From: Bacteroidaceae bacterium
GTDB taxonomy: Bacteria > Bacteroidota > Bacteroidia > Bacteroidales > Bacteroidaceae
Assembly: GCA_017472635.1 (NCBI GenBank)
Contig: JAFUPU010000048.1
Span: 1-50,505 of the forward strand
Direction: 5' to 3'
DNA length: 50,505 nucleotides
Below, piece by piece: positions 1 through 50,505 of this stretch. The stretch's first letter is position 1; every line of letters starts with the position of its first letter. Made by a program: the position numbers and the translations under genes. Under the pieces are notes generated by a model. The model had not been told where the DNA came from and did no database searches. It saw nothing but the letters and a program-made list of their open reading frames with translations.

Positions 1-2164
1 AGATATGGGAAAATTTGGGTCGTCTGAACCACGAAAGAGATACACCATGTAGCGGCAAAGCATAGACGAGTAAAGTGATGAGTGCCCATACCTCTTTAGG
101 ATCCCATCCCCAGTAGCGTCCCCAAGAGACATTTGCCCACACGGAACCGATGAAGATGCCTGTCGTCAGTAAGAATACGGCAGGATAAAGCAGCAATTGG
201 CTATACATCATCAATCTTTCTGCTTCGCGAGGAAAAAACAAAGCCCACACGCCATTGAGCAGGATGAAGGCAAACAAGGCATATGACATCATGATGACTG
301 ATACATGCAGACTTAGCCACGGTGATACGAGCACGGGCATCAACGGGGTTATCTGCGGATTCATCTCGCCTAAATATGAGACAAGCAGGGTAAAACCTGA
401 AAGCAGGAAGCCGAAGGCTATAGCCGGACGAAAACGGCGAGATATGAAAAGGGCAAACACCATGATGCAAAGGGCGAGGAAGAGCATCGTCTCATATCCG
501 TTGCTCAAAGGAATGCGTCCGCCTATGTACCAGCGGAGCAGGTAGCCTGTGAGGGCAAAAAGGAAGGAGAAAAGAAAAAGGAGGTTCATTCCCACTCTTC
601 CCCAACGGAAAAGAGGAACGGACCCCATTCTAACCTTTTCAAGAGGGAAAGAATGAAGCCCCCTATACAGAAGTTTTTTTATCCTGCCTTGTGGAGGAGT
701 AAGGGGAAGAGTACATAATAATAGTATCCCCATCGTCAGGTTAAACATAAAGAGTATCTTTGTGAACGGGATGCTGTTGTATAGCAACTCTGCCTCTATC
801 TTTACTTTACTTAGCGGCTTCACACTACCGTCTGTAGGAATTGGACGAATGAGGGTTCCATTTTGCAACATCATCACCAGTGCCACTTTCTCGTCCGTCT
901 CGATGATTGCTTTCTGTAGAGGTGAAGGCTTGTTTTTAGTTGAAGGATTGCCTGACAGACGAGTTGAAAAGTTGTTTTCTTCCATAATCTGACGCAATCT
1001 GTAGCCTGTTGCTTGTGACTCGTCACTCGAAGAAAACAAATCTACCATTCGTGCATATTCTCCCTTCAAACCTAATTGATGGCGAAGTTCACTGCTCTTT
1101 ATCCGAATAGCCGGCACGTAAGCCCATTCATCAGGATAGCGTTGCCAACTGAGGAGTATCTGTTCAGGTGTAAGGTCGCTGAACGACTCTTTGCCATAGA
1201 GTTTCTTCACAAAGTCGCGTGCCAAGGTGTTTAGGGGTACTATGCGGTCGTGGTAAATCACTTGCATCTCCCTTTTCTCTGCAGCTTCTTCTTGAGGGAT
1301 GATGGAGAGTGGTCTCGTTCCTTGAGCGAGAGTGGTGTCTGCAAAGGCGGAAAGCAGTATAATCGTAGAGACGAGGCGTACAGTGTCAGTCTGCTTGCTC
1401 ACCTTTCGTAGAAGCTGACGGAATCCTCCTTGCGGATGTAATAAAAAGGTAGTCATTGAGATGAACAGCAGCATATATCCGATATAGGTGATACCCGTTC
1501 CCCATGGGTCGTAATTTACACTCAGCCACGTGCCCCGTTTGTCCTCATCGTATGACGATTGGTAGAAACGGTACCCCTCGTGGTCGAGCACATTGTTCAT
1601 GGAGATGAGCTGTCTCTTTCTATCCTTCTCTGTGAGAGAGGGGGATTGAATAAACTGACTGGTTGTAACTTCTCCCTCGCAGGAAGGAATCAGGTGAGGT
1701 GCTATCTCCACAGCACTGACATAGTCAGCCGGAGCATCCGTCCCCGGATAATAGTTGATATAAAACGTGTCGAGCGTCAAGGAAAAAGGTAAGTCGCACA
1801 TTATCCGCGACTCCTCCTCAATGTATTGAATGGAGGGGACTCCCATGCGCAAGTGTATCATTCCCTTACTGCTTGTAAGGTATGACGTGAGTGCACCAAC
1901 CAATATCACAACAAAAGAGAAATGGAGCAAAATTTTCGGTACCACCTGAAAGTTTTTTTTCTCAGACAGGGAAAAAATCATGAGCACACTAAGTACTGCC
2001 CAAAGTATCATGAATGGTACCGAGTGATAGATGTGTTTGGTGACGAATGCAGTACCTTGCGAATGCTCTATCAGGGTGGCTATGGCTAACACTGCAGTGA
2101 GCAACAGGTAAAGCGTCAAGATTACACTTCTTATGATTTTTCTGCCTGTCTTATTTAAATACAT
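1..2164 (-). CDS. ResB-CcsA fused cytochrome c biogenesis protein (partial, 3' end off window)
   Basis: The minus frame opens at an ATG at 2164 and stays open to the left edge (about 721 codons seen), so the C-terminus is missing. Three hydrophobic segments lie within the first 95 residues. A soluble, ResB-like region follows (GYRFYQSSYD near residue 190), then another membrane helix, a long soluble part, and a CcsA-type membrane domain. The heme-handling WWD motif of CcsA is visible at about residues 675-695 (WGRYWGWDPKEVW). Known role of the family: System II delivery of heme across the inner membrane and its attachment to CxxCH apocytochromes. It is the last seen gene of an operon that also encodes two c-heme lipoproteins, 30 bases after the Rid-like gene, so it probably matures them. 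ResB-CcsA fusions are usual in Bacteroidetes. Confidence 0.93.
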   Translation of the reverse strand, partial: MYLNKTGRKIIRSVILTLYLLLTAVLAIATLIEHSQGTAFVTKHIYHSVPFMILWAVLSVLMIFSLSEKKNFQVVPKILLHFSFVVILVGALTSYLTSSKGMIHLRMGVPSIQYIEEESRIMCDLPFSLTLDTFYINYYPGTDAPADYVSAVEIAPHLIPSCEGEVTTSQFIQSPSLTEKDRKRQLISMNNVLDHEGYRFYQSSYDEDKRGTWLSVNYDPWGTGITYIGYMLLFISMTTFLLHPQGGFRQLLRKVSKQTDTVRLVSTIILLSAFADTTLAQGTRPLSIIPQEEAAEKREMQVIYHDRIVPLNTLARDFVKKLYGKESFSDLTPEQILLSWQRYPDEWAYVPAIRIKSSELRHQLGLKGEYARMVDLFSSSDESQATGYRLRQIMEENNFSTRLSGNPSTKNKPSPLQKAIIETDEKVALVMMLQNGTLIRPIPTDGSVKPLSKVKIEAELLYNSIPFTKILFMFNLTMGILLLCTLPLTPPQGRIKKLLYRGLHSFPLEKVRMGSVPLFRWGRVGMNLLFLFSFLFALTGYLLRWYIGGRIPLSNGYETMLFLALCIMVFALFISRRFRPAIAFGFLLSGFTLLVSYLGEMNPQITPLMPVLVSPWLSLHVSVIMMSYALFAFILLNGVWALFFPREAERLMMYSQLLLYPAVFLLTTGIFIGSVWANVSWGRYWGWDPKEVWALITLLVYALPLHGVSLSWFRRPKFSHI

Positions 2165-2194
2165 TTCTCCTTTTTTTAAAGCGTAAATAATGTA

Positions 2195-3322
2195 TTAAAG
2201 CTTTTCAAACCCTTCATTTACGACCTGTTTCACCGCCATACATTCCATCTCTATGAGCCAGCCAGGACGGCAGACAGGGGCGAGCAGGAATATGGTGGGG
2301 TGGGTGGGGAAACGTTCCTCAAACATACGTCGTACAACCGTGTAGTCAGCTGCATCGCGCAGGTAGACAATGAGATGAGCCACATCGTTGAAAGTGCATT
2401 CAGCTTCAGCTAACAGCGTTTCTACATTTTCCCACATCCGTAAGGTTTGGCAGCGTATGTCTCCCGGATACATCACCTCGCCACGGTTGTTGATACTGGC
2501 AGTTCCGGAGATGAGCACATGCCGACGGTCGCCATAATTGATGGCGGTGCCTCGCTCGAAACTTACACCATATTCGTAGGTGGGATTCAAGTGGGTGGGG
2601 GCGTAGAGGAATTTTATTTGTTCGGGTTTCACTCCATCGATAGCGTAAGTGTCCATTGTTACCAACACCTTTGTGTCAGCATGTCTGCCTGCAATGCCTG
2701 TACTGGTAATGAAATGTGTCTTTTCAGTCAACTCTTGGGTGGCGAATACATCATTCCTACCCTTCACTACACCGGCATAGTTTACATCTACGTTTTGCAC
2801 GAAAAACCAAGTACGCACACAATGGTCTGCCAATCGGCACCCTTGCTCGTTCAGTAGCAAAGCGTAGTCGTTGAGCAATAGACGCGTCTGATATTCCGAG
2901 GTGCTGGCATGGTTCATTGCTGTTGCTCCCCACAGGTGCCGGTATGCTCCATGCTTTACTTCATACAACCCTCCAGGTAATGCACGCGTCTGTACCTCCG
3001 TCATAAGATAAACCCATAGAGCGATTTTTGTACCATCCAATGGGGGTTGTTCTACAATCGAAAGGGCACATCCTGTGTGTTCCATCTCCTGTGTCATCAG
3101 GTAATCAGCCTGATTGGCTGCATCACTCAAGAAGTAACGCTTGAATACGGCTACGCTTCCCTTGGCATCATGCTGCATGAGGTCGTCATAGGCAATTGAC
3201 AAGGCTTCCACTTGTTCGGGATAGCTTAGTGTAGGGTCGGTTACGTGAATCATGGCGTGCAATTCTGTCACTCCATCCGTGGTGTTGAATTTGAAGAGTT
3301 CTATCTTTGTCTTGTTTATCAT
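2195..3322 (-). CDS. Rid/YjgF-like (FkbO/Hyg5-type) protein of unknown reaction
   Basis: This 375-residue soluble protein has no signal peptide. The last 130 residues carry a Rid (YjgF/YER057c/UK114) fold pattern: YGDRRHVLISGTASINNRG, then WENVETLLAEAECTFNDV and HLIVYLRDAADY. The length and two-part layout resemble the chorismatase FkbO/Hyg5 group, in which the C-terminal domain is Rid-like; I cannot see that the chorismatase catalytic residues are kept. The gene starts 9 bases after the stop of the cytochrome c lipoprotein and ends 30 bases before ccsA, so it is certainly co-transcribed with c-type cytochrome genes. Its role there is unclear: it could make or break a small cofactor or quinone-like compound, or detoxify a reactive intermediate. 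The family assignment is firm for the C-terminal half; the function is open. Confidence 0.8.
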   Translation of the reverse strand: MINKTKIELFKFNTTDGVTELHAMIHVTDPTLSYPEQVEALSIAYDDLMQHDAKGSVAVFKRYFLSDAANQADYLMTQEMEHTGCALSIVEQPPLDGTKIALWVYLMTEVQTRALPGGLYEVKHGAYRHLWGATAMNHASTSEYQTRLLLNDYALLLNEQGCRLADHCVRTWFFVQNVDVNYAGVVKGRNDVFATQELTEKTHFITSTGIAGRHADTKVLVTMDTYAIDGVKPEQIKFLYAPTHLNPTYEYGVSFERGTAINYGDRRHVLISGTASINNRGEVMYPGDIRCQTLRMWENVETLLAEAECTFNDVAHLIVYLRDAADYTVVRRMFEERFPTHPTIFLLAPVCRPGWLIEMECMAVKQVVNEGFEKL

Positions 3323-3331
3323 ATCTTTTTT

Positions 3332-4039
3332 TTAGTCATTAGCTATATTGTTTATCCATGTTCTCACAATGTCATGCATAGCAGTGCTCATCACCATGTT
3401 TGAGTGATCTTGTTTCCAAGTGCTACTTATGTCGGTGGCTATTGTCTGGTAGAGTACGCTGGTGCCGGCATCTCCTGGATTAACCAATAACATGCCATTT
3501 ATTAGTTGGGATGGTTCCCCGACCAATGCATCGTAGCTTTTCTCTTCGGTCAGGTAGAGACCGGCTCCGGCAAAAGTACTGGCTCCGTGACAACTTGTGC
3601 ATGTAGTGTTGAAGAGCTGTTCTTGTATGGAGGCATACACGCCGAGATTGATTGTGCCGACCTCCATTCGGATGGTGTCGGGAGCATTGAGACCGACTGC
3701 TTGAAAGGTCAATATGCGCTTGCGTAAGCGGTTGGTGACACACAACTCTACACGTTCTACCTCGTCATTGATGCCCGAGAGGACTACTTCGGTTTGTCCG
3801 TCATTGTCGGTTGTCACCGATTTGCTGATTATGGCATACTCGCTTTCGTTTGTAAATCCGGCAACCACTACGCTATATCCGTTTGTCCATTCATCGATAC
3901 CTGAGATGTTTCCTGTCAGTTTGACGATGCGTCCCTCTTCGGGGTGTATCATCTGGTTTTCATAAAGTCGACCATCATCGCATGAGGTGAGCAACATCAT
4001 CATGCATATGGTCATAGCCATTCCTTTTTTCTTTATCAT
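3332..4039 (-). CDS. mono-heme cytochrome c lipoprotein
   Basis: This protein of 235 residues begins with a short signal peptide and a lipobox, LTSC, with the lipidated Cys at residue 20. The next residues are Asp-Asp, matching the acidic signal that sends Bacteroidetes lipoproteins to the cell surface. Residues 30-135 are a beta-rich region of unknown family. A single c-heme site, CTSCH at 147-151, follows, with Met residues further on (MLLVNPGDAG, then NMVMSTAMHD) that could be the second iron ligand. It lies 20 bases after the porin and 9 bases before the Rid-like gene. It is likely an electron carrier in the envelope that works with the di-heme oxidoreductase encoded upstream. The heme site and lipobox are seen directly; the partner and the surface location are inferred. 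Confidence 0.88.
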   Translation of the reverse strand: MIKKKGMAMTICMMMLLTSCDDGRLYENQMIHPEEGRIVKLTGNISGIDEWTNGYSVVVAGFTNESEYAIISKSVTTDNDGQTEVVLSGINDEVERVELCVTNRLRKRILTFQAVGLNAPDTIRMEVGTINLGVYASIQEQLFNTTCTSCHGASTFAGAGLYLTEEKSYDALVGEPSQLINGMLLVNPGDAGTSVLYQTIATDISSTWKQDHSNMVMSTAMHDIVRTWINNIAND

Positions 4040-4059
4040 AGAAAATATGTTTATTCCTA

Positions 4060-5271
4060 TTAGAATGAATATTGCAACTGCACAATACCTGTGTGGGTTG
4101 AAAGTCCCAGATTGTCATTGTCGCGGTCGAGCTGGTCCTCATGCCCGGTGCGACCGATATATTGATACATGGCTTGTAGCTTCAGGTTGCAGTTCTTGAA
4201 GAAGTAGTTTACTCCCACGGCGGGCATGTTGAGGAAACCATCGGTGTCCATGCCGTTGCGGTTCATAAAGTCGTATCGCAGGGCGGCTTGTACGCGCGGT
4301 GCCACGAAGTATCCTCCCTGCACGTATCCGCCAAGGAAGTCGTACGTGTCGTCAATCTTCTGTCGGTCAGTAAAACTTACGTTCATATAATAGACCTCAG
4401 CGGCAAGGTATAGTCTGTTTTTCAACATGGCAAACTCCAGACCTGCCCGATAGTCGTTGGTGCTTTCGCTCTCGCTCTCCACGTTCATCGAAGTCGAAAC
4501 CCCCAGCATCCATTTGTTTTCGTTGAGGCGGTTGGGGTTACCTTGTGTGGCAGGCATCACTCCTTTGGGCATGAAGGTGAGTCGTCCGGCATAGAGGAGT
4601 GAGGGGATGTGCCAATCGTCACTGAAGGTTTTGGTTGCTGAGTTCACCGAGGCACCCGTACCATTCCAGATACCCACCTGATAGCCGAACTTGTCCGACA
4701 TCATGCCATGAAGTTCAACACCCAGGTCAAAGCCCATGCCCATCGTAGGAGTGACGGCATTGAGCGAGTGGGGGAGAATCACCGATGAAGTGAGCGAAGT
4801 AGGCAGAGCCGGCATCAGTGTTTCGCCCAAGGTGGTAAGATAAGCGTGACTGAAAGGTGTTTTGAACTTACCTGCGCGGATGGCCATGCGCTTGCTCAGT
4901 TGCACGTCGAACCACGCCTGTTGCAGGATTCCTCCACCCGAAGCTGCGGCATTGATGCAGAGGTTGAAGGTGACCCGCCCAAAAGCTTTACCGGTAAAGC
5001 CCAATACGGCATAAGGTATTGAGAACCCCGAGTTTGCCACGTTGTCTTGGTTGTAGGCTTTGTCCAACCCCTCGTCGTCGTACCAGCGGAAGTTTGCCGC
5101 TGTCTGTACCAGCAGGTAGGGTTTGAACACAAAATCACCTTTTTTTGTCTCGATGGCGAATCCTTCACGTCCTGCCAATGACACCACGCCATTCTCTGTG
5201 TCTGACTCGTATTGTGCCATGGCTCCCGTAGCAAGGGAGACGAGCATGGCGGAAAGTAGTATTTTCTTCAT
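4060..5271 (-). CDS. outer-membrane porin (phosphate-selective porin O/P-like)
   Basis: This 403-residue protein starts with a clean signal peptide (MKKILLSAMLVSLATGAMAQ), is followed by alternating beta-barrel sequence throughout, and ends in Phe as outer-membrane barrels do. Patterns such as AIRAGKFKTPFSHAYL and FDLGVELHGMM are typical of the O/P porin group used for small anionic or other solutes. It sits third in the imelysin/di-heme operon. A 212-base gap rich in repeats separates it from the gene upstream, whereas the next gene follows after only 20 bases. In this context it may let an iron compound or electron-transfer partner through the outer membrane, but the substrate cannot be read from sequence. 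Confidence 0.85.
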   Translation of the reverse strand: MKKILLSAMLVSLATGAMAQYESDTENGVVSLAGREGFAIETKKGDFVFKPYLLVQTAANFRWYDDEGLDKAYNQDNVANSGFSIPYAVLGFTGKAFGRVTFNLCINAAASGGGILQQAWFDVQLSKRMAIRAGKFKTPFSHAYLTTLGETLMPALPTSLTSSVILPHSLNAVTPTMGMGFDLGVELHGMMSDKFGYQVGIWNGTGASVNSATKTFSDDWHIPSLLYAGRLTFMPKGVMPATQGNPNRLNENKWMLGVSTSMNVESESESTNDYRAGLEFAMLKNRLYLAAEVYYMNVSFTDRQKIDDTYDFLGGYVQGGYFVAPRVQAALRYDFMNRNGMDTDGFLNMPAVGVNYFFKNCNLKLQAMYQYIGRTGHEDQLDRDNDNLGLSTHTGIVQLQYSF

Positions 5272-5280
5272 ATATATATT

Positions 5281-5470
5281 TTTTTTCTTTTAAGGAGTTA
5301 AAGGAGTTATCACTCGCTCCGCTCGTTAGGAGTTAAAGGAGTTAAAGCCGATAGTTTTGCTTACATGTAGGCATCCTCTTGTTTATCATAGTCGGAACTA
5401 TCGGCCAGCAAGCTTGCTTGCGATAACTCCTTAGGCTCGTTAGAGCCGATAACTCCCTTTAACTTCTTTT
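5281..5470. repeat. intergenic element with direct and inverted repeats inside the redox operon
   Basis: A 16-base direct repeat, ggagttaaaggagtta, occurs at 5294-5309 and again at 5329-5344. A 10-base inverted repeat, gccgatagtt / aactatcggc, sits at 5347-5356 and 5396-5405. Shorter complements of the ggagttatc type recur at 5422-5430 and 5448-5456 (gataactcc). Together they can fold the gap between the di-heme oxidoreductase and porin genes into a multi-arm structure. It could lower expression of the downstream genes or protect mRNA ends, or be a repeated palindromic element of the genome. It has no coding potential that I can see. Confidence 0.7.
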
Positions 5471-5483
5471 ATCTCCTTTTAAT

Positions 5484-6917
5484 TTACAATGATTCCAAAA
5501 ACTTTATCAACGCATCTCTGTCCTCCTTCGGCATCTGCTTGAAGAGGTTTTTTGAGGCTTCACCCTCACCACCGTGCCACATGATGGCTTCCAGCAGGTT
5601 GCGTGCGCGTCCGTCGTGCAGGAAGTAGGTGTGTCCGTTTACTTTCTCTTGCAACCCGATACCCCACAGGGGAGTGGTGCGCCACTCGTTGCCTCGGGCA
5701 AGTCCGCTCACGTAGTTGTCGTTGAGTCCTACGCCCATGATTTCCGACCCCATGTCGTGCAGCAGGAAGTCGCTATAGGGGTGAATCGTTTGGTTTCCCA
5801 ACCATGGGAGACCCGTGCCGTTCAGCAGGTTGGTGCCGCGCGGCTTGGTGTGCAGGGTGGTCACGTGGCACAGGTGACACTTGGCCTGGTAGAACATCTC
5901 TTCGCCGCGTTTCACCATGGGGTCGTTCACGTCACGCCGTGCGGGCACTCCCAAGGCTTGCATGTAGAGGTCCACATACTCCATGTCCTCGGTGTTGATG
6001 TCCAGCTGGTCGTACGAGAGTCCCATCATGCTTCCTCCCTGCATCTGGCTTTGCCCTTCGCATATTTCCTCGGGATAGCGGCTGTTGGTCACACCCATGT
6101 CACTGCTGAAACCCAGCTCCACGGTGAGGTCGGCATGTTGTGCTTTGTTGCCCGAAAGGCCGAGGCTCAATACGCCGCGTTCCATGATGTAGTTGGCCCG
6201 TCCGCTGATGCCGTATTCGGGGTAGTTGCTCTGTGCTGCCAGTCTCTCAATCTCATGCGGGTCGATAGCCATCATCTGTCCCATACCTACGTGTCGAAGG
6301 GGGATGCGTACCGTACAGAAGAGGTCTTCGGGTGCCACCGAGTCGGCATACCATTCGGTGATTTCATACTCAGGGTAGCACAATTCGTACTCTTCTCCAT
6401 CGGGGAAAGTGAAAGTCTCGTACTTGAGCGATGTCTTCAGTTTTCCCTCTGCCTCCACACCATAGATGGCTTGATCGTGAATCACCCGACCATAATCCTG
6501 AAAGAAGGCTCCATTCTTGCGCGTTACATAGATGAGCATAGCTGAGAAACCATAACTGCCCGACCCGCCTTCGCTCCACAGCGCTGGTCGTGTGCGTCCG
6601 GCATTGCGATGGCAGCTTCCACAAGAATAACCTGCATAGACAGGTCCGAGTCCTCCACCGTCGCCATTGGAGGTTGTGCGGATATCGTCATATAGTCCAT
6701 CGCCCGAATAGAAACGGCTGAGATATTTTCCTGAAAGCCAGTCTGCAGGTGAGTCGTAAGCCTTGGACGAGTTTACGAATATCGTGGATGTGCCGGCTGA
6801 CAAGGCGTACCCGTCGGGCACCACGATGTCGCGCACGTCCAGTCCTTCGTCTTCGCAGGCTGTCAGAGCCATCAGCGCGGCCAATGCGGTCAAGTTCAAC
6901 ATTTTTCTTTTCATCAT
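5484..6917 (-). CDS. di-heme oxidoreductase lipoprotein (DHOR / 'thiol oxidoreductase', DUF1111-like)
   Basis: The chosen start gives 477 residues; an earlier in-frame ATG at 6947 would put 10 residues before the signal peptide. The lipobox LTAC has its Cys at residue 21, followed by Glu-Asp-Glu, an acidic surface-export-like tail. Two c-heme sites are visible: CGSCH at 99-103 and CHLCH at about 346-350. The closing region, with LLHDMGSE, EWRTTPLWGIG and FLHDGRARNLLEAI, is characteristic of the DHOR family, which pairs with imelysins in iron-related loci. Here it follows the imelysin gene by about 100 bases and precedes the repeat-rich gap and porin. It is a probable envelope electron-transfer enzyme; its electron donor and acceptor are unknown. 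Confidence 0.9.
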   Translation of the reverse strand: MMKRKMLNLTALAALMALTACEDEGLDVRDIVVPDGYALSAGTSTIFVNSSKAYDSPADWLSGKYLSRFYSGDGLYDDIRTTSNGDGGGLGPVYAGYSCGSCHRNAGRTRPALWSEGGSGSYGFSAMLIYVTRKNGAFFQDYGRVIHDQAIYGVEAEGKLKTSLKYETFTFPDGEEYELCYPEYEITEWYADSVAPEDLFCTVRIPLRHVGMGQMMAIDPHEIERLAAQSNYPEYGISGRANYIMERGVLSLGLSGNKAQHADLTVELGFSSDMGVTNSRYPEEICEGQSQMQGGSMMGLSYDQLDINTEDMEYVDLYMQALGVPARRDVNDPMVKRGEEMFYQAKCHLCHVTTLHTKPRGTNLLNGTGLPWLGNQTIHPYSDFLLHDMGSEIMGVGLNDNYVSGLARGNEWRTTPLWGIGLQEKVNGHTYFLHDGRARNLLEAIMWHGGEGEASKNLFKQMPKEDRDALIKFLESL

Positions 6918-7016
6918 AGGTTTTCTTTTTTCGCTCAAAAGGCACACCCTATATCTCCTCTATGGAGACACAGGATGCGCCCGTCCTTATGTGTGCTTAT
7001 TTAATCTCTTTACAGT

Positions 7017-8204
7017 TCAATTCTTCGCTCTGCGCGGATTACCGTCCTTGAAGAGGAGATACTCCAAGGTGTGGAAGCCACGCACGCTCTGTGCGGCCTC
7101 TTTAGCTTCGTCACCGTCTTCATCGCTCCAGTCGAGATCGTCGAAGTTGCCCGAGGTGAGGATTTGCACGATAGCATCCTGATCGAGCGGCCAGCTGTCC
7201 ATGTTGGGGTCAAGTCCGAGTGCATCTACGGGGCCGAAGAGGAAGGCTTCGCTCTTCTCCCAAGGTTCGCGGGCAGCCAACCAGGCATCGCAGGCAGCTT
7301 CGAATGCTTCGTTTGTGGGGGTGGTGGCCAGAGCCACAACCTTGCTATACAGGTTGCTGTTCTTCTCCATCAGGTCTTTGTAGGTGGGCAGTACCACGGC
7401 ATCCACGTAGTTGTCAACCACGGCATCGAGAACCTCTTCGCTGAGGGCATTTCCGGTCACGATTGTGCGCAGCTTGATGTTCATCACGTCCACCAGTTCC
7501 TTGCAGGCTGCCATGGCCGCACGTGCCTCGTCGCAATTGATATGGTTGCGGAAAGGCTGAGGAATGGCCTGAATGGCAGCAGCAGTCCGGTTGATGACAG
7601 CCACCACTTCTGCATCCAAGTCTGCATCAGCAGCCTTCACTACGGCAGACAGCGAGTTTTCATTGACTGTGCCGTCGAGCGAACCGAAGTAGGCGTTTCG
7701 GATAGACCAGATGTTGTTGGTATAGTCATCGCGTGAATGCCAACTGTACCATGACTCCACGGCATAGAGGGCACTGGTGATGTCGCCGCTGTTGTAGAGG
7801 TTGTAGGGTTCGCCAATCTTGGCATTTCCCACCTCATCGGCAATGGTCACACAGCCGTCGAGAATCTCTTCCACACAGTTGCGTGCAGATTCGTAGGGGG
7901 GGCGGGTGTGGTTCTTGAAACTCTGTGCATAAGCCTCACCGCCTTCGTAGCTGGTGTTCCAGGCTTCATAGAGTGTGGTGGCGTCTGCCTTGAGCAGGTA
8001 GGCCACCTGCTTCATGTAGTTGTGCCAGCTGTCGGCATTGGCAGCACTGTAGTCGAGGTCGGCTGAAGATTCGTTTCCTTCAACATTCTCATTGCCACCA
8101 GAGGGATCAGTTACGGGGTCGTTATCATCGTCCCCACACGAAGTTACTCCTACTTGGAGTGATACAGCCACAAGGGCCATCCAAAAAATGTTTTTAGCTT
8201 TCAT
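7017..8204 (-). CDS. imelysin-family lipoprotein (IrpA/peptidase M75-like)
   Basis: This 395-residue lipoprotein has lipobox VTSC (Cys at about residue 23) followed by Gly-Asp-Asp-Asp, a strong match to the acidic surface-export signal. The remainder is mostly alpha-helical, as expected for the imelysin fold. The family motif GxHxxE is present as G376-F-H378-T-L-E381, very near the C-terminus. Further family-like segments are AREPWEKSEAFLFGPVD and LGLDPNMDSWPLD. Imelysins bind metal and are tied to iron uptake; the family name peptidase is historical. It is the first gene of the operon, downstream of a well-formed promoter at 8282-8313, and therefore sets the theme of the locus: iron. Confidence 0.92.
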   Translation of the reverse strand: MKAKNIFWMALVAVSLQVGVTSCGDDDNDPVTDPSGGNENVEGNESSADLDYSAANADSWHNYMKQVAYLLKADATTLYEAWNTSYEGGEAYAQSFKNHTRPPYESARNCVEEILDGCVTIADEVGNAKIGEPYNLYNSGDITSALYAVESWYSWHSRDDYTNNIWSIRNAYFGSLDGTVNENSLSAVVKAADADLDAEVVAVINRTAAAIQAIPQPFRNHINCDEARAAMAACKELVDVMNIKLRTIVTGNALSEEVLDAVVDNYVDAVVLPTYKDLMEKNSNLYSKVVALATTPTNEAFEAACDAWLAAREPWEKSEAFLFGPVDALGLDPNMDSWPLDQDAIVQILTSGNFDDLDWSDEDGDEAKEAAQSVRGFHTLEYLLFKDGNPRRAKN

Positions 8205-8281
8205 TCTTTCTCTTTTACTTTACTTAATTACTGATTTACTTCTTACAATCGGCTCCGGATTTTCCGTTTGTTTTCCGGGTG

Positions 8282-8317
8282 CAAAATTACAGCCTTTTGT
8301 GCGCTCCTACAATACCG
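8282..8317 (-). promoter_or_regulatory. Bacteroides-type promoter of the imelysin operon, with GTATTGT motif
   Basis: On the minus strand the -7 element is TAATTTTG (8289-8282), continuing as TAATTTTGCACCC. The -33 TTG is at 8313-8311, 21 bases upstream, within GGTATTGTA (8317-8309). The predicted transcript starts near 8275, 70 bases before the imelysin ATG. The GTATTGT word recurs at the same place in the two other promoters of this locus. Confidence 0.8.
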
Positions 8318-8378
8318 AAATGTTAGGCTTTTTAAAGTACAATCGTATCTCTTTGGTCACTATATTTTGGTATATTTG

Positions 8379-9707
8379 TTACTTTTTGAAAAACCAGCCG
8401 ACGTATGCGATGCCAATGGCAAACTCATTTTCGCTGTTATAGCGCCCTGAACCGAAAATCTTGGATGTGCCTATTTGACGGGTTGTATAGTCTGCTTTCA
8501 CTACCAGGTTTGGTAGGGCAAACCAGTTGATACCTACTGTCCACAGACTCGTCTGCAGGCGTTTGTCCATAGTCTGTCCCTTTTCACCTTTCTCTTGCGG
8601 ATTATAATATTCATAGTGGGCAAAGGGATAGATGACAGGGGCTTTCTTTTCGGGGAAGAAAGCACTAAGGTTGATGCCTGCCTCTATGCTATAGCTGATG
8701 ACATTTTTGGCAATGGGGGTCAACTTGCTGTAGGGGGCTTTGTTTGACTGGTATACCTTGCCGAGGGCGACAGGGTTGCCAAGGTCACCGTAGAGAATGT
8801 TGCCTCGTGCAGTCACGTATTTGTTGTGGTATTGTGCATCTGCCGAAAATATCTTCACAGGTATTTTGCCTACCGATGAGTAAGTTTGCATCTTGTCTGC
8901 ATTCTTTCCTGCGTCGGCACAATAGTAAGCTGACAGTCCCACGCGTAACCCTTCCACTCCTTTATAGTCGAGGCGGGCAGCATAGCCGGGTGAGGTAAAG
9001 TTGTCTTCTTCAAAGAATCCCTGTTTTCCACCTGCAACCCATCCGTTTCGGTCAAAACCATTGGCATTCAAGCCTGCCACTATCATTGCCTGGTAGTCGA
9101 AACGGGCATAACCTTTACCGAAAGAACCGAAAAGCTCGAGACCTGTTTCGTGCCAAGTACAAGGGATGAGGGTGCTTTCACCTTCGGGGCGTACGGTGCT
9201 GAAGAAATTGATGGACTCGTGGTGGGCGTTGGTCAATCCCACGGGTACAATGATATGACCCGCACGCACGTTGATGGAAGGGTGGATGAGTCGGGTGATG
9301 TGAAATTGTTCAAGCACCACTTCGCCTCCCTTCTCTATCTCAGTTTCGTATTCTCCATTTTCTGTGTTCTCCAATTCCATGGCAGAACCTGTACCGCCTG
9401 ATTCAAATTCAATCTCGGCACCCAATATCCATTTGCTGTTGAACTTATAGTCTAATGCCAGAATAAAGCGGGGGATACTAATCGTATTGCGGTCAGTCTT
9501 GGTGTTACCTTCTGTACCGCCATTGAATCGGTTGATTCCATAGTCTTTAAAAGCTGCAACTGCTTCGCCATACCCTCCGATACGGAATTGGCTGTACTCT
9601 TCTTTAGAGTGCTCGCTGTCTTCTTTTGTCGTAGCTGTAACTGCTGTAGTGAAAAAGGCTGTGAGCCAAAGCGATAAAGCTAATCTTCTTATTGTCTCTT
9701 TTGTCAT
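8379..9707 (-). CDS. outer-membrane porin, monocistronic
   Basis: This 442-residue protein has a signal peptide (cleavage probably after about residue 25) and then beta-barrel sequence to a terminal aromatic/basic end (YVGWFFKK). Segments such as VRAGHIIVPVGLTNAHHES and CTWHETGLELFG are typical of the O/P-like porin group of Bacteroidetes, which often lies beside iron or phosphate genes. Between it and the imelysin gene is the imelysin promoter, so it forms a separate transcript with its own promoter at 9736-9766. It is divergent from the di-iron regulator, and its promoter is almost a copy of the other two, so all three are probably controlled together. The solute is unknown. Confidence 0.85.
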   Translation of the reverse strand: MTKETIRRLALSLWLTAFFTTAVTATTKEDSEHSKEEYSQFRIGGYGEAVAAFKDYGINRFNGGTEGNTKTDRNTISIPRFILALDYKFNSKWILGAEIEFESGGTGSAMELENTENGEYETEIEKGGEVVLEQFHITRLIHPSINVRAGHIIVPVGLTNAHHESINFFSTVRPEGESTLIPCTWHETGLELFGSFGKGYARFDYQAMIVAGLNANGFDRNGWVAGGKQGFFEEDNFTSPGYAARLDYKGVEGLRVGLSAYYCADAGKNADKMQTYSSVGKIPVKIFSADAQYHNKYVTARGNILYGDLGNPVALGKVYQSNKAPYSKLTPIAKNVISYSIEAGINLSAFFPEKKAPVIYPFAHYEYYNPQEKGEKGQTMDKRLQTSLWTVGINWFALPNLVVKADYTTRQIGTSKIFGSGRYNSENEFAIGIAYVGWFFKK

Positions 9708-9735
9708 TTTTGTTATAATTGATTTTTTTCGGGTG

Positions 9736-9770
9736 CAAAATTAGAACTATTCTATCTTTCAGACAATACT
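9736..9770 (-). promoter_or_regulatory. promoter of the second porin, with GTATTGT motif
   Basis: On the minus strand, TAATTTTG at 9743-9736 (extended to TAATTTTGCACCC) is the -7 element, and TTG at 9766-9764 lies 20 bases upstream as -33, inside AGTATTGTC. The predicted start of transcription is near 9729, about 20 bases from the porin ATG at 9707. Confidence 0.8.
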
Positions 9771-9820
9771 TAAAACTTGGGTTTTTATAGAGGATTCTTT
9801 AGCGGAAAATCACAATTTTT

Positions 9821-9860
9821 AGGTATTGTGTATATATGGTATTATGGCTAATTTTGCACC
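9821..9860 (+). promoter_or_regulatory. promoter of the hemerythrin-LuxR regulator, with GTATTGT motif
   Basis: GGTATTGTG at 9822-9830 contains the -33 TTG (9826-9828). Twenty bases later is the -7 element TAATTTTG (9849-9856), continuing as TAATTTTGCACCG. The arrangement matches the other two promoters of the locus and suggests self-regulation. The predicted leader is about 90 bases. Confidence 0.78.
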
Positions 9861-9951
9861 GAAAAAGAGAGAGAGGGCAGAAGCCTTGTGGAAATATGGT
9901 TTTTGCTCCCTCCTTTTAGATAGATTTTTTTAAAAAAAAGATTGGGAAAAA

Positions 9952-10941
9952 ATGGCAACCGTTAACAATCAGCGTATATTGCGTCCTTATCGTCCATCAG
10001 ATAAGATGCGTGATTTGATAGAAGATAATAGCTTGTTGCTTATGGTGATGAATCGCTTTGGTATCTCTTTGGGGTTTGGCGACAAGTCGGTAAAAGAGAT
10101 ATGTGATATGCAGCATGTTGATGTCTCTACATTTTTGGTTGTAGCTAATTTCGTCAGCAAAAAAATATATGAAGATGGTAGGGCTCCGTTGCTTTCTTTG
10201 GCATCCTTGATAGACTATCTGAAACGTGCTCACTCTTATTTCTTGGATTACAATCTGCCCACTATCCGTCGTCGGTTGATTGAGTCAATTGATTGTTCGG
10301 GAGCCGACGATGTTGCTTTGTTGATACTGCGGTTTTATGATGAATATGTGACCGAAGTACGCCGCCATATGGAGTATGAGAATGAAACGGTGTTTGCCTA
10401 TGTGAGTGAATTGCTCAACGGAAGGTTGGACAAAGATTATAGCATTCAGGTCTTTGCCAATAAGCACAATCATATCGAAACCAAACTCGAAGAACTTAAA
10501 AATATCATCATCCGGTACTATTCACAGCAGGGGAACAATCGTTTGACTTCGGTTCTTTTTGATATCATCAATTGCGAAGAAGACCTGATGCTTCATTGCA
10601 TGGTAGAAGACCAATTGTTCGTTCCGGTTGTCTCTCAGACAGAAGCTGAAATGCGTACAAAGGCCTGTTCTTCTTCTCGTCAGCCGGAGGTGGCAGATGA
10701 AAGTTCGTCTGTCGCAGGTTCGTTGGATATTTTAAGTGAACGCGAGAAAGAGATTATCCGATGTGTGGCAATGGGGATGACAAACAAAGAGATTGCAGAA
10801 GAACTGTTCTTGTCAATCAATACGATTACCACTCACCGTCGTAATATCACGAACAAGCTGCAGATTCATACTCCCAATGGGTTGACCATTTATGCGTTGG
10901 TCAATAAGTTGGTCAAATTGCAAGAGATAAAAATGGGTTGA
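9952..10941 (+). CDS. transcription regulator: RIC/YtfE-like di-iron hemerythrin domain fused to LuxR-type HTH
   Basis: This 329-residue protein has three parts. Residues 10-70 resemble the ScdA N-terminal domain (MRDLIEDNS...NRFGISLGFG), but the paired cysteines usual there are replaced by Leu-Gly. Residues 85-225 form a hemerythrin-like bundle with candidate iron ligands H94, H139, E143, H172 or H174, H215 and E219; the 45-residue gap from H94 to H139 and the HxxxE pairs copy the di-iron site of YtfE/ScdA repair proteins. Residues 258-325 are a GerE/LuxR helix-turn-helix (LSEREKEIIRCVAMGMTNKE, then SINTITTHRR). It probably senses oxygen, nitric oxide or iron through the di-iron centre. It faces away from the porin gene and next to the iron/heme operon, its likely targets. 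Confidence 0.88.
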   Translation: MATVNNQRILRPYRPSDKMRDLIEDNSLLLMVMNRFGISLGFGDKSVKEICDMQHVDVSTFLVVANFVSKKIYEDGRAPLLSLASLIDYLKRAHSYFLDYNLPTIRRRLIESIDCSGADDVALLILRFYDEYVTEVRRHMEYENETVFAYVSELLNGRLDKDYSIQVFANKHNHIETKLEELKNIIIRYYSQQGNNRLTSVLFDIINCEEDLMLHCMVEDQLFVPVVSQTEAEMRTKACSSSRQPEVADESSSVAGSLDILSEREKEIIRCVAMGMTNKEIAEELFLSINTITTHRRNITNKLQIHTPNGLTIYALVNKLVKLQEIKMG

Positions 10942-11042
10942 TTTCTTGCTTTTTTTCTTTATTGGGCAGTCTCTTTGTGTCTGTTTGATTCAGATAATGC
11001 AAATTCTTTAGCTTTTTGTGCGGCTTATTCAGCCAAAATGTG

Positions 11043-11050
11043 TACTTTTG
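11043..11050 (+). promoter_or_regulatory. probable -7 element upstream of the GNAT gene
   Basis: TACTTTTG fits TAnnTTTG. A TTG at 11016-11018 is 24 bases upstream, a little far for -33. Transcription from here would begin near 11057 and rules out the more upstream in-frame ATG at 11018 as the true start. Confidence 0.5.
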
Positions 11051-11095
11051 CAAAAGTTTAGAACAATTTTAAAACAAAACAATTGTAATAAGAAG

Positions 11096-11596
11096 ATGTT
11101 TGTTACACGAAGAGCTACGTTGGACGACTGCCAACTCATTCGCAGTCTGGCAGAAATAGCTTTCCCGCATACCTACCGGGAGTTGCTCTCCCCCGAGCAG
11201 ATTGAATTCATGATGAATTGGATGTATTCGTTAGAGAGCATCCGAGAACAGATGCAGCAGAAGGGACATATCTACCTGATTGCCTATAAGGATGGAGAAG
11301 TTGCCGGGTATGCGTCAACCTGGAAGCAGGCTGAACATCTCTTCCATCTCGAAAAGCTTTATCTGCTTCCTCAGTTTCAAAAAGACCATGGTGGAGGTTT
11401 CCTCTTTCGTGAAATCATCCGGTTGGTGAAATCAATCCATCCCGAACCATGTACCATTCAGCTGAATGTAAATCGTTACAATGTCAATGCCGTAAGTTTT
11501 TATGAGCACATGGGAATGCATAAGGCAGACCAAGGCGATTTTCATATCGGAAACGGATACTATATGACCGACTATATCATGGAGATGGATGTTTGA
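11096..11596 (+). CDS. GNAT-family N-acetyltransferase
   Basis: This 166-residue protein starts at the ATG at 11096 (FVTRRATLDDC), which lies downstream of the promoter-like element; the frame is also open upstream from 11018. The acetyl-CoA binding region is recognisable at residues 75-115: VAGYAST, HLEKLYLLPQFQKDHGGGF, then the beta-strand/helix pair ending VNAVSFYEHMGM. It heads a probable operon with proA (70 bases downstream) and the succinylornithine transcarbamylase. The neighbours suggest an acyl-transfer step in amino-acid metabolism, but a general protein or small-molecule acetyltransferase is equally possible from sequence alone. Confidence 0.82.
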   Translation: MFVTRRATLDDCQLIRSLAEIAFPHTYRELLSPEQIEFMMNWMYSLESIREQMQQKGHIYLIAYKDGEVAGYASTWKQAEHLFHLEKLYLLPQFQKDHGGGFLFREIIRLVKSIHPEPCTIQLNVNRYNVNAVSFYEHMGMHKADQGDFHIGNGYYMTDYIMEMDV

Positions 11597-11666
11597 CCTC
11601 AACTGATGGAAAAGGAGTTATTTCAAAAAGTACACAACCAATCAATAACCAATAAAAAGGACGACA

Positions 11667-12914
11667 ATGGACTTGAAGATGACTTTTGAGCGTGTGCAGG
11701 CTGCCTCTCGTAGCTTGTTGATGCTGGAAACCGAAATGATTAATGAGATTCTGCAGGCTGTAGCAAACGAAGCGGTGGCACAGACTGACTATATATTGGA
11801 AGAGAATGCCAAAGACCTGGCACGGATGGACAGTGCCGACCCCAAGTATGACCGCTTGAAACTCACTGAGGCACGCATTGCCGATATTGCAGCCGATATG
11901 CGGAAGGTGGCAACGCTGCCTTCACCACTGGGTAAAGTGTTGAAGCACCATGTGCTTCCCAATGGGATGGAGTTGCAGCGCATCAGTGTACCCTTTGGGG
12001 TGATAGGGGTTATATACGAGGCACGTCCTAACGTGAGCTTTGATGTATTCTCCCTTTGCCTGAAGAGTGGGAATGCTTGTGTGTTGAAGGGCGGAAGCGA
12101 TGCCGATTGTTCTAATCGGGCTATCGTGCAGATTATCCACCACATGTTGTGTCACTATGGGGTCGACCCGCATGTAGTGGAACTGTTGCCGGCAACCCGT
12201 GAGGCTACAGCCGAGTTGCTCCATGCCGTCGGATATGTCGACCTGATTATCCCTCGCGGTAGCAGCAACCTTATTAATTATGTACGCGCGAATGCAACCA
12301 TCCCTGTCATAGAGACCGGTGCCGGCATCTGTCATGCCTATTTCGACAAGGCAGGCGACCTCCCGATGGGAACAGCCATCATCAACAATGCCAAAACACG
12401 CCGTGTCAGCGTATGCAATGCCTTGGACTGTTTGGTCGTTCATGCCGACCGGTTGCAAGATTTGCCGGAACTGTGTCGCCCCTTGGCAGAGAGCAATGTG
12501 CTGATTTATGCCGACGAACCTGCGTTGGCTGCATTGGAGGGAGCCTATCCGGCTGCGTTGTTGAAACCGGCAACCACTGAGAGTTATGGTACTGAGTTTC
12601 TCTCTTACACCATGGCGGTGAAGACGGTGGCGTCGATTGACGAGGCTTTAGAACACATCCGGCTGAACAGTTCAAAGCATAGCGAATGCATCATCACGCA
12701 AGATGCAGCCCGTGCCGAACGTTTCCTGCGGATGGTGGATGCAGCTTGTGTCTACCACAATGTTCCGACCTCTTTCACCGATGGGGCACAATTCGGATTA
12801 GGGGCAGAGATTGGCATCAGCACGCAAAAGCTTCACGCGCGTGGTCCTATGGCATTGGAAGAGATTACCACCTATAAGTGGATTATAAAAGGGAATGGAC
12901 AGATTAGAAAATGA
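11667..12914 (+). CDS. proA: gamma-glutamyl phosphate reductase
   Basis: This 415-residue protein has the usual length for ProA, an aldehyde-dehydrogenase-fold enzyme that reduces glutamyl-5-phosphate to glutamate semialdehyde for proline synthesis. Diagnostic segments are [16 protein letters not shown] (about residue 108), [14 protein letters not shown], the catalytic-Cys region [12 protein letters not shown] (about residue 215), and the C-terminal [20 protein letters not shown]. No proB is next to it in this window. The gene is followed after 15 bases by the succinylornithine transcarbamylase, so proline and arginine enzymes share a transcript. Confidence 0.96.
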
Positions 12915-12929
12915 TATATATAATAAGGT

Positions 12930-13886
12930 ATGAAGAATTTTACTTGTGTGCAGGATATTGGTGATTTGAACACCGCCTTGCAAGAGGCTTTTGAGATAAA
13001 GAAAGACCGCTTTAAGTATGTTGGGTTGGGACGCAACAAGACGTTGATGATGATATTCTTCAACTCCAGTCTGCGCACCCGCTTGAGTACACAGAAGGCG
13101 GCGCTCAACTTGGGAATGAATGTGATTGTGTTGGATATCAACCAGGGAGCATGGAAGTTAGGGACCGAGCGCGGGGTCATCATGGATGGCGACAAGCCCG
13201 AACACTTGTTGGAGGCTATCCCGGTAATGGGATGCTATTGCGATGTGATAGGGGTACGTTCGTTTGCCCGTTTTGAAAACCGCGATTATGACTACCAAGA
13301 GGTTATTCTCAATCAGTTCATCAAATATAGTGGACGTCCGGTCTTCTCTATGGAGGCTGCAACCCGTCATCCGTTGCAGAGTTTTGCCGATTTGATAACC
13401 ATTGAAGAGTATAAGAAGACGGCTCGTCCTAAGGTGGTGTTGACTTGGGCACCCCATCCGCGTCCGTTGCCTCAGGCTGTACCCAACTCGTTTGCCGAAT
13501 GGATGAATGCCGCTGATTATGATTTTGTCATCACCCATCCTCAAGGTTATGAGCTTGACCCCATGTTTGTGGGGAATGCCCGTGTCGAGTATGACCAGAT
13601 GAAGGCTTTCGAGGGGGCAGATTTTGTCTATGCCAAAAACTGGGCTGCCTATACCGGCGACAACTATGGACAGATTCTCAGTAAAGACCGTGCCTGGACA
13701 GTGAGTGACCGCCAGATGGCTGTGACAAACAATGCCTATTTTATGCACTGCCTGCCGGTAAGACGCAACATGATTGTTACCGATGAAGTCATCGAAAGTC
13801 CGCAATCAATTGTGATTCCCGAGGCTGCCAACCGCGAGATTTCAGCAACCGTAGTGTTGAAGCGCTTGCTCGAAAGCTTGTCTTGA
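12930..13886 (+). CDS. argF': N-succinyl-L-ornithine transcarbamylase (argF')
   Basis: This 318-residue transcarbamylase has the carbamoyl-phosphate site S46-S-L-R-T-R51, HPLQ at 147-150 and HCLP at 273-276. Residue 90 is Pro (within GDKPEHLLEAIP), the position that in the Bacteroides fragilis enzyme selects N-succinylornithine, whereas acetylornithine enzymes have Glu there. Lys236 is also present, as in the succinyl enzyme. It therefore most likely makes N-succinylcitrulline in the succinylated arginine pathway of Bacteroides. A short hairpin (13902-13919) follows the stop codon. Family and substrate are well supported by known structure-function work on this enzyme group. Confidence 0.94.
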   Translation: MKNFTCVQDIGDLNTALQEAFEIKKDRFKYVGLGRNKTLMMIFFNSSLRTRLSTQKAALNLGMNVIVLDINQGAWKLGTERGVIMDGDKPEHLLEAIPVMGCYCDVIGVRSFARFENRDYDYQEVILNQFIKYSGRPVFSMEAATRHPLQSFADLITIEEYKKTARPKVVLTWAPHPRPLPQAVPNSFAEWMNAADYDFVITHPQGYELDPMFVGNARVEYDQMKAFEGADFVYAKNWAAYTGDNYGQILSKDRAWTVSDRQMAVTNNAYFMHCLPVRRNMIVTDEVIESPQSIVIPEAANREISATVVLKRLLESLS

Positions 13887-13968
13887 ACAATGCCTGCTGA
13901 GTTTCCGTAGATACGGAAATGGGAATGCAAATTCCATCAGATTTTAAGGCTGTGTTAAAAATAAATTG

Positions 13969-14093
13969 GGCACGGATTTCACGGATTGACACTTGACTTT
14001 ACGCCCGACTATACATTAATGAGAAAATCAAAAGAGCTTCTCAATAATCCGAAAGGCGAATAGCAGGTTTTATTTATCCGTGTCATCCGTGCC
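13969..14093. repeat. inverted-repeat pair of 'cacggat' type, MITE-like
   Basis: The left arm ggcacggatttcacggat (13969-13986) matches the reverse complement of the right arm atccgtgtcatccgtgcc (14076-14093) at 16 of 18 positions. Each arm is itself two copies of cacggat. The arms enclose 89 bases with no gene. It could be a small non-autonomous element or a dispersed repeat. Confidence 0.65.
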
Positions 14094-14590
14094 TAAAAAA
14101 TGGATGGAGTCATTTTGACGCATCCTCCCGTTGCTTTCTCCTCTCCATATTCTCTCTATTTCTTTATTCACTCCTTTCGTTTCACCTGCATCTTATTGTT
14201 TCTTAGCCGGATACAGGTGAAGGGAGTCCCTTTCACTGCCCATTCACTCCTTTCATTGGCTGATTGCATTTCGCGCGGTTTATTGGTTGCAAAAAGTGTG
14301 TGCCATTAAAGAGGTTGAAGGGTGTGAAAGTAGGATGAAAGGGCTTTCTTTCACCCGTAACCGCTTGCAATACAGTTTGATAGGGGAGAAATGAAACGAA
14401 CGGAATGAAGTGATGTGAATACAAGTATAGGAGGTGGAATGAGAATGTCAATTTTGTAGCAAACGATATAACAAATGTCTCATTTCACCTCTAACCGACA
14501 TAGAATGAAGGGATTACAGAGTGTCTCTTTTTTGAGGTGGATTGGTTGCTTGAAAAGTTCAGTTATGTCCTTGAGATATTCAAAGATCTC

Positions 14591-14670
14591 CAGGACTCAG
14601 CTCCACCGGTTGCAGGACCCAGCCGCGTGGGTCCTGCAACCGGGCGGTCTGAGTCCTGCCACTTTTTTCA
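14591..14670. repeat. long interrupted hairpin with following T run
   Basis: Outer arms caggactcag (14591-14600) and ctgagtcctg (14649-14658) pair perfectly. After a 5-by-5 internal loop, the inner arms ccggttgcaggaccca (14606-14621) and tgggtcctgcaaccgg (14628-14643) also pair perfectly around a 6-base loop. Six T follow at about 14663-14668. It could act as a plus-strand terminator, but a 68-base structure far from any plus-strand gene is more like a repeated palindromic element. Confidence 0.75.
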
Positions 14671-14798
14671 TTGCATATACACTTTTTCACAAACTGTTTC
14701 GTATCGCTGGACCATCTGTTTGTTCCCATTGATTTTTCACAGAGTCTGTATTATCCGATGCAAAAGTTGGAGGCAAATTCGTATTAGATGAGTAAGTA

Positions 14799-14847
14799 GA
14801 AAAAAAAGATGGCGCGGAAGTTTGCTACATTGAGCAACTTCCGCGTC
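14799..14847 (-). terminator. intrinsic terminator of the cstA operon
   Basis: On the minus strand, agcaacttccgcg pairs with cgcggaagtttgct (one bulge), and a run of eight T follows (complement of 14801-14808). It lies about 60 bases after the stop codon of the outer-membrane barrel gene. Confidence 0.85.
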
Positions 14848-14905
14848 ATTGTTTTATCAAATGTATACGCTTCAACTGTGCGAAGCACTTTATGCTTCAG
14901 GTAAA

Positions 14906-15409
14906 TCAGAAGTAGAGACCGAAACCGATTTTCAATCCTAATTTGCTGTAGTCGCTGTCCTTGAAGCTGAGGTCGTAGTAGACCGATGGCTCGATGGTGA
15001 CGGTGCGGCTGAGGAAGAAAGCATATCCCGCTTCGAGCGACCATAGCCCGTCGTTGAAGTCGGTGGTAATCTCTTCGTCGCCTTTGTACTCATAGTGCTT
15101 GAATTTGACACCGGTCCCCAAGAAGATGCCATTCTGTTGGAAGTAGTAGCGGGCACCCACTCCGAATGAAGCTGTGCGGTCTCCCTGTTTGTGATATACC
15201 CCTTCGGCATTGAGCAGCAACGCCAAGTTGTCGAACAAGAATGTTCCGGCAGAAGCCTGTACCCCCATGCGGAACTTTTCCGAACCGCTATAGGTCAGTC
15301 CCAATTCAGTGACGGCAGCGTTGAAATACCATTTGTTCTGTTCGAACTGTGCCCGTGCTGTCATTGAGGTGACAAGCAGGATGGCAAACATAGTCAGCAG
15401 TTTTCTCAT
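14906..15409 (-). CDS. small outer-membrane beta-barrel protein
   Basis: This 167-residue protein has a signal peptide ending TARAQ, eight or so amphipathic strands (FRMGVQASAGTFLFDNLALLL, then ASFGVGARYYF), and a C-terminal GFGLYF with the final Phe that the barrel-insertion machinery recognises. It belongs to the broad porin-family/OmpA-beta-barrel group. Its ATG overlaps the stop of the small membrane protein gene by 4 bases, so the two are translationally coupled. It is the last gene before the terminator at 14799. The function is unknown. Confidence 0.8.
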   Translation of the reverse strand: MRKLLTMFAILLVTSMTARAQFEQNKWYFNAAVTELGLTYSGSEKFRMGVQASAGTFLFDNLALLLNAEGVYHKQGDRTASFGVGARYYFQQNGIFLGTGVKFKHYEYKGDEEITTDFNDGLWSLEAGYAFFLSRTVTIEPSVYYDLSFKDSDYSKLGLKIGFGLYF

Positions 15410-15648
15410 TTCTTATTTTCGTTTTGTTTGTTAGTCCATTCTTCGTCCCGTTTGCGGGTGAAATCCTCTTTTTTCTTCAGTGTAAACCACAGCAGTCCGA
15501 TGATGACATACGACGCTATGACGGTAACCCACTTCTCGGTGTCGCTCATCTCGTTGTTGCGTGGGATGAAATAGACCGCCATGGCTGTTGCGTAGATGAA
15601 GAGTGCCAGTGGCAGTGCGATAGATTTCTTTATTTTCTTCTTTTTCAT
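15406..15648 (-). CDS. small two-helix membrane protein of unknown function
   Basis: This protein of 80 residues starts at ATG 15648 (MKKKKIKKS); the frame is open further upstream, but the upstream stretch looks non-coding. Two membrane helices are visible (residues 9-28 and 40-57), with a highly charged C-terminal tail (LKKKEDFTRKRDEEWTNK). It lies between cstA and the barrel gene and overlaps the latter by 4 bases. E. coli CstA is also paired with a small protein (YbdD), but this one is a membrane protein and does not look like YbdD. I do not recognise the family. Confidence 0.75.
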   Translation of the reverse strand: MKKKKIKKSIALPLALFIYATAMAVYFIPRNNEMSDTEKWVTVIASYVIIGLLWFTLKKKEDFTRKRDEEWTNKQNENKK

Positions 15649-15670
15649 AAAATCGGGTATAGGTTTTCGT

Positions 15671-17107
15671 TTATTCTTGCACACTCCTTTTCCAGGTGAT
15701 GAATGCAATCAGCCCGGTGACGGTGCAGATGCCTCCTATAATATATGCCCACGTTTGTGAAAGGTTGAATCCCTCGGGAGCGATGCAGATGTAGGTCGAG
15801 CAGATGCAGGTCATGAACAAGGCGGGTAGGAGGGTGATGTAGAAGTTCTTTTTCTTCAGTGTCAGGTAGACCGTGATAGCCCAAAGGGTAAATACCGCCA
15901 GCGTCTGGTTGCACCAGGCGAAATAGCGCCAGATGATTTTAAACCCTTCGGCATCGCTGAGGCTGTATACCAAGATGGCTATTGTCACGGCAAAGAGCGG
16001 GATGCATATCAGCAGGCGGTTTTTGATGCTCTTCTGTTCGATATGCAAGGCATCGGCAACAATCAGACGTGCCGAGCGCAGCGCTGTGTCACCACTGGTG
16101 ATGGGGGCAGCCACTATGCCCAGGATGGCAAGGAAACCGCCAAATGCTCCCAGCCAATCGTTGGAAATCATTGTTGCCACTTTGGCTCCAGAGTAAGCCA
16201 CCGTGTCACCGGCTTCGTTGACATAAGTGATGCCATGTTCGCCAAAAAACCAAGTGGCGGCCGCAGCCCAGATGAGGGCTACCACTCCTTCGGTAATCAT
16301 GGCACCGTAGAAGATGGGGCGGCCATGCTTTTCGTTTGCCATGCAACGTGCCATCAAGGGCGATTGGGTGGCATGGAAACCGCTGATGGCTCCACAGGCT
16401 ATCGATATGAACATCATGGGGAAGATAGGGTTACTCTCGTATTTTGTGCCGAAGCCTTCCCACATCTCAGGCAGGTCGGGGCTTTTTATGTAGAGCGATA
16501 CCAAGATACCCACCGCCATGAAGAGCAGTGCAAAAGCAAAAAACGGGTAGAACCTGCCGATGATCTTGTCTATCGGCATTAAAGTTGCCAGCACATAGTA
16601 GGCAAAGATGACGATTATCCAGAACATCCCGTCGTAGGCAGATGGTGTCATGTCGGCAAGCAGTTCTGCCGGACCGGATACAAACACGGCACCTACCAGC
16701 ACCATCAAAACGATGGTGAATACTCCAAATACCTTTTGTGTAGGCTTTCCTAAATATTTTCCCACAATGTCAGGCAGGCTGGCACCGTCTTGTCGGAGGC
16801 TGAGCATCCCCGACAGGTAATCGTGTACGGCTCCGGCAAAGATGGTACCCAACACAATCCAGAGGTAGGAGGCTGTACCGAACTGTGCTCCCATGATGGC
16901 ACCGAAGATAGGTCCCAATCCGGCAATGTTGAGAAATTGGATCATGAATATTTTCCAGTTGGGCAGCACCATGTAGTCGACTCCGTCGGCATGGGTGATG
17001 GCAGGAGTCTGGTTTTTCGGGTTCACGCCAAAGACGCGTTCCACAAAACGTCCGTAGACGAAATAGCCTGCAAGCAACAGCAACAGGGCAATGGTAAATG
17101 TAATCAT
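15671..17107 (-). CDS. cstA: CstA-family carbon starvation protein / pyruvate transporter
   Basis: This 478-residue multi-spanning membrane protein is shorter than E. coli CstA (about 700). The N-terminus carries the family signature: YGRFVERVFGVNPKNQTPA, then DGVDYMVLPNWKIFMIQFLNIAGLGPIFGAI and GAVHDYLSGMLSLRQDG, here read in parts. GFHATQSPLMARCM and SGDTALRSARLIVAD in the middle are also conserved. Members import pyruvate or peptides during carbon limitation. A -7-like box lies at 17222-17229, giving a leader of about 105 bases. The small membrane protein starts 22 bases after its stop. Confidence 0.93.
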   Translation of the reverse strand: MITFTIALLLLLAGYFVYGRFVERVFGVNPKNQTPAITHADGVDYMVLPNWKIFMIQFLNIAGLGPIFGAIMGAQFGTASYLWIVLGTIFAGAVHDYLSGMLSLRQDGASLPDIVGKYLGKPTQKVFGVFTIVLMVLVGAVFVSGPAELLADMTPSAYDGMFWIIVIFAYYVLATLMPIDKIIGRFYPFFAFALLFMAVGILVSLYIKSPDLPEMWEGFGTKYESNPIFPMMFISIACGAISGFHATQSPLMARCMANEKHGRPIFYGAMITEGVVALIWAAAATWFFGEHGITYVNEAGDTVAYSGAKVATMISNDWLGAFGGFLAILGIVAAPITSGDTALRSARLIVADALHIEQKSIKNRLLICIPLFAVTIAILVYSLSDAEGFKIIWRYFAWCNQTLAVFTLWAITVYLTLKKKNFYITLLPALFMTCICSTYICIAPEGFNLSQTWAYIIGGICTVTGLIAFITWKRSVQE

Positions 17108-17221
17108 ATCTTAAACCTTTATATACAATATTCGATGTTCACTCTGACCGGAGGTGCCGGTCATGTGGTGTAAGCCCCCCCTGCGGTAAGTGAAGCCGGA
17201 GGAAGCGTGCCAAAACCGATG

Positions 17222-17229
17222 CAAAAGTA
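17222..17229 (-). promoter_or_regulatory. probable -7 element of cstA
   Basis: TACTTTTG on the minus strand fits TAnnTTTG. I see no TTG at the right distance upstream, so the promoter may need an activator, as expected for a starvation gene. Confidence 0.5.
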
Positions 17230-17292
17230 CGAAATAAAAGGGCAGGTTGTCTATTAATCTGTAATTTTTTAGATTATTTAGAGTGAAATATG

Positions 17293-17300
17293 TATCTTTG
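17293..17300 (+). promoter_or_regulatory. probable -7 element of the glycosyl-hydrolase-like gene
   Basis: TATCTTTG fits TAnnTTTG. Transcription would begin near 17307, which makes the ATG at 17325 the first usable start and excludes the ATG at 17283. Confidence 0.55.
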
Positions 17301-17324
17301 CCTATCCAAAATAATGATGAAGTG

Positions 17325-19094
17325 ATGAGAGTGAAAGTTGAATCCTATATACCTTTGACTAAATGGTTGTTTCTGTTGGTAGCCTGTGTGGTGGGATTGC
17401 CTCCGCTGTCTGCCGATCCTCCCGAACCCCTGTTCTTGCCCCGAAAGCACGAGGTGCGGGCTGTGTGGCTGACAACCGTGAAGGGGCTTGACTGGCCCAA
17501 GACACGGGCAGTCTCTGCCGAGTCGCGTAAACGCCAGCAGCAAGAGCTGATTGATATCCTCGATGATTTGCAGGCAGCGAATATAAATACCGTCATGTTG
17601 CAGACCCGCGTGCGTGGAAACCTAATTTATCCCTCGCAATATGAGACGTGGAGCGAAGTCTTTACCGGAAAGGCGGGTGAAGACCCCGGCTACGACCTGC
17701 TGGCATTTGCCGTGGAAGAGTGCCACAAGCGTGGAATGGAGCTGCATGCCTGGATAGTGACATTCCCTTTGGGGAGCAAAGAGGTGCAGCGCGACTTGCA
17801 AGGTAAATCGGTTGTCAAGAGGCAGCCCCGCCTGGTCAAGAGGTTTCGCGATAACTGGTACCTCAATCCGGGACATCCTGAAACAAAGTACTACTTGGCA
17901 TCGTTGGTGCGTGAACTCATTTCCCGCTACGATGTCGATGGCGTGCATTTCGACTATATCCGCTATCCCGACCGTCCGCGTCGTTTTCCCGATGCGGCAG
18001 ACTTCAAGAGATACCGGGAGCCGGGCGAAGAGTTGGCTGACTGGCGGCGACGGAACATTACCGAGATTGTGCGTCATCTCTATCACGAGGTCAAGCAGCT
18101 GAAACCTTGGGTGAAGGTGAGCAGTGCCCCTTTAGGCAAATACCGCGATACCAGGCGTTACCCCTCGCGGGGATGGAATGCCTACCATGCCGTCTACCAA
18201 GAGGCACAGGTGTGGATGAAAGAGGGGGTGCAGGACATGATATTCCCCATGCTCTACTATCGTGGAAACGATTTCTACCCTTTTGTGCTTGACTGGCAGG
18301 AGCAGTCCGAGGGACGTGTGGTGGTTCCCGGATTGGGCATCTATTTCTTAGACCCGTCGGAGGGCACCTGGACGCTGGCAGACGTAGAGCAGCAGCTCAA
18401 CTTCATCCGTTGGGCGGGTGTGTCGGGTGAGGCACATTTCCGCTCCCAATTCCTCACCGACAGGCGGTTGGGACTGTACGACCGTGTGAAGAGAGACTAC
18501 TACTATACCAAAGCCCTGTTGCCCGCCATGCCGTGGTTGGACAGTATAGCCCCCTCGACACCCTCATCGGGAGAGCTCGTCCGTTCGGCAGATGGGGTGA
18601 CACTGCAGTGGGCAGCGGGCAGTGATGACACTCAAGGAGGAGTCTGCTATAACATCTATGCATCGGCTGTCTATCCCGTCGATACCGACAATCCTCACCA
18701 CTTGCTTGCCGCCAGGTGGCGCGATACGCTATATACCCATATCCTCCCGCTACCGTCGTCGGCACCTTTGCACTACTATGCCGTCACCACAATGGACCGT
18801 TGTGGCAATGAGAGTGCCCCGCTGCAGTTGGGTGGGGGAGAGGCGGTTGGCGATGCACCCGCTGACGGAGCTTTCAATCTGTTGCCCGTGTGTGACGGAG
18901 TGGTAGAACTACCCCACATACCTGAAGCCGTGCAGGTCATTCTCGCTGATGGCTGCGGACGTAAGGTGGCACAGGTTCCCTATCACCGACGGCTGAAACT
19001 GACCAAGTTGCCTGCCGGATTCTATCGGGCTGTGGTGGTAGACAACAAGGGACGGACCTATGTGACGAATGCTTTTATCAACCGAAAAAAATAA
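17325..19094 (+). CDS. glycosyl-hydrolase-like 10 (DUF187/YngK-type) exported protein
   Basis: This 589-residue protein begins with a signal sequence; LVAC at residues 18-21 could be a lipobox, or cleavage may follow LSA at about residue 30. The GHL10 domain spans about residues 45-360, with typical segments REVRAVWLTTVKG-like HEVRAVWLTTVKGLDWP, NINTVMLQTRVRG, YDVDGVHFDYIRYPDR and VKVSSAPLGKYRD. A fibronectin-III-like region (about 430-530) and a short C-terminal beta domain follow. The family comprises envelope proteins that act on, or bind, cell-surface glycans. The HD-domain gene starts 7 bases after its stop, so the two are co-transcribed. Confidence 0.88.
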   Translation: MRVKVESYIPLTKWLFLLVACVVGLPPLSADPPEPLFLPRKHEVRAVWLTTVKGLDWPKTRAVSAESRKRQQQELIDILDDLQAANINTVMLQTRVRGNLIYPSQYETWSEVFTGKAGEDPGYDLLAFAVEECHKRGMELHAWIVTFPLGSKEVQRDLQGKSVVKRQPRLVKRFRDNWYLNPGHPETKYYLASLVRELISRYDVDGVHFDYIRYPDRPRRFPDAADFKRYREPGEELADWRRRNITEIVRHLYHEVKQLKPWVKVSSAPLGKYRDTRRYPSRGWNAYHAVYQEAQVWMKEGVQDMIFPMLYYRGNDFYPFVLDWQEQSEGRVVVPGLGIYFLDPSEGTWTLADVEQQLNFIRWAGVSGEAHFRSQFLTDRRLGLYDRVKRDYYYTKALLPAMPWLDSIAPSTPSSGELVRSADGVTLQWAAGSDDTQGGVCYNIYASAVYPVDTDNPHHLLAARWRDTLYTHILPLPSSAPLHYYAVTTMDRCGNESAPLQLGGGEAVGDAPADGAFNLLPVCDGVVELPHIPEAVQVILADGCGRKVAQVPYHRRLKLTKLPAGFYRAVVVDNKGRTYVTNAFINRKK

Positions 19095-19101
19095 GCGTAC
19101 T

Positions 19102-19638
19102 ATGGATGCATTGGCTATCATTGACAACTATTACCCCGAAGAGAATGAATTGAAACATATCTTGCTGACCCACAGCCGTTCGGTGGCTGACAAGGCATTG
19201 GACATCGCCCGTAGGCATCCCGAGTGGGAGCTCGACCTTGCCTTTATCGAAGAGGCGGCATTGCTTCACGACATCGGCATCTTCATGACCGATGCCGAAG
19301 GTATCGGCTGCAAGGGAACCTATCCGTACATCTGTCATGGCTATTTGGGAGCCGGCCTGATGCGTCGTGAAGGATATCCGCGCCATGCATTGGTTTGCGA
19401 GCGGCATACGGGTACCGGACTGTCGCTGGAAACTATCCGACAGCAAGGGCTGCCCATTCCCCAACGCGACATGCAACCCGTCACGTTGGAAGAGCAAATC
19501 ATCTGTTTTGCTGATAAATTTTATTCAAAGACCAAGCTCGACCGCGAGAAGAGCATCGAGAAGGTGTTGAAGAGTCTGGAGCGTTACGGTGATGAAGGGA
19601 TAGCCCGTTTTAATCGTTGGTGTGAACAGTTTTTATAG
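19102..19638 (+). CDS. HD-domain phosphohydrolase-like protein
   Basis: This 178-residue protein takes its start from the ATG at 19102, 7 bases after the preceding stop, rather than an ATG inside that gene at 19069. The metal-binding HD motif is present: HSRSVADKALDIA (first His), EEAALLHDIGIF (His-Asp at about residues 55-56), and later His residues in YICHGYLGAG and CERHTGTG. Such small HD proteins hydrolyse nucleotides or other phosphate esters; the substrate cannot be predicted. It ends about 95 bases before lptD. Confidence 0.85.
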   Translation: MDALAIIDNYYPEENELKHILLTHSRSVADKALDIARRHPEWELDLAFIEEAALLHDIGIFMTDAEGIGCKGTYPYICHGYLGAGLMRREGYPRHALVCERHTGTGLSLETIRQQGLPIPQRDMQPVTLEEQIICFADKFYSKTKLDREKSIEKVLKSLERYGDEGIARFNRWCEQFL

Positions 19639-19700
19639 TTATTCATGCTTGCTTTAGCTACTTTAACTACCCGAAAGGGGGCTATGTCGCGATTAATGTG

Positions 19701-19708
19701 TATTTTTG
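19701..19708 (+). promoter_or_regulatory. probable -7 element of lptD
   Basis: TATTTTTG fits TAnnTTTG and lies 26 bases before the lptD ATG. No clear -33 TTG is visible. Confidence 0.4.
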
Positions 19709-19733
19709 CGGCTCGAAATTATAAGAAATTTGG

Positions 19734-22505
19734 ATGAATTTATATAAAAAATACATACTTGTCTCACTTTCCATACTGTCGCTTCTGCTTACAGGCACGT
19801 TGGGGATGGAGGCATGTCGGGTGGGCATGCCGGAAGACGACCGCAAGCTGGTGATTCCTGCATCGTCTGCCGACTCGCTTGCCGTTGCCGACTCGTTGCT
19901 GCTGACACCCGAAGGAGCCGAACCGTTAGACAGCATCCCGGCTGACAGCGTGGCTTCGAAAGAGAAGGAAGATGTGTTGGAGGCACCGGTCTCTTATCAG
20001 GCTGACGACTCAATCGTTTGGATTATCGAGAACTCAAAGGCATACCTTTTCAAAAACAGTAAGGTGGACTACCAGAAAATCGGACTCACAGCCGAGCAGA
20101 TTCAGGTGGACATCGACACCAAGACGGTCTATGCCCACGGAGTTACCGATTCGTTGGGGGTAGAGATAGGTCGTCCGGTCTTCAAGGATGGAGACACTCC
20201 CTATGAATCAGATACGATGAGCTATAATTTCAGCTCACGCAAAGGATACATCAGCAATGTGGTGACCCAACAGGGCGAAGGTTATATGACCAGCCGTGAT
20301 GCCAAAAAGGGACCCGACAACGAAATCTATGTGATGGGCGGTAAATACACCACTTGCGACAATCACGAGCATCCCCACTTCTACATGGCATTGACACGTG
20401 GCAAGGTGCGCCCGGGGAAGAATGCCGTGTTTGGTCCTGCCTATCTGGTGGTAGAGGATGTGCCCTTGCCCCTTGCCATCCCCTTCGGCTTTTTCCCCTT
20501 CAGTAACGACAAGTATGCTTCCGGTTTCATCATGCCTACCTATGGCGATGAGCTGGAGCGCGGATTCTATCTGCGCGACGGCGGATACTATTTTGCCATC
20601 AGCGACTATATGGACCTCAAACTCACCGGTGAAATCTTCACCAAGGGGTCGTGGGGATTGAATGCCAGTTCGAGTTACAACAAGCGGTACAAGTATTCGG
20701 GTGCCGTAAACCTGAGTATGCTTACCACCAAGACGGGCGAGAAGAATATGCCCGACTATATGGTCTCGAAAGACTTCAAGGTGCAGTGGACCCACCGCCA
20801 AGATGCCAAGGCAAGCCCTAACAGCACCTTCTCGGCAAGTGTGAACTATGCTACCAGCAGCTACGAGCGCTCGAACCTCAACAGCCAGTATAACCTGCAG
20901 CTGAGCAGTCAGAGTACCCGTACCTCCAGCATCAGCTATTCGCGCTCGTTCCCCAATCAGAACCTCACCATCTCGGGAACATTCAACATTGCGCAGAACG
21001 TACGTGACTCGATGTTGTCGGTCTCTTTCCCTGACCTGAACATCTCGTTGAGCCGTATCTATCCCTTCCGACGCAAAAAGCGGATGGGCGAAGAGCGCTG
21101 GTACGAAAAGATAGCTCTCAGCTATACCGGCTATCTCAAAAACAGCATCAATGCCAAAGAGAATAAGGTGTTACACTCAAATCTGGTGAAAGACTGGAAC
21201 AACGGTATGCAGCACCGCATCCCCATCAATGCTACCTTTACCCTCTTCAAATACCTCAACCTGACCGCCGGATTCAACTACACCGAGCGTTGGTATACCT
21301 ACAAGCAGAAGCGCAATTGGGACGAGGATTTGGGACGTGTTGTCACTGACACCATCTATGGCTTCAACCGTGTCTACAACTACGATATGAGCATCGGGAT
21401 GAACACCAAGATGTATGGATTCTATAAACCGTCACCTGCCATCTTCGGTGACAAGATAGAGATGGTGCGCCACGTCTTCACCCCTTCTGTTACGTTCAGC
21501 ATGGCACCCGATTTTGGAGCACATCGTTACGGCTATTGGGACAGCTATAGCTATACCGATGAGCGGGGCAACCTCGTCACTCAAGAGTATTCGCCCTATC
21601 AGGGGGCTACCTTTGGTGTGCCGGGCAGGGGGCGTACGGGAAGTGTAAACTTCAGCATGTCAAACAACATTGAGATGAAGGTGAAGTCTGACTCGGACTC
21701 AACGGGCGTGAAGAAACTGAGCATCATCGACGATTTTGGGGCAAGCATCTCATACAACCTGGCAGCCGAACGCCAGCCATGGAGCAACCTCTCTATGCGC
21801 CTTCGCCTGAAGTTGGGTAAAAACAAGACCTTCAACATCAATGCCGTATTTGCCACCTATGCCTATGAGTTCAACGAGAAGGGACAAGTGGTGGTGGGCG
21901 ACCGTACCGAGTGGTCGTATGGACGTTTCGGACGTTTCCAAGGCATGAGCGACGGCTTCTCTTATACCTTCAATAACGAGACGTTCAAAAAGTGGTTCGG
22001 ACCGAAAGAAGAGGAGACTGCCGACGGAGAGACCGGCAATGATGATGAGTTGGCTTCAGCTGACGAAGAGAGAGCGGTAGAGCCCCAACGCAAGAAAGAG
22101 AAGGCAAAGTTGGATGCCGACGGATATATGCCTTTCAAAATTCCATGGTCGCTTACCGTATCGTGGAACTATACCCTTGCCGAGGACCGCAGCAAGAAGA
22201 TTAACATCAAGTCTATGCGGTATCCCTATTCGTTCAGCCATCGCATGAACATTTCGGGTAACATCAAGCCTTCAAACAAGTGGAACATCTCATTCACTTC
22301 GGGTTACGACTTTGACACCAAGCGCATAGCGGCAACCACCTGCAACATCACACGCGACCTGCACTGCTTCACCATGTCGTGCGGCATCATATTGGCACCC
22401 TATACCTCTTATAATTTCAGTATCAGTGCCAATTCGAGCATGCTTGCCGATGCTTTGAAGTACGACAAGCGGAGCAGTTATAGTAGTAACATTGATTGGT
22501 ATTGA
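19734..22505 (+). CDS. lptD: LptD-like outer-membrane LPS assembly protein
   Basis: This 923-residue protein has a signal peptide (first 25-30 residues). An OstA-like periplasmic domain (about residues 90-200) has repeated strand patterns such as [33 protein letters not shown] and [14 protein letters not shown] large barrel follows, with the family segment [15 protein letters not shown] at about residue 245. A charged insert ([11 protein letters not shown], about 765-800) lies in a likely surface loop. It ends in a strand with terminal Trp-Tyr. LptD inserts lipopolysaccharide into the outer leaflet. The ung gene starts 11 bases downstream. The Bacteroidetes form is divergent but well recognisable. 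Confidence 0.92.
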
Positions 22506-22516
22506 TTTTTCCTCCT

Positions 22517-23179
22517 ATGAATGTACAGATAGAAGAGAGCTGGAAACAGCAGTTGGCTCACGAGTTTGAACAACCCTATTTTGTGCGGCTCACCGACTTT
22601 GTGCGCCGCGAATATGCGGTTACAACCATATATCCCCCCGGAAGGTTGATTTTCAATGCTTTCAACCTCTGTCCGTTTGACCGGGTGAAGGTGGTCATCA
22701 TCGGGCAAGACCCCTATCATGGTCCGGGGCAGGCGCACGGACTCTGCTTCTCTGTCAACGATGGGGTAAAGTTCCCGCCCTCGTTGGTCAATATCTTCAA
22801 GGAATTGCAGGATGATTTGGGTGTGCCTCTCCCCCTTACGGGCAATCTCACCCGTTGGGCAGAGCAGGGAGTGCTGTTGCTCAATGCCACACTCACGGTA
22901 CGTGCCCATCAGGCAGGTTCCCACCAGCGTCAAGGGTGGGAAGAGTTTACCGATGCCGCCATACGCCGCTTGGCTGAGGGGCGTGAAAATCTGGTATTTC
23001 TTTTGTGGGGAGCTTATGCACAAAAGAAGGGGGCATTCATCGACCGCAGTCGCCACTTGGTGCTTGCTTCTGCCCACCCTTCTCCACTTTCTGCCTACAA
23101 CGGATTTTTTGGCAACCGTCATTTCAGTCGTGCCAACGAATATTTGGCAACCCATGGAAAAGAGCCGGTCAACTGGTGA
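22517..23179 (+). CDS. ung: uracil-DNA glycosylase
   Basis: This 220-residue protein has the length of family-1 uracil-DNA glycosylases. The catalytic motif [14 protein letters not shown] puts the general base Asp at residue 65. [15 protein letters not shown] and the DNA-intercalation motif [13 protein letters not shown] are present near residue 187. The start is the ATG at 22517 ([12 protein letters not shown]), 11 bases after the lptD stop; the frame is open slightly upstream inside lptD. It removes uracil from DNA as the first step of base excision repair. Confidence 0.97.
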
Positions 23180-23187
23180 TACAAAAC

Positions 23188-23241
23188 TCACGGAGGGAAT
23201 CCTGCCTGACAGAAATGCTGCCTGACAAGATTTCCTCCGTG
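23188..23241. terminator. hairpin between the convergent ung and asnA genes
   Basis: Arms cacggaggga (23189-23198) and tcctccgtg (23233-23241) pair nearly perfectly, with tgcctgaca repeated in the loop. On the minus strand the stem is followed by TTTTG, so it more likely ends asnA; it may work in both directions. Confidence 0.6.
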
Positions 23242-23277
23242 TCTGAAAAAATCAAGGCGTTAGTTACAATCTCCGCT

Positions 23278-24315
23278 TCAGATGAGCGGCATGCCTAATC
23301 GGGCACATTCGTTGCGCATCTCTTCGGGCCAGATGCTGGCTTGTATCTCCCCGATGTGTGCTTTGCGCAGGTAGACCATGCACAGGCGCGATTGTCCGAT
23401 ACCTCCACCTATCGACAGGGGGAGTGAACCTTCCAACAGCCGCTTGTGGAAATAAAGTTCTTTGCGCTCCTCCTTGCCCGATAACTTCAGTTGGTGCAGC
23501 AGTGCCTCTTTGTCTACACGGATGCCCATCGACGACAGTTCGACTGCCCGGTCTATCACGCTGTCCCAAATCAGCAGGTCGCCATTTAGTCCCGGCAGGT
23601 TGTTTTCGCCAATGGTGCTGTAGTCGTCGTAGTCGGGGGCACGTTGGTCGTGTACCTTGCCGTCGCTTAGCTTGCAGCCGATGCCGATGATGAATACCGC
23701 TCCATATTTTTGCGTGATGGCTGTTTCCCGCTCTTTGGGTGTTTTGTCGGGATACATGGCACGCAGCTCTTCGGCATGGATGATAAACAGCTCTTGTGGC
23801 AAGAACGGTTTGATTTGCGGATAAGTCTCACATACCATGAATTCGGTACGCAGCATGGCAGCGTAGATGCGTCTGACGATATCTTTCAAGAAAGCCACGT
23901 TCCGGTCGGCGGCAGTTATCACCCGCTCCCAGTCCCATTGGTCGACATAGAGCGAGTGCAGGTTGCCTAACTCTTCGTCGGCGCGGATGGCATTCATGTC
24001 GGTATAGATGCCATATCCCGGCTCGATATGGTAGTCGGCAAGTGTCAGCCGTTTCCATTTGGCAAGCGAGTGCACCACTTCTGCTTGTCGGTCGTTCAGG
24101 TCTTTTATGGGGAATGATACCGCACGTTCCACTCCATTCAGGTCGTCGTTGATACCCATCCCCTTCAATACGAATAGGGGAGCAGTCACCCGACGGAGGC
24201 GCAACTCGGTAGAAAGGTTCTCTTGAAAAAACTCTTTTATCTGCTTGATACCCTGCTCGGTCTGGTTCGGGTCGAGCAGCGGACGATAGTTTGCAGGCTT
24301 GATTAGATAGCTCAT
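23278..24315 (-). CDS. asnA: aspartate-ammonia ligase (asparagine synthetase A)
   Basis: This 345-residue protein is a full-length AsnA, an enzyme related to class II aminoacyl-tRNA synthetases that makes asparagine from aspartate, ammonia and ATP. Visible family segments include LRRVTAPLFVLKGMGINDDL near residue 45, YGIYTDMNAIRADE, LHSLYVDQWDWE near 130, QKYGAVFIIGIGCKLSDGK and the C-terminal SIGGGIGQSRLCMVYL, which forms the class II motif-3-like ATP site. It is a single gene with a -7-like box upstream (24356-24363) and converges on ung. Confidence 0.97.
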   Translation of the reverse strand: MSYLIKPANYRPLLDPNQTEQGIKQIKEFFQENLSTELRLRRVTAPLFVLKGMGINDDLNGVERAVSFPIKDLNDRQAEVVHSLAKWKRLTLADYHIEPGYGIYTDMNAIRADEELGNLHSLYVDQWDWERVITAADRNVAFLKDIVRRIYAAMLRTEFMVCETYPQIKPFLPQELFIIHAEELRAMYPDKTPKERETAITQKYGAVFIIGIGCKLSDGKVHDQRAPDYDDYSTIGENNLPGLNGDLLIWDSVIDRAVELSSMGIRVDKEALLHQLKLSGKEERKELYFHKRLLEGSLPLSIGGGIGQSRLCMVYLRKAHIGEIQASIWPEEMRNECARLGMPLI

Positions 24316-24705
24316 TGCTTGTTGTCTCTGATATATTGTTTGTCAAATTTGGGTGCAAATATACGAAATCTTTTTCAATAATAAAGCTATAATGGCTATA
24401 AAAAGTTCAAAATGCTACATTATTTGCTTGATTTCTTTCTTTTTGCCAACTTTATATGACGATTGGAAATGCTATGTTTTTTTCTTTCTCTCTTCCCTAA
24501 GGTTGTCACTGAAACGCCTTATACGCGCCACACATTAGATTATGGTTCCCAACGGAACGGGAGATGCAGGATTGTTGGCAATAGACAGGTTGGGGGAGTG
24601 AAGTGGCGTGCGAAGGACATACACTCTCTTCCCCCAACCGTGTGAGGCATCTTGTTTTTAAACTAAAATTAGTTGTGAAAATTAGGTGGGATGGCAAAAA
24701 CTTTG
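24316..24705. other. intergenic region between asnA and tRNA-Arg
   Basis: No gene is seen in about 390 bases. It contains the asnA promoter side (-7-like box at 24356-24363) and a hairpin with arms ggttggggga (24588-24597) and tcccccaacc (24630-24639) around a 32-base loop. The hairpin could terminate something or be part of an unknown small RNA; I cannot decide. Confidence 0.5.
24356..24363 (-). promoter_or_regulatory. probable -7 element of asnA
   Basis: TATATTTG on the minus strand, in the frequent context TATATTTGCACC, fits TAnnTTTG and lies about 40 bases before the asnA ATG. Confidence 0.5.
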
Positions 24706-24713
24706 TATCTTTG
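24706..24713 (+). promoter_or_regulatory. probable -7 element of tRNA-Arg
   Basis: TATCTTTG fits TAnnTTTG and lies 18 bases before the first base of the tRNA. Confidence 0.55.
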
Positions 24714-24731
24714 CAGCCGATTTGACATGTT

Positions 24732-24803
24732 GCACCCGTAGTTCAATGGATAGAATATTGGATTCCGGTTCCAACGATTGGGGTTCGACTCCCCACGGGT
24801 GTA
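24732..24803 (+). tRNA. tRNA-Arg (anticodon CCG)
   Basis: The 72-base cloverleaf folds fully. The acceptor arms are gcacccg and cgggtgt (with one G-U pair), the D stem is gttc/gaat, and the anticodon stem ttgga/tccaa encloses loop ttccggt, giving anticodon CCG for the Arg codon CGG. The variable loop is 4 bases, and the T stem tgggg/cccca has loop ttcgact. The discriminator base is A and the CCA end is not encoded. A perfect terminator follows. Confidence 0.95.
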
Positions 24804-24821
24804 CGCTTGATAATGTATTCC

Positions 24822-24846
24822 ATCCGCTGTTGAAGCGGATTTTTTT
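24822..24846 (+). terminator. intrinsic terminator after tRNA-Arg
   Basis: The arms atccgct (24822-24828) and agcggat (24834-24840) enclose a 5-base loop and are followed directly by six T. Confidence 0.92.
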
Positions 24847-24908
24847 CTTTAGAGCGCACAGACTACACGGGAGGCGTTCCCCTCCTTGTTTTTTCGTAGA
24901 GTCAGTGA

Positions 24909-27677
24909 TTAATGGGTTATCATTCTTTTGAGGTATTGTCCGGTATAGGATTGACTGTTGTCGGCAACCTCTTGTGGTGTGCCGCATGCTACTATATTTC
25001 CCCCCTTGTCACCCCCCTCAGGACCGAGGTCGATGAGGTAGTCGGCGCATTTGATGATGTCCATGTTATGTTCGATGATGACTACCGTGTGTCCCCGTTG
25101 GATGAGGGCATTGAAGACATCGAGCAACTTCTTGATATCGTGGAAGTGCAGACCTGTTGTGGGTTCGTCGAAGACAAAGATGGTTGGTTCGCTCTTTTCG
25201 ATGCTGAGGTAGTAGGCGAGCTTGACCCGTTGGTTTTCACCACCGGACAGGGTAGATGACGATTGTCCCAGTTTGATGTATCCCAATCCCACTTCTTGTA
25301 AGGGGCGCAGGCGTTTGACTATCTTGTTGTTGCCATGAACCGTGAAAAATTCGATAGCCATATTGACCGTCATGTTGAGTATGTCGTGTATATTCACGTC
25401 GTGGTATTTCACTTCGAGCACCTCTTTTTTGAAACGTTTGCCGTGGCATGACTCGCATTCGAGCACAAGGTCTGCCATAAACTGCATCTCGATGGTGACG
25501 GTGCCTTCGCCCTTACACTCGTCGCAACGTCCGCCATCGGAATTGAAAGAGAAGTGACCGGCAGTGAATCCCAATTGCTTGGCAAGTGGCTGGTCTGCCA
25601 TCACCTTGCGCACCTCGTCATAGGCTTTCACATAGGTGACGGGGTTGCTGCGGGTAGACTTGCCGATGGGGCTTTGGTCTATGAACTCGATGTTTTTTGC
25701 CATGTGAATGTCACCGCACAAGGCTGAGAATTGTCCCGGTCGCTCGTTGCTTTCTCCATATTCGCGCTTGAGTGCCAAATAGAAGATGTCACGCACGAGT
25801 GTGGATTTGCCTGAACCGCTGACACCGGTCACAACCGTCATGACATTGAGTGGGAAACGTACGTCGATGTTCTTGAGGTTGTGGTGTCTTGCCCCTTTTA
25901 TCTCGATGTAGTTGTTCCAATAGCGTGTAGTGCGTGGCAGGGGGATGCGTTCTTCGCCCAACAAGTATCTGACCGTGTAGCTATGCGAACCCTTTTGCAG
26001 GTCTTTCATGTCCCCTTGATAGACAACGTTGCCACCATGGCGTCCGGCTTCAGGACCGATATCAATGATATAGTCGGCTTCACGGATTATCTCTTCGTCG
26101 TGTTCGACCACCACAACTGTGTTTCCCAATGCCTGCAATTGGCGCAATACCTTGATGAGACGTTCGGTGTCGCGACTGTGCAAGCCGATGCTGGGTTCGT
26201 CTAATATGTAGAGCGACCCCACCAGACTGCTGCCTAACGAAGTTGCCAGGTTGATGCGTTGGCTTTCACCCCCTGAAAGCGTGTTGCTGAGCCGATTGAG
26301 AGTGAGGTATCCGAGTCCGACATCGAGCAGAAACTGCAGGCGGTTATTTATCTCAAGCAGGATGCGACGTGCTATGGTTTGATCATGTTCGTCGAGTGTG
26401 AGGCTGTCGAAAAACTTTTTCAGTCGTACGATGGAGAGATCGACCAGTTCGGTGATGGCACGACCGCCCACCTTCACATAAGAGGCTTCAGGCTTCAGAC
26501 GGCTTCCATGGCAATAGGGACAGATGGTTTTGCCACGATAGCGTGCCAACATCACGCAGTATTGAATCTTATATTGATTTTCGGTGAGCATCTGGAAGAA
26601 TGAATCAATGCAGGCCTCGTTGCGCTTGCCATGCCACAGAAAATCTTTTTGTTTCGGGGTAAGTTGGTAGTAAGGGGTGAAGATAGGAAACTTGTGCTTT
26701 GATGCCCGTTGGATGAACTCGCGTTGCCATTCACTCATCTTCTCACCCCGCCAGCAGATGACGGCACCATCGTAGACACTCAATGCAGTGTTGGGTATCA
26801 CCAACTCTTCGTCAATGCCTATGATGCGACCGAATCCCTCACATCTGGGACAAGCCCCGATGGGTGAGTTGAAAGAGAAGGTATGTTCGGTTGGTTCTTC
26901 AAACTTGATACCGTCAGCCTCGAAACTCTTGCTGAAGGTATAGAGCATGCCGGAAGGCAGGAAACGCAACATGCAAGTATTTTCGCCCTCGTAAAAGGCA
27001 GTCTCGGTAGAGTCGGTAAGTCGGCTGATAGTCTCGGTAGAGTCTTTGCAACTGAGCCGGTCAATCAACAGGTAGACGGTGTCTTTCTCGTCAGGAGTCT
27101 TGTAATCTTCGATACGCATAATTTCGCCATTCACCTCAATACGGGTGAAACCCTGCTGGAGGTCGATGGTGAGCTGCTCTGTCAATGTACGTCCCTCTCT
27201 GGGCTTAATAGGACTGAGCACCAAGAACTTTGTCCCTTCAGGAAAAGAGAGCATGCAGTTGACAATGTCTTCGGTAGTGTGTCTCTTTACCAACTCTCCG
27301 CTGACGGGCGAGTAGGTCTTGCCTATGCGGGCATAGAGTAGGCGCAAATAGTCGTATATCTCAGTAGAGGTGCCTACGGTAGAACGCGGATTGCGGCTGT
27401 TTACCTTCTGCTCGATGGCTATGGCAGGTGGAATGCCTTTAATGAAGTCGCACTCGGGCTTGCTCATACGTCCTAAAAATTGGCGGGCGTATGAAGAAAG
27501 GCTCTCTACATAACGGCGCTGTCCTTCAGCGTATAGGGTATCGAATGCCAAAGAAGACTTTCCGGAACCTGAAAGACCGGTGATAACAACCAACTTGCCA
27601 CGTGGTATATCAAGGTTGATATTCTTCAGGTTGTTGACTCTGGCTCCTTTGATGGATATATATTTCTTTTCAGACAT
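24909..27677 (-). CDS. uvrA: excinuclease ABC subunit A
   Basis: This 922-residue protein starts at ATG 27677 ([19 protein letters not shown]); 26 extra codons upstream are open but overlap the promoter. It has two ABC ATPase halves: Walker [10 protein letters not shown] near residue 35 and GVSGSGKST near residue 620, each with an LSGGE signature ([18 protein letters not shown]). It has the UvrA zinc-binding pairs CPRC, CPYC, CDEC and CESC, plus the hinge [12 protein letters not shown]. It recognises bulky DNA lesions and loads UvrB. It ends at its stop about 60 bases from the tRNA terminator and runs toward it. Confidence 0.97.
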
Positions 27678-27710
27678 GATGCTGTTACTCTCCTTTTTTT
27701 GTTGAACGTG

Positions 27711-27718
27711 CAAATTTA
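27711..27718 (-). promoter_or_regulatory. probable -7 element of uvrA
   Basis: TAAATTTG on the minus strand fits TAnnTTTG and lies 33 bases upstream of the chosen uvrA ATG, supporting that start. Confidence 0.5.
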
Positions 27719-27858
27719 CAATTTTAATTTCAAACCCCACCTGTTCATTAAACAAAAATAAATATTAGTGCTGACTTTTTACTTCAGGTAAACGCTTTTG
27801 GCAAAAGTAGTGTAACTAAAAAACGTTAATGGTTGAAACAAGTTTATGGGCAATTAAT

Positions 27859-27866
27859 TAATTTTG
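27859..27866 (+). promoter_or_regulatory. probable promoter of cardiolipin synthase
   Basis: TAATTTTG is the -7 element, with a TTG at 27833-27835, 23 bases upstream. The predicted leader is about 70 bases. Confidence 0.6.
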
Positions 27867-27940
27867 TGTTTTAAATGGGGTGGGGAAAGGTCTGTCATCC
27901 CTCTTCTTTACCCGGATAGCCAACTAATGGAGGATAAATT

Positions 27941-29368
27941 ATGTTTGAATGGGATAGTCTCTTTGGTTTCGGATTTAACCTGTTGTACCTGTTTATGGTG
28001 ATAGGTACCATAATAGTGGTTGTGCTTGACAACCGCCATCCGGTGAAGACGATTGCCTGGATTCTGGTCTTATTATTCCTTCCTTTAGTAGGGCTTATCT
28101 TTTACTTCTTTTTCGGACAGAATGTGCGTCGCAAACGTTTGATAAGCAAGCGCATTTACAACAATATAGTCCGTAGACCCTTACATGAATATTGGCGGAA
28201 GCCTCCGGCGGACTTTCCCAAAAAGGGAGAAGCGCTTGCCAATCTGTTTCGCCGTATGAACCGTTCGTTGCCTTACGGTGGCAATCAGGTGAAGTTCTTT
28301 ACAGACGGGGCGGGCTTGTTGCATGCTTTGTTGCGGGCAATAGCCGATGCCCGTCATCATATCCACCTCGAGTATTACATTATAGAAGATGATGCGGTGG
28401 GACGCATGGTGCGTGATTCGCTTATAGACAAAGTTAAACAGGGAGTAAAGGTGCGTCTGCTCTATGACGATGTAGGATGTTGGCGCGTAGCCCAAAGATT
28501 TTTCAGAGAGATGATAAAAGCAGGCGTTGAGGTCTGTCCCTTTTTGGAAGTTCGTTTCCCTATCTTCTCGAATAAGGTGAATTACCGTAACCATCGGAAA
28601 GTAGTGGTAATAGATGGTGCCATAGGTTTTGTGGGAGGCATGAACTTGGCAGAACGCTATGTGCAGGGAGTCTCATGGGGAGTTTGGCGTGATACCTCTT
28701 GTATGATTCATGGTACAGCCGTGCATGGATTGCAGACCGTCTTTATGATGGATTGGTTTTTTGTGACAAGGCAAGAAGTAGATGCAGAAGTCTACTTTCC
28801 CCGATTGAAGCCGGTAGGCGACAGTTATGTACAGATTGTTACCTCGAAACCGGTAGGGCGTTGGCGCGATATTATGCAAGGATATCTGTGGGCGATATGC
28901 AATGCCAAACGTTACCTCTATATCCAGACACCTTACTTCATGCCCGACGAGCAGATACTGACAGCACTGCAGACGGCAGCCCTCTCGGGAGTGGATGTAC
29001 GTATTATGCTGCCTCGGAAATCAGACAGCAGGGTGGTGCAGATGTGTTCGCTCTCGTTTTTGCGTGACTTGATGGAGGCAGGGGTGAAGTTTTATTTCTA
29101 TGGAAAGGGGTTTCTACATGCCAAGATGATGGTGATGGATGACAGCTTGTCGACAGTGGGGTCTGCCAATATCGATTTTCGTAGTTTTGAACATAACTTT
29201 GAGGTGAATGCTTTCTTCTATGATACGAAGTCGGCAATCCGACTGCGCGAAGCATTTGAAAACGACCTGCTTGATTCGGAATTTGTATCATCGAAGCGGT
29301 GGAACCAACGTCCGTTCTGGCGGAAAGTAGAGGAGTCGATATTGAGGATGTTGGCACCTCTGCTGTAG
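27941..29368 (+). CDS. cls: cardiolipin synthase (phospholipase D family)
   Basis: This 475-residue protein has two N-terminal membrane helices (residues 8-28 and 37-57). Two phospholipase-D HKD motifs follow: HRKVVVIDGAIGFVGGMN at about residue 213 and HAKMMVMDDSLSTVGSANID at about residue 388. Length and layout match bacterial Cls enzymes, which condense two phosphatidylglycerols, or related lipids, into cardiolipin at the inner membrane. The acyltransferase gene that follows on the same strand has its own promoter-like box, but both act on membrane lipids. Confidence 0.95.
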   Translation: MFEWDSLFGFGFNLLYLFMVIGTIIVVVLDNRHPVKTIAWILVLLFLPLVGLIFYFFFGQNVRRKRLISKRIYNNIVRRPLHEYWRKPPADFPKKGEALANLFRRMNRSLPYGGNQVKFFTDGAGLLHALLRAIADARHHIHLEYYIIEDDAVGRMVRDSLIDKVKQGVKVRLLYDDVGCWRVAQRFFREMIKAGVEVCPFLEVRFPIFSNKVNYRNHRKVVVIDGAIGFVGGMNLAERYVQGVSWGVWRDTSCMIHGTAVHGLQTVFMMDWFFVTRQEVDAEVYFPRLKPVGDSYVQIVTSKPVGRWRDIMQGYLWAICNAKRYLYIQTPYFMPDEQILTALQTAALSGVDVRIMLPRKSDSRVVQMCSLSFLRDLMEAGVKFYFYGKGFLHAKMMVMDDSLSTVGSANIDFRSFEHNFEVNAFFYDTKSAIRLREAFENDLLDSEFVSSKRWNQRPFWRKVEESILRMLAPLL

Positions 29369-29482
29369 CTTCTTTTACGGTAAGGGATAAATAAGACATT
29401 TTACTTCCTTTTTTGGACGGTTTATAGATGGCACTATTGGTGAAAAAGGAGAGGGGGTGAAGGATAATCCAATATTTTTTAG

Positions 29483-29490
29483 TAACTTTG
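29483..29490 (+). promoter_or_regulatory. probable -7 element of the acyltransferase/ketosynthase cluster
   Basis: TAACTTTG in the context TAACTTTGCACCG fits TAnnTTTG and precedes the acyltransferase ATG by 50 bases. No clear -33 TTG is seen. Confidence 0.55.
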
Positions 29491-29540
29491 CACCGATTTT
29501 TTCAAAAGAGTGAAATAACACCAGGAAAGAGAATATATAG

Positions 29541-30893
29541 ATGAGTGAAAATAATAACCCGAAAACAGAGATAGAAAGACCAAGTCTCTGTTATCGGATT
29601 TTTAAATCATATTTGCGTTTTGTGCATGACAGACTGTACTATCGCAAGACATATAGCATCAATAGCCAAGTGATTCCTGCCGATGGAACACCGTTGTTGA
29701 TTGTAAGTAACCACCAGAATTGTTTGAATGACCCCTTGGGAGTGTTGTTCACCATTCGCGACCGCAAACCCTATTTCATCACCCGTGCAAATGTTTTTGA
29801 GATTCATCCCTTGGCGGGTAAGTTCCTGCGTTCGATAGGTCTGTTGCCGGCTTTTCGCCTCGACTATGACGGAGAAGACTCGTTGAACAAGAATGGAGAT
29901 ACATTCAAGATGACAGAACAGGAACTGGTGAACGGGCGGACTATTGTAATGTATCCGGAAGCCGGACATCAGGACAAGCGTTGGTTGGGGACTTTCTCGT
30001 TTGGATATACCAAACTGGCTTTTGAAGCAGCCGAAATGGGGAATTTTGAAAAAGACATTCAGATTTTACCTTCGTGCAATCACTATAGCGACTACTTTGG
30101 CATACAGAATAAGTTTATGGTGAAGTTTGGAACCCCCATTTCACTTAAACCTTTCTACGAACTCTATAAGACGAAACCCCGTACAGCACAGCGCGAGGTG
30201 AATAAGTTGGTGCGTGCCCAAATAGAGGAGTTGATGCTTGATATCCGCGATTTGGACAATTACGAAGCTATCGACTTTTTGCGCTTGACCTATGGAACTG
30301 ACTATGCTAAGAAAAACGGATTGAACCCCTCGTCTTTGCCCGATATGTTGGTCAGTGACCAGAAGTTAGTGGCGGACCTTGATGAAAGGAAAGAGCAACA
30401 ACCGGAAGCAACGGCACAACTTTATGGCGAAGCGTTGGAACTGAAGCATGGGTTGGAAAAGTTGGGCATCAAACCCGCCCAGCTTGAAAAAGAGGTCTCT
30501 CCATTTTGGATTTCAATGGTGTTGCTGGTACAATTTATGTTGTTGCCCTTGTGGGTTGCTTCGCTATGCCCTGTAGGACTGTTTTATCTGATTCCGATGG
30601 CAATGTTCAAGAAGATTTGTGTTGACCCAATGTTTGAGGGTACATTCTTATATGCCATCAATGTGTTGTTCCTGATGCCTTTGTTGATGGTGTTGAGTTT
30701 CCTCTTTAATGGTTTGTTGGGCGGACTGATTTCAATCTTGTTGTGGCCGTTGCAGATACTGTTTGCCTGGTATTATGCAAAATGGGTAATCGGCTCTTAT
30801 CGCTCAATCAGATACCTGATGGCTACGGGCGCACAGATACATGCATTGAGGGGACTCTACAACAAATTGAGAGAGAAAGTGATAAGAAAATAA
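29541..30893 (+). CDS. PlsC-like lysophospholipid/glycerol-phosphate acyltransferase with C-terminal membrane domain
   Basis: This 450-residue protein has a PlsC domain in residues 40-250. The catalytic motif appears as SNHQNCLNDPLG (His and Asp four residues apart) near residue 55, and the substrate-binding motif as MYPEAGHQ near residue 140 in place of the common FPEGT. Residues 315-410 hold three or four membrane helices, an unusual addition to the soluble PlsC fold. It starts a run of plus-strand genes with a ketosynthase, acyl carrier protein and two hotdog proteins, so its acyl donor may be made by those enzymes and carried on that carrier protein. Exact acceptor unknown. Confidence 0.85.
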   Translation: MSENNNPKTEIERPSLCYRIFKSYLRFVHDRLYYRKTYSINSQVIPADGTPLLIVSNHQNCLNDPLGVLFTIRDRKPYFITRANVFEIHPLAGKFLRSIGLLPAFRLDYDGEDSLNKNGDTFKMTEQELVNGRTIVMYPEAGHQDKRWLGTFSFGYTKLAFEAAEMGNFEKDIQILPSCNHYSDYFGIQNKFMVKFGTPISLKPFYELYKTKPRTAQREVNKLVRAQIEELMLDIRDLDNYEAIDFLRLTYGTDYAKKNGLNPSSLPDMLVSDQKLVADLDERKEQQPEATAQLYGEALELKHGLEKLGIKPAQLEKEVSPFWISMVLLVQFMLLPLWVASLCPVGLFYLIPMAMFKKICVDPMFEGTFLYAINVLFLMPLLMVLSFLFNGLLGGLISILLWPLQILFAWYYAKWVIGSYRSIRYLMATGAQIHALRGLYNKLREKVIRK

Positions 30894-30917
30894 ATGTTCA
30901 ATAGATAAAAGATTGAT

Positions 30918-32138
30918 ATGCAAAACAGAGTTGTAATTACCGGTATGGGCATCTACTCGTGTCTGGGCAAGAACCTTGAAGAGGTGCGCGATTCGCTCTA
31001 CACCGGAAAATCGGGAATTATATTCGACCCTGTTCGTAAAGAGATGGGGTTCCGTTCAGCCTTGACAGCTAAACTGGATGTGCCTGATTTGAAGAAAGTG
31101 TTAAGTCGTTCGCAACGTGTCTATATGCCGGAACAGGCAAAATATGCTTATTGTGCAACAGTGGAGGCTTTGCAGAATGCGGGTATAGACCAAGACTATC
31201 TGAATAGCCACGAAGTGGGACTGTTGTACGGTAATGATTCGTCAGCCGAACCAACCGTGCTTGCAGTAGATAAGATGAGAGAGAAGAAAGATACAACGCT
31301 CTGTGGTTCGGGAGCCATCTTCCAGTCAATGAACTCGACTGTGACAATGAACTTGGGTTGTATCTTCAAGTTGCGTGGCATCAACCTGACCGTATCGGGA
31401 GCTTGTGCCAGTGGTTCTCATGCCATCGGATTAGGAGCCTTGCTCATTCAAAACGGTTTGCAGGAAATGATAGTATGTGGAGGAGCCCAAGAGGTGAATC
31501 CCTTCTCAATAGGCTCTTTCGATGGTATCTCGGCTTTCTCTATCCGTGAAGACGAACCGACACGTGCCAGTCGTCCGTTTGACCGCGACCGTGATGGACT
31601 GGTTCCGGGAGGTGGAGCAGCCACAGTCATTATAGAGAGTTATGAATCAGCAGTACGCAGAGGAGCACCTATTTTGGCAGAGATTCTCAGCTACGGATTC
31701 TCGTCAAATGGCGATCATATTTCTTCTCCGAATGTAGAGGGACCGAGCCGTTCGTTAGAGATGGCTATCCGTCGTGCAGGCATTGATATCAATGAGATAG
31801 GATACATCAATGCACATGCCACTTCGACCCATGTGGGAGATACCAACGAGGCAAAGGCTATCTATAACGTATTTGGAGACCGTCGTATAGAGGTGACAAG
31901 CACAAAGTCGCAGACCGGACATGAGATGTGGATGGCAGGAGCCAGTGAAATTATCTACTCGATGTTGATGATGAAGAACGGGTTCATTGCAGCCAACCTC
32001 AACTTTGAAAATCCGGATGAGGATTCAGCCAAACTGTTGATACCCGACAAGCGTATAGAAAAACATTTCGATACATTCTTGTCCAACTCGTTTGGCTTTG
32101 GTGGAACGAACTCAACCCTGATTGTAAGAAATCTGTAA
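30918..32138 (+). CDS. beta-ketoacyl-ACP synthase, FabB/FabF-like
   Basis: This 406-residue condensing enzyme has a complete catalytic triad: Cys163 in SGACASGSHA, His300 in NAHATSTHVGD and His335 in KSQTGHEMWMAGA. The last motif and STHVGDTNEAKAIYNVFG are closer to FabB-type than to housekeeping FabF. The GHEMWMAGASE stretch differs from the usual GHxLGAAG and marks a specialised subfamily. It lies 24 bases after the acyltransferase and before an acyl carrier protein. It probably elongates an acyl chain on that carrier for a special lipid or secondary product instead of general fatty acids. Confidence 0.92.
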   Translation: MQNRVVITGMGIYSCLGKNLEEVRDSLYTGKSGIIFDPVRKEMGFRSALTAKLDVPDLKKVLSRSQRVYMPEQAKYAYCATVEALQNAGIDQDYLNSHEVGLLYGNDSSAEPTVLAVDKMREKKDTTLCGSGAIFQSMNSTVTMNLGCIFKLRGINLTVSGACASGSHAIGLGALLIQNGLQEMIVCGGAQEVNPFSIGSFDGISAFSIREDEPTRASRPFDRDRDGLVPGGGAATVIIESYESAVRRGAPILAEILSYGFSSNGDHISSPNVEGPSRSLEMAIRRAGIDINEIGYINAHATSTHVGDTNEAKAIYNVFGDRRIEVTSTKSQTGHEMWMAGASEIIYSMLMMKNGFIAANLNFENPDEDSAKLLIPDKRIEKHFDTFLSNSFGFGGTNSTLIVRNL

Positions 32139-32269
32139 AAGAGAGAAATGAAAAGGCAAGTACACCCTCCTGCATTATGATGACGATAAGCTCAGTCCAG
32201 GGCAGGAGAGGCTTGCAGTAATTAACTAACCGTGGGGAATCCCTCCCCTTATATTGTATTTTATAGAAA

Positions 32270-32515
32270 ATGGAAAAACAAGAACTGATTGAAAAGATTA
32301 ACGAAGTATTGGCTGAAGAGTTTGAAAAAGAAGTAGAGGAAATCACTCCCGATGCAGATATCAAATCAACGCTGGAGCTTGACAGCTTGAGTCTGGTGGA
32401 TATGGTTGCGCTGATTGAATCGGAGTTCGGAGTGAAAATCAAGGGAACAGAGGTTGCAGAAGTAAAAACCTTCGGTGCCCTGTATGACTTTGTATATTCA
32501 AGAATGAACGCTTGA
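32270..32515 (+). CDS. acyl carrier protein
   Basis: This acidic, helical protein of 81 residues carries the phosphopantetheine attachment site D38-S39-L40 in ELDSLSLVDMV. It lacks the exact GADSLD of the housekeeping AcpP, so it is a second, pathway-specific carrier. A 131-base leader with a G/C hairpin (ccgtgggga...tcccc) separates it from the ketosynthase. The hotdog protein starts 2 bases after its stop. Confidence 0.93.
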   Translation: MEKQELIEKINEVLAEEFEKEVEEITPDADIKSTLELDSLSLVDMVALIESEFGVKIKGTEVAEVKTFGALYDFVYSRMNA

Positions 32516-32517
32516 CA

Positions 32518-32949
32518 ATGAGTGACACACCATTGCTGAAAGGTCAAGAACTGTTTAAACTGATTCCCCAACGTGCCCCCATCGTGATGGTGGATGCTTT
32601 TTATGAGGCTGCTGAAGGAAAGGCACATACAGGACTAACGATTGCGGCAGACAATATGTTCTGCCGCAACGGCTTATTCACCGAGCCCGGTTTGATAGAA
32701 CACATAGCTCAGTCGGCAGCTGCATTTGCCGGATATGGGAACTATTGTCAGGGAAAGCAACCCCAATTGGGCTTTATTGGTGAAGTGAAAAAACTGCGTA
32801 TCCAACGGTTGCCTGAGGTAGGGAGTCAGTTACATACATTTTTGGAGGTAAAGGGAGAAGCTGCCGGAGTGACGCTGGTCGCTGCTGAAACCAAAGAAGG
32901 TGAAGAGGTTGTGGCAGCTTGTCAAATGAAGATATTTATAAAAGAATAA
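32518..32949 (+). CDS. hotdog-fold 3-hydroxyacyl-ACP dehydratase-like protein, catalytic His absent
   Basis: This 143-residue protein starts at ATG 32518, 2 bases after the acyl carrier protein. It aligns by eye with FabZ and with the ApeP group of aryl-polyene clusters: LIPQRAPIVMVDAF (residues 15-28) and LFTEPGLIEHIAQSAAAF (53-70). The catalytic Glu is kept (E61), but the position of the FabZ catalytic His reads Met47 (DNMF), and the PHR of many relatives reads PQR. It may therefore use another residue, or act as a substrate-binding or processing partner in place of an ordinary dehydratase. The thioesterase gene follows after 3 bases. Confidence 0.82.
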   Translation: MSDTPLLKGQELFKLIPQRAPIVMVDAFYEAAEGKAHTGLTIAADNMFCRNGLFTEPGLIEHIAQSAAAFAGYGNYCQGKQPQLGFIGEVKKLRIQRLPEVGSQLHTFLEVKGEAAGVTLVAAETKEGEEVVAACQMKIFIKE

Positions 32950-32952
32950 GAG

Positions 32953-33378
32953 ATGCCGGTAAAAACCTTGTCGGAAACAGTGAACGTGCAGGTACGTTTC
33001 AGTGAAGTCGACTCCATCCGTATGGTATGGCATGGAAACTATGTCCAATACATGGAAGATGCCCGCGAAGCATTCGGACGCAAGTATGGATTGGAGTATA
33101 TGCATATCTACAACAGTGGATATATGGCTCCGATGTACGACATGCATTTGCAATATAAAGAGGTGGCGACAGTCGACGACCGGTTGGCGGTGACCATAAC
33201 ATACCGTCCGGCACGGGGGGCGAAGCTCATTTTTGACTACGAGATACGCCGTCTTTCTGACAATGCCCTTATCCTATTAGCATCGACCACCCAACTCTTC
33301 ACAACGCGGGAGGGAATATTTGAACCCTCTTCTCCTCCCTTTTTTGAAGAGTGGAAAGAAAAAAACGGGTTGGTCTGA
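32953..33378 (+). CDS. acyl-CoA/acyl-ACP thioesterase, 4HBT (YbgC-like) hotdog
   Basis: This 141-residue protein has the 4-hydroxybenzoyl-CoA thioesterase signature: VRFSEVDSIRMVWHGNYVQY with catalytic-type Asp20 and the HGNY turn (H27), then MEDAREAF. The length fits the family. It begins 3 bases after the dehydratase-like gene and ends the acyl cluster; a 13-base-pair hairpin (33420-33460) follows. It probably releases or transfers the finished acyl chain from the carrier protein. Confidence 0.88.
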   Translation: MPVKTLSETVNVQVRFSEVDSIRMVWHGNYVQYMEDAREAFGRKYGLEYMHIYNSGYMAPMYDMHLQYKEVATVDDRLAVTITYRPARGAKLIFDYEIRRLSDNALILLASTTQLFTTREGIFEPSSPPFFEEWKEKNGLV

Positions 33379-33419
33379 GAATCGTTGGTGACAGCGACAT
33401 CATGATTTCCTGTTCAGGT

Positions 33420-33460
33420 ACAGCCTGCATGAATGCCTTTTTCGGACTCATGCAGGCTGT
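33420..33460. terminator. strong hairpin after the thioesterase gene
   Basis: The arms acagcctgcatga (33420-33432) and tcatgcaggctgt (33448-33460) pair perfectly over 13 bases, with a 15-base loop. There is no T run directly after, so it may stabilise the upstream mRNA or terminate weakly. Confidence 0.6.
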
Positions 33461-33607
33461 GCTTGAATAATATTCCAGTGAATCATTGAACTTTTTTAGT
33501 AAAAGTTTGAATTCCGATTAAACCTTTTTGTGTTTGCTTAGTCATAAGAACGTGAATTTTATAAAATACATGGATATTTCATGTAAAAAGTGCAATTAAA
33601 ATAGAAG

Positions 33608-36478
33608 ATGAGAAAATTAGTAGTATCACTTGTGATGATGTGTGTGTGCATTGCAAATGTGGCAATGGCACAAAAACAAGAAATAGTCGTATCGGGTCTT
33701 GTGGTTGACAAAGAGTCGGCAGAGCCTATCATTTCTGCCACTGTGCAATTGTTGAATCCCAAAGACAGTGCCATGGTTAAGGGAAATGTGAGTAACTTTG
33801 ATGGAAAGTTCGAACTCCCTTCTGTAGGTGCAGGCAACTATTTGTTGAAAGTCTCATATACCGGATATGTGTCAGAGTGGAAAAACCTCAATCTTACCAA
33901 ATCAGTAGATTTAGGAACCATCGGACTGACCTCTGATGCCATCTTGCTGAAACAAGCCACGGTGACAGCCGAGTTGGCAGAGGTACAGGTAGTAGAAGAT
34001 ACCGTTGTGTACAATGCCGGAGCATACCGTGTGCCCCAAGGCTCTATGCTTGAAGAGTTGGTAAAGAAACTTCCAGGTGCAGAGGTAGATGAAAGCGGAA
34101 AAATAACCATCAATGGTAAAGAAGTGAAGAAAATCATGTTGGACGGAAAAGAGTTCTTCAGTGGCGATACCGAGACTGCCATGAAAAATATCCCCGTTGA
34201 TATGGTTGAAAAACTCAAAGCCTATGACAAACAGAGTGATTTGGCGCGTGTTACCGGTATCGACGATGGTGAGGAAGAGACCGTGCTTGACCTGACAGTC
34301 AAAAAAGGTATGAACCAAGGATGGTTCGGAAATGCCGACTTGGGATATGGAACCGAGAAAAGATATACCGGCAAGCTGATGTTGAACCATTTTAATGAAA
34401 GCATGCAGACATCATTGATAGGTTCGGCAAACAACGTAGGCGGACGCGGATTCCCTGGTGGAGGGGGCGGATTCCGTGGAGGAGGTAATGGCTTGAATGC
34501 CCATAAAGATGCCGGTTTCAATTTCGCTTTGGAGAAAGAGAAAATCGAATTGGGAGGTGATGTACGTTATCGCCATCGCGATTCAGATGCCAAATCAAAA
34601 AATGCCAGTGAAACATTCTTGCAGAGTGGAAACTCCTATTCAAACAGCAAGAATGTCAACTTGGGACATTCACAGAACTTTGAAGCCAACTTCCGTTTGG
34701 AATGGGAACCTGATACCATGACCAATATCATCTTCCGTCCGCGGTTTACCTACGATGAGTCAGAAAACTGGTCAGAGAACACCTCTGCCACATTCAACGA
34801 AGACCCCTATACACGTACCGATAATCCATTGGCAGAGATAGACAACCTGGACTTTTGGGGAGATACGTTGGTCAATACAAACAAAAGCAAGTCGTTGAGC
34901 AACAGCGAAAGCTGGACAGCAAGCGGTTCGTTGCAGTTCAATCGCAAGCTCAACAGTGAAGGACGTAACATCACGTTCCGTGGAACCTATAGCTACACCG
35001 ATACTGACAGCAAATCCCTTTCAGCTTCAGACGTGAACTATGTATTGCGCGATTCATCTTATTCACGCAACCGTTACAACCTTACCCCCGGTAAAAGCTG
35101 GAATTACAGTGCACGACTGACTTATAGCGAGCCAATCTTCAAACAAACATTCTTGCAGTTCAGTTATAGGTATACCCAAAGCTATAATAAGAGTGACCGT
35201 TCCACCTATGATTTCAGCGAGGAACTTCCCAACTTCTATAGCGAGATCTTTCCTCGTGTTCCGGAAGACTATGAGCAATATCTTGATGCCGACCAAAGCA
35301 AGTTTGCCGAATATTACAACTATACACACGAGGCACAAGTTATGTTACGTATTATCCGTGAGAAGTACCACTTGAATGTAGGTTTCACAGCACTGCCCCA
35401 AACAACCAAGATGAATTATAAATACTTGGGAACCGACACCACCGTTACCCGTAATGTGGTCAACTTCACACCTATGGTTCGTTTCCGCTACCGTTGGACC
35501 AAGCAACATCAGGTAGATGTGAACTATCGCGGACGTAGCAGCCAACCCAGCATGACAGACCTGTTACCCATCACCGATGATAGCAATCCGTTGAACATCA
35601 CCCGAGGTAACCCCGGTTTGAAACCCTCTTTCTCACACACCCTGCGTGCTCACTATCGCAACTATATAGTAGAACATCAGCGTGGCATCTTTGCTATGTT
35701 GTATGGTCAGTTGACACAAAACAGTGTGAGCAACATGGTGAAGTATAATACAGAAACCGGTGGACGCGAGACCAGACCTGAAAACATCAACGGCAACTGG
35801 AGTGCCAATGGTATGTTTGGCTTCAACACAGCCTTGAAGAACAAGAAGTTCACCATCAACACCTTCACCCGTGCAAGCTACAACAACAGTGTGCAGTATC
35901 TGGCACAAAATGGCATGGACAGTAAGAAGAACAACACACGCACAACCACTTTGAGTGAAAACCTGCGTGGAACCTACCGTAACGATTTTGAGACATGGCA
36001 GTTTGAAGTATCACTCAACGGACGCATCAACTACCAGCATGCAGAAAACAAGTTGCAGCCCGACCGCAATCTTGACACCTATACCTTTGCATACGGAGGA
36101 AGTACCAACATTACCTTCCCTTGGGGAACCAGCTTGTCTACAGATATCAGCATGAACAGCCGACGTGGCTATGAAGACCAAAGCATGAATACCAACGAAC
36201 TCATTTGGAATGCCCAAGTGTCTCACAGTTTCCTCAAGAACAAAGCCGCCACCGTATCATTCCAGGTATATGATATCCTGCATGAACAGAGCAACATCAG
36301 CCGTACCATCAATGCTGCAATGCGCCAAGATACCGAATACAATGCCATCAACAGCTATTGCATGCTGCATTTCATCTACAAGCTCAATGTATTTGGCGGA
36401 GGAGAGATGCGTGGTAACTTGGGAGGTCGAGGCTTTGGTGGACCTGGTGGTGGACGTGGACCTCGTGGAGGATTCTAA
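33608..36478 (+). CDS. large outer-membrane beta-barrel, TonB-receptor-like (OMP_b-brl_3 type) with Gly/Arg tail
   Basis: This 956-residue protein has a signal peptide (cleaved after AMA, about residue 22). A carboxypeptidase-regulatory-like domain lies at about 25-105 (VVSGLVVDKESAEPIISATV), then a plug-like domain (KKLPGAEVDESGKITINGKE, DGKEFFSGD). A barrel of about 700 residues follows. Two Gly-rich stretches stand out: FPGGGGGFRGGGNG near residue 285 and the C-terminal tail GRGFGGPGGGRGPRGGF. There is no obvious TonB box or SusD partner, which argues against a glycan SusC. It ends at a strong terminator and may export or import a lipid or peptide; the substrate is unknown. Confidence 0.88.
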   Translation: MRKLVVSLVMMCVCIANVAMAQKQEIVVSGLVVDKESAEPIISATVQLLNPKDSAMVKGNVSNFDGKFELPSVGAGNYLLKVSYTGYVSEWKNLNLTKSVDLGTIGLTSDAILLKQATVTAELAEVQVVEDTVVYNAGAYRVPQGSMLEELVKKLPGAEVDESGKITINGKEVKKIMLDGKEFFSGDTETAMKNIPVDMVEKLKAYDKQSDLARVTGIDDGEEETVLDLTVKKGMNQGWFGNADLGYGTEKRYTGKLMLNHFNESMQTSLIGSANNVGGRGFPGGGGGFRGGGNGLNAHKDAGFNFALEKEKIELGGDVRYRHRDSDAKSKNASETFLQSGNSYSNSKNVNLGHSQNFEANFRLEWEPDTMTNIIFRPRFTYDESENWSENTSATFNEDPYTRTDNPLAEIDNLDFWGDTLVNTNKSKSLSNSESWTASGSLQFNRKLNSEGRNITFRGTYSYTDTDSKSLSASDVNYVLRDSSYSRNRYNLTPGKSWNYSARLTYSEPIFKQTFLQFSYRYTQSYNKSDRSTYDFSEELPNFYSEIFPRVPEDYEQYLDADQSKFAEYYNYTHEAQVMLRIIREKYHLNVGFTALPQTTKMNYKYLGTDTTVTRNVVNFTPMVRFRYRWTKQHQVDVNYRGRSSQPSMTDLLPITDDSNPLNITRGNPGLKPSFSHTLRAHYRNYIVEHQRGIFAMLYGQLTQNSVSNMVKYNTETGGRETRPENINGNWSANGMFGFNTALKNKKFTINTFTRASYNNSVQYLAQNGMDSKKNNTRTTTLSENLRGTYRNDFETWQFEVSLNGRINYQHAENKLQPDRNLDTYTFAYGGSTNITFPWGTSLSTDISMNSRRGYEDQSMNTNELIWNAQVSHSFLKNKAATVSFQVYDILHEQSNISRTINAAMRQDTEYNAINSYCMLHFIYKLNVFGGGEMRGNLGGRGFGGPGGGRGPRGGF

Positions 36479-36554
36479 AGAAGGAAATAATCAATTAGCT
36501 TAAAACTGTATACACACAATGTAATGCGACAATAAAATCATTAAGTTCAAAAAT

Positions 36555-36595
36555 GAAGCGGACCGCACAGGGATGTGCGGTCCGCTTCTCTTTTT
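36555..36595 (+). terminator. intrinsic terminator after the large barrel gene
   Basis: The arms gaagcggaccgcac (36555-36568) and gtgcggtccgcttc (36575-36588) pair perfectly over 14 bases around agggat and are followed by tctttttatt. Confidence 0.93.
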
Positions 36596-36905
36596 ATTCC
36601 TTCCCAACAAATTGTCAGCAGGAGAATTTGTGCTCAGTTTACCAACTTGCTATTTTTTTATATAATCAAACTATTTCTCCCCAGTTCTTTTCCCTCTCAG
36701 ATTTTTAATCATTGCATTTAAAAAGGAGAGGATGGGGTGCATGGGCAGGGACGCTTACTGCACGGAAAGAAAATAGCTCTGCCCAGTATGTATGAAAAAT
36801 CAAATATGTTGGGAATGTATTTGGTAAAGTGTCAATACTACATCAGAAAGAAATCAATGTGAATCGTTTGTGGAAAGTTTTGGAGAAGAATATTTTTGGA
36901 GAGAA
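36596..36905. other. AT-rich gap at the border of the accessory region
   Basis: About 310 bases separate the terminator from the AbiH stop codon. I see no gene, tRNA or clear repeat. Base composition drops to AT-rich at about this point and stays so to the right edge, which fits a junction between core and acquired DNA. Confidence 0.5.
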
Positions 36906-37838
36906 TTACAAGAATGCACTTATGACCGCATTATGAACACGTACGCTATCCTTTTCTAGCTCTTTTAGAAAAGATTCCAAACGTACTCCTCCACCATCCT
37001 TAGTACAAATAAGTTGCATCTTATTCTGATTAAACAACAAATCTGTTTTCTTGTCGTTCATTTGACGAAGCTGTTCTAATATCTCAATTCGTGATTTTTC
37101 ATCAAATGTGAATATCGTTATCCGTTTTCCATCCTTGCGCGTCATGTTATCTCGACATTGATTGCGAAAGAACATTTGAAAATAGTGATAATCATTGTCC
37201 CCTAAAGAGTGTCCAAAAAATACAACTTCGTCAGCTTCTAACATGTCATATTGAATAGCGTGTGACTCATAATGTTGATTATATGTTTTATACAAAAACT
37301 GGTATCCAGGAATCAGGTCAGATTTTTCCTCTACGCCCAAGATGATAGAGTTGTCTTTTAGCGAACCATGCACGTGTTCATAACTAAAATGCGAATCAAT
37401 TCCCACCTTACGAGCAATTTTGTATAGATCCGTATAGTTGAAAGAGTAAATAGAAGAAAAATATCCATTGTCAATCACCGCTTTTAAAACTTTGGCTGCA
37501 ACCGAATTGTTTTTAATGTCTTTTTTTTCCTCTTCACGAAGAAAATCAGTCAAACCACTTACTAAATTATTGTAAAAGCTTCGATTCTTTTCTACATGGC
37601 TTGCATGCAGATGTCGAATATTGAATCTCTTCTCTGCTTCTCTTGCGTACAAGAGTAGTTCTTTTTCCAAATCAAACCATTTACCAATATTTCTTTTAGC
37701 TTTTAAATAATGCGATAAGCAACTGTTCACATCAGAGTCTTGAGGCCAATTTTCACTTTTAGCAAAATCTGAATATCCGGTATTCATCCCTAAATCCAAA
37801 TCAAAGCCATTACCTATTATAAAAACCTTCTTACTCAT
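36906..37838 (-). CDS. AbiH-family abortive-infection protein
   Basis: This 310-residue protein opens with the AbiH hallmark IIGNGFDLDLGMNTGYSDF (residues 6-24), a nucleotide-binding-like Gly-rich start. A middle helical region follows, then VVFFGHSLGDNDYHYF near residue 215, also typical of the family. AbiH was first described as a plasmid-borne phage resistance factor; its reaction is not known. It lies 29 bases after the possible ADP-ribosyltransferase gene on the same strand and is the last gene of that short operon. Composition is AT-rich, like its neighbours. Confidence 0.88.
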   Translation of the reverse strand: MSKKVFIIGNGFDLDLGMNTGYSDFAKSENWPQDSDVNSCLSHYLKAKRNIGKWFDLEKELLLYAREAEKRFNIRHLHASHVEKNRSFYNNLVSGLTDFLREEEKKDIKNNSVAAKVLKAVIDNGYFSSIYSFNYTDLYKIARKVGIDSHFSYEHVHGSLKDNSIILGVEEKSDLIPGYQFLYKTYNQHYESHAIQYDMLEADEVVFFGHSLGDNDYHYFQMFFRNQCRDNMTRKDGKRITIFTFDEKSRIEILEQLRQMNDKKTDLLFNQNKMQLICTKDGGGVRLESFLKELEKDSVRVHNAVISAFL

Positions 37839-37867
37839 AAAAAGTATCTAAAAGGACATGGATTTCA

Positions 37868-38458
37868 TCATTCCAAGACATAACCGTCAGGCAAAAATAC
37901 CCCAAGAATACATTGAGGATTCCTAATACATATTTGAATATGATTTTTCTCACGAAATCCAGCTGTGTTATACAATTCTGTTCCTTCCCAAAAACCAGCT
38001 CTTACCGAATCATACTCTTCTTTACCATTTTCAGCATTGAATTCGTGCAAAGATTCAATCACAGCACAATCTAAAAAGCGCAACAACAAATCATCGGTGA
38101 TTGCACCTGATGGGACTTTATTTGGTCTCACTTTACCAATTTCAAAAAGTTCCTTTACGAAAGATTCATAAGTGACTTTTAGCAGATCTACATTTTCTCT
38201 ACATGTCAAATCCAAGCAATATCCCAAATCCAATACAGCACCTATAACAAAAGGTTCTTTACATCTCTTTATATCACGTGCAAATTCCTCGGCACGTAAA
38301 GGATCATTTTCCCAAAAATAGCACCCTTTCCCTAACCAATCATAAGAATTTTGACTAGGTTCCATATCACGTCTGCGATTCAAGAATTCTTTTGCTAAAG
38401 ATTTTTCACAGCCATGAAAGCCTATATATAAATGTCTATTTGAGGAGTATTGCGACAT
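37868..38458 (-). CDS. unknown protein with ADP-ribosyltransferase-like features (possible toxin)
   Basis: I do not recognise a named family for this 196-residue soluble protein. The N-terminal layout resembles H-Y-E ADP-ribosyltransferases: LYIGFHG puts a His at residue 15 on a first strand, and WLGKGCYFWEND puts a Tyr at residue 47, followed by a helix AEEFARD. Near the C-terminus, FREKNHIQICIRNPQCI (about 168-184) could supply the third catalytic residue (E170 or Q175). The gene starts 8 bases after a 67-residue protein and precedes abiH. The arrangement, small gene first, suits an antitoxin-toxin pair, but both the fold and the toxin role are inferences. Confidence 0.6.
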   Translation of the reverse strand: MSQYSSNRHLYIGFHGCEKSLAKEFLNRRRDMEPSQNSYDWLGKGCYFWENDPLRAEEFARDIKRCKEPFVIGAVLDLGYCLDLTCRENVDLLKVTYESFVKELFEIGKVRPNKVPSGAITDDLLLRFLDCAVIESLHEFNAENGKEEYDSVRAGFWEGTELYNTAGFREKNHIQICIRNPQCILGVFLPDGYVLE

Positions 38459-38466
38459 TTGGATTG

Positions 38467-38670
38467 TTATTTTGTCATTTCTGTTGCATTAATTATAACA
38501 CCTCTATTAGAAATTTCTAATCCAACAGAGCGCAGAAAATGCCTGGCTGTTCTCACATCCTTCCCTTTTCTTCTTGCATAAGCTAACATTTCTTCGCGCA
38601 AATAAACCATATTGTTCTTTCCGCCAACTTTGCAATCTTTCTTAGGCCATTCTATTGCAGTTCTTTTCAT
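38467..38670 (-). CDS. small protein, possible antitoxin
   Basis: This basic, helical protein has 67 residues when started at ATG 38670 (MKRTAIEWPKK). The longer frame from 38754 is excluded because the promoter at 38693-38723 lies inside it. The middle part, MVYLREEMLAYARRKGKDVRTARHFLRSVGLEI, here split across residues 22-54, looks like a compact helical bundle that could bind DNA or protein; I know no family for it. It is the first gene of a three-gene operon and is followed after 8 bases by the possible ADP-ribosyltransferase. Confidence 0.6.
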   Translation of the reverse strand: MKRTAIEWPKKDCKVGGKNNMVYLREEMLAYARRKGKDVRTARHFLRSVGLEISNRGVIINATEMTK

Positions 38671-38692
38671 TTCATTTCCTGTTTTTTGCGCC

Positions 38693-38723
38693 CAAAGATA
38701 GCTATAATTTTTCTTTTGTGCAA
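38693..38723 (-). promoter_or_regulatory. promoter of the defence-like operon
   Basis: On the minus strand the -7 element TATCTTTG (38700-38693) and the -33 TTG in TTTTTTTG (38723-38721) are exactly 20 bases apart. Transcription would start near 38686, 16 bases before the ATG at 38670. Confidence 0.8.
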
Positions 38724-38796
38724 AAAAATCAACTAAAAAATAGTGAATGGTCAATTATTGTATTCTCAGCAGATAAACATCTCAATTTGCTATATT

Positions 38797-38820
38797 ACAA
38801 AAAACACAACCATCGGTTAT
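38797..38820 (-). terminator. possible weak terminator after the capsule operon
   Basis: On the minus strand the short hairpin aacc-gat-ggtt is followed by gtgtttttt. It lies between the last capsule gene and the defence operon promoter. The stem is short, so the call is weak. Confidence 0.35.
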
Positions 38821-38934
38821 GATTATCATTGAACCAATCAGTGAGAGCCTCTTCAAAAAGTAGCGGAACTTATATCCGCTTTCAGCCAGTCTCTTGCCAC
38901 AGATGTTGGTGGATATTTGCAGTTTTCTCACACG

Positions 38935-40061
38935 TCATGTGTTCATCACCTCATTGAATAGCTTCACGTGTTGTTCAGCCACTCTCCGTACATCAAACTT
39001 TTCATGTACGCTCTTGGTTGCATTTTCCTTAAGCCTTGCAGCCAGTCCTTTATCCGTATAAACTCGCCATACGGCATCAGCCACCAGTGCTGGATTGTCC
39101 ACCTCCACCAATACGCCATCTATGCCATCTTGTACTATTGTCGGGATAGCATCTACCCGTGTAGCAACGAAGTTCTTGCCTGCCGCCATATATTCAGCAA
39201 TGACAAGTCCGAAACCTTCCCAACGTGAAAGGAGTAGCCCCACATCAAACATCTTCATATATCTATAAGGTGTCTCTGTCCATCCCGTGATGTGTAGCGG
39301 GATACTATTTTCCGTGGCATACTGTTCAATCTCCTTCCGTTGTTCACCGTCACCCACAATCATGAACCATGCTTCAGGGATACGTTCCTTTATCAATCGG
39401 GCAGCTTTGATGAATGTGTCCGGAGCCTTTTGTGGAGAGATACGTCCCACCATTCCTATAAGATATGCATCTTTAGGAATCCCCAACTGTTTTCTTTCCA
39501 TAGGGACAGCCTTCTCAATGGCTTCGATATCTATACCATTCAATATCACATCCAGTTTTTCATCCCCAGTGATGCCATTACGCAAAGCCGAGTCACGCTC
39601 AGCCTCCGATATACAGACAATCCTATCCGTACACCGCGCCAATGCTTTCTCAATCCACAAGAAAAGGCGACTTTTCAGTTTACTCATAAGAATAATGATG
39701 TTGATTATTGCATATTGAACGCCCACCCATGCGGGTTATATATGATTTTTACAGGAAGTCCGATGCAAGCCAATCGGCCCATTCCACCTGCCATACTGCT
39801 ATGGCAATAGACGATATCGGGATGATACCGCTTTATCAGCCGACGAATTTTAGCCACTATCCCCACAATGGTCAACGGATTGAGCGACTGTCCCATGTCC
39901 AGTTGTTCCACCTCATCCACCTTGTCGGTATATTCCTCGGTCTTATAGTCCTGTGAGCACACCAAAGTTTGGTGCAATTTCTGTTGGCGCAACAGCGGAA
40001 GCAGCATAGACAGATACCTGTCCACACCTCCTGCACATTGTGCGATGTGCATGATGTTCAT
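38935..40061 (-). pseudogene. glycosyltransferase family 4 gene split by a small insertion
   Basis: Two overlapping frames make one GT4. The N-terminal piece (40061 down to a stop at 39705) begins MNIMHIAQCAGGVDRYL and ends NPHGWAFNMQ. The C-terminal piece (to 38935) continues SKLKSRLFLWIEKALARC, with the donor-site motif EGFGLVIAEYMAAG and the GRISPQKAPD strand. Removing exactly the 26 bases at 39685-39710 would join FNM to SKLKS in frame. Those bases hold an inverted repeat (aataat / attatt). As it stands only truncated products would be made, so the transferase is probably inactive unless the break is corrected or is a sequencing error. Confidence 0.85.
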
Positions 40062-40113
40062 TGTGATAAGTGATTATTGTCTCTGTATGATTTCAACAGA
40101 ACCAAATAGAAAA

Positions 40114-40935
40114 TTAACTATTCTTTATCTCCCAAGCAGTAATGCTATGAGTCCTTCGTTTCTCTATTGGAGGAAGTTGCATATAATTTCCATACATTTT
40201 AGATAAATACATATCGTAATTGGCAGGTATAGGGAATGAGTAACCTTCAAATTCAGTATAAATCGTATCTATTAAATCCTCTCGTCTCATCTTTTCTCTC
40301 ATTATATAGATAGAAAATAGTACACATACATTTTCTGTATTCTTGGACTTATATTTTTGCATGCACCGAATCATATAATCTGCAATCTTATATCTTCCTA
40401 TACAAACAGCCAATCCATTAAGCAACAGTTTTGTTATGAATTTGAAAGAAAATTTGGTTTTGACATTCGTAAAATCAGTGGTCATTGCTATCGTTAAAGC
40501 ACGCAAGAATTTGCACCTTTTTAAATAGCCCTGACACTCCACTTCAGAATCAGGTACGTTGTCTAATGGGAAGATATCTATCCATAAACCATGTTCTGTA
40601 GTATTGTCTTCCATTCTTGCAATAGTTCGATTGTCTACTGCTTTTGCAAAAGGATAAAAGTATCCATCACATTGATAGTCGATTAATTTCAGCCATGAAT
40701 AGACATTCTGAGAGCGTAGAATTCCTATTAATTTTTCATAATCTTTGCGCATCAATACAATGTCTATATCATCATCCCACGGAATAAAGCCTTTATGTCT
40801 TACAGCCCCCAATAATGTTCCATAAGCTAACTGATATTTTATATTATTCCGTTTACAGATATCATCTATGGCTACAAGAATGTCTAATAGTCTCTTTTTA
40901 CATTCTTTTGTTGATAATAAAGTTCGATCGTTCAT
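40114..40935 (-). CDS. LicD-family phosphotransferase
   Basis: This 273-residue protein has the LicD signature: YQLAYGTLLGAVRHKGF followed by IPWDDDIDIVLMRKDYEKL, with the catalytic Asp cluster DDDIDI at about residue 55-60. LicD proteins move phosphocholine, or other CDP-activated alcohol phosphates, onto sugars of teichoic acids, LPS or capsules. Its ATG shares one base with the stop codon of the SDR gene, and the cytidylyltransferase fusion lies just upstream, so the three very likely form one pathway that makes and attaches a CDP-activated substituent. A 52-base gap separates it from the broken GT4. Confidence 0.9.
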   Translation of the reverse strand: MNDRTLLSTKECKKRLLDILVAIDDICKRNNIKYQLAYGTLLGAVRHKGFIPWDDDIDIVLMRKDYEKLIGILRSQNVYSWLKLIDYQCDGYFYPFAKAVDNRTIARMEDNTTEHGLWIDIFPLDNVPDSEVECQGYLKRCKFLRALTIAMTTDFTNVKTKFSFKFITKLLLNGLAVCIGRYKIADYMIRCMQKYKSKNTENVCVLFSIYIMREKMRREDLIDTIYTEFEGYSFPIPANYDMYLSKMYGNYMQLPPIEKRRTHSITAWEIKNS

Positions 40936-41630
40936 TATTTATAACTATATCCTCCATTAATTTCAATCAAACTTCCATTCACAAATGAATTGTCTATACA
41001 AAAGCGATAGGCATCTACGATTTCTTCTACGGATGCAAATCGGTGAATGGCTGTTTTTTTGTAAATGTTCTGCTTTATTTCTTCAGGCTTTTCTTTCTGC
41101 CAAGGTGTTTCTACAAAACCTGGAACAATGGCATTAACAGTAGTACCCGTTCCCTCGAATTCCTTTACCAAATTCTTTGCAAGGGCATGAACCGCAGCTT
41201 TGGTTACACCATAGCTCAATACCATTGCATGAGGCATCAGCCCCATCTGAGAACCGGTAAAGAGGATACGGCTACCTGCAGGTATTATGGGGAATAGTTC
41301 TCGAATCAGGATATAATGTGAATTGACTGCCACTTCCATCATCCTGTCCCAATCAGTATCTGTTGTTTCCGTAAACGACTTGCGGATTGACATACCTGCA
41401 TTGCATACGATACAATCTATCTGTGGGCAACGGTTCTTTATGTAGGAAATGAACTTATAAACCTCTTCCCGGGAAGTCTGGTCTATCTTTATGGCTTCAA
41501 AGTTCTCCATTTCTTCAGTAAAATCATCCCCTACATAAGTAGAAAACACATAATACCCTTTTGCTATCAACATTTGGGCTACTCCCCATCCTATACCGGA
41601 TGTTCCACCCGTTACAACTGCATATTTCAT
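40935..41630 (-). CDS. short-chain dehydrogenase/reductase
   Basis: This 231-residue classical SDR has the cofactor motif TGGTSGIGWGVAQ at residues 7-19, NAG at about 77-79 and the catalytic YxxxK as YGVTK near residue 149, with Ser upstream in LFTGSQMG. Its start overlaps the stop of the cytidylyltransferase fusion by 4 bases, and its stop overlaps licD. It probably reduces a sugar or keto-alditol precursor before or after CDP activation; the exact substrate is not visible. Confidence 0.92.
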   Translation of the reverse strand: MKYAVVTGGTSGIGWGVAQMLIAKGYYVFSTYVGDDFTEEMENFEAIKIDQTSREEVYKFISYIKNRCPQIDCIVCNAGMSIRKSFTETTDTDWDRMMEVAVNSHYILIRELFPIIPAGSRILFTGSQMGLMPHAMVLSYGVTKAAVHALAKNLVKEFEGTGTTVNAIVPGFVETPWQKEKPEEIKQNIYKKTAIHRFASVEEIVDAYRFCIDNSFVNGSLIEINGGYSYK

Positions 41631-42973
41631 ATCTCCATGAAGTTTTTACGTTCAGTAAATTGTTGCATTACCCCAGCCATCGCTATGCTTTCAGTCCTGC
41701 GAAGACGTGCAGAACTGAAACGTTTGTTCAAGACACAGGAAATAAACTCCTGTATTTCATATCTCAATCCTTCACCGTCCCACTTATAAAAGAACTTCTT
41801 GTTTTCATTCTGGTCTTCATAGCGTAGTTCAAAGTAATCCGTTTTCCACCATGGAGCAGGCACATAGGCATAGCCTTTTGTTCCAGAAATGACCAAATTA
41901 CCCTCTGTCTTCACTCCGACACCTACCTTGAAAGAGCATACAGCTTTTGGAAAACGCATCACTCCTTTCGTGTAAATATCCACTCCGTTTGACATACGGC
42001 TATAGATATTCAGATTGTCATAATGAACGCCTAAAAGCTTAAAGATAGGCAGCAATGGATAAGATGCTGATTCGTACAGCGCACCACCGGCTTGTAAAGG
42101 GTCAAACTCACGTGAAGTCTTGTCAGAAAGCAAACGGGACAGAGAAGCCTCTATATCCACCACTTCACCGATGACACCGCTCTTTATCATCACCATCAAG
42201 TGATTGAATGCTGGACAATGGGCTGTTTTATTAGCCTCCATCAACACTATACCTTTTTCTTCAGCAAGAGCATACAATTCACGTGCTTCATCTCCATTGA
42301 ACACGATTGGAATTTCACAAAGCACATGCTTTCCTGCCAAAAGTGAACGTTTGATATATTCGTAATGAGTCAGATGAGGAGTGGAAATATAGACAGCATC
42401 CACTTTTTCACTCAATTCTTCATACGTCTGACATATTTCAGGAATTTGGTGCTTGATTCCCACTGTTGCAGCCTTGCCTGAATCAATGTCATATACGGCT
42501 TCAACATTCACTCCACTGACAAATTCCGCTTCAGGTATAAACCGTTGAGCGATGCGTCCACAACCGATGATACCAACTTTCACAACGTCTTGCGACTCAT
42601 TCCTCAGCATTGTAGAAGAGATGCCTTCTGTACGGGGTAGATACACGACTTGGCAGAACTCATTCAGATAATCAAACTTACCCTCCCAATCAGAGCCTAT
42701 GGCAAAAATATCGACATTGTATTTCTGTATATCATCAATCTTTTGTCCCACATAATCCTCTATGATTATTTGGTCTGCCAATCCTGTTGCTTTCACAGCC
42801 TCCACCCGTTCAAGTACATTGTTACGTACATTCAACTTGCCACGCTCACGGTCAAAGTTGTCATTGGTTACACCTACTATAAGGTAATCTCCTAATTCTT
42901 TAGCTCTACGCAACAGATTGATATGACCTTGGTGGAGTAGGTCATAGGTACCGTATGTGATTACTTTGCTCAT
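41627..42973 (-). CDS. fusion of TagD-like cytidylyltransferase and Gfo/Idh/MocA oxidoreductase
   Basis: In this 448-residue protein, residues 1-130 are a glycerol-phosphate-cytidylyltransferase-type domain: ITYGTYDLLHQGHINLL (the HxGH site), then IGSDWEGK and RTEGISSTMLR (the RTxGISTT-like motif). Residues 131-448 are a Gfo/Idh/MocA NAD(P)-dependent oxidoreductase: KVGIIGCGRIAQRFIP, YISTPHLTHYEYI and AGKHVLCEIPI (EKP-like site reading E-I-P). One polypeptide thus joins nucleotide activation with an oxidoreduction. With the SDR and LicD downstream it likely makes a CDP-alcohol for transfer to the capsule. The fusion is seen directly; the substrate is unknown. Confidence 0.92.
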   Translation of the reverse strand: MSKVITYGTYDLLHQGHINLLRRAKELGDYLIVGVTNDNFDRERGKLNVRNNVLERVEAVKATGLADQIIIEDYVGQKIDDIQKYNVDIFAIGSDWEGKFDYLNEFCQVVYLPRTEGISSTMLRNESQDVVKVGIIGCGRIAQRFIPEAEFVSGVNVEAVYDIDSGKAATVGIKHQIPEICQTYEELSEKVDAVYISTPHLTHYEYIKRSLLAGKHVLCEIPIVFNGDEARELYALAEEKGIVLMEANKTAHCPAFNHLMVMIKSGVIGEVVDIEASLSRLLSDKTSREFDPLQAGGALYESASYPLLPIFKLLGVHYDNLNIYSRMSNGVDIYTKGVMRFPKAVCSFKVGVGVKTEGNLVISGTKGYAYVPAPWWKTDYFELRYEDQNENKKFFYKWDGEGLRYEIQEFISCVLNKRFSSARLRRTESIAMAGVMQQFTERKNFMEI

Positions 42974-43086
42974 AGATTATTTATTAAATCCCAATCTCAA
43001 TATTAAAGAATACAGCATGTCAACTCCCATAATTCTGATTGTGAAGCCAAGTAAGAATTGCTATCTTTTTCATATATAAAATGGTT

Positions 43087-43872
43087 TTAAGACAATCCTG
43101 CTTTTTCCTTCAGTTTGGTAGGGTCAATGCGTAACGCCAACAACAATCTTTTGGTCATTTGCATTATGTGATGATATGCCTGAGTAATCATCACATCCCA
43201 AGTTGAAGCACCATATCTCTTCATGATAACTTTACGTTCATAGTTTCTACGTTTTACTCCTGAAGTAGAAATACCTCCGCGACGGAAAAAACCACAATTG
43301 GCATCAATATATTTATATTTAGCTCCCTTGGCCGTAAATCGGCAAAGCAGATCTGTATCCATCTGAATGTGTAAATCCACGTCATACATTCCAAACCGTT
43401 CATAAGCAGCCTTTGATACGAAACACCCCATGTGACAAGTATAATGATTCATGAGACGATGTCCATATACCAACGTCGGTTTAGTCAGAAACTCTTCACC
43501 TGTCTCAAAGTTCTTAACGACCTCATTCATGCGATAGATATCCACCTCTTCCTCATAATTATTTGCAAGAATCTGCATACAATCTAAAGCCAACTGGTCA
43601 TCGGCATTGCAGATACCTATCAAATCACCCGTTGCAGCCTTTATACCTTTATTGAAAGCGTCACTGATACCTTTGTCCGGCTCACTGACAAAATAAGCGA
43701 TTCTGTCACGGTATTTATTTACTATGTCAAGAGTTCCGTCCGTAGAGCCACCATCAATAATAATATATTCCTTATTTTCATATGGTTGGTTGATTACACT
43801 CAATATCGCTTCCTCTAAGTGCTTTTCACTGTTGTAAGTGATTGTAATTATTGAAATCTTGGGATTTTTCAT
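43087..43872 (-). CDS. family 2 glycosyltransferase
   Basis: This 261-residue GT-A protein opens with ISIITITYNSEKHLEEAI, followed by YIIIDGGSTDGTLDI and the metal-site strand IGICNADDQLALD (DxD-like, about residue 90). The end has basic, helix-rich sequence without membrane spans. Its start overlaps the end of the GT4 remnant by 47 bases. It probably adds one sugar of the capsule repeat from a nucleotide sugar on the cytoplasmic face. A 113-base AT-rich gap separates it from the cytidylyltransferase fusion. Confidence 0.92.
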   Translation of the reverse strand: MKNPKISIITITYNSEKHLEEAILSVINQPYENKEYIIIDGGSTDGTLDIVNKYRDRIAYFVSEPDKGISDAFNKGIKAATGDLIGICNADDQLALDCMQILANNYEEEVDIYRMNEVVKNFETGEEFLTKPTLVYGHRLMNHYTCHMGCFVSKAAYERFGMYDVDLHIQMDTDLLCRFTAKGAKYKYIDANCGFFRRGGISTSGVKRRNYERKVIMKRYGASTWDVMITQAYHHIMQMTKRLLLALRIDPTKLKEKAGLS

Positions 43873-44065
43873 TTTTTATTATTCGTCTATACAATTCCAC
43901 ATATTTCATATACTGCCTCTCCTTTTCATACTGGCTGACAGCCTTTTCACGGCAATGGCTTTGGTAATGTGCCTTTCCTCTGTCTAATATCTTTCTCATG
44001 GCATCAAGCATTGCATCTAAGTCGCCTTGTTCAACCACAAAGCTAATATATTGTAAGTGCCAATT
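43826..44065 (-). pseudogene. C-terminal remnant of a family 4 glycosyltransferase
   Basis: The frame holds only about 78 residues (NNWHLQYISFVVEQGDLDAM, then a helical end SQYEKERQYMKYVELYRRI), the last portion of a GT4 enzyme. The upstream body of the gene is missing: the acyltransferase stop TGA at 44069-44071 abuts it directly. The fragment may be translated weakly from a GTG at 44038, but it lacks the nucleotide-sugar site. It appears to be a scar left when the acyltransferase segment replaced the rest of the gene. Confidence 0.75.
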
Positions 44066-44068
44066 ATT

Positions 44069-44740
44069 TCAAAACAGTCTATCCCTCGTCCAAGTGACTC
44101 CTGTTTTAACGATCTTTGCAGGAGCACCTACTGCCAAACAATTTGATGGTATTTCTTTCGAAACCATAGTGTTGGAACCGATGATGGTGTTATCACCAAT
44201 TTTTGCTCCTTTCATGATTTTGGTATGGGGGGCAATCCATACATGATTGCCGATTGTAACATTCTTGGCAGGATTGATTCTTTGTTTGCTTTCTATATCA
44301 ATAATGGGATGAGAATCGGAAGTACGAACAATAATTGTATTGGCAAACATACAATCATTTCCTACAATAATGGAGGTGTTGTCTTCTTGAGCACAGAAAT
44401 GAACGGTATGAGTAAATGTAGTATTGTCACCAATGATAATCGTGATGTTATTTCCCTCCATCCAAAAGCTACACATTTTCCCGACTCGGACTCCGCTTTT
44501 GAAAATAATTGTATTATTGTTCCCTACAATCCGGATTTTGCAATCATCCAAGAAACAGCTAGAACCAATTTCCATATAATTGCCTTTTCCTTTTATATAT
44601 TTAGAAAAAACTCCCCCCCCCATATTTTTTATTTTCAATTGCTTATGGAACAAATCTCTTCTTGGGAATTCCTTGAAAAAATTTCGTGCTCTATAAATGA
44701 GGGGAATTTTTAATGCAATCTTTTTTATTACAGTTTTCAT
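44069..44740 (-). CDS. hexapeptide-repeat (LbH) O-acyltransferase
   Basis: This 223-residue protein starts at ATG 44740 (KTVIKKIALKIPL); an earlier start at 44785 would overlap the preceding gene. Left-handed beta-helix repeats run from about residue 50 to 205, and the end has the typical NHVWIAPHTKIMKGAKIGDN followed by MVSKEIPSNCLAVGAPAKIV. The conserved His of the active site may be the one in TFTHTVHFCA. Such WbbJ-like enzymes acetylate or otherwise acylate sugars in capsule and O-antigen. Confidence 0.88.
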   Translation of the reverse strand: MKTVIKKIALKIPLIYRARNFFKEFPRRDLFHKQLKIKNMGGGVFSKYIKGKGNYMEIGSSCFLDDCKIRIVGNNNTIIFKSGVRVGKMCSFWMEGNNITIIIGDNTTFTHTVHFCAQEDNTSIIVGNDCMFANTIIVRTSDSHPIIDIESKQRINPAKNVTIGNHVWIAPHTKIMKGAKIGDNTIIGSNTMVSKEIPSNCLAVGAPAKIVKTGVTWTRDRLF

Positions 44741-44756
44741 AGATGTAATGAGATAT

Positions 44757-45662
44757 TTATTTATTAAAAATCTTCTTGAATGCAACTTTGGGCCTATTGG
44801 TGAAAAATTTGCTCAACAAATCTTTTAATCTCCACCATCGGTATGGTATATTGTAAGGAAACAAAGGTTCATCCCGCATTTCAAACGATATTGTATCCAA
44901 ATCAAATGAGAGTTTTTCTAACATCTGATCGGAAATGGCACGTCCTCTAATCCATCCGCCACGACGAAATGTGTTCAATTGTCTTGTTTTATACAGATTG
45001 GGATAATATGTCATGACGTACGTTCCATACGTTTCGAATTCGGAAAAAGACGGATTGGGATGATTATAATCTCCTGCTCTCATAATTTTTTCAAACCATG
45101 TATTACCTTCTACAGGACAAGTCTCGATTTTTTTTAAAAGTTCTCTAACAATATCCGAATCAAATAACATATGTTCTGCTATAAAGGAATATGGTTCAAC
45201 CTTGTTTAATCCGATAATTTTTTCTATTGTCGCAAAATAGTTCTCATTATATTCATTTTTGCGTGTAAATAGAGGTTGAGATTCTTCAAAGAAAGAAATA
45301 TCTGACACAGGAATTGTATCGGCATCCCATGAAAGATAATATTTCTTTGCATGTTTAGTTAGAGAAAATCCTAATTTCAAGAATTGTTGATAAAACCATC
45401 CTGGTGATGTGCAATTTGTGTATCGTCGCGCGATATTTTTTATATGGTTTATTGTCAATCCATCAATCAACAGATTCTCGTCCATTATGAATATGTTATC
45501 TAAACAATTTATGGATTTTGAAATTTTCTTTATATTTTTTTTGTTGGTTATAATATAAATGCATTCGATATCAATTAAGTGTTTCTGTACATATTTAACC
45601 ACTCGATGTATAAATCCGACATCTTTTCCTGCAACAGGAATTATCACATCATATTTTTGCAT
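44757..45662 (-). CDS. DUF6492-like putative glycosyltransferase
   Basis: This 301-residue protein begins DVIIPVAGKDVGFIHRVVKY. A GT-A-like DxD is seen in YYLSWDADTIPVSD (about residue 113), preceded by the conserved GWFYQQFLKLGF. This pattern is that of the DUF6492 group found in polysaccharide loci. The C-terminal part is rich in aromatic residues. Its start lies within the last 14 bases of the WbsX-like gene. A sugar-transfer role is inferred from fold pattern and context. Confidence 0.75.
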   Translation of the reverse strand: MQKYDVIIPVAGKDVGFIHRVVKYVQKHLIDIECIYIITNKKNIKKISKSINCLDNIFIMDENLLIDGLTINHIKNIARRYTNCTSPGWFYQQFLKLGFSLTKHAKKYYLSWDADTIPVSDISFFEESQPLFTRKNEYNENYFATIEKIIGLNKVEPYSFIAEHMLFDSDIVRELLKKIETCPVEGNTWFEKIMRAGDYNHPNPSFSEFETYGTYVMTYYPNLYKTRQLNTFRRGGWIRGRAISDQMLEKLSFDLDTISFEMRDEPLFPYNIPYRWWRLKDLLSKFFTNRPKVAFKKIFNK

Positions 45663-46800
45663 AATGAATCACTTCTTTTATGGCTGTTAAATACTTTGTT
45701 CCATATTCTGTGTCAGGCTCTAAATAAGCTCCTTCTCCCCATTCATTCCATGCCGTTAAAAAGATGTATGGTTTATGATGTTGTATAGCTATTTTATAGA
45801 ATTCGCCAAAATAGTGCCTGAATTTGTCAGGTGTTGCCCCTGTTATAATCTTAGAACCATTATTCCCCCTTCTTGGTGAATCATCATAGCTGACAAAAGA
45901 ACCTTGTATGACATTACTATGATCTTGCTTATCGATATAGGTTAGAAGACGTTGCCAAACCTTATCATAATCATAATACATGATTCCTTTTTTCCTATTT
46001 ATATGCATCAATGCCGAAATTTTATTTATAATCCGTTGTGGCCAAGTTTTTATAATCGTTTCGAATGACGGATGAACCCATCCGACATAGTGTGGCTCAT
46101 AATTGTATAAAAAGGAATCTTGAAATTTAAAATCTGATGGAGTGTTTTGAAAAATAAAACATATTCCATCAAATCCATCTTCTTTTGCCCAACGATTCCA
46201 ACACTCGCACATATTTATAATTTCCTCAGAAAACACTATTATACTGAATAAAGGTCTATTGTTCCACTTTTCGTAATTGGGAGATAGGAAATGTGTGCGT
46301 ACATAATCATAATGATTTCTCCAATCAGTTTCTGTACCGAGTATATAAGGTATCAAGATTTGAGGTCCAACATGTTTCTTTTTAGGGTCGTCCGCTATTG
46401 GAGCCCAATCATTTCCTTTAACATTACTCCAACTACGTTTCCAATTGGCATTATCCCATGAAAAGAAGTATTTCACATACCCATTAGTACTATCACGAAG
46501 GATTTCTGCGGGACGAGTCAATATGTTTGTCTCATTGTTGAACCAATAATGATATACACCAAAACCATATATACCATGTTTTTGAGCCAACTTTGCCTGC
46601 CATTCTACATGCTCTACTTTTGAAAGATCATAGTACTTCTTATTTTGCGGAATACGTGGTTGCTTATGTCCGTTAAAAAGTGGTTTGGCATTTTTAACAG
46701 TCACCCAGTCGGTGAATCCTTTACCCCAAAATTTGTCATTCTCTGGTATGCAATGGTATTGAGGAAGATACATTGCAAATATTTTTGGTCTATTTGTCAT
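45649..46800 (-). CDS. WbsX-like (GH99-like) polysaccharide biosynthesis protein
   Basis: This 383-residue protein has the family opening IFAMYLPQYHCIPENDKFW, then GKGFTDWVTVKNAKPLF, YGFGVYHYWFN near residue 100 and the closing ILTAWNEWGEGAYLEPD-type segment (here FLTAWNEWGEGAYLEPD near residue 350). WbsX-like proteins occur in O-antigen and capsule loci and share the fold of family-99 glycoside hydrolases; they are thought to be transferases or processing enzymes. It overlaps the next gene by 14 bases. Confidence 0.9.
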   Translation of the reverse strand: MTNRPKIFAMYLPQYHCIPENDKFWGKGFTDWVTVKNAKPLFNGHKQPRIPQNKKYYDLSKVEHVEWQAKLAQKHGIYGFGVYHYWFNNETNILTRPAEILRDSTNGYVKYFFSWDNANWKRSWSNVKGNDWAPIADDPKKKHVGPQILIPYILGTETDWRNHYDYVRTHFLSPNYEKWNNRPLFSIIVFSEEIINMCECWNRWAKEDGFDGICFIFQNTPSDFKFQDSFLYNYEPHYVGWVHPSFETIIKTWPQRIINKISALMHINRKKGIMYYDYDKVWQRLLTYIDKQDHSNVIQGSFVSYDDSPRRGNNGSKIITGATPDKFRHYFGEFYKIAIQHHKPYIFLTAWNEWGEGAYLEPDTEYGTKYLTAIKEVIHYAKI

Positions 46801-46849
46801 ATAATAAAAATAAAATATATTTAATCAAGAGTGAAAGTCAATCTGAAAG

Positions 46850-48034
46850 CTATTCCATATGTCTAAGATATACATCATACACGTTTAGATATTCTGCACC
46901 ATCTTTATCCCAAACATATAGATATTGTTTTTCATTTGTCATAAAAGGAGTGAACAATATAACTCTTCCATAATTTAAGAAAGATACTAAAAAGAAAATT
47001 TTTAGGAAAGCATTCACTTTGAATAGATGTTTGATGTAATAATATCTGAGTATATATCCCATGATTATAAATTGGAATATTAGGAACAGATTATTATAAC
47101 GATACAGCAACTCTATCGGGCGGGTAATAGGAAGTGAAATACACCCAAATAGGAATAAGTTGTATGCAAAAATATACGCATTATCATTGGGGGTACGCTT
47201 ATATATCAAATACCCTAAATAAACCAATGAAATTACGAACATATTGATATAGTATACACCAGAAGCTGAACCTCCACCATGTCCGCTGGTCACCCAGTAA
47301 TCAATATTATTTGAGTAGCCTGAAAAAACTTCAAAATTGGTGATAAATTCAGTGTATGGAATAAGCGACAACATCACATTTGTATCAAAAATCAGACACA
47401 ATAGTATATATATACTAATTGATACCCAAGGAGAAAAGAATGGTTTCTTAAATTTCAAGATGAAATAATATGATACAGGTACTACAAGTAACCCATAATG
47501 CGTCTGAAATCCAATAAACGAAAACAGAATGAATAGAATAAGATTTATTTTTTTCTTCCCTTTTTGGGAATAGTCATACAAGTTTCTCAAGGCTATCAAG
47601 ATGAATGAGAAGCCTAAGAACCATCTCATCAGGTTTTCTGCTGCAAGAGAAAACAGAGGGAATAGGGGTAATATATACTTTATGTTTTCTCTATAATTCT
47701 CCAAGAAGTAAATAACGGAAATAATCAGTATAAAACTCATTAACATAACATAGGCTTGCCATTCTCCCTCCAATAAAGCAACCGTTCTTCCTAACCAATA
47801 GAAGACAGGTTCCAAATCTCCTTGATTTCCTTTTGCTATTTCTTGAAATGTATGGTAATAGTAATTGTAATCCAATCCTCTTCCAAAACGCAATCCCTCA
47901 TTCAATGTAAAAGCAGAAATTGCAGGAATTGCAGATTTCCAATAGCTATTGTTAGGATTTTGCATACTTCTTCCGGATATGTACAAAATCCAAATGGTTA
48001 AAGCTAACAATAGAGTGTAAATAATAGCAATCAT
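46850..48034 (-). CDS. EpsG-family polysaccharide polymerase (Wzy-like)
   Basis: This 394-residue integral membrane protein has about ten hydrophobic helices. The family pattern is clear at the start: a helix, then FTLNEGLRFGRGLDYNYYYH (GRDYxxY-like) and LEPVFYWLGR. It is the likely polymerase that joins capsule repeat units in the inner membrane. Its ATG overlaps the stop of the upstream GT2 gene by 4 bases. Confidence 0.88.
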   Translation of the reverse strand: MIAIIYTLLLALTIWILYISGRSMQNPNNSYWKSAIPAISAFTLNEGLRFGRGLDYNYYYHTFQEIAKGNQGDLEPVFYWLGRTVALLEGEWQAYVMLMSFILIISVIYFLENYRENIKYILPLFPLFSLAAENLMRWFLGFSFILIALRNLYDYSQKGKKKINLILFILFSFIGFQTHYGLLVVPVSYYFILKFKKPFFSPWVSISIYILLCLIFDTNVMLSLIPYTEFITNFEVFSGYSNNIDYWVTSGHGGGSASGVYYINMFVISLVYLGYLIYKRTPNDNAYIFAYNLFLFGCISLPITRPIELLYRYNNLFLIFQFIIMGYILRYYYIKHLFKVNAFLKIFFLVSFLNYGRVILFTPFMTNEKQYLYVWDKDGAEYLNVYDVYLRHME

Positions 48035-48984
48035 AGTTTTCTACGTTCAAAACGATGTGTAATGATATTAGGGAGTTTCTCAACAGCAAGCTCTATACAG
48101 GCAAAAAAGGCATATAAACACATACAGCCATTTATTCTCAGTCCTTTATTCAGCCGTTCTTTATATCCAATTCTATAGTAATGTATTGCATCTTTGAAAT
48201 AATTTATCTTAACCCGATTAAGTTGTTTGGGTGATAGTCTTATTTCTTTTTTAGAGAGTAAAGTAAAGACATAAATCGCTGCTTGTGTACAACTGCTATC
48301 TACAGAGCTTTTTGATGTGCACATTAATCCTTTAGGATTTATTCTGTACGCACTTGTTGCTTCTGGTATATATACAACATTTCCTAATGCAGCAGCAATC
48401 AAAAAATAGAGATAATCTATATGACAAGGAGCCATATCTATATACTTATTTATTAGCACGTCTCTGCGAAAACATACAGTTACAGTTTGTATATAATTCC
48501 CTCTCATTATTTTTTTCAGGATGTCTCCAGAACCCGATTTGTACATATTTTGAGAATGGACTTCTGAACTGTATTCATTGGATGACATATTTACGGTGCG
48601 GAATCCCGTATATACCATTGTTACGTGAGGGCTTTTTTCTAATATATCCACCTGCTTCTGCAATTTCAACGGGTCAATCCAATAGTCATCACCTTCACAC
48701 AGAGCGATATATTTTCCTTGTGCTCTTGGATAACAGAATGTTGCGAACATACCTCTTACCCCCTTTAAATATTGGTTTTCATCATGAAATATAGGCTTAA
48801 TTATATCAGGGTACTTCTCCGCATACTCTTGTATAATTTCAGTAGTACCATCTGTGGAGCAATCGTCATTGATGATAATCTCAAAAGGGAAAGATGTCTT
48901 TTGCATCAAAAAGCCTTCTAGGCATTGGCGAATGTATGGGGCATGATTATAGGTTATACTACAAATACTTACTAATGGTTGCAT
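48031..48984 (-). CDS. family 2 glycosyltransferase
   Basis: This 317-residue GT-A enzyme opens with VSICSITYNHAPYIRQCLEG, then IIINDDCSTDGTTEII and the metal-binding segment IALCEGDDYWIDPLKLQ (about residue 95-111). This is the capsule-type GT2 subgroup with EGDDYW. It starts 11 bases after the ATP-grasp gene and overlaps the polymerase gene by 4 bases. It probably extends the capsule repeat unit. Confidence 0.93.
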   Translation of the reverse strand: MQPLVSICSITYNHAPYIRQCLEGFLMQKTSFPFEIIINDDCSTDGTTEIIQEYAEKYPDIIKPIFHDENQYLKGVRGMFATFCYPRAQGKYIALCEGDDYWIDPLKLQKQVDILEKSPHVTMVYTGFRTVNMSSNEYSSEVHSQNMYKSGSGDILKKIMRGNYIQTVTVCFRRDVLINKYIDMAPCHIDYLYFLIAAALGNVVYIPEATSAYRINPKGLMCTSKSSVDSSCTQAAIYVFTLLSKKEIRLSPKQLNRVKINYFKDAIHYYRIGYKERLNKGLRINGCMCLYAFFACIELAVEKLPNIITHRFERRKL

Positions 48985-48995
48985 ATATTTCTGAA

Positions 48996-50003
48996 TTAAA
49001 AGGTAACAGGAACCAAATCCTTACAACTTTTCACACCTACTTGAGGCGTTATATAATTAGTATTTGTAAGAGCTCCCTCAAGCCATGAAATTATTTGTTT
49101 GGGGAAATCTACACCTGCATTATGAGAAAAAGGATATTGACCTCCAAAACGGCAATTCATTTCCAAAACATAAACACGTCCGTCTTCAGTAACAAAACAA
49201 TCTACATCCAAATTCGCGACATGCTTAAGTGATTGGGATATTTTCTTTGCCAAATCCAAGAAAGGGGTGTTGTCTACTATTTCTGCAACATCCGTTTCGC
49301 CTGAACGCATGGCTATTTTCTTCTTTGCGACACATGTCACAAAATTGCCATCCAAATCATTCAAGATTTCAATGCCATATTCCTGTCCTTTTATTATTTC
49401 TTGAATGATGATACTGTTATCTACATCTTCCGCCGATTCGTATTTAAGGTAGGTGTCAAATATTTCAGTATGCAACTTTTTATATAGGACATTCAATTCT
49501 TCTGTATTACAAACTTTATAAACGCCAATAGACCCCATGCCCCAACGGGGTTTGATTATTAAGGGGAATTTTATTGCACCACTCTGAAGAGCTGCTTCAG
49601 TTTCAGCCAAATTCAAAAAGGAAGGAGTTTGTTTAACTCCTATCTGGACCAAGAATTCATAGGTCAGCCATTTGTCATTACAGATTTTTGTCACGTTCAT
49701 ATCTGATACAATAACCTTTATTCCTTCTTGTTGAAACCGCGCCTTATTTTCAGCTAAAATATGTAAATCAATATCGAACAAAGATATTATGGCTGAAATA
49801 TTATGCTTTTTGCAATATGTGATTAGAAAATCAATATAACCTTCATCATAAATACTTGGAGTTATCACATATTTATCTGCGCACCCCAAAGTGTAAGTGT
49901 ATATACTATTGGAAGCATGGACTAATCCGGAATCTCCTAAAGCGTTTTTGAAGTACTGGACCATATAAGTCCGACGACCTGCTGATGTCAATAAAATGTT
50001 CAT
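48996..50003 (-). CDS. ATP-grasp ligase of a polysaccharide locus
   Basis: This 335-residue protein has a Rossmann-like pre-ATP-grasp domain (NILLTSAGRRTYMVQYFK, then SLFDIDLHILAENK). An ATP-grasp domain follows: KFPLIIKPRWGMGSIGVYKV (the phosphate-binding loop) and the metal site DGRVYVLEMNCRFGGQYPF near residue 290, resembling carbamoyl-phosphate synthase large subunit. ATP-grasp enzymes join a carboxylate to an amine. Its start overlaps the GNAT gene by 4 bases, so the pair may add an amino acid or acyl-amide to a sugar. Confidence 0.9.
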   Translation of the reverse strand: MNILLTSAGRRTYMVQYFKNALGDSGLVHASNSIYTYTLGCADKYVITPSIYDEGYIDFLITYCKKHNISAIISLFDIDLHILAENKARFQQEGIKVIVSDMNVTKICNDKWLTYEFLVQIGVKQTPSFLNLAETEAALQSGAIKFPLIIKPRWGMGSIGVYKVCNTEELNVLYKKLHTEIFDTYLKYESAEDVDNSIIIQEIIKGQEYGIEILNDLDGNFVTCVAKKKIAMRSGETDVAEIVDNTPFLDLAKKISQSLKHVANLDVDCFVTEDGRVYVLEMNCRFGGQYPFSHNAGVDFPKQIISWLEGALTNTNYITPQVGVKSCKDLVPVTF

Positions 50004-50505
50004 ATTTCTTTTTCTAAAAAATAACGGTTTAAATTATATTCAGGTAAAAACGTGGTTTCAATAAGTTTAAAATCATTTCTCAGATAGCATCTATAAGCTA
50101 CCTCATTGTTTGTATCAATTTTGATTTTATACATTTCGTTTTCGGAAGATACCTTGGACGCTTTCTCCAATAGTAATGATGCAATCTTGTGTCCTCTATA
50201 TGCAGACAAAACAGCAATAAATGTGACGTATGCAGTTCTTGTTTTTATGTCATTGCAATAAAAGGCGATTAATCCGACAAGTTTACCATCATGTAAACAT
50301 ATGATTATTTCTGCGTTTTCATACAACTTATAATAATAATCGGATACATCTATTCTTGAGCAAAGAGTAAGTGTCCAATTTTGACATCCCCCCAGCTGGA
50401 GATGCTTCAAGACACCTCTAAAGGAAGAGTTCAAAAGTATTGGGATTGCAATTTTAACGTTTGTTGTTTGCCTTGATACCGATGGTTGCAGGCATGAGGT
50501 TCTCA
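50000..50505 (-). CDS. GNAT-family acetyltransferase (5' end beyond window)
   Basis: The frame is open from the stop at 50000 to the right edge of the window, so the true start is not seen; a TTG at 50434 is the first possible internal start. The part seen has the GNAT core: KLVGLIAFYCND, YVTFIAVLSAYRGHKIASLLL (acetyl-CoA loop) and YRCYLRNDFKLI. The N-terminal region CSRIDVSDYYYKLYENAEI is typical of GNATs that sit beside ATP-grasp genes in capsule loci. It overlaps the ATP-grasp gene by 4 bases. Confidence 0.85.
   Translation of the reverse strand, partial: RTSCLQPSVSRQTTNVKIAIPILLNSSFRGVLKHLQLGGCQNWTLTLCSRIDVSDYYYKLYENAEIIICLHDGKLVGLIAFYCNDIKTRTAYVTFIAVLSAYRGHKIASLLLEKASKVSSENEMYKIKIDTNNEVAYRCYLRNDFKLIETTFLPEYNLNRYFLEKEI

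Follow-up and report, generated by a model that had tools for sequence, protein, structure and literature searches.

The closest described counterpart of the locus analysed here is BT2473-BT2482 of Bacteroides thetaiotaomicron, which is induced 62.7- to 323.7-fold by iron depletion and which, BT2479 included, is also raised in a colitis study (both as given in PMC10434189). The two loci share, in matching order, genes for CcsA, a porin, a thiol oxidoreductase, an M75 peptidase, an HTH regulator and three hypothetical proteins, while the B. thetaiotaomicron locus differs in including a fimbrillin gene. This gene set is one that has already been reported; what is new here is a common promoter site, surface-lipoprotein signals and chorismatase markers in the protein we call RidL, the passages of PMC10434189 consulted making no mention of an operator, a surface signal or a likeness to chorismatases for BT2473-BT2482. 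RidL corresponds to BT2475 by gene order only, the comparison with B. thetaiotaomicron having been made without its DNA sequence. A second point of reference is provided by the imelysin-EfeB/DHOR iron operons, EfeUOB and PA4370-PA4373 of Pseudomonas aeruginosa (PMC3143127), in which an imelysin also stands beside a heme protein and is tied to iron. Unlike these, the operon described here is without EfeU/FTR1, and adds porins of its own, a mono-heme lipoprotein, CcsBA and RidL. Regulation of the operon by iron is well supported, and the set probably serves iron starvation in gut Bacteroides relatives (Bacteroidaceae); the iron link made in the original prediction is upheld by the induction of the counterpart under iron depletion and by a promoter site that is common to other Bacteroidales iron genes.

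The window, that is, the whole 50,505-nucleotide stretch of DNA that was analysed, takes up all of contig 115, in a genome that is 65% complete. ORFs and Pfam matches agree with the earlier description of six colinear genes on one strand, here the minus strand. The imelysin (7017-8204; PF09375, 209.4 bits) is followed by the di-heme lipoprotein DHOR (5484-6947; PF06537, 221.8 bits), which, judging by eye, probably begins at one of two internal ATG codons (6917 or 6914) and not at the GTG at 6947. An intergenic stretch (5272-5483) with repeat units that recur elsewhere, as 13 more partial matches in the same genome, separates DHOR from an outer-membrane porin of the Porin_O_P family (4060-5271; PF07396, 204.3 bits). 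There follow a mono-heme c-type lipoprotein (3332-4039), for which the Pfam profile search returned zero families above cut-off, the 375-residue, Rid-fold, FkbO-like RidL (2195-3322; PF01042, 55.2 bits) and a ResB-CcsA fusion, CcsBA (2-2164), of the system II type that attaches heme to cytochrome c. The C-terminus of the last is missing because the window is the whole contig and the gene runs into its end. The operon is larger than these six genes, since it reaches upstream to porin2 (8379-9707, minus strand), a second porin-like barrel that has its own promoter site, holds a conserved first place in the operon and scores only 16.9 bits against PF07396, below cut-off. Facing the operon divergently is a LuxR-type regulator with a hemerythrin domain (9952-10941, plus strand; PF01814, 40.6 bits; PF00196, 63.6 bits), which is also found near the operon, or near RidL-CcsBA, in some other loci.

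The gene order recurs in 53 of the 99 non-duplicate loci examined, usually led by porin2. The heme sites are conserved with it. The predicted total of three CxxCH sites in the two lipoproteins is correct (CTSCH in the mono-heme protein; CGSCH and CHLCH in DHOR), and across operon loci the mono-heme ORF has one such site in 53/53 cases and DHOR has two in 51/55; DHOR was detected in all 12 named operon genomes. CcsBA combines ResB and CcsA domains above cut-off (PF05140, 55.5 bits; PF01578, 100.2 bits) with a WWD motif, WGRYWGWD in translation, that is kept in 44 of 46 operon ORFs. Its score against TIGR03144, 116.8 bits, lies below the cut-off of 187.6, the gene being cut by the contig end. 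These are the features of system II (Ccs) maturation, with the difference that this copy sits within an iron operon.

The imelysin is of the circularly permuted type, matching PF09375 in two stretches whose order is permuted, and aligns with the imelysin chain 3n8u/3oyv at 491.7 bits. It presents an M75 domain with the GxHxxE site, here near the C-terminus, and the adjoining di-heme protein of peroxidase type exceeds the PF06537 cut-off, as in imelysin-DHOR/EfeB iron operons. Among 52 operon imelysin ORFs the motif falls in the last fifth in 39, in mid-protein in nine and on the 0.8 border in two, and is absent from two; this C-terminal placement, together with the surface-lipoprotein signals, sets the operon apart from EfeUOB and PA4370-PA4373 (PMC3143127). 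The surface-lipoprotein export signal of Bacteroides, as defined in PMC6222051, consists of acidic residues behind the lipobox cysteine, which is followed here by GDDD in the imelysin, EDEG in DHOR and DDG in the mono-heme protein. At least two acidic residues occur at positions +2 to +6 in 43/52 imelysins, 36/41 DHOR and 33/35 mono-heme proteins, against a background of 18 in 144 other lipoprotein-like ORFs; the S(D/E)3 form is fitted best by the imelysins and less exactly by the cytochromes. The imelysin and both cytochromes are accordingly predicted to be surface lipoproteins, and surface iron acquisition is likely. The B. thetaiotaomicron imelysin BT_2479 has been detected in culture supernatant by mass spectrometry (PMC6282197), and its signal peptide has been employed for protein secretion (preprint PMC13192842). 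A role for the imelysin as a protease was set aside, a BT_2479 mutant having retained the protease activity studied in PMC6282197; the main text of PMC13142918 contains zero mentions of imelysin, cytochrome, BT2479, BT2478, M75 or peptidase.

These observations leave the original prediction largely right about the link to iron, the conserved gene order and an envelope setting outside the cell, the last gaining support from the export signals and from the supernatant finding for BT_2479 (PMC6282197), which is indirect evidence as to surface exposure. Its description of the system as self-contained is not supported: the operon genes include neither an inner-membrane iron permease nor a quinol dehydrogenase, nor any other inner-membrane electron donor, CcsBA has no match within 400 bases of RidL in 8 of 53 non-duplicate operon loci, and three hemes are insufficient to cross the outer membrane. 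A search for an FTR1-type permease (EfeU) in 12 operon-bearing genomes found it in none, by which an EfeU-type import route was set aside; this result agrees with uptake of Fe2+. Porin-cytochrome conduits are known from the Mtr and Ext systems, and like them the locus joins porins to c-type lipoproteins, but it has just three hemes, and the porin at 4060-5271 matches ExtI weakly (26.8 bits against a cut-off of 150). With only one and two CxxCH sites per cytochrome, a multiheme wire through the outer membrane was set aside. Comparison of the DHOR and porin sequences with solved structures gave nothing useful, the DHOR query having been trimmed to 5517-6914 and so lacking its final residues.

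Three promoters in the window match the pattern GGTATTG-N20-TAnnTTTG within one mismatch, where 0.09 would be expected. They lie upstream of the imelysin (8282-8317, minus strand; CGGTATTG-N20-TAATTTTG, one mismatch), of porin2 (9736-9771, minus strand; AAGTATTG-N20-TAATTTTG, one mismatch) and of the hemerythrin-LuxR gene (9821-9856, plus strand; AGGTATTG-N20-TAATTTTG, exact). At the same tolerance the site is present in 37 of 49 operon loci, in 0 of 245 shuffles and upstream of 0 of 27 solo RidL genes. Twelve named genomes contain 23 sites against one for the reversed pattern, and a slightly stricter pattern gave 31 against none in 41 genomes (the window's own and 40 relatives). Elsewhere in Bacteroidales the site precedes FeoA-FeoB, in three genomes from three other families of the order, and genes for ZIP, flavodoxin, HmuY (two) and TonB-receptor plugs (four), among others, and the genome from which the window comes has it ahead of an NRAMP gene; within the window's own family the genome scans found no FeoAB with the site. 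Because the genes behind the site were assigned by a Pfam scan of 20 of the 43 non-operon loci, picked after reading translations, the share of iron genes among them is not an unbiased rate.

Since it precedes FeoA-FeoB, NRAMP, HmuY and TonB-receptor genes elsewhere, the GGTATTG site is probably an iron operator, which would be compact and would overlap the -33 position. This overlap also lends itself to a plainer reading, that the site is an ordinary Bacteroides -33/-7 promoter, uninformative on iron; enolase-like and cysteine-synthase-like genes, which we take to be such from their sequence and which have no clear iron link, lie behind it in some cases, and five loci have no ORF there. We think this improbable, given that the site is rare (54 over both genome scans), stands at several iron genes and in some instances lies within an inverted repeat, ATACC-N8-GGTAT. 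The repeat is complete in only 18 of 56 sites, and at the window's exact site its left half is poor, with at best three of five bases (L182). Among the papers listed by a literature search on this motif and iron, none was about such an operator as judged by its title. Should the candidate hold, it could be used to map iron regulons in genomes for which expression data are lacking.

Our essential contention, which we hold with some confidence as a whole, is that the locus is an iron-starvation surface cytochrome operon. Iron shortage would cause a Fur-type repressor to leave the GGTATTG site, and porin2, imelysin, DHOR, porin, cytochrome, RidL and CcsBA would be expressed. CcsBA would attach the three hemes in the periplasm, and the imelysin and two cytochromes would be exported as surface lipoproteins. 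There iron would be bound by the GxHxxE site of the imelysin, and DHOR together with the mono-heme protein would alter the oxidation state of the metal, reduction to Fe2+ being favoured; the porins would then pass iron to the periplasm for import by FeoAB, whose genes follow the GGTATTG site in other families of Bacteroidales. This would offer a mechanism for one strongly iron-induced locus of a model gut commensal, in which predicted surface heme proteins are made when iron is scarce, alongside a possible aromatic-acid enzyme. The same proteins could instead serve oxidative defence alongside iron uptake. DHOR would then be a peroxidase at the cell surface, supplied by the mono-heme cytochrome, and would clear H2O2 during the handling of iron where the surface meets oxygen, as it may in an inflamed gut; the imelysin would do no more than bind iron. 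The 'putative peroxidase' description of PF06537, the rise of BT2479 in colitis (PMC10434189) and the adjoining hemerythrin-domain regulator are in keeping with this, but 'peroxidase' is here the name of a family and no tested activity, it is to iron depletion that the locus has been reported to respond, and iron genes have the promoter site in common with it. We judge such a role rather unlikely.

The place of RidL in this scheme is its least certain step. Seen by eye it has no signal peptide, and as a cytoplasmic enzyme it might convert chorismate to 3-hydroxybenzoate or a related aromatic acid, serving as ligand, reductant or redox carrier. Like the Hyg5/FkbO chorismatases (5ag3, 4bps), it has a profile match that extends well past the Rid domain (197 columns aligned by hhalign with a fragment of Hyg5, at 98.4% and E 4.8e-15) and the catalytic glutamate. 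G209, G273, C351, R352 and E358 are invariant in 41 of 41 RidL sequences; Hyg5 G173, G240, C327 and E334, the last being the catalytic residue and the other three markers of the Hyg5 subfamily, all named in PMC7170507, each align with one of these, whereas FkbO deviates at two of the four. RidL thus has the residues of the Hyg5 (CH-II) type. Unlike those enzymes, it scores only 49 bits against the curated chorismatase family TIGR04444 (cut-off 325), leaves its first 128 residues outside the match and is housed in an iron operon. From these residues we infer an overlooked gene for a Hyg5-type chorismatase-like enzyme that looks able to form a small aromatic acid. That the acid, made during iron starvation, exits by the porin of the operon and carries electrons to the surface cytochromes, or reduces Fe3+ directly, is a long shot; if true, the product would take the place of the missing multiheme wire, and a gut anaerobe would have at its surface a ferric reductase that works by a diffusible shuttle.

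Two other accounts of RidL each seem to us doubtful. It could be a Rid-type imine/enamine deaminase co-transcribed by chance, as its PF01042 score above cut-off and its top PDB sequence match, a RidA-like protein placed before Hyg5, would allow; but at 375 residues against about 130 it is far longer, the 197-column match to Hyg5 exceeds the Rid domain, and its SGTAS and VCR motifs agree with Hyg5 and not with the RidA-type sequences compared. On motifs and length a plain RidA was set aside. Alternatively, RidL might be a partner of CcsBA in heme handling or maturation, the adjacency of the two outliving rearrangement: they form a pair alone in 9 of 99 non-duplicate loci (three of them contig-end cuts), CcsBA comes before rather than after RidL in three loci (L042, L048, L114), and in two genomes with the pair DHOR lies on a separate contig (G032, G024). 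Against such a partnership, RidL lacks CcsBA in the 8 of 53 operon loci noted above, stands without operon partners in 32 of 99 (18 clear cases, excluding nine contig-end cuts and five weak hits), and keeps the chorismatase markers invariant in the solo copies compared as well. Its role may yet be unrelated to the operon, since it occurs alone and since DHOR, searched for in nine genomes with RidL, was not found in three. In a quick tree, the solo copies fall mainly, though not all, within one clade.

The six-gene minus-strand set of the original prediction, an imelysin, the di-heme protein DHOR, a Porin_O_P porin, a lipoprotein with one CxxCH site, the Rid/FkbO-like protein RidL (375 aa, 2195-3322) and ResB-CcsA (CcsBA), was borne out, and comparison of gene order across relatives showed that the set recurs, with 53 of 99 non-duplicate loci carrying the operon (45 with CcsBA and 8 with no CcsBA match beside RidL). 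Contig 115, from a genome that is 65% complete, makes up the entire window, and its end truncates the ResB-CcsA gene. Upstream lies a second porin-like barrel, porin2 (8379-9707), which is the usual first operon gene in relatives, and divergent from the operon is a regulator (9952-10941) in which a hemerythrin domain is fused to a LuxR-type HTH. Relatives vary in where this regulator gene lies: it may diverge from the operon, sit behind it in convergent orientation or, at one locus (L115), diverge from a RidL-CcsBA pair. DHOR and the porin are separated by a gap (5272-5483) that contains GGAGTTAAAGGAGTTA-type units of a dispersed intergenic repeat; 13 more partial matches lie in the same genome, on contigs 20, 39, 70 and 106, those on contigs 20 and 39 close to the contig start.

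The window's imelysin matches chain 3n8u/3oyv with 491.7 bits, presumably the B. ovatus imelysin of described structure. That description reports the structure, the circular permutation of Bacteroidales imelysins, and imelysin operons with EfeB-type peroxidases (PMC3143127). The operon itself is real, conserved and already reported as an iron-depletion operon: BT2473-BT2482 of B. thetaiotaomicron, which includes two CcsA proteins, a porin, a thiol oxidoreductase and an M75 peptidase, rises 62.7-323.7-fold under iron depletion, and was also raised in a colitis study cited there (PMC10434189). Other reports place BT_2479 in co-culture supernatant by mass spectrometry, its mutant retaining the protease activity under study (PMC6282197), and describe its signal peptide as exporting foreign proteins, said to be vesicle-associated (preprint PMC13192842). 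To this we add a putative Bacteroidales iron operator, a Hyg5-like enzyme at a position that the B. thetaiotaomicron annotation appears to call hypothetical, and predicted surface-lipoprotein signals on the operon's cytochromes.

The candidate operator was found in porin2 upstream regions, as TAGGTATTG followed by 20 bases and then TAnnTTTG, which we take to be the Bacteroides -7 element. Allowing at most one mismatch, the window holds exactly three sites, against 0.09 expected from dinucleotide shuffles, and these lie at the promoters of imelysin, porin2 and the hemerythrin-LuxR gene. At the same threshold the site precedes porin2 in 37 of 49 operon loci, against 0 of 245 simple shuffles; it precedes imelysin at 1 of 51 fetched loci (window not counted), paired RidL at 1 of 8 and the regulator at 2 of 27, and was absent upstream of operon RidL (0/53), CcsBA (0/45) and solo RidL (0/27). 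Scanning 12 named genomes gave 23 sites in 11 genomes (reversed pattern, 1), and scanning 41 genomes with a pattern one base longer gave 31 sites in 20 genomes (reversed pattern, 0). Ten of the 53 resulting loci were the operon's own promoters and 43 were others, of which 20, picked by eye, were Pfam-scanned. Behind these 20 sites were FeoA-FeoB three times, each time in a different family of the order and never in the family of the window, NRAMP once, in the genome from which the window comes, TonB plug (4), HmuY (2), ZIP, flavodoxin and TetR (1 each); the other seven were two partial outer-membrane-receptor-domain proteins, an OprB-type porin, a CCG-domain protein, an LRR protein, an LCM methyltransferase and one family-less protein. 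Unscanned site loci include genes without obvious iron link, and at five loci of the genome scans no ORF followed the site. A full inverted repeat, ATACC-N8-GGTAT, is present in 18 of 56 site instances, and at the window's exact site its left half matches at best 3 of 5 bases. We infer a putative Fur-type repressor site. Within the window's genus, three genomes (loci L180, L187, L200) encode similar small lipoproteins (CTHTCKHG) behind the site; the L180 protein gives no Pfam match, and these are possibly a new iron-regulon protein. The same palindromic site also precedes one gene type, which we take to be formate C-acetyltransferase-like, in two genomes (L162, L172) that are also those of L122 (B. 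mediterraneensis) and L102 (P. plebeius).

Judged from the lipobox and the residues after it, three operon products resemble surface lipoproteins: imelysin, DHOR and the mono-heme protein. Among ORFs with a recognised lipobox (52 of 54 imelysins, 41 of 57 DHOR and 35 of 56 mono-heme proteins), at least two acidic residues at +2 to +6 occur in 43, 36 and 33 respectively. The comparison set, 144 further lipoprotein-like ORFs of at least 150 aa from these loci, may include ORFs that are not genes, and 18 of its members have such residues. At least three occur in 32, 24 and 3, and in 3 of the 144, which makes the mono-heme protein the poorest fit. The B. thetaiotaomicron surface signal is given as S(D/E)3 (PMC6222051); imelysins fit it best (CSDDD) and mono-heme proteins less (CDDG, CDEG).

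We propose that iron shortage would free the operator, that CcsBA would load heme, that surface imelysin and cytochromes would bind and redox-condition iron, and that iron would pass inward through the porins and FeoAB. Iron reduction is favoured on the sole ground that FTR1 was not found, being absent from the search results in all 12 operon genomes. A RidL-derived aromatic acid could act as ligand or reductant; in the available portion of one study, Fe3+ is reduced by protocatechuate, catechol and 2-amino-3-hydroxybenzoate and not by benzoate, 3-hydroxybenzoate not being among these compounds (PMC7064749).

The Pfam match of RidL is confined to its last hundred residues, and a profile of 41 RidL sequences matches the chorismatase Hyg5 across positions 151-358. 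In a separate hhalign comparison it aligns over 197 columns (98.4%, E 4.8e-15) to a Hyg5 fragment beginning at Hyg5 residue 116, the N-terminal parts lying outside this comparison. Nat-hyg5 subfamily markers are Gly-164, Gly-231 and Cys-318, and Glu-334 of Hyg5 is catalytic (PMC7170507); as the catalytic Glu is numbered nine residues apart in the two, the markers become Hyg5 173, 240 and 327. RidL G209, G273, C351 and E358 align with these markers and Glu-334, and are invariant in all 41 sequences. In the chorismatase FkbO, Ala replaces both the second Gly and the Cys, so RidL sides with Hyg5. The curated chorismatase family TIGR04444 matches all 41 sequences at 1e-3, RidL scoring 49 bits against a cut-off of 325, and in a PDB search a RidA-like chain (59.5 bits) outscores Hyg5 (46.9 bits); we therefore call RidL chorismatase-like and not a member.

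The genes form a genuine and widespread operon; RidL exists also outside it, which speaks against its being tightly bound to the operon. RidL exceeds 200 bits in 21 of 61 genomes (protein search; own genome, counted among the 21, and 60 relatives), and is rare phylum-wide, in 4 of 296 genomes at 1e-20 including its own. The 105 loci examined were 25 from relatives, six duplicating named ones, and 80 named; the genome-collection scan kept the best 80 of 443 relatives, and locus shares therefore describe close relatives. Beyond the 53 operons, the 99 non-duplicate loci comprise five partial operons, nine RidL-CcsBA pairs (three contig-end-limited) and 32 with RidL alone, of which nine are contig-end-limited and five weak (<100 bits), leaving 18. 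The 80 named loci, of which 13 are contig-end-limited, divide into 42 operons with CcsBA, eight without, three partial, seven pairs and 20 solo. A search for DHOR in nine genomes with paired or solo RidL found it in six: full-scoring on a different contig from RidL in two (G032, G024) and as weaker kin (86-106 bits) in four, with none found in three close relatives (G005, G006, G012; 81-91% complete).

Variant operons at L048 and L114 read porin2-imelysin-divergent DHOR-CcsBA-RidL (DHOR 113 and 125 bits), with no match there for the porin and mono-heme gene. One relative has a RidL fragment (L035, 991-1284) next to a complete operon, and in another the RidL matches are divided between two reading frames (G016 contig 2, 295093-296167); these are apparently decaying copies. 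Outside the window's class, two loci (L140, L141), whose neighbours differ from the operon genes within the short stretches seen, encode distant RidL kin (~105 bits) that keep the SGTAS and VCR..L.E motifs.
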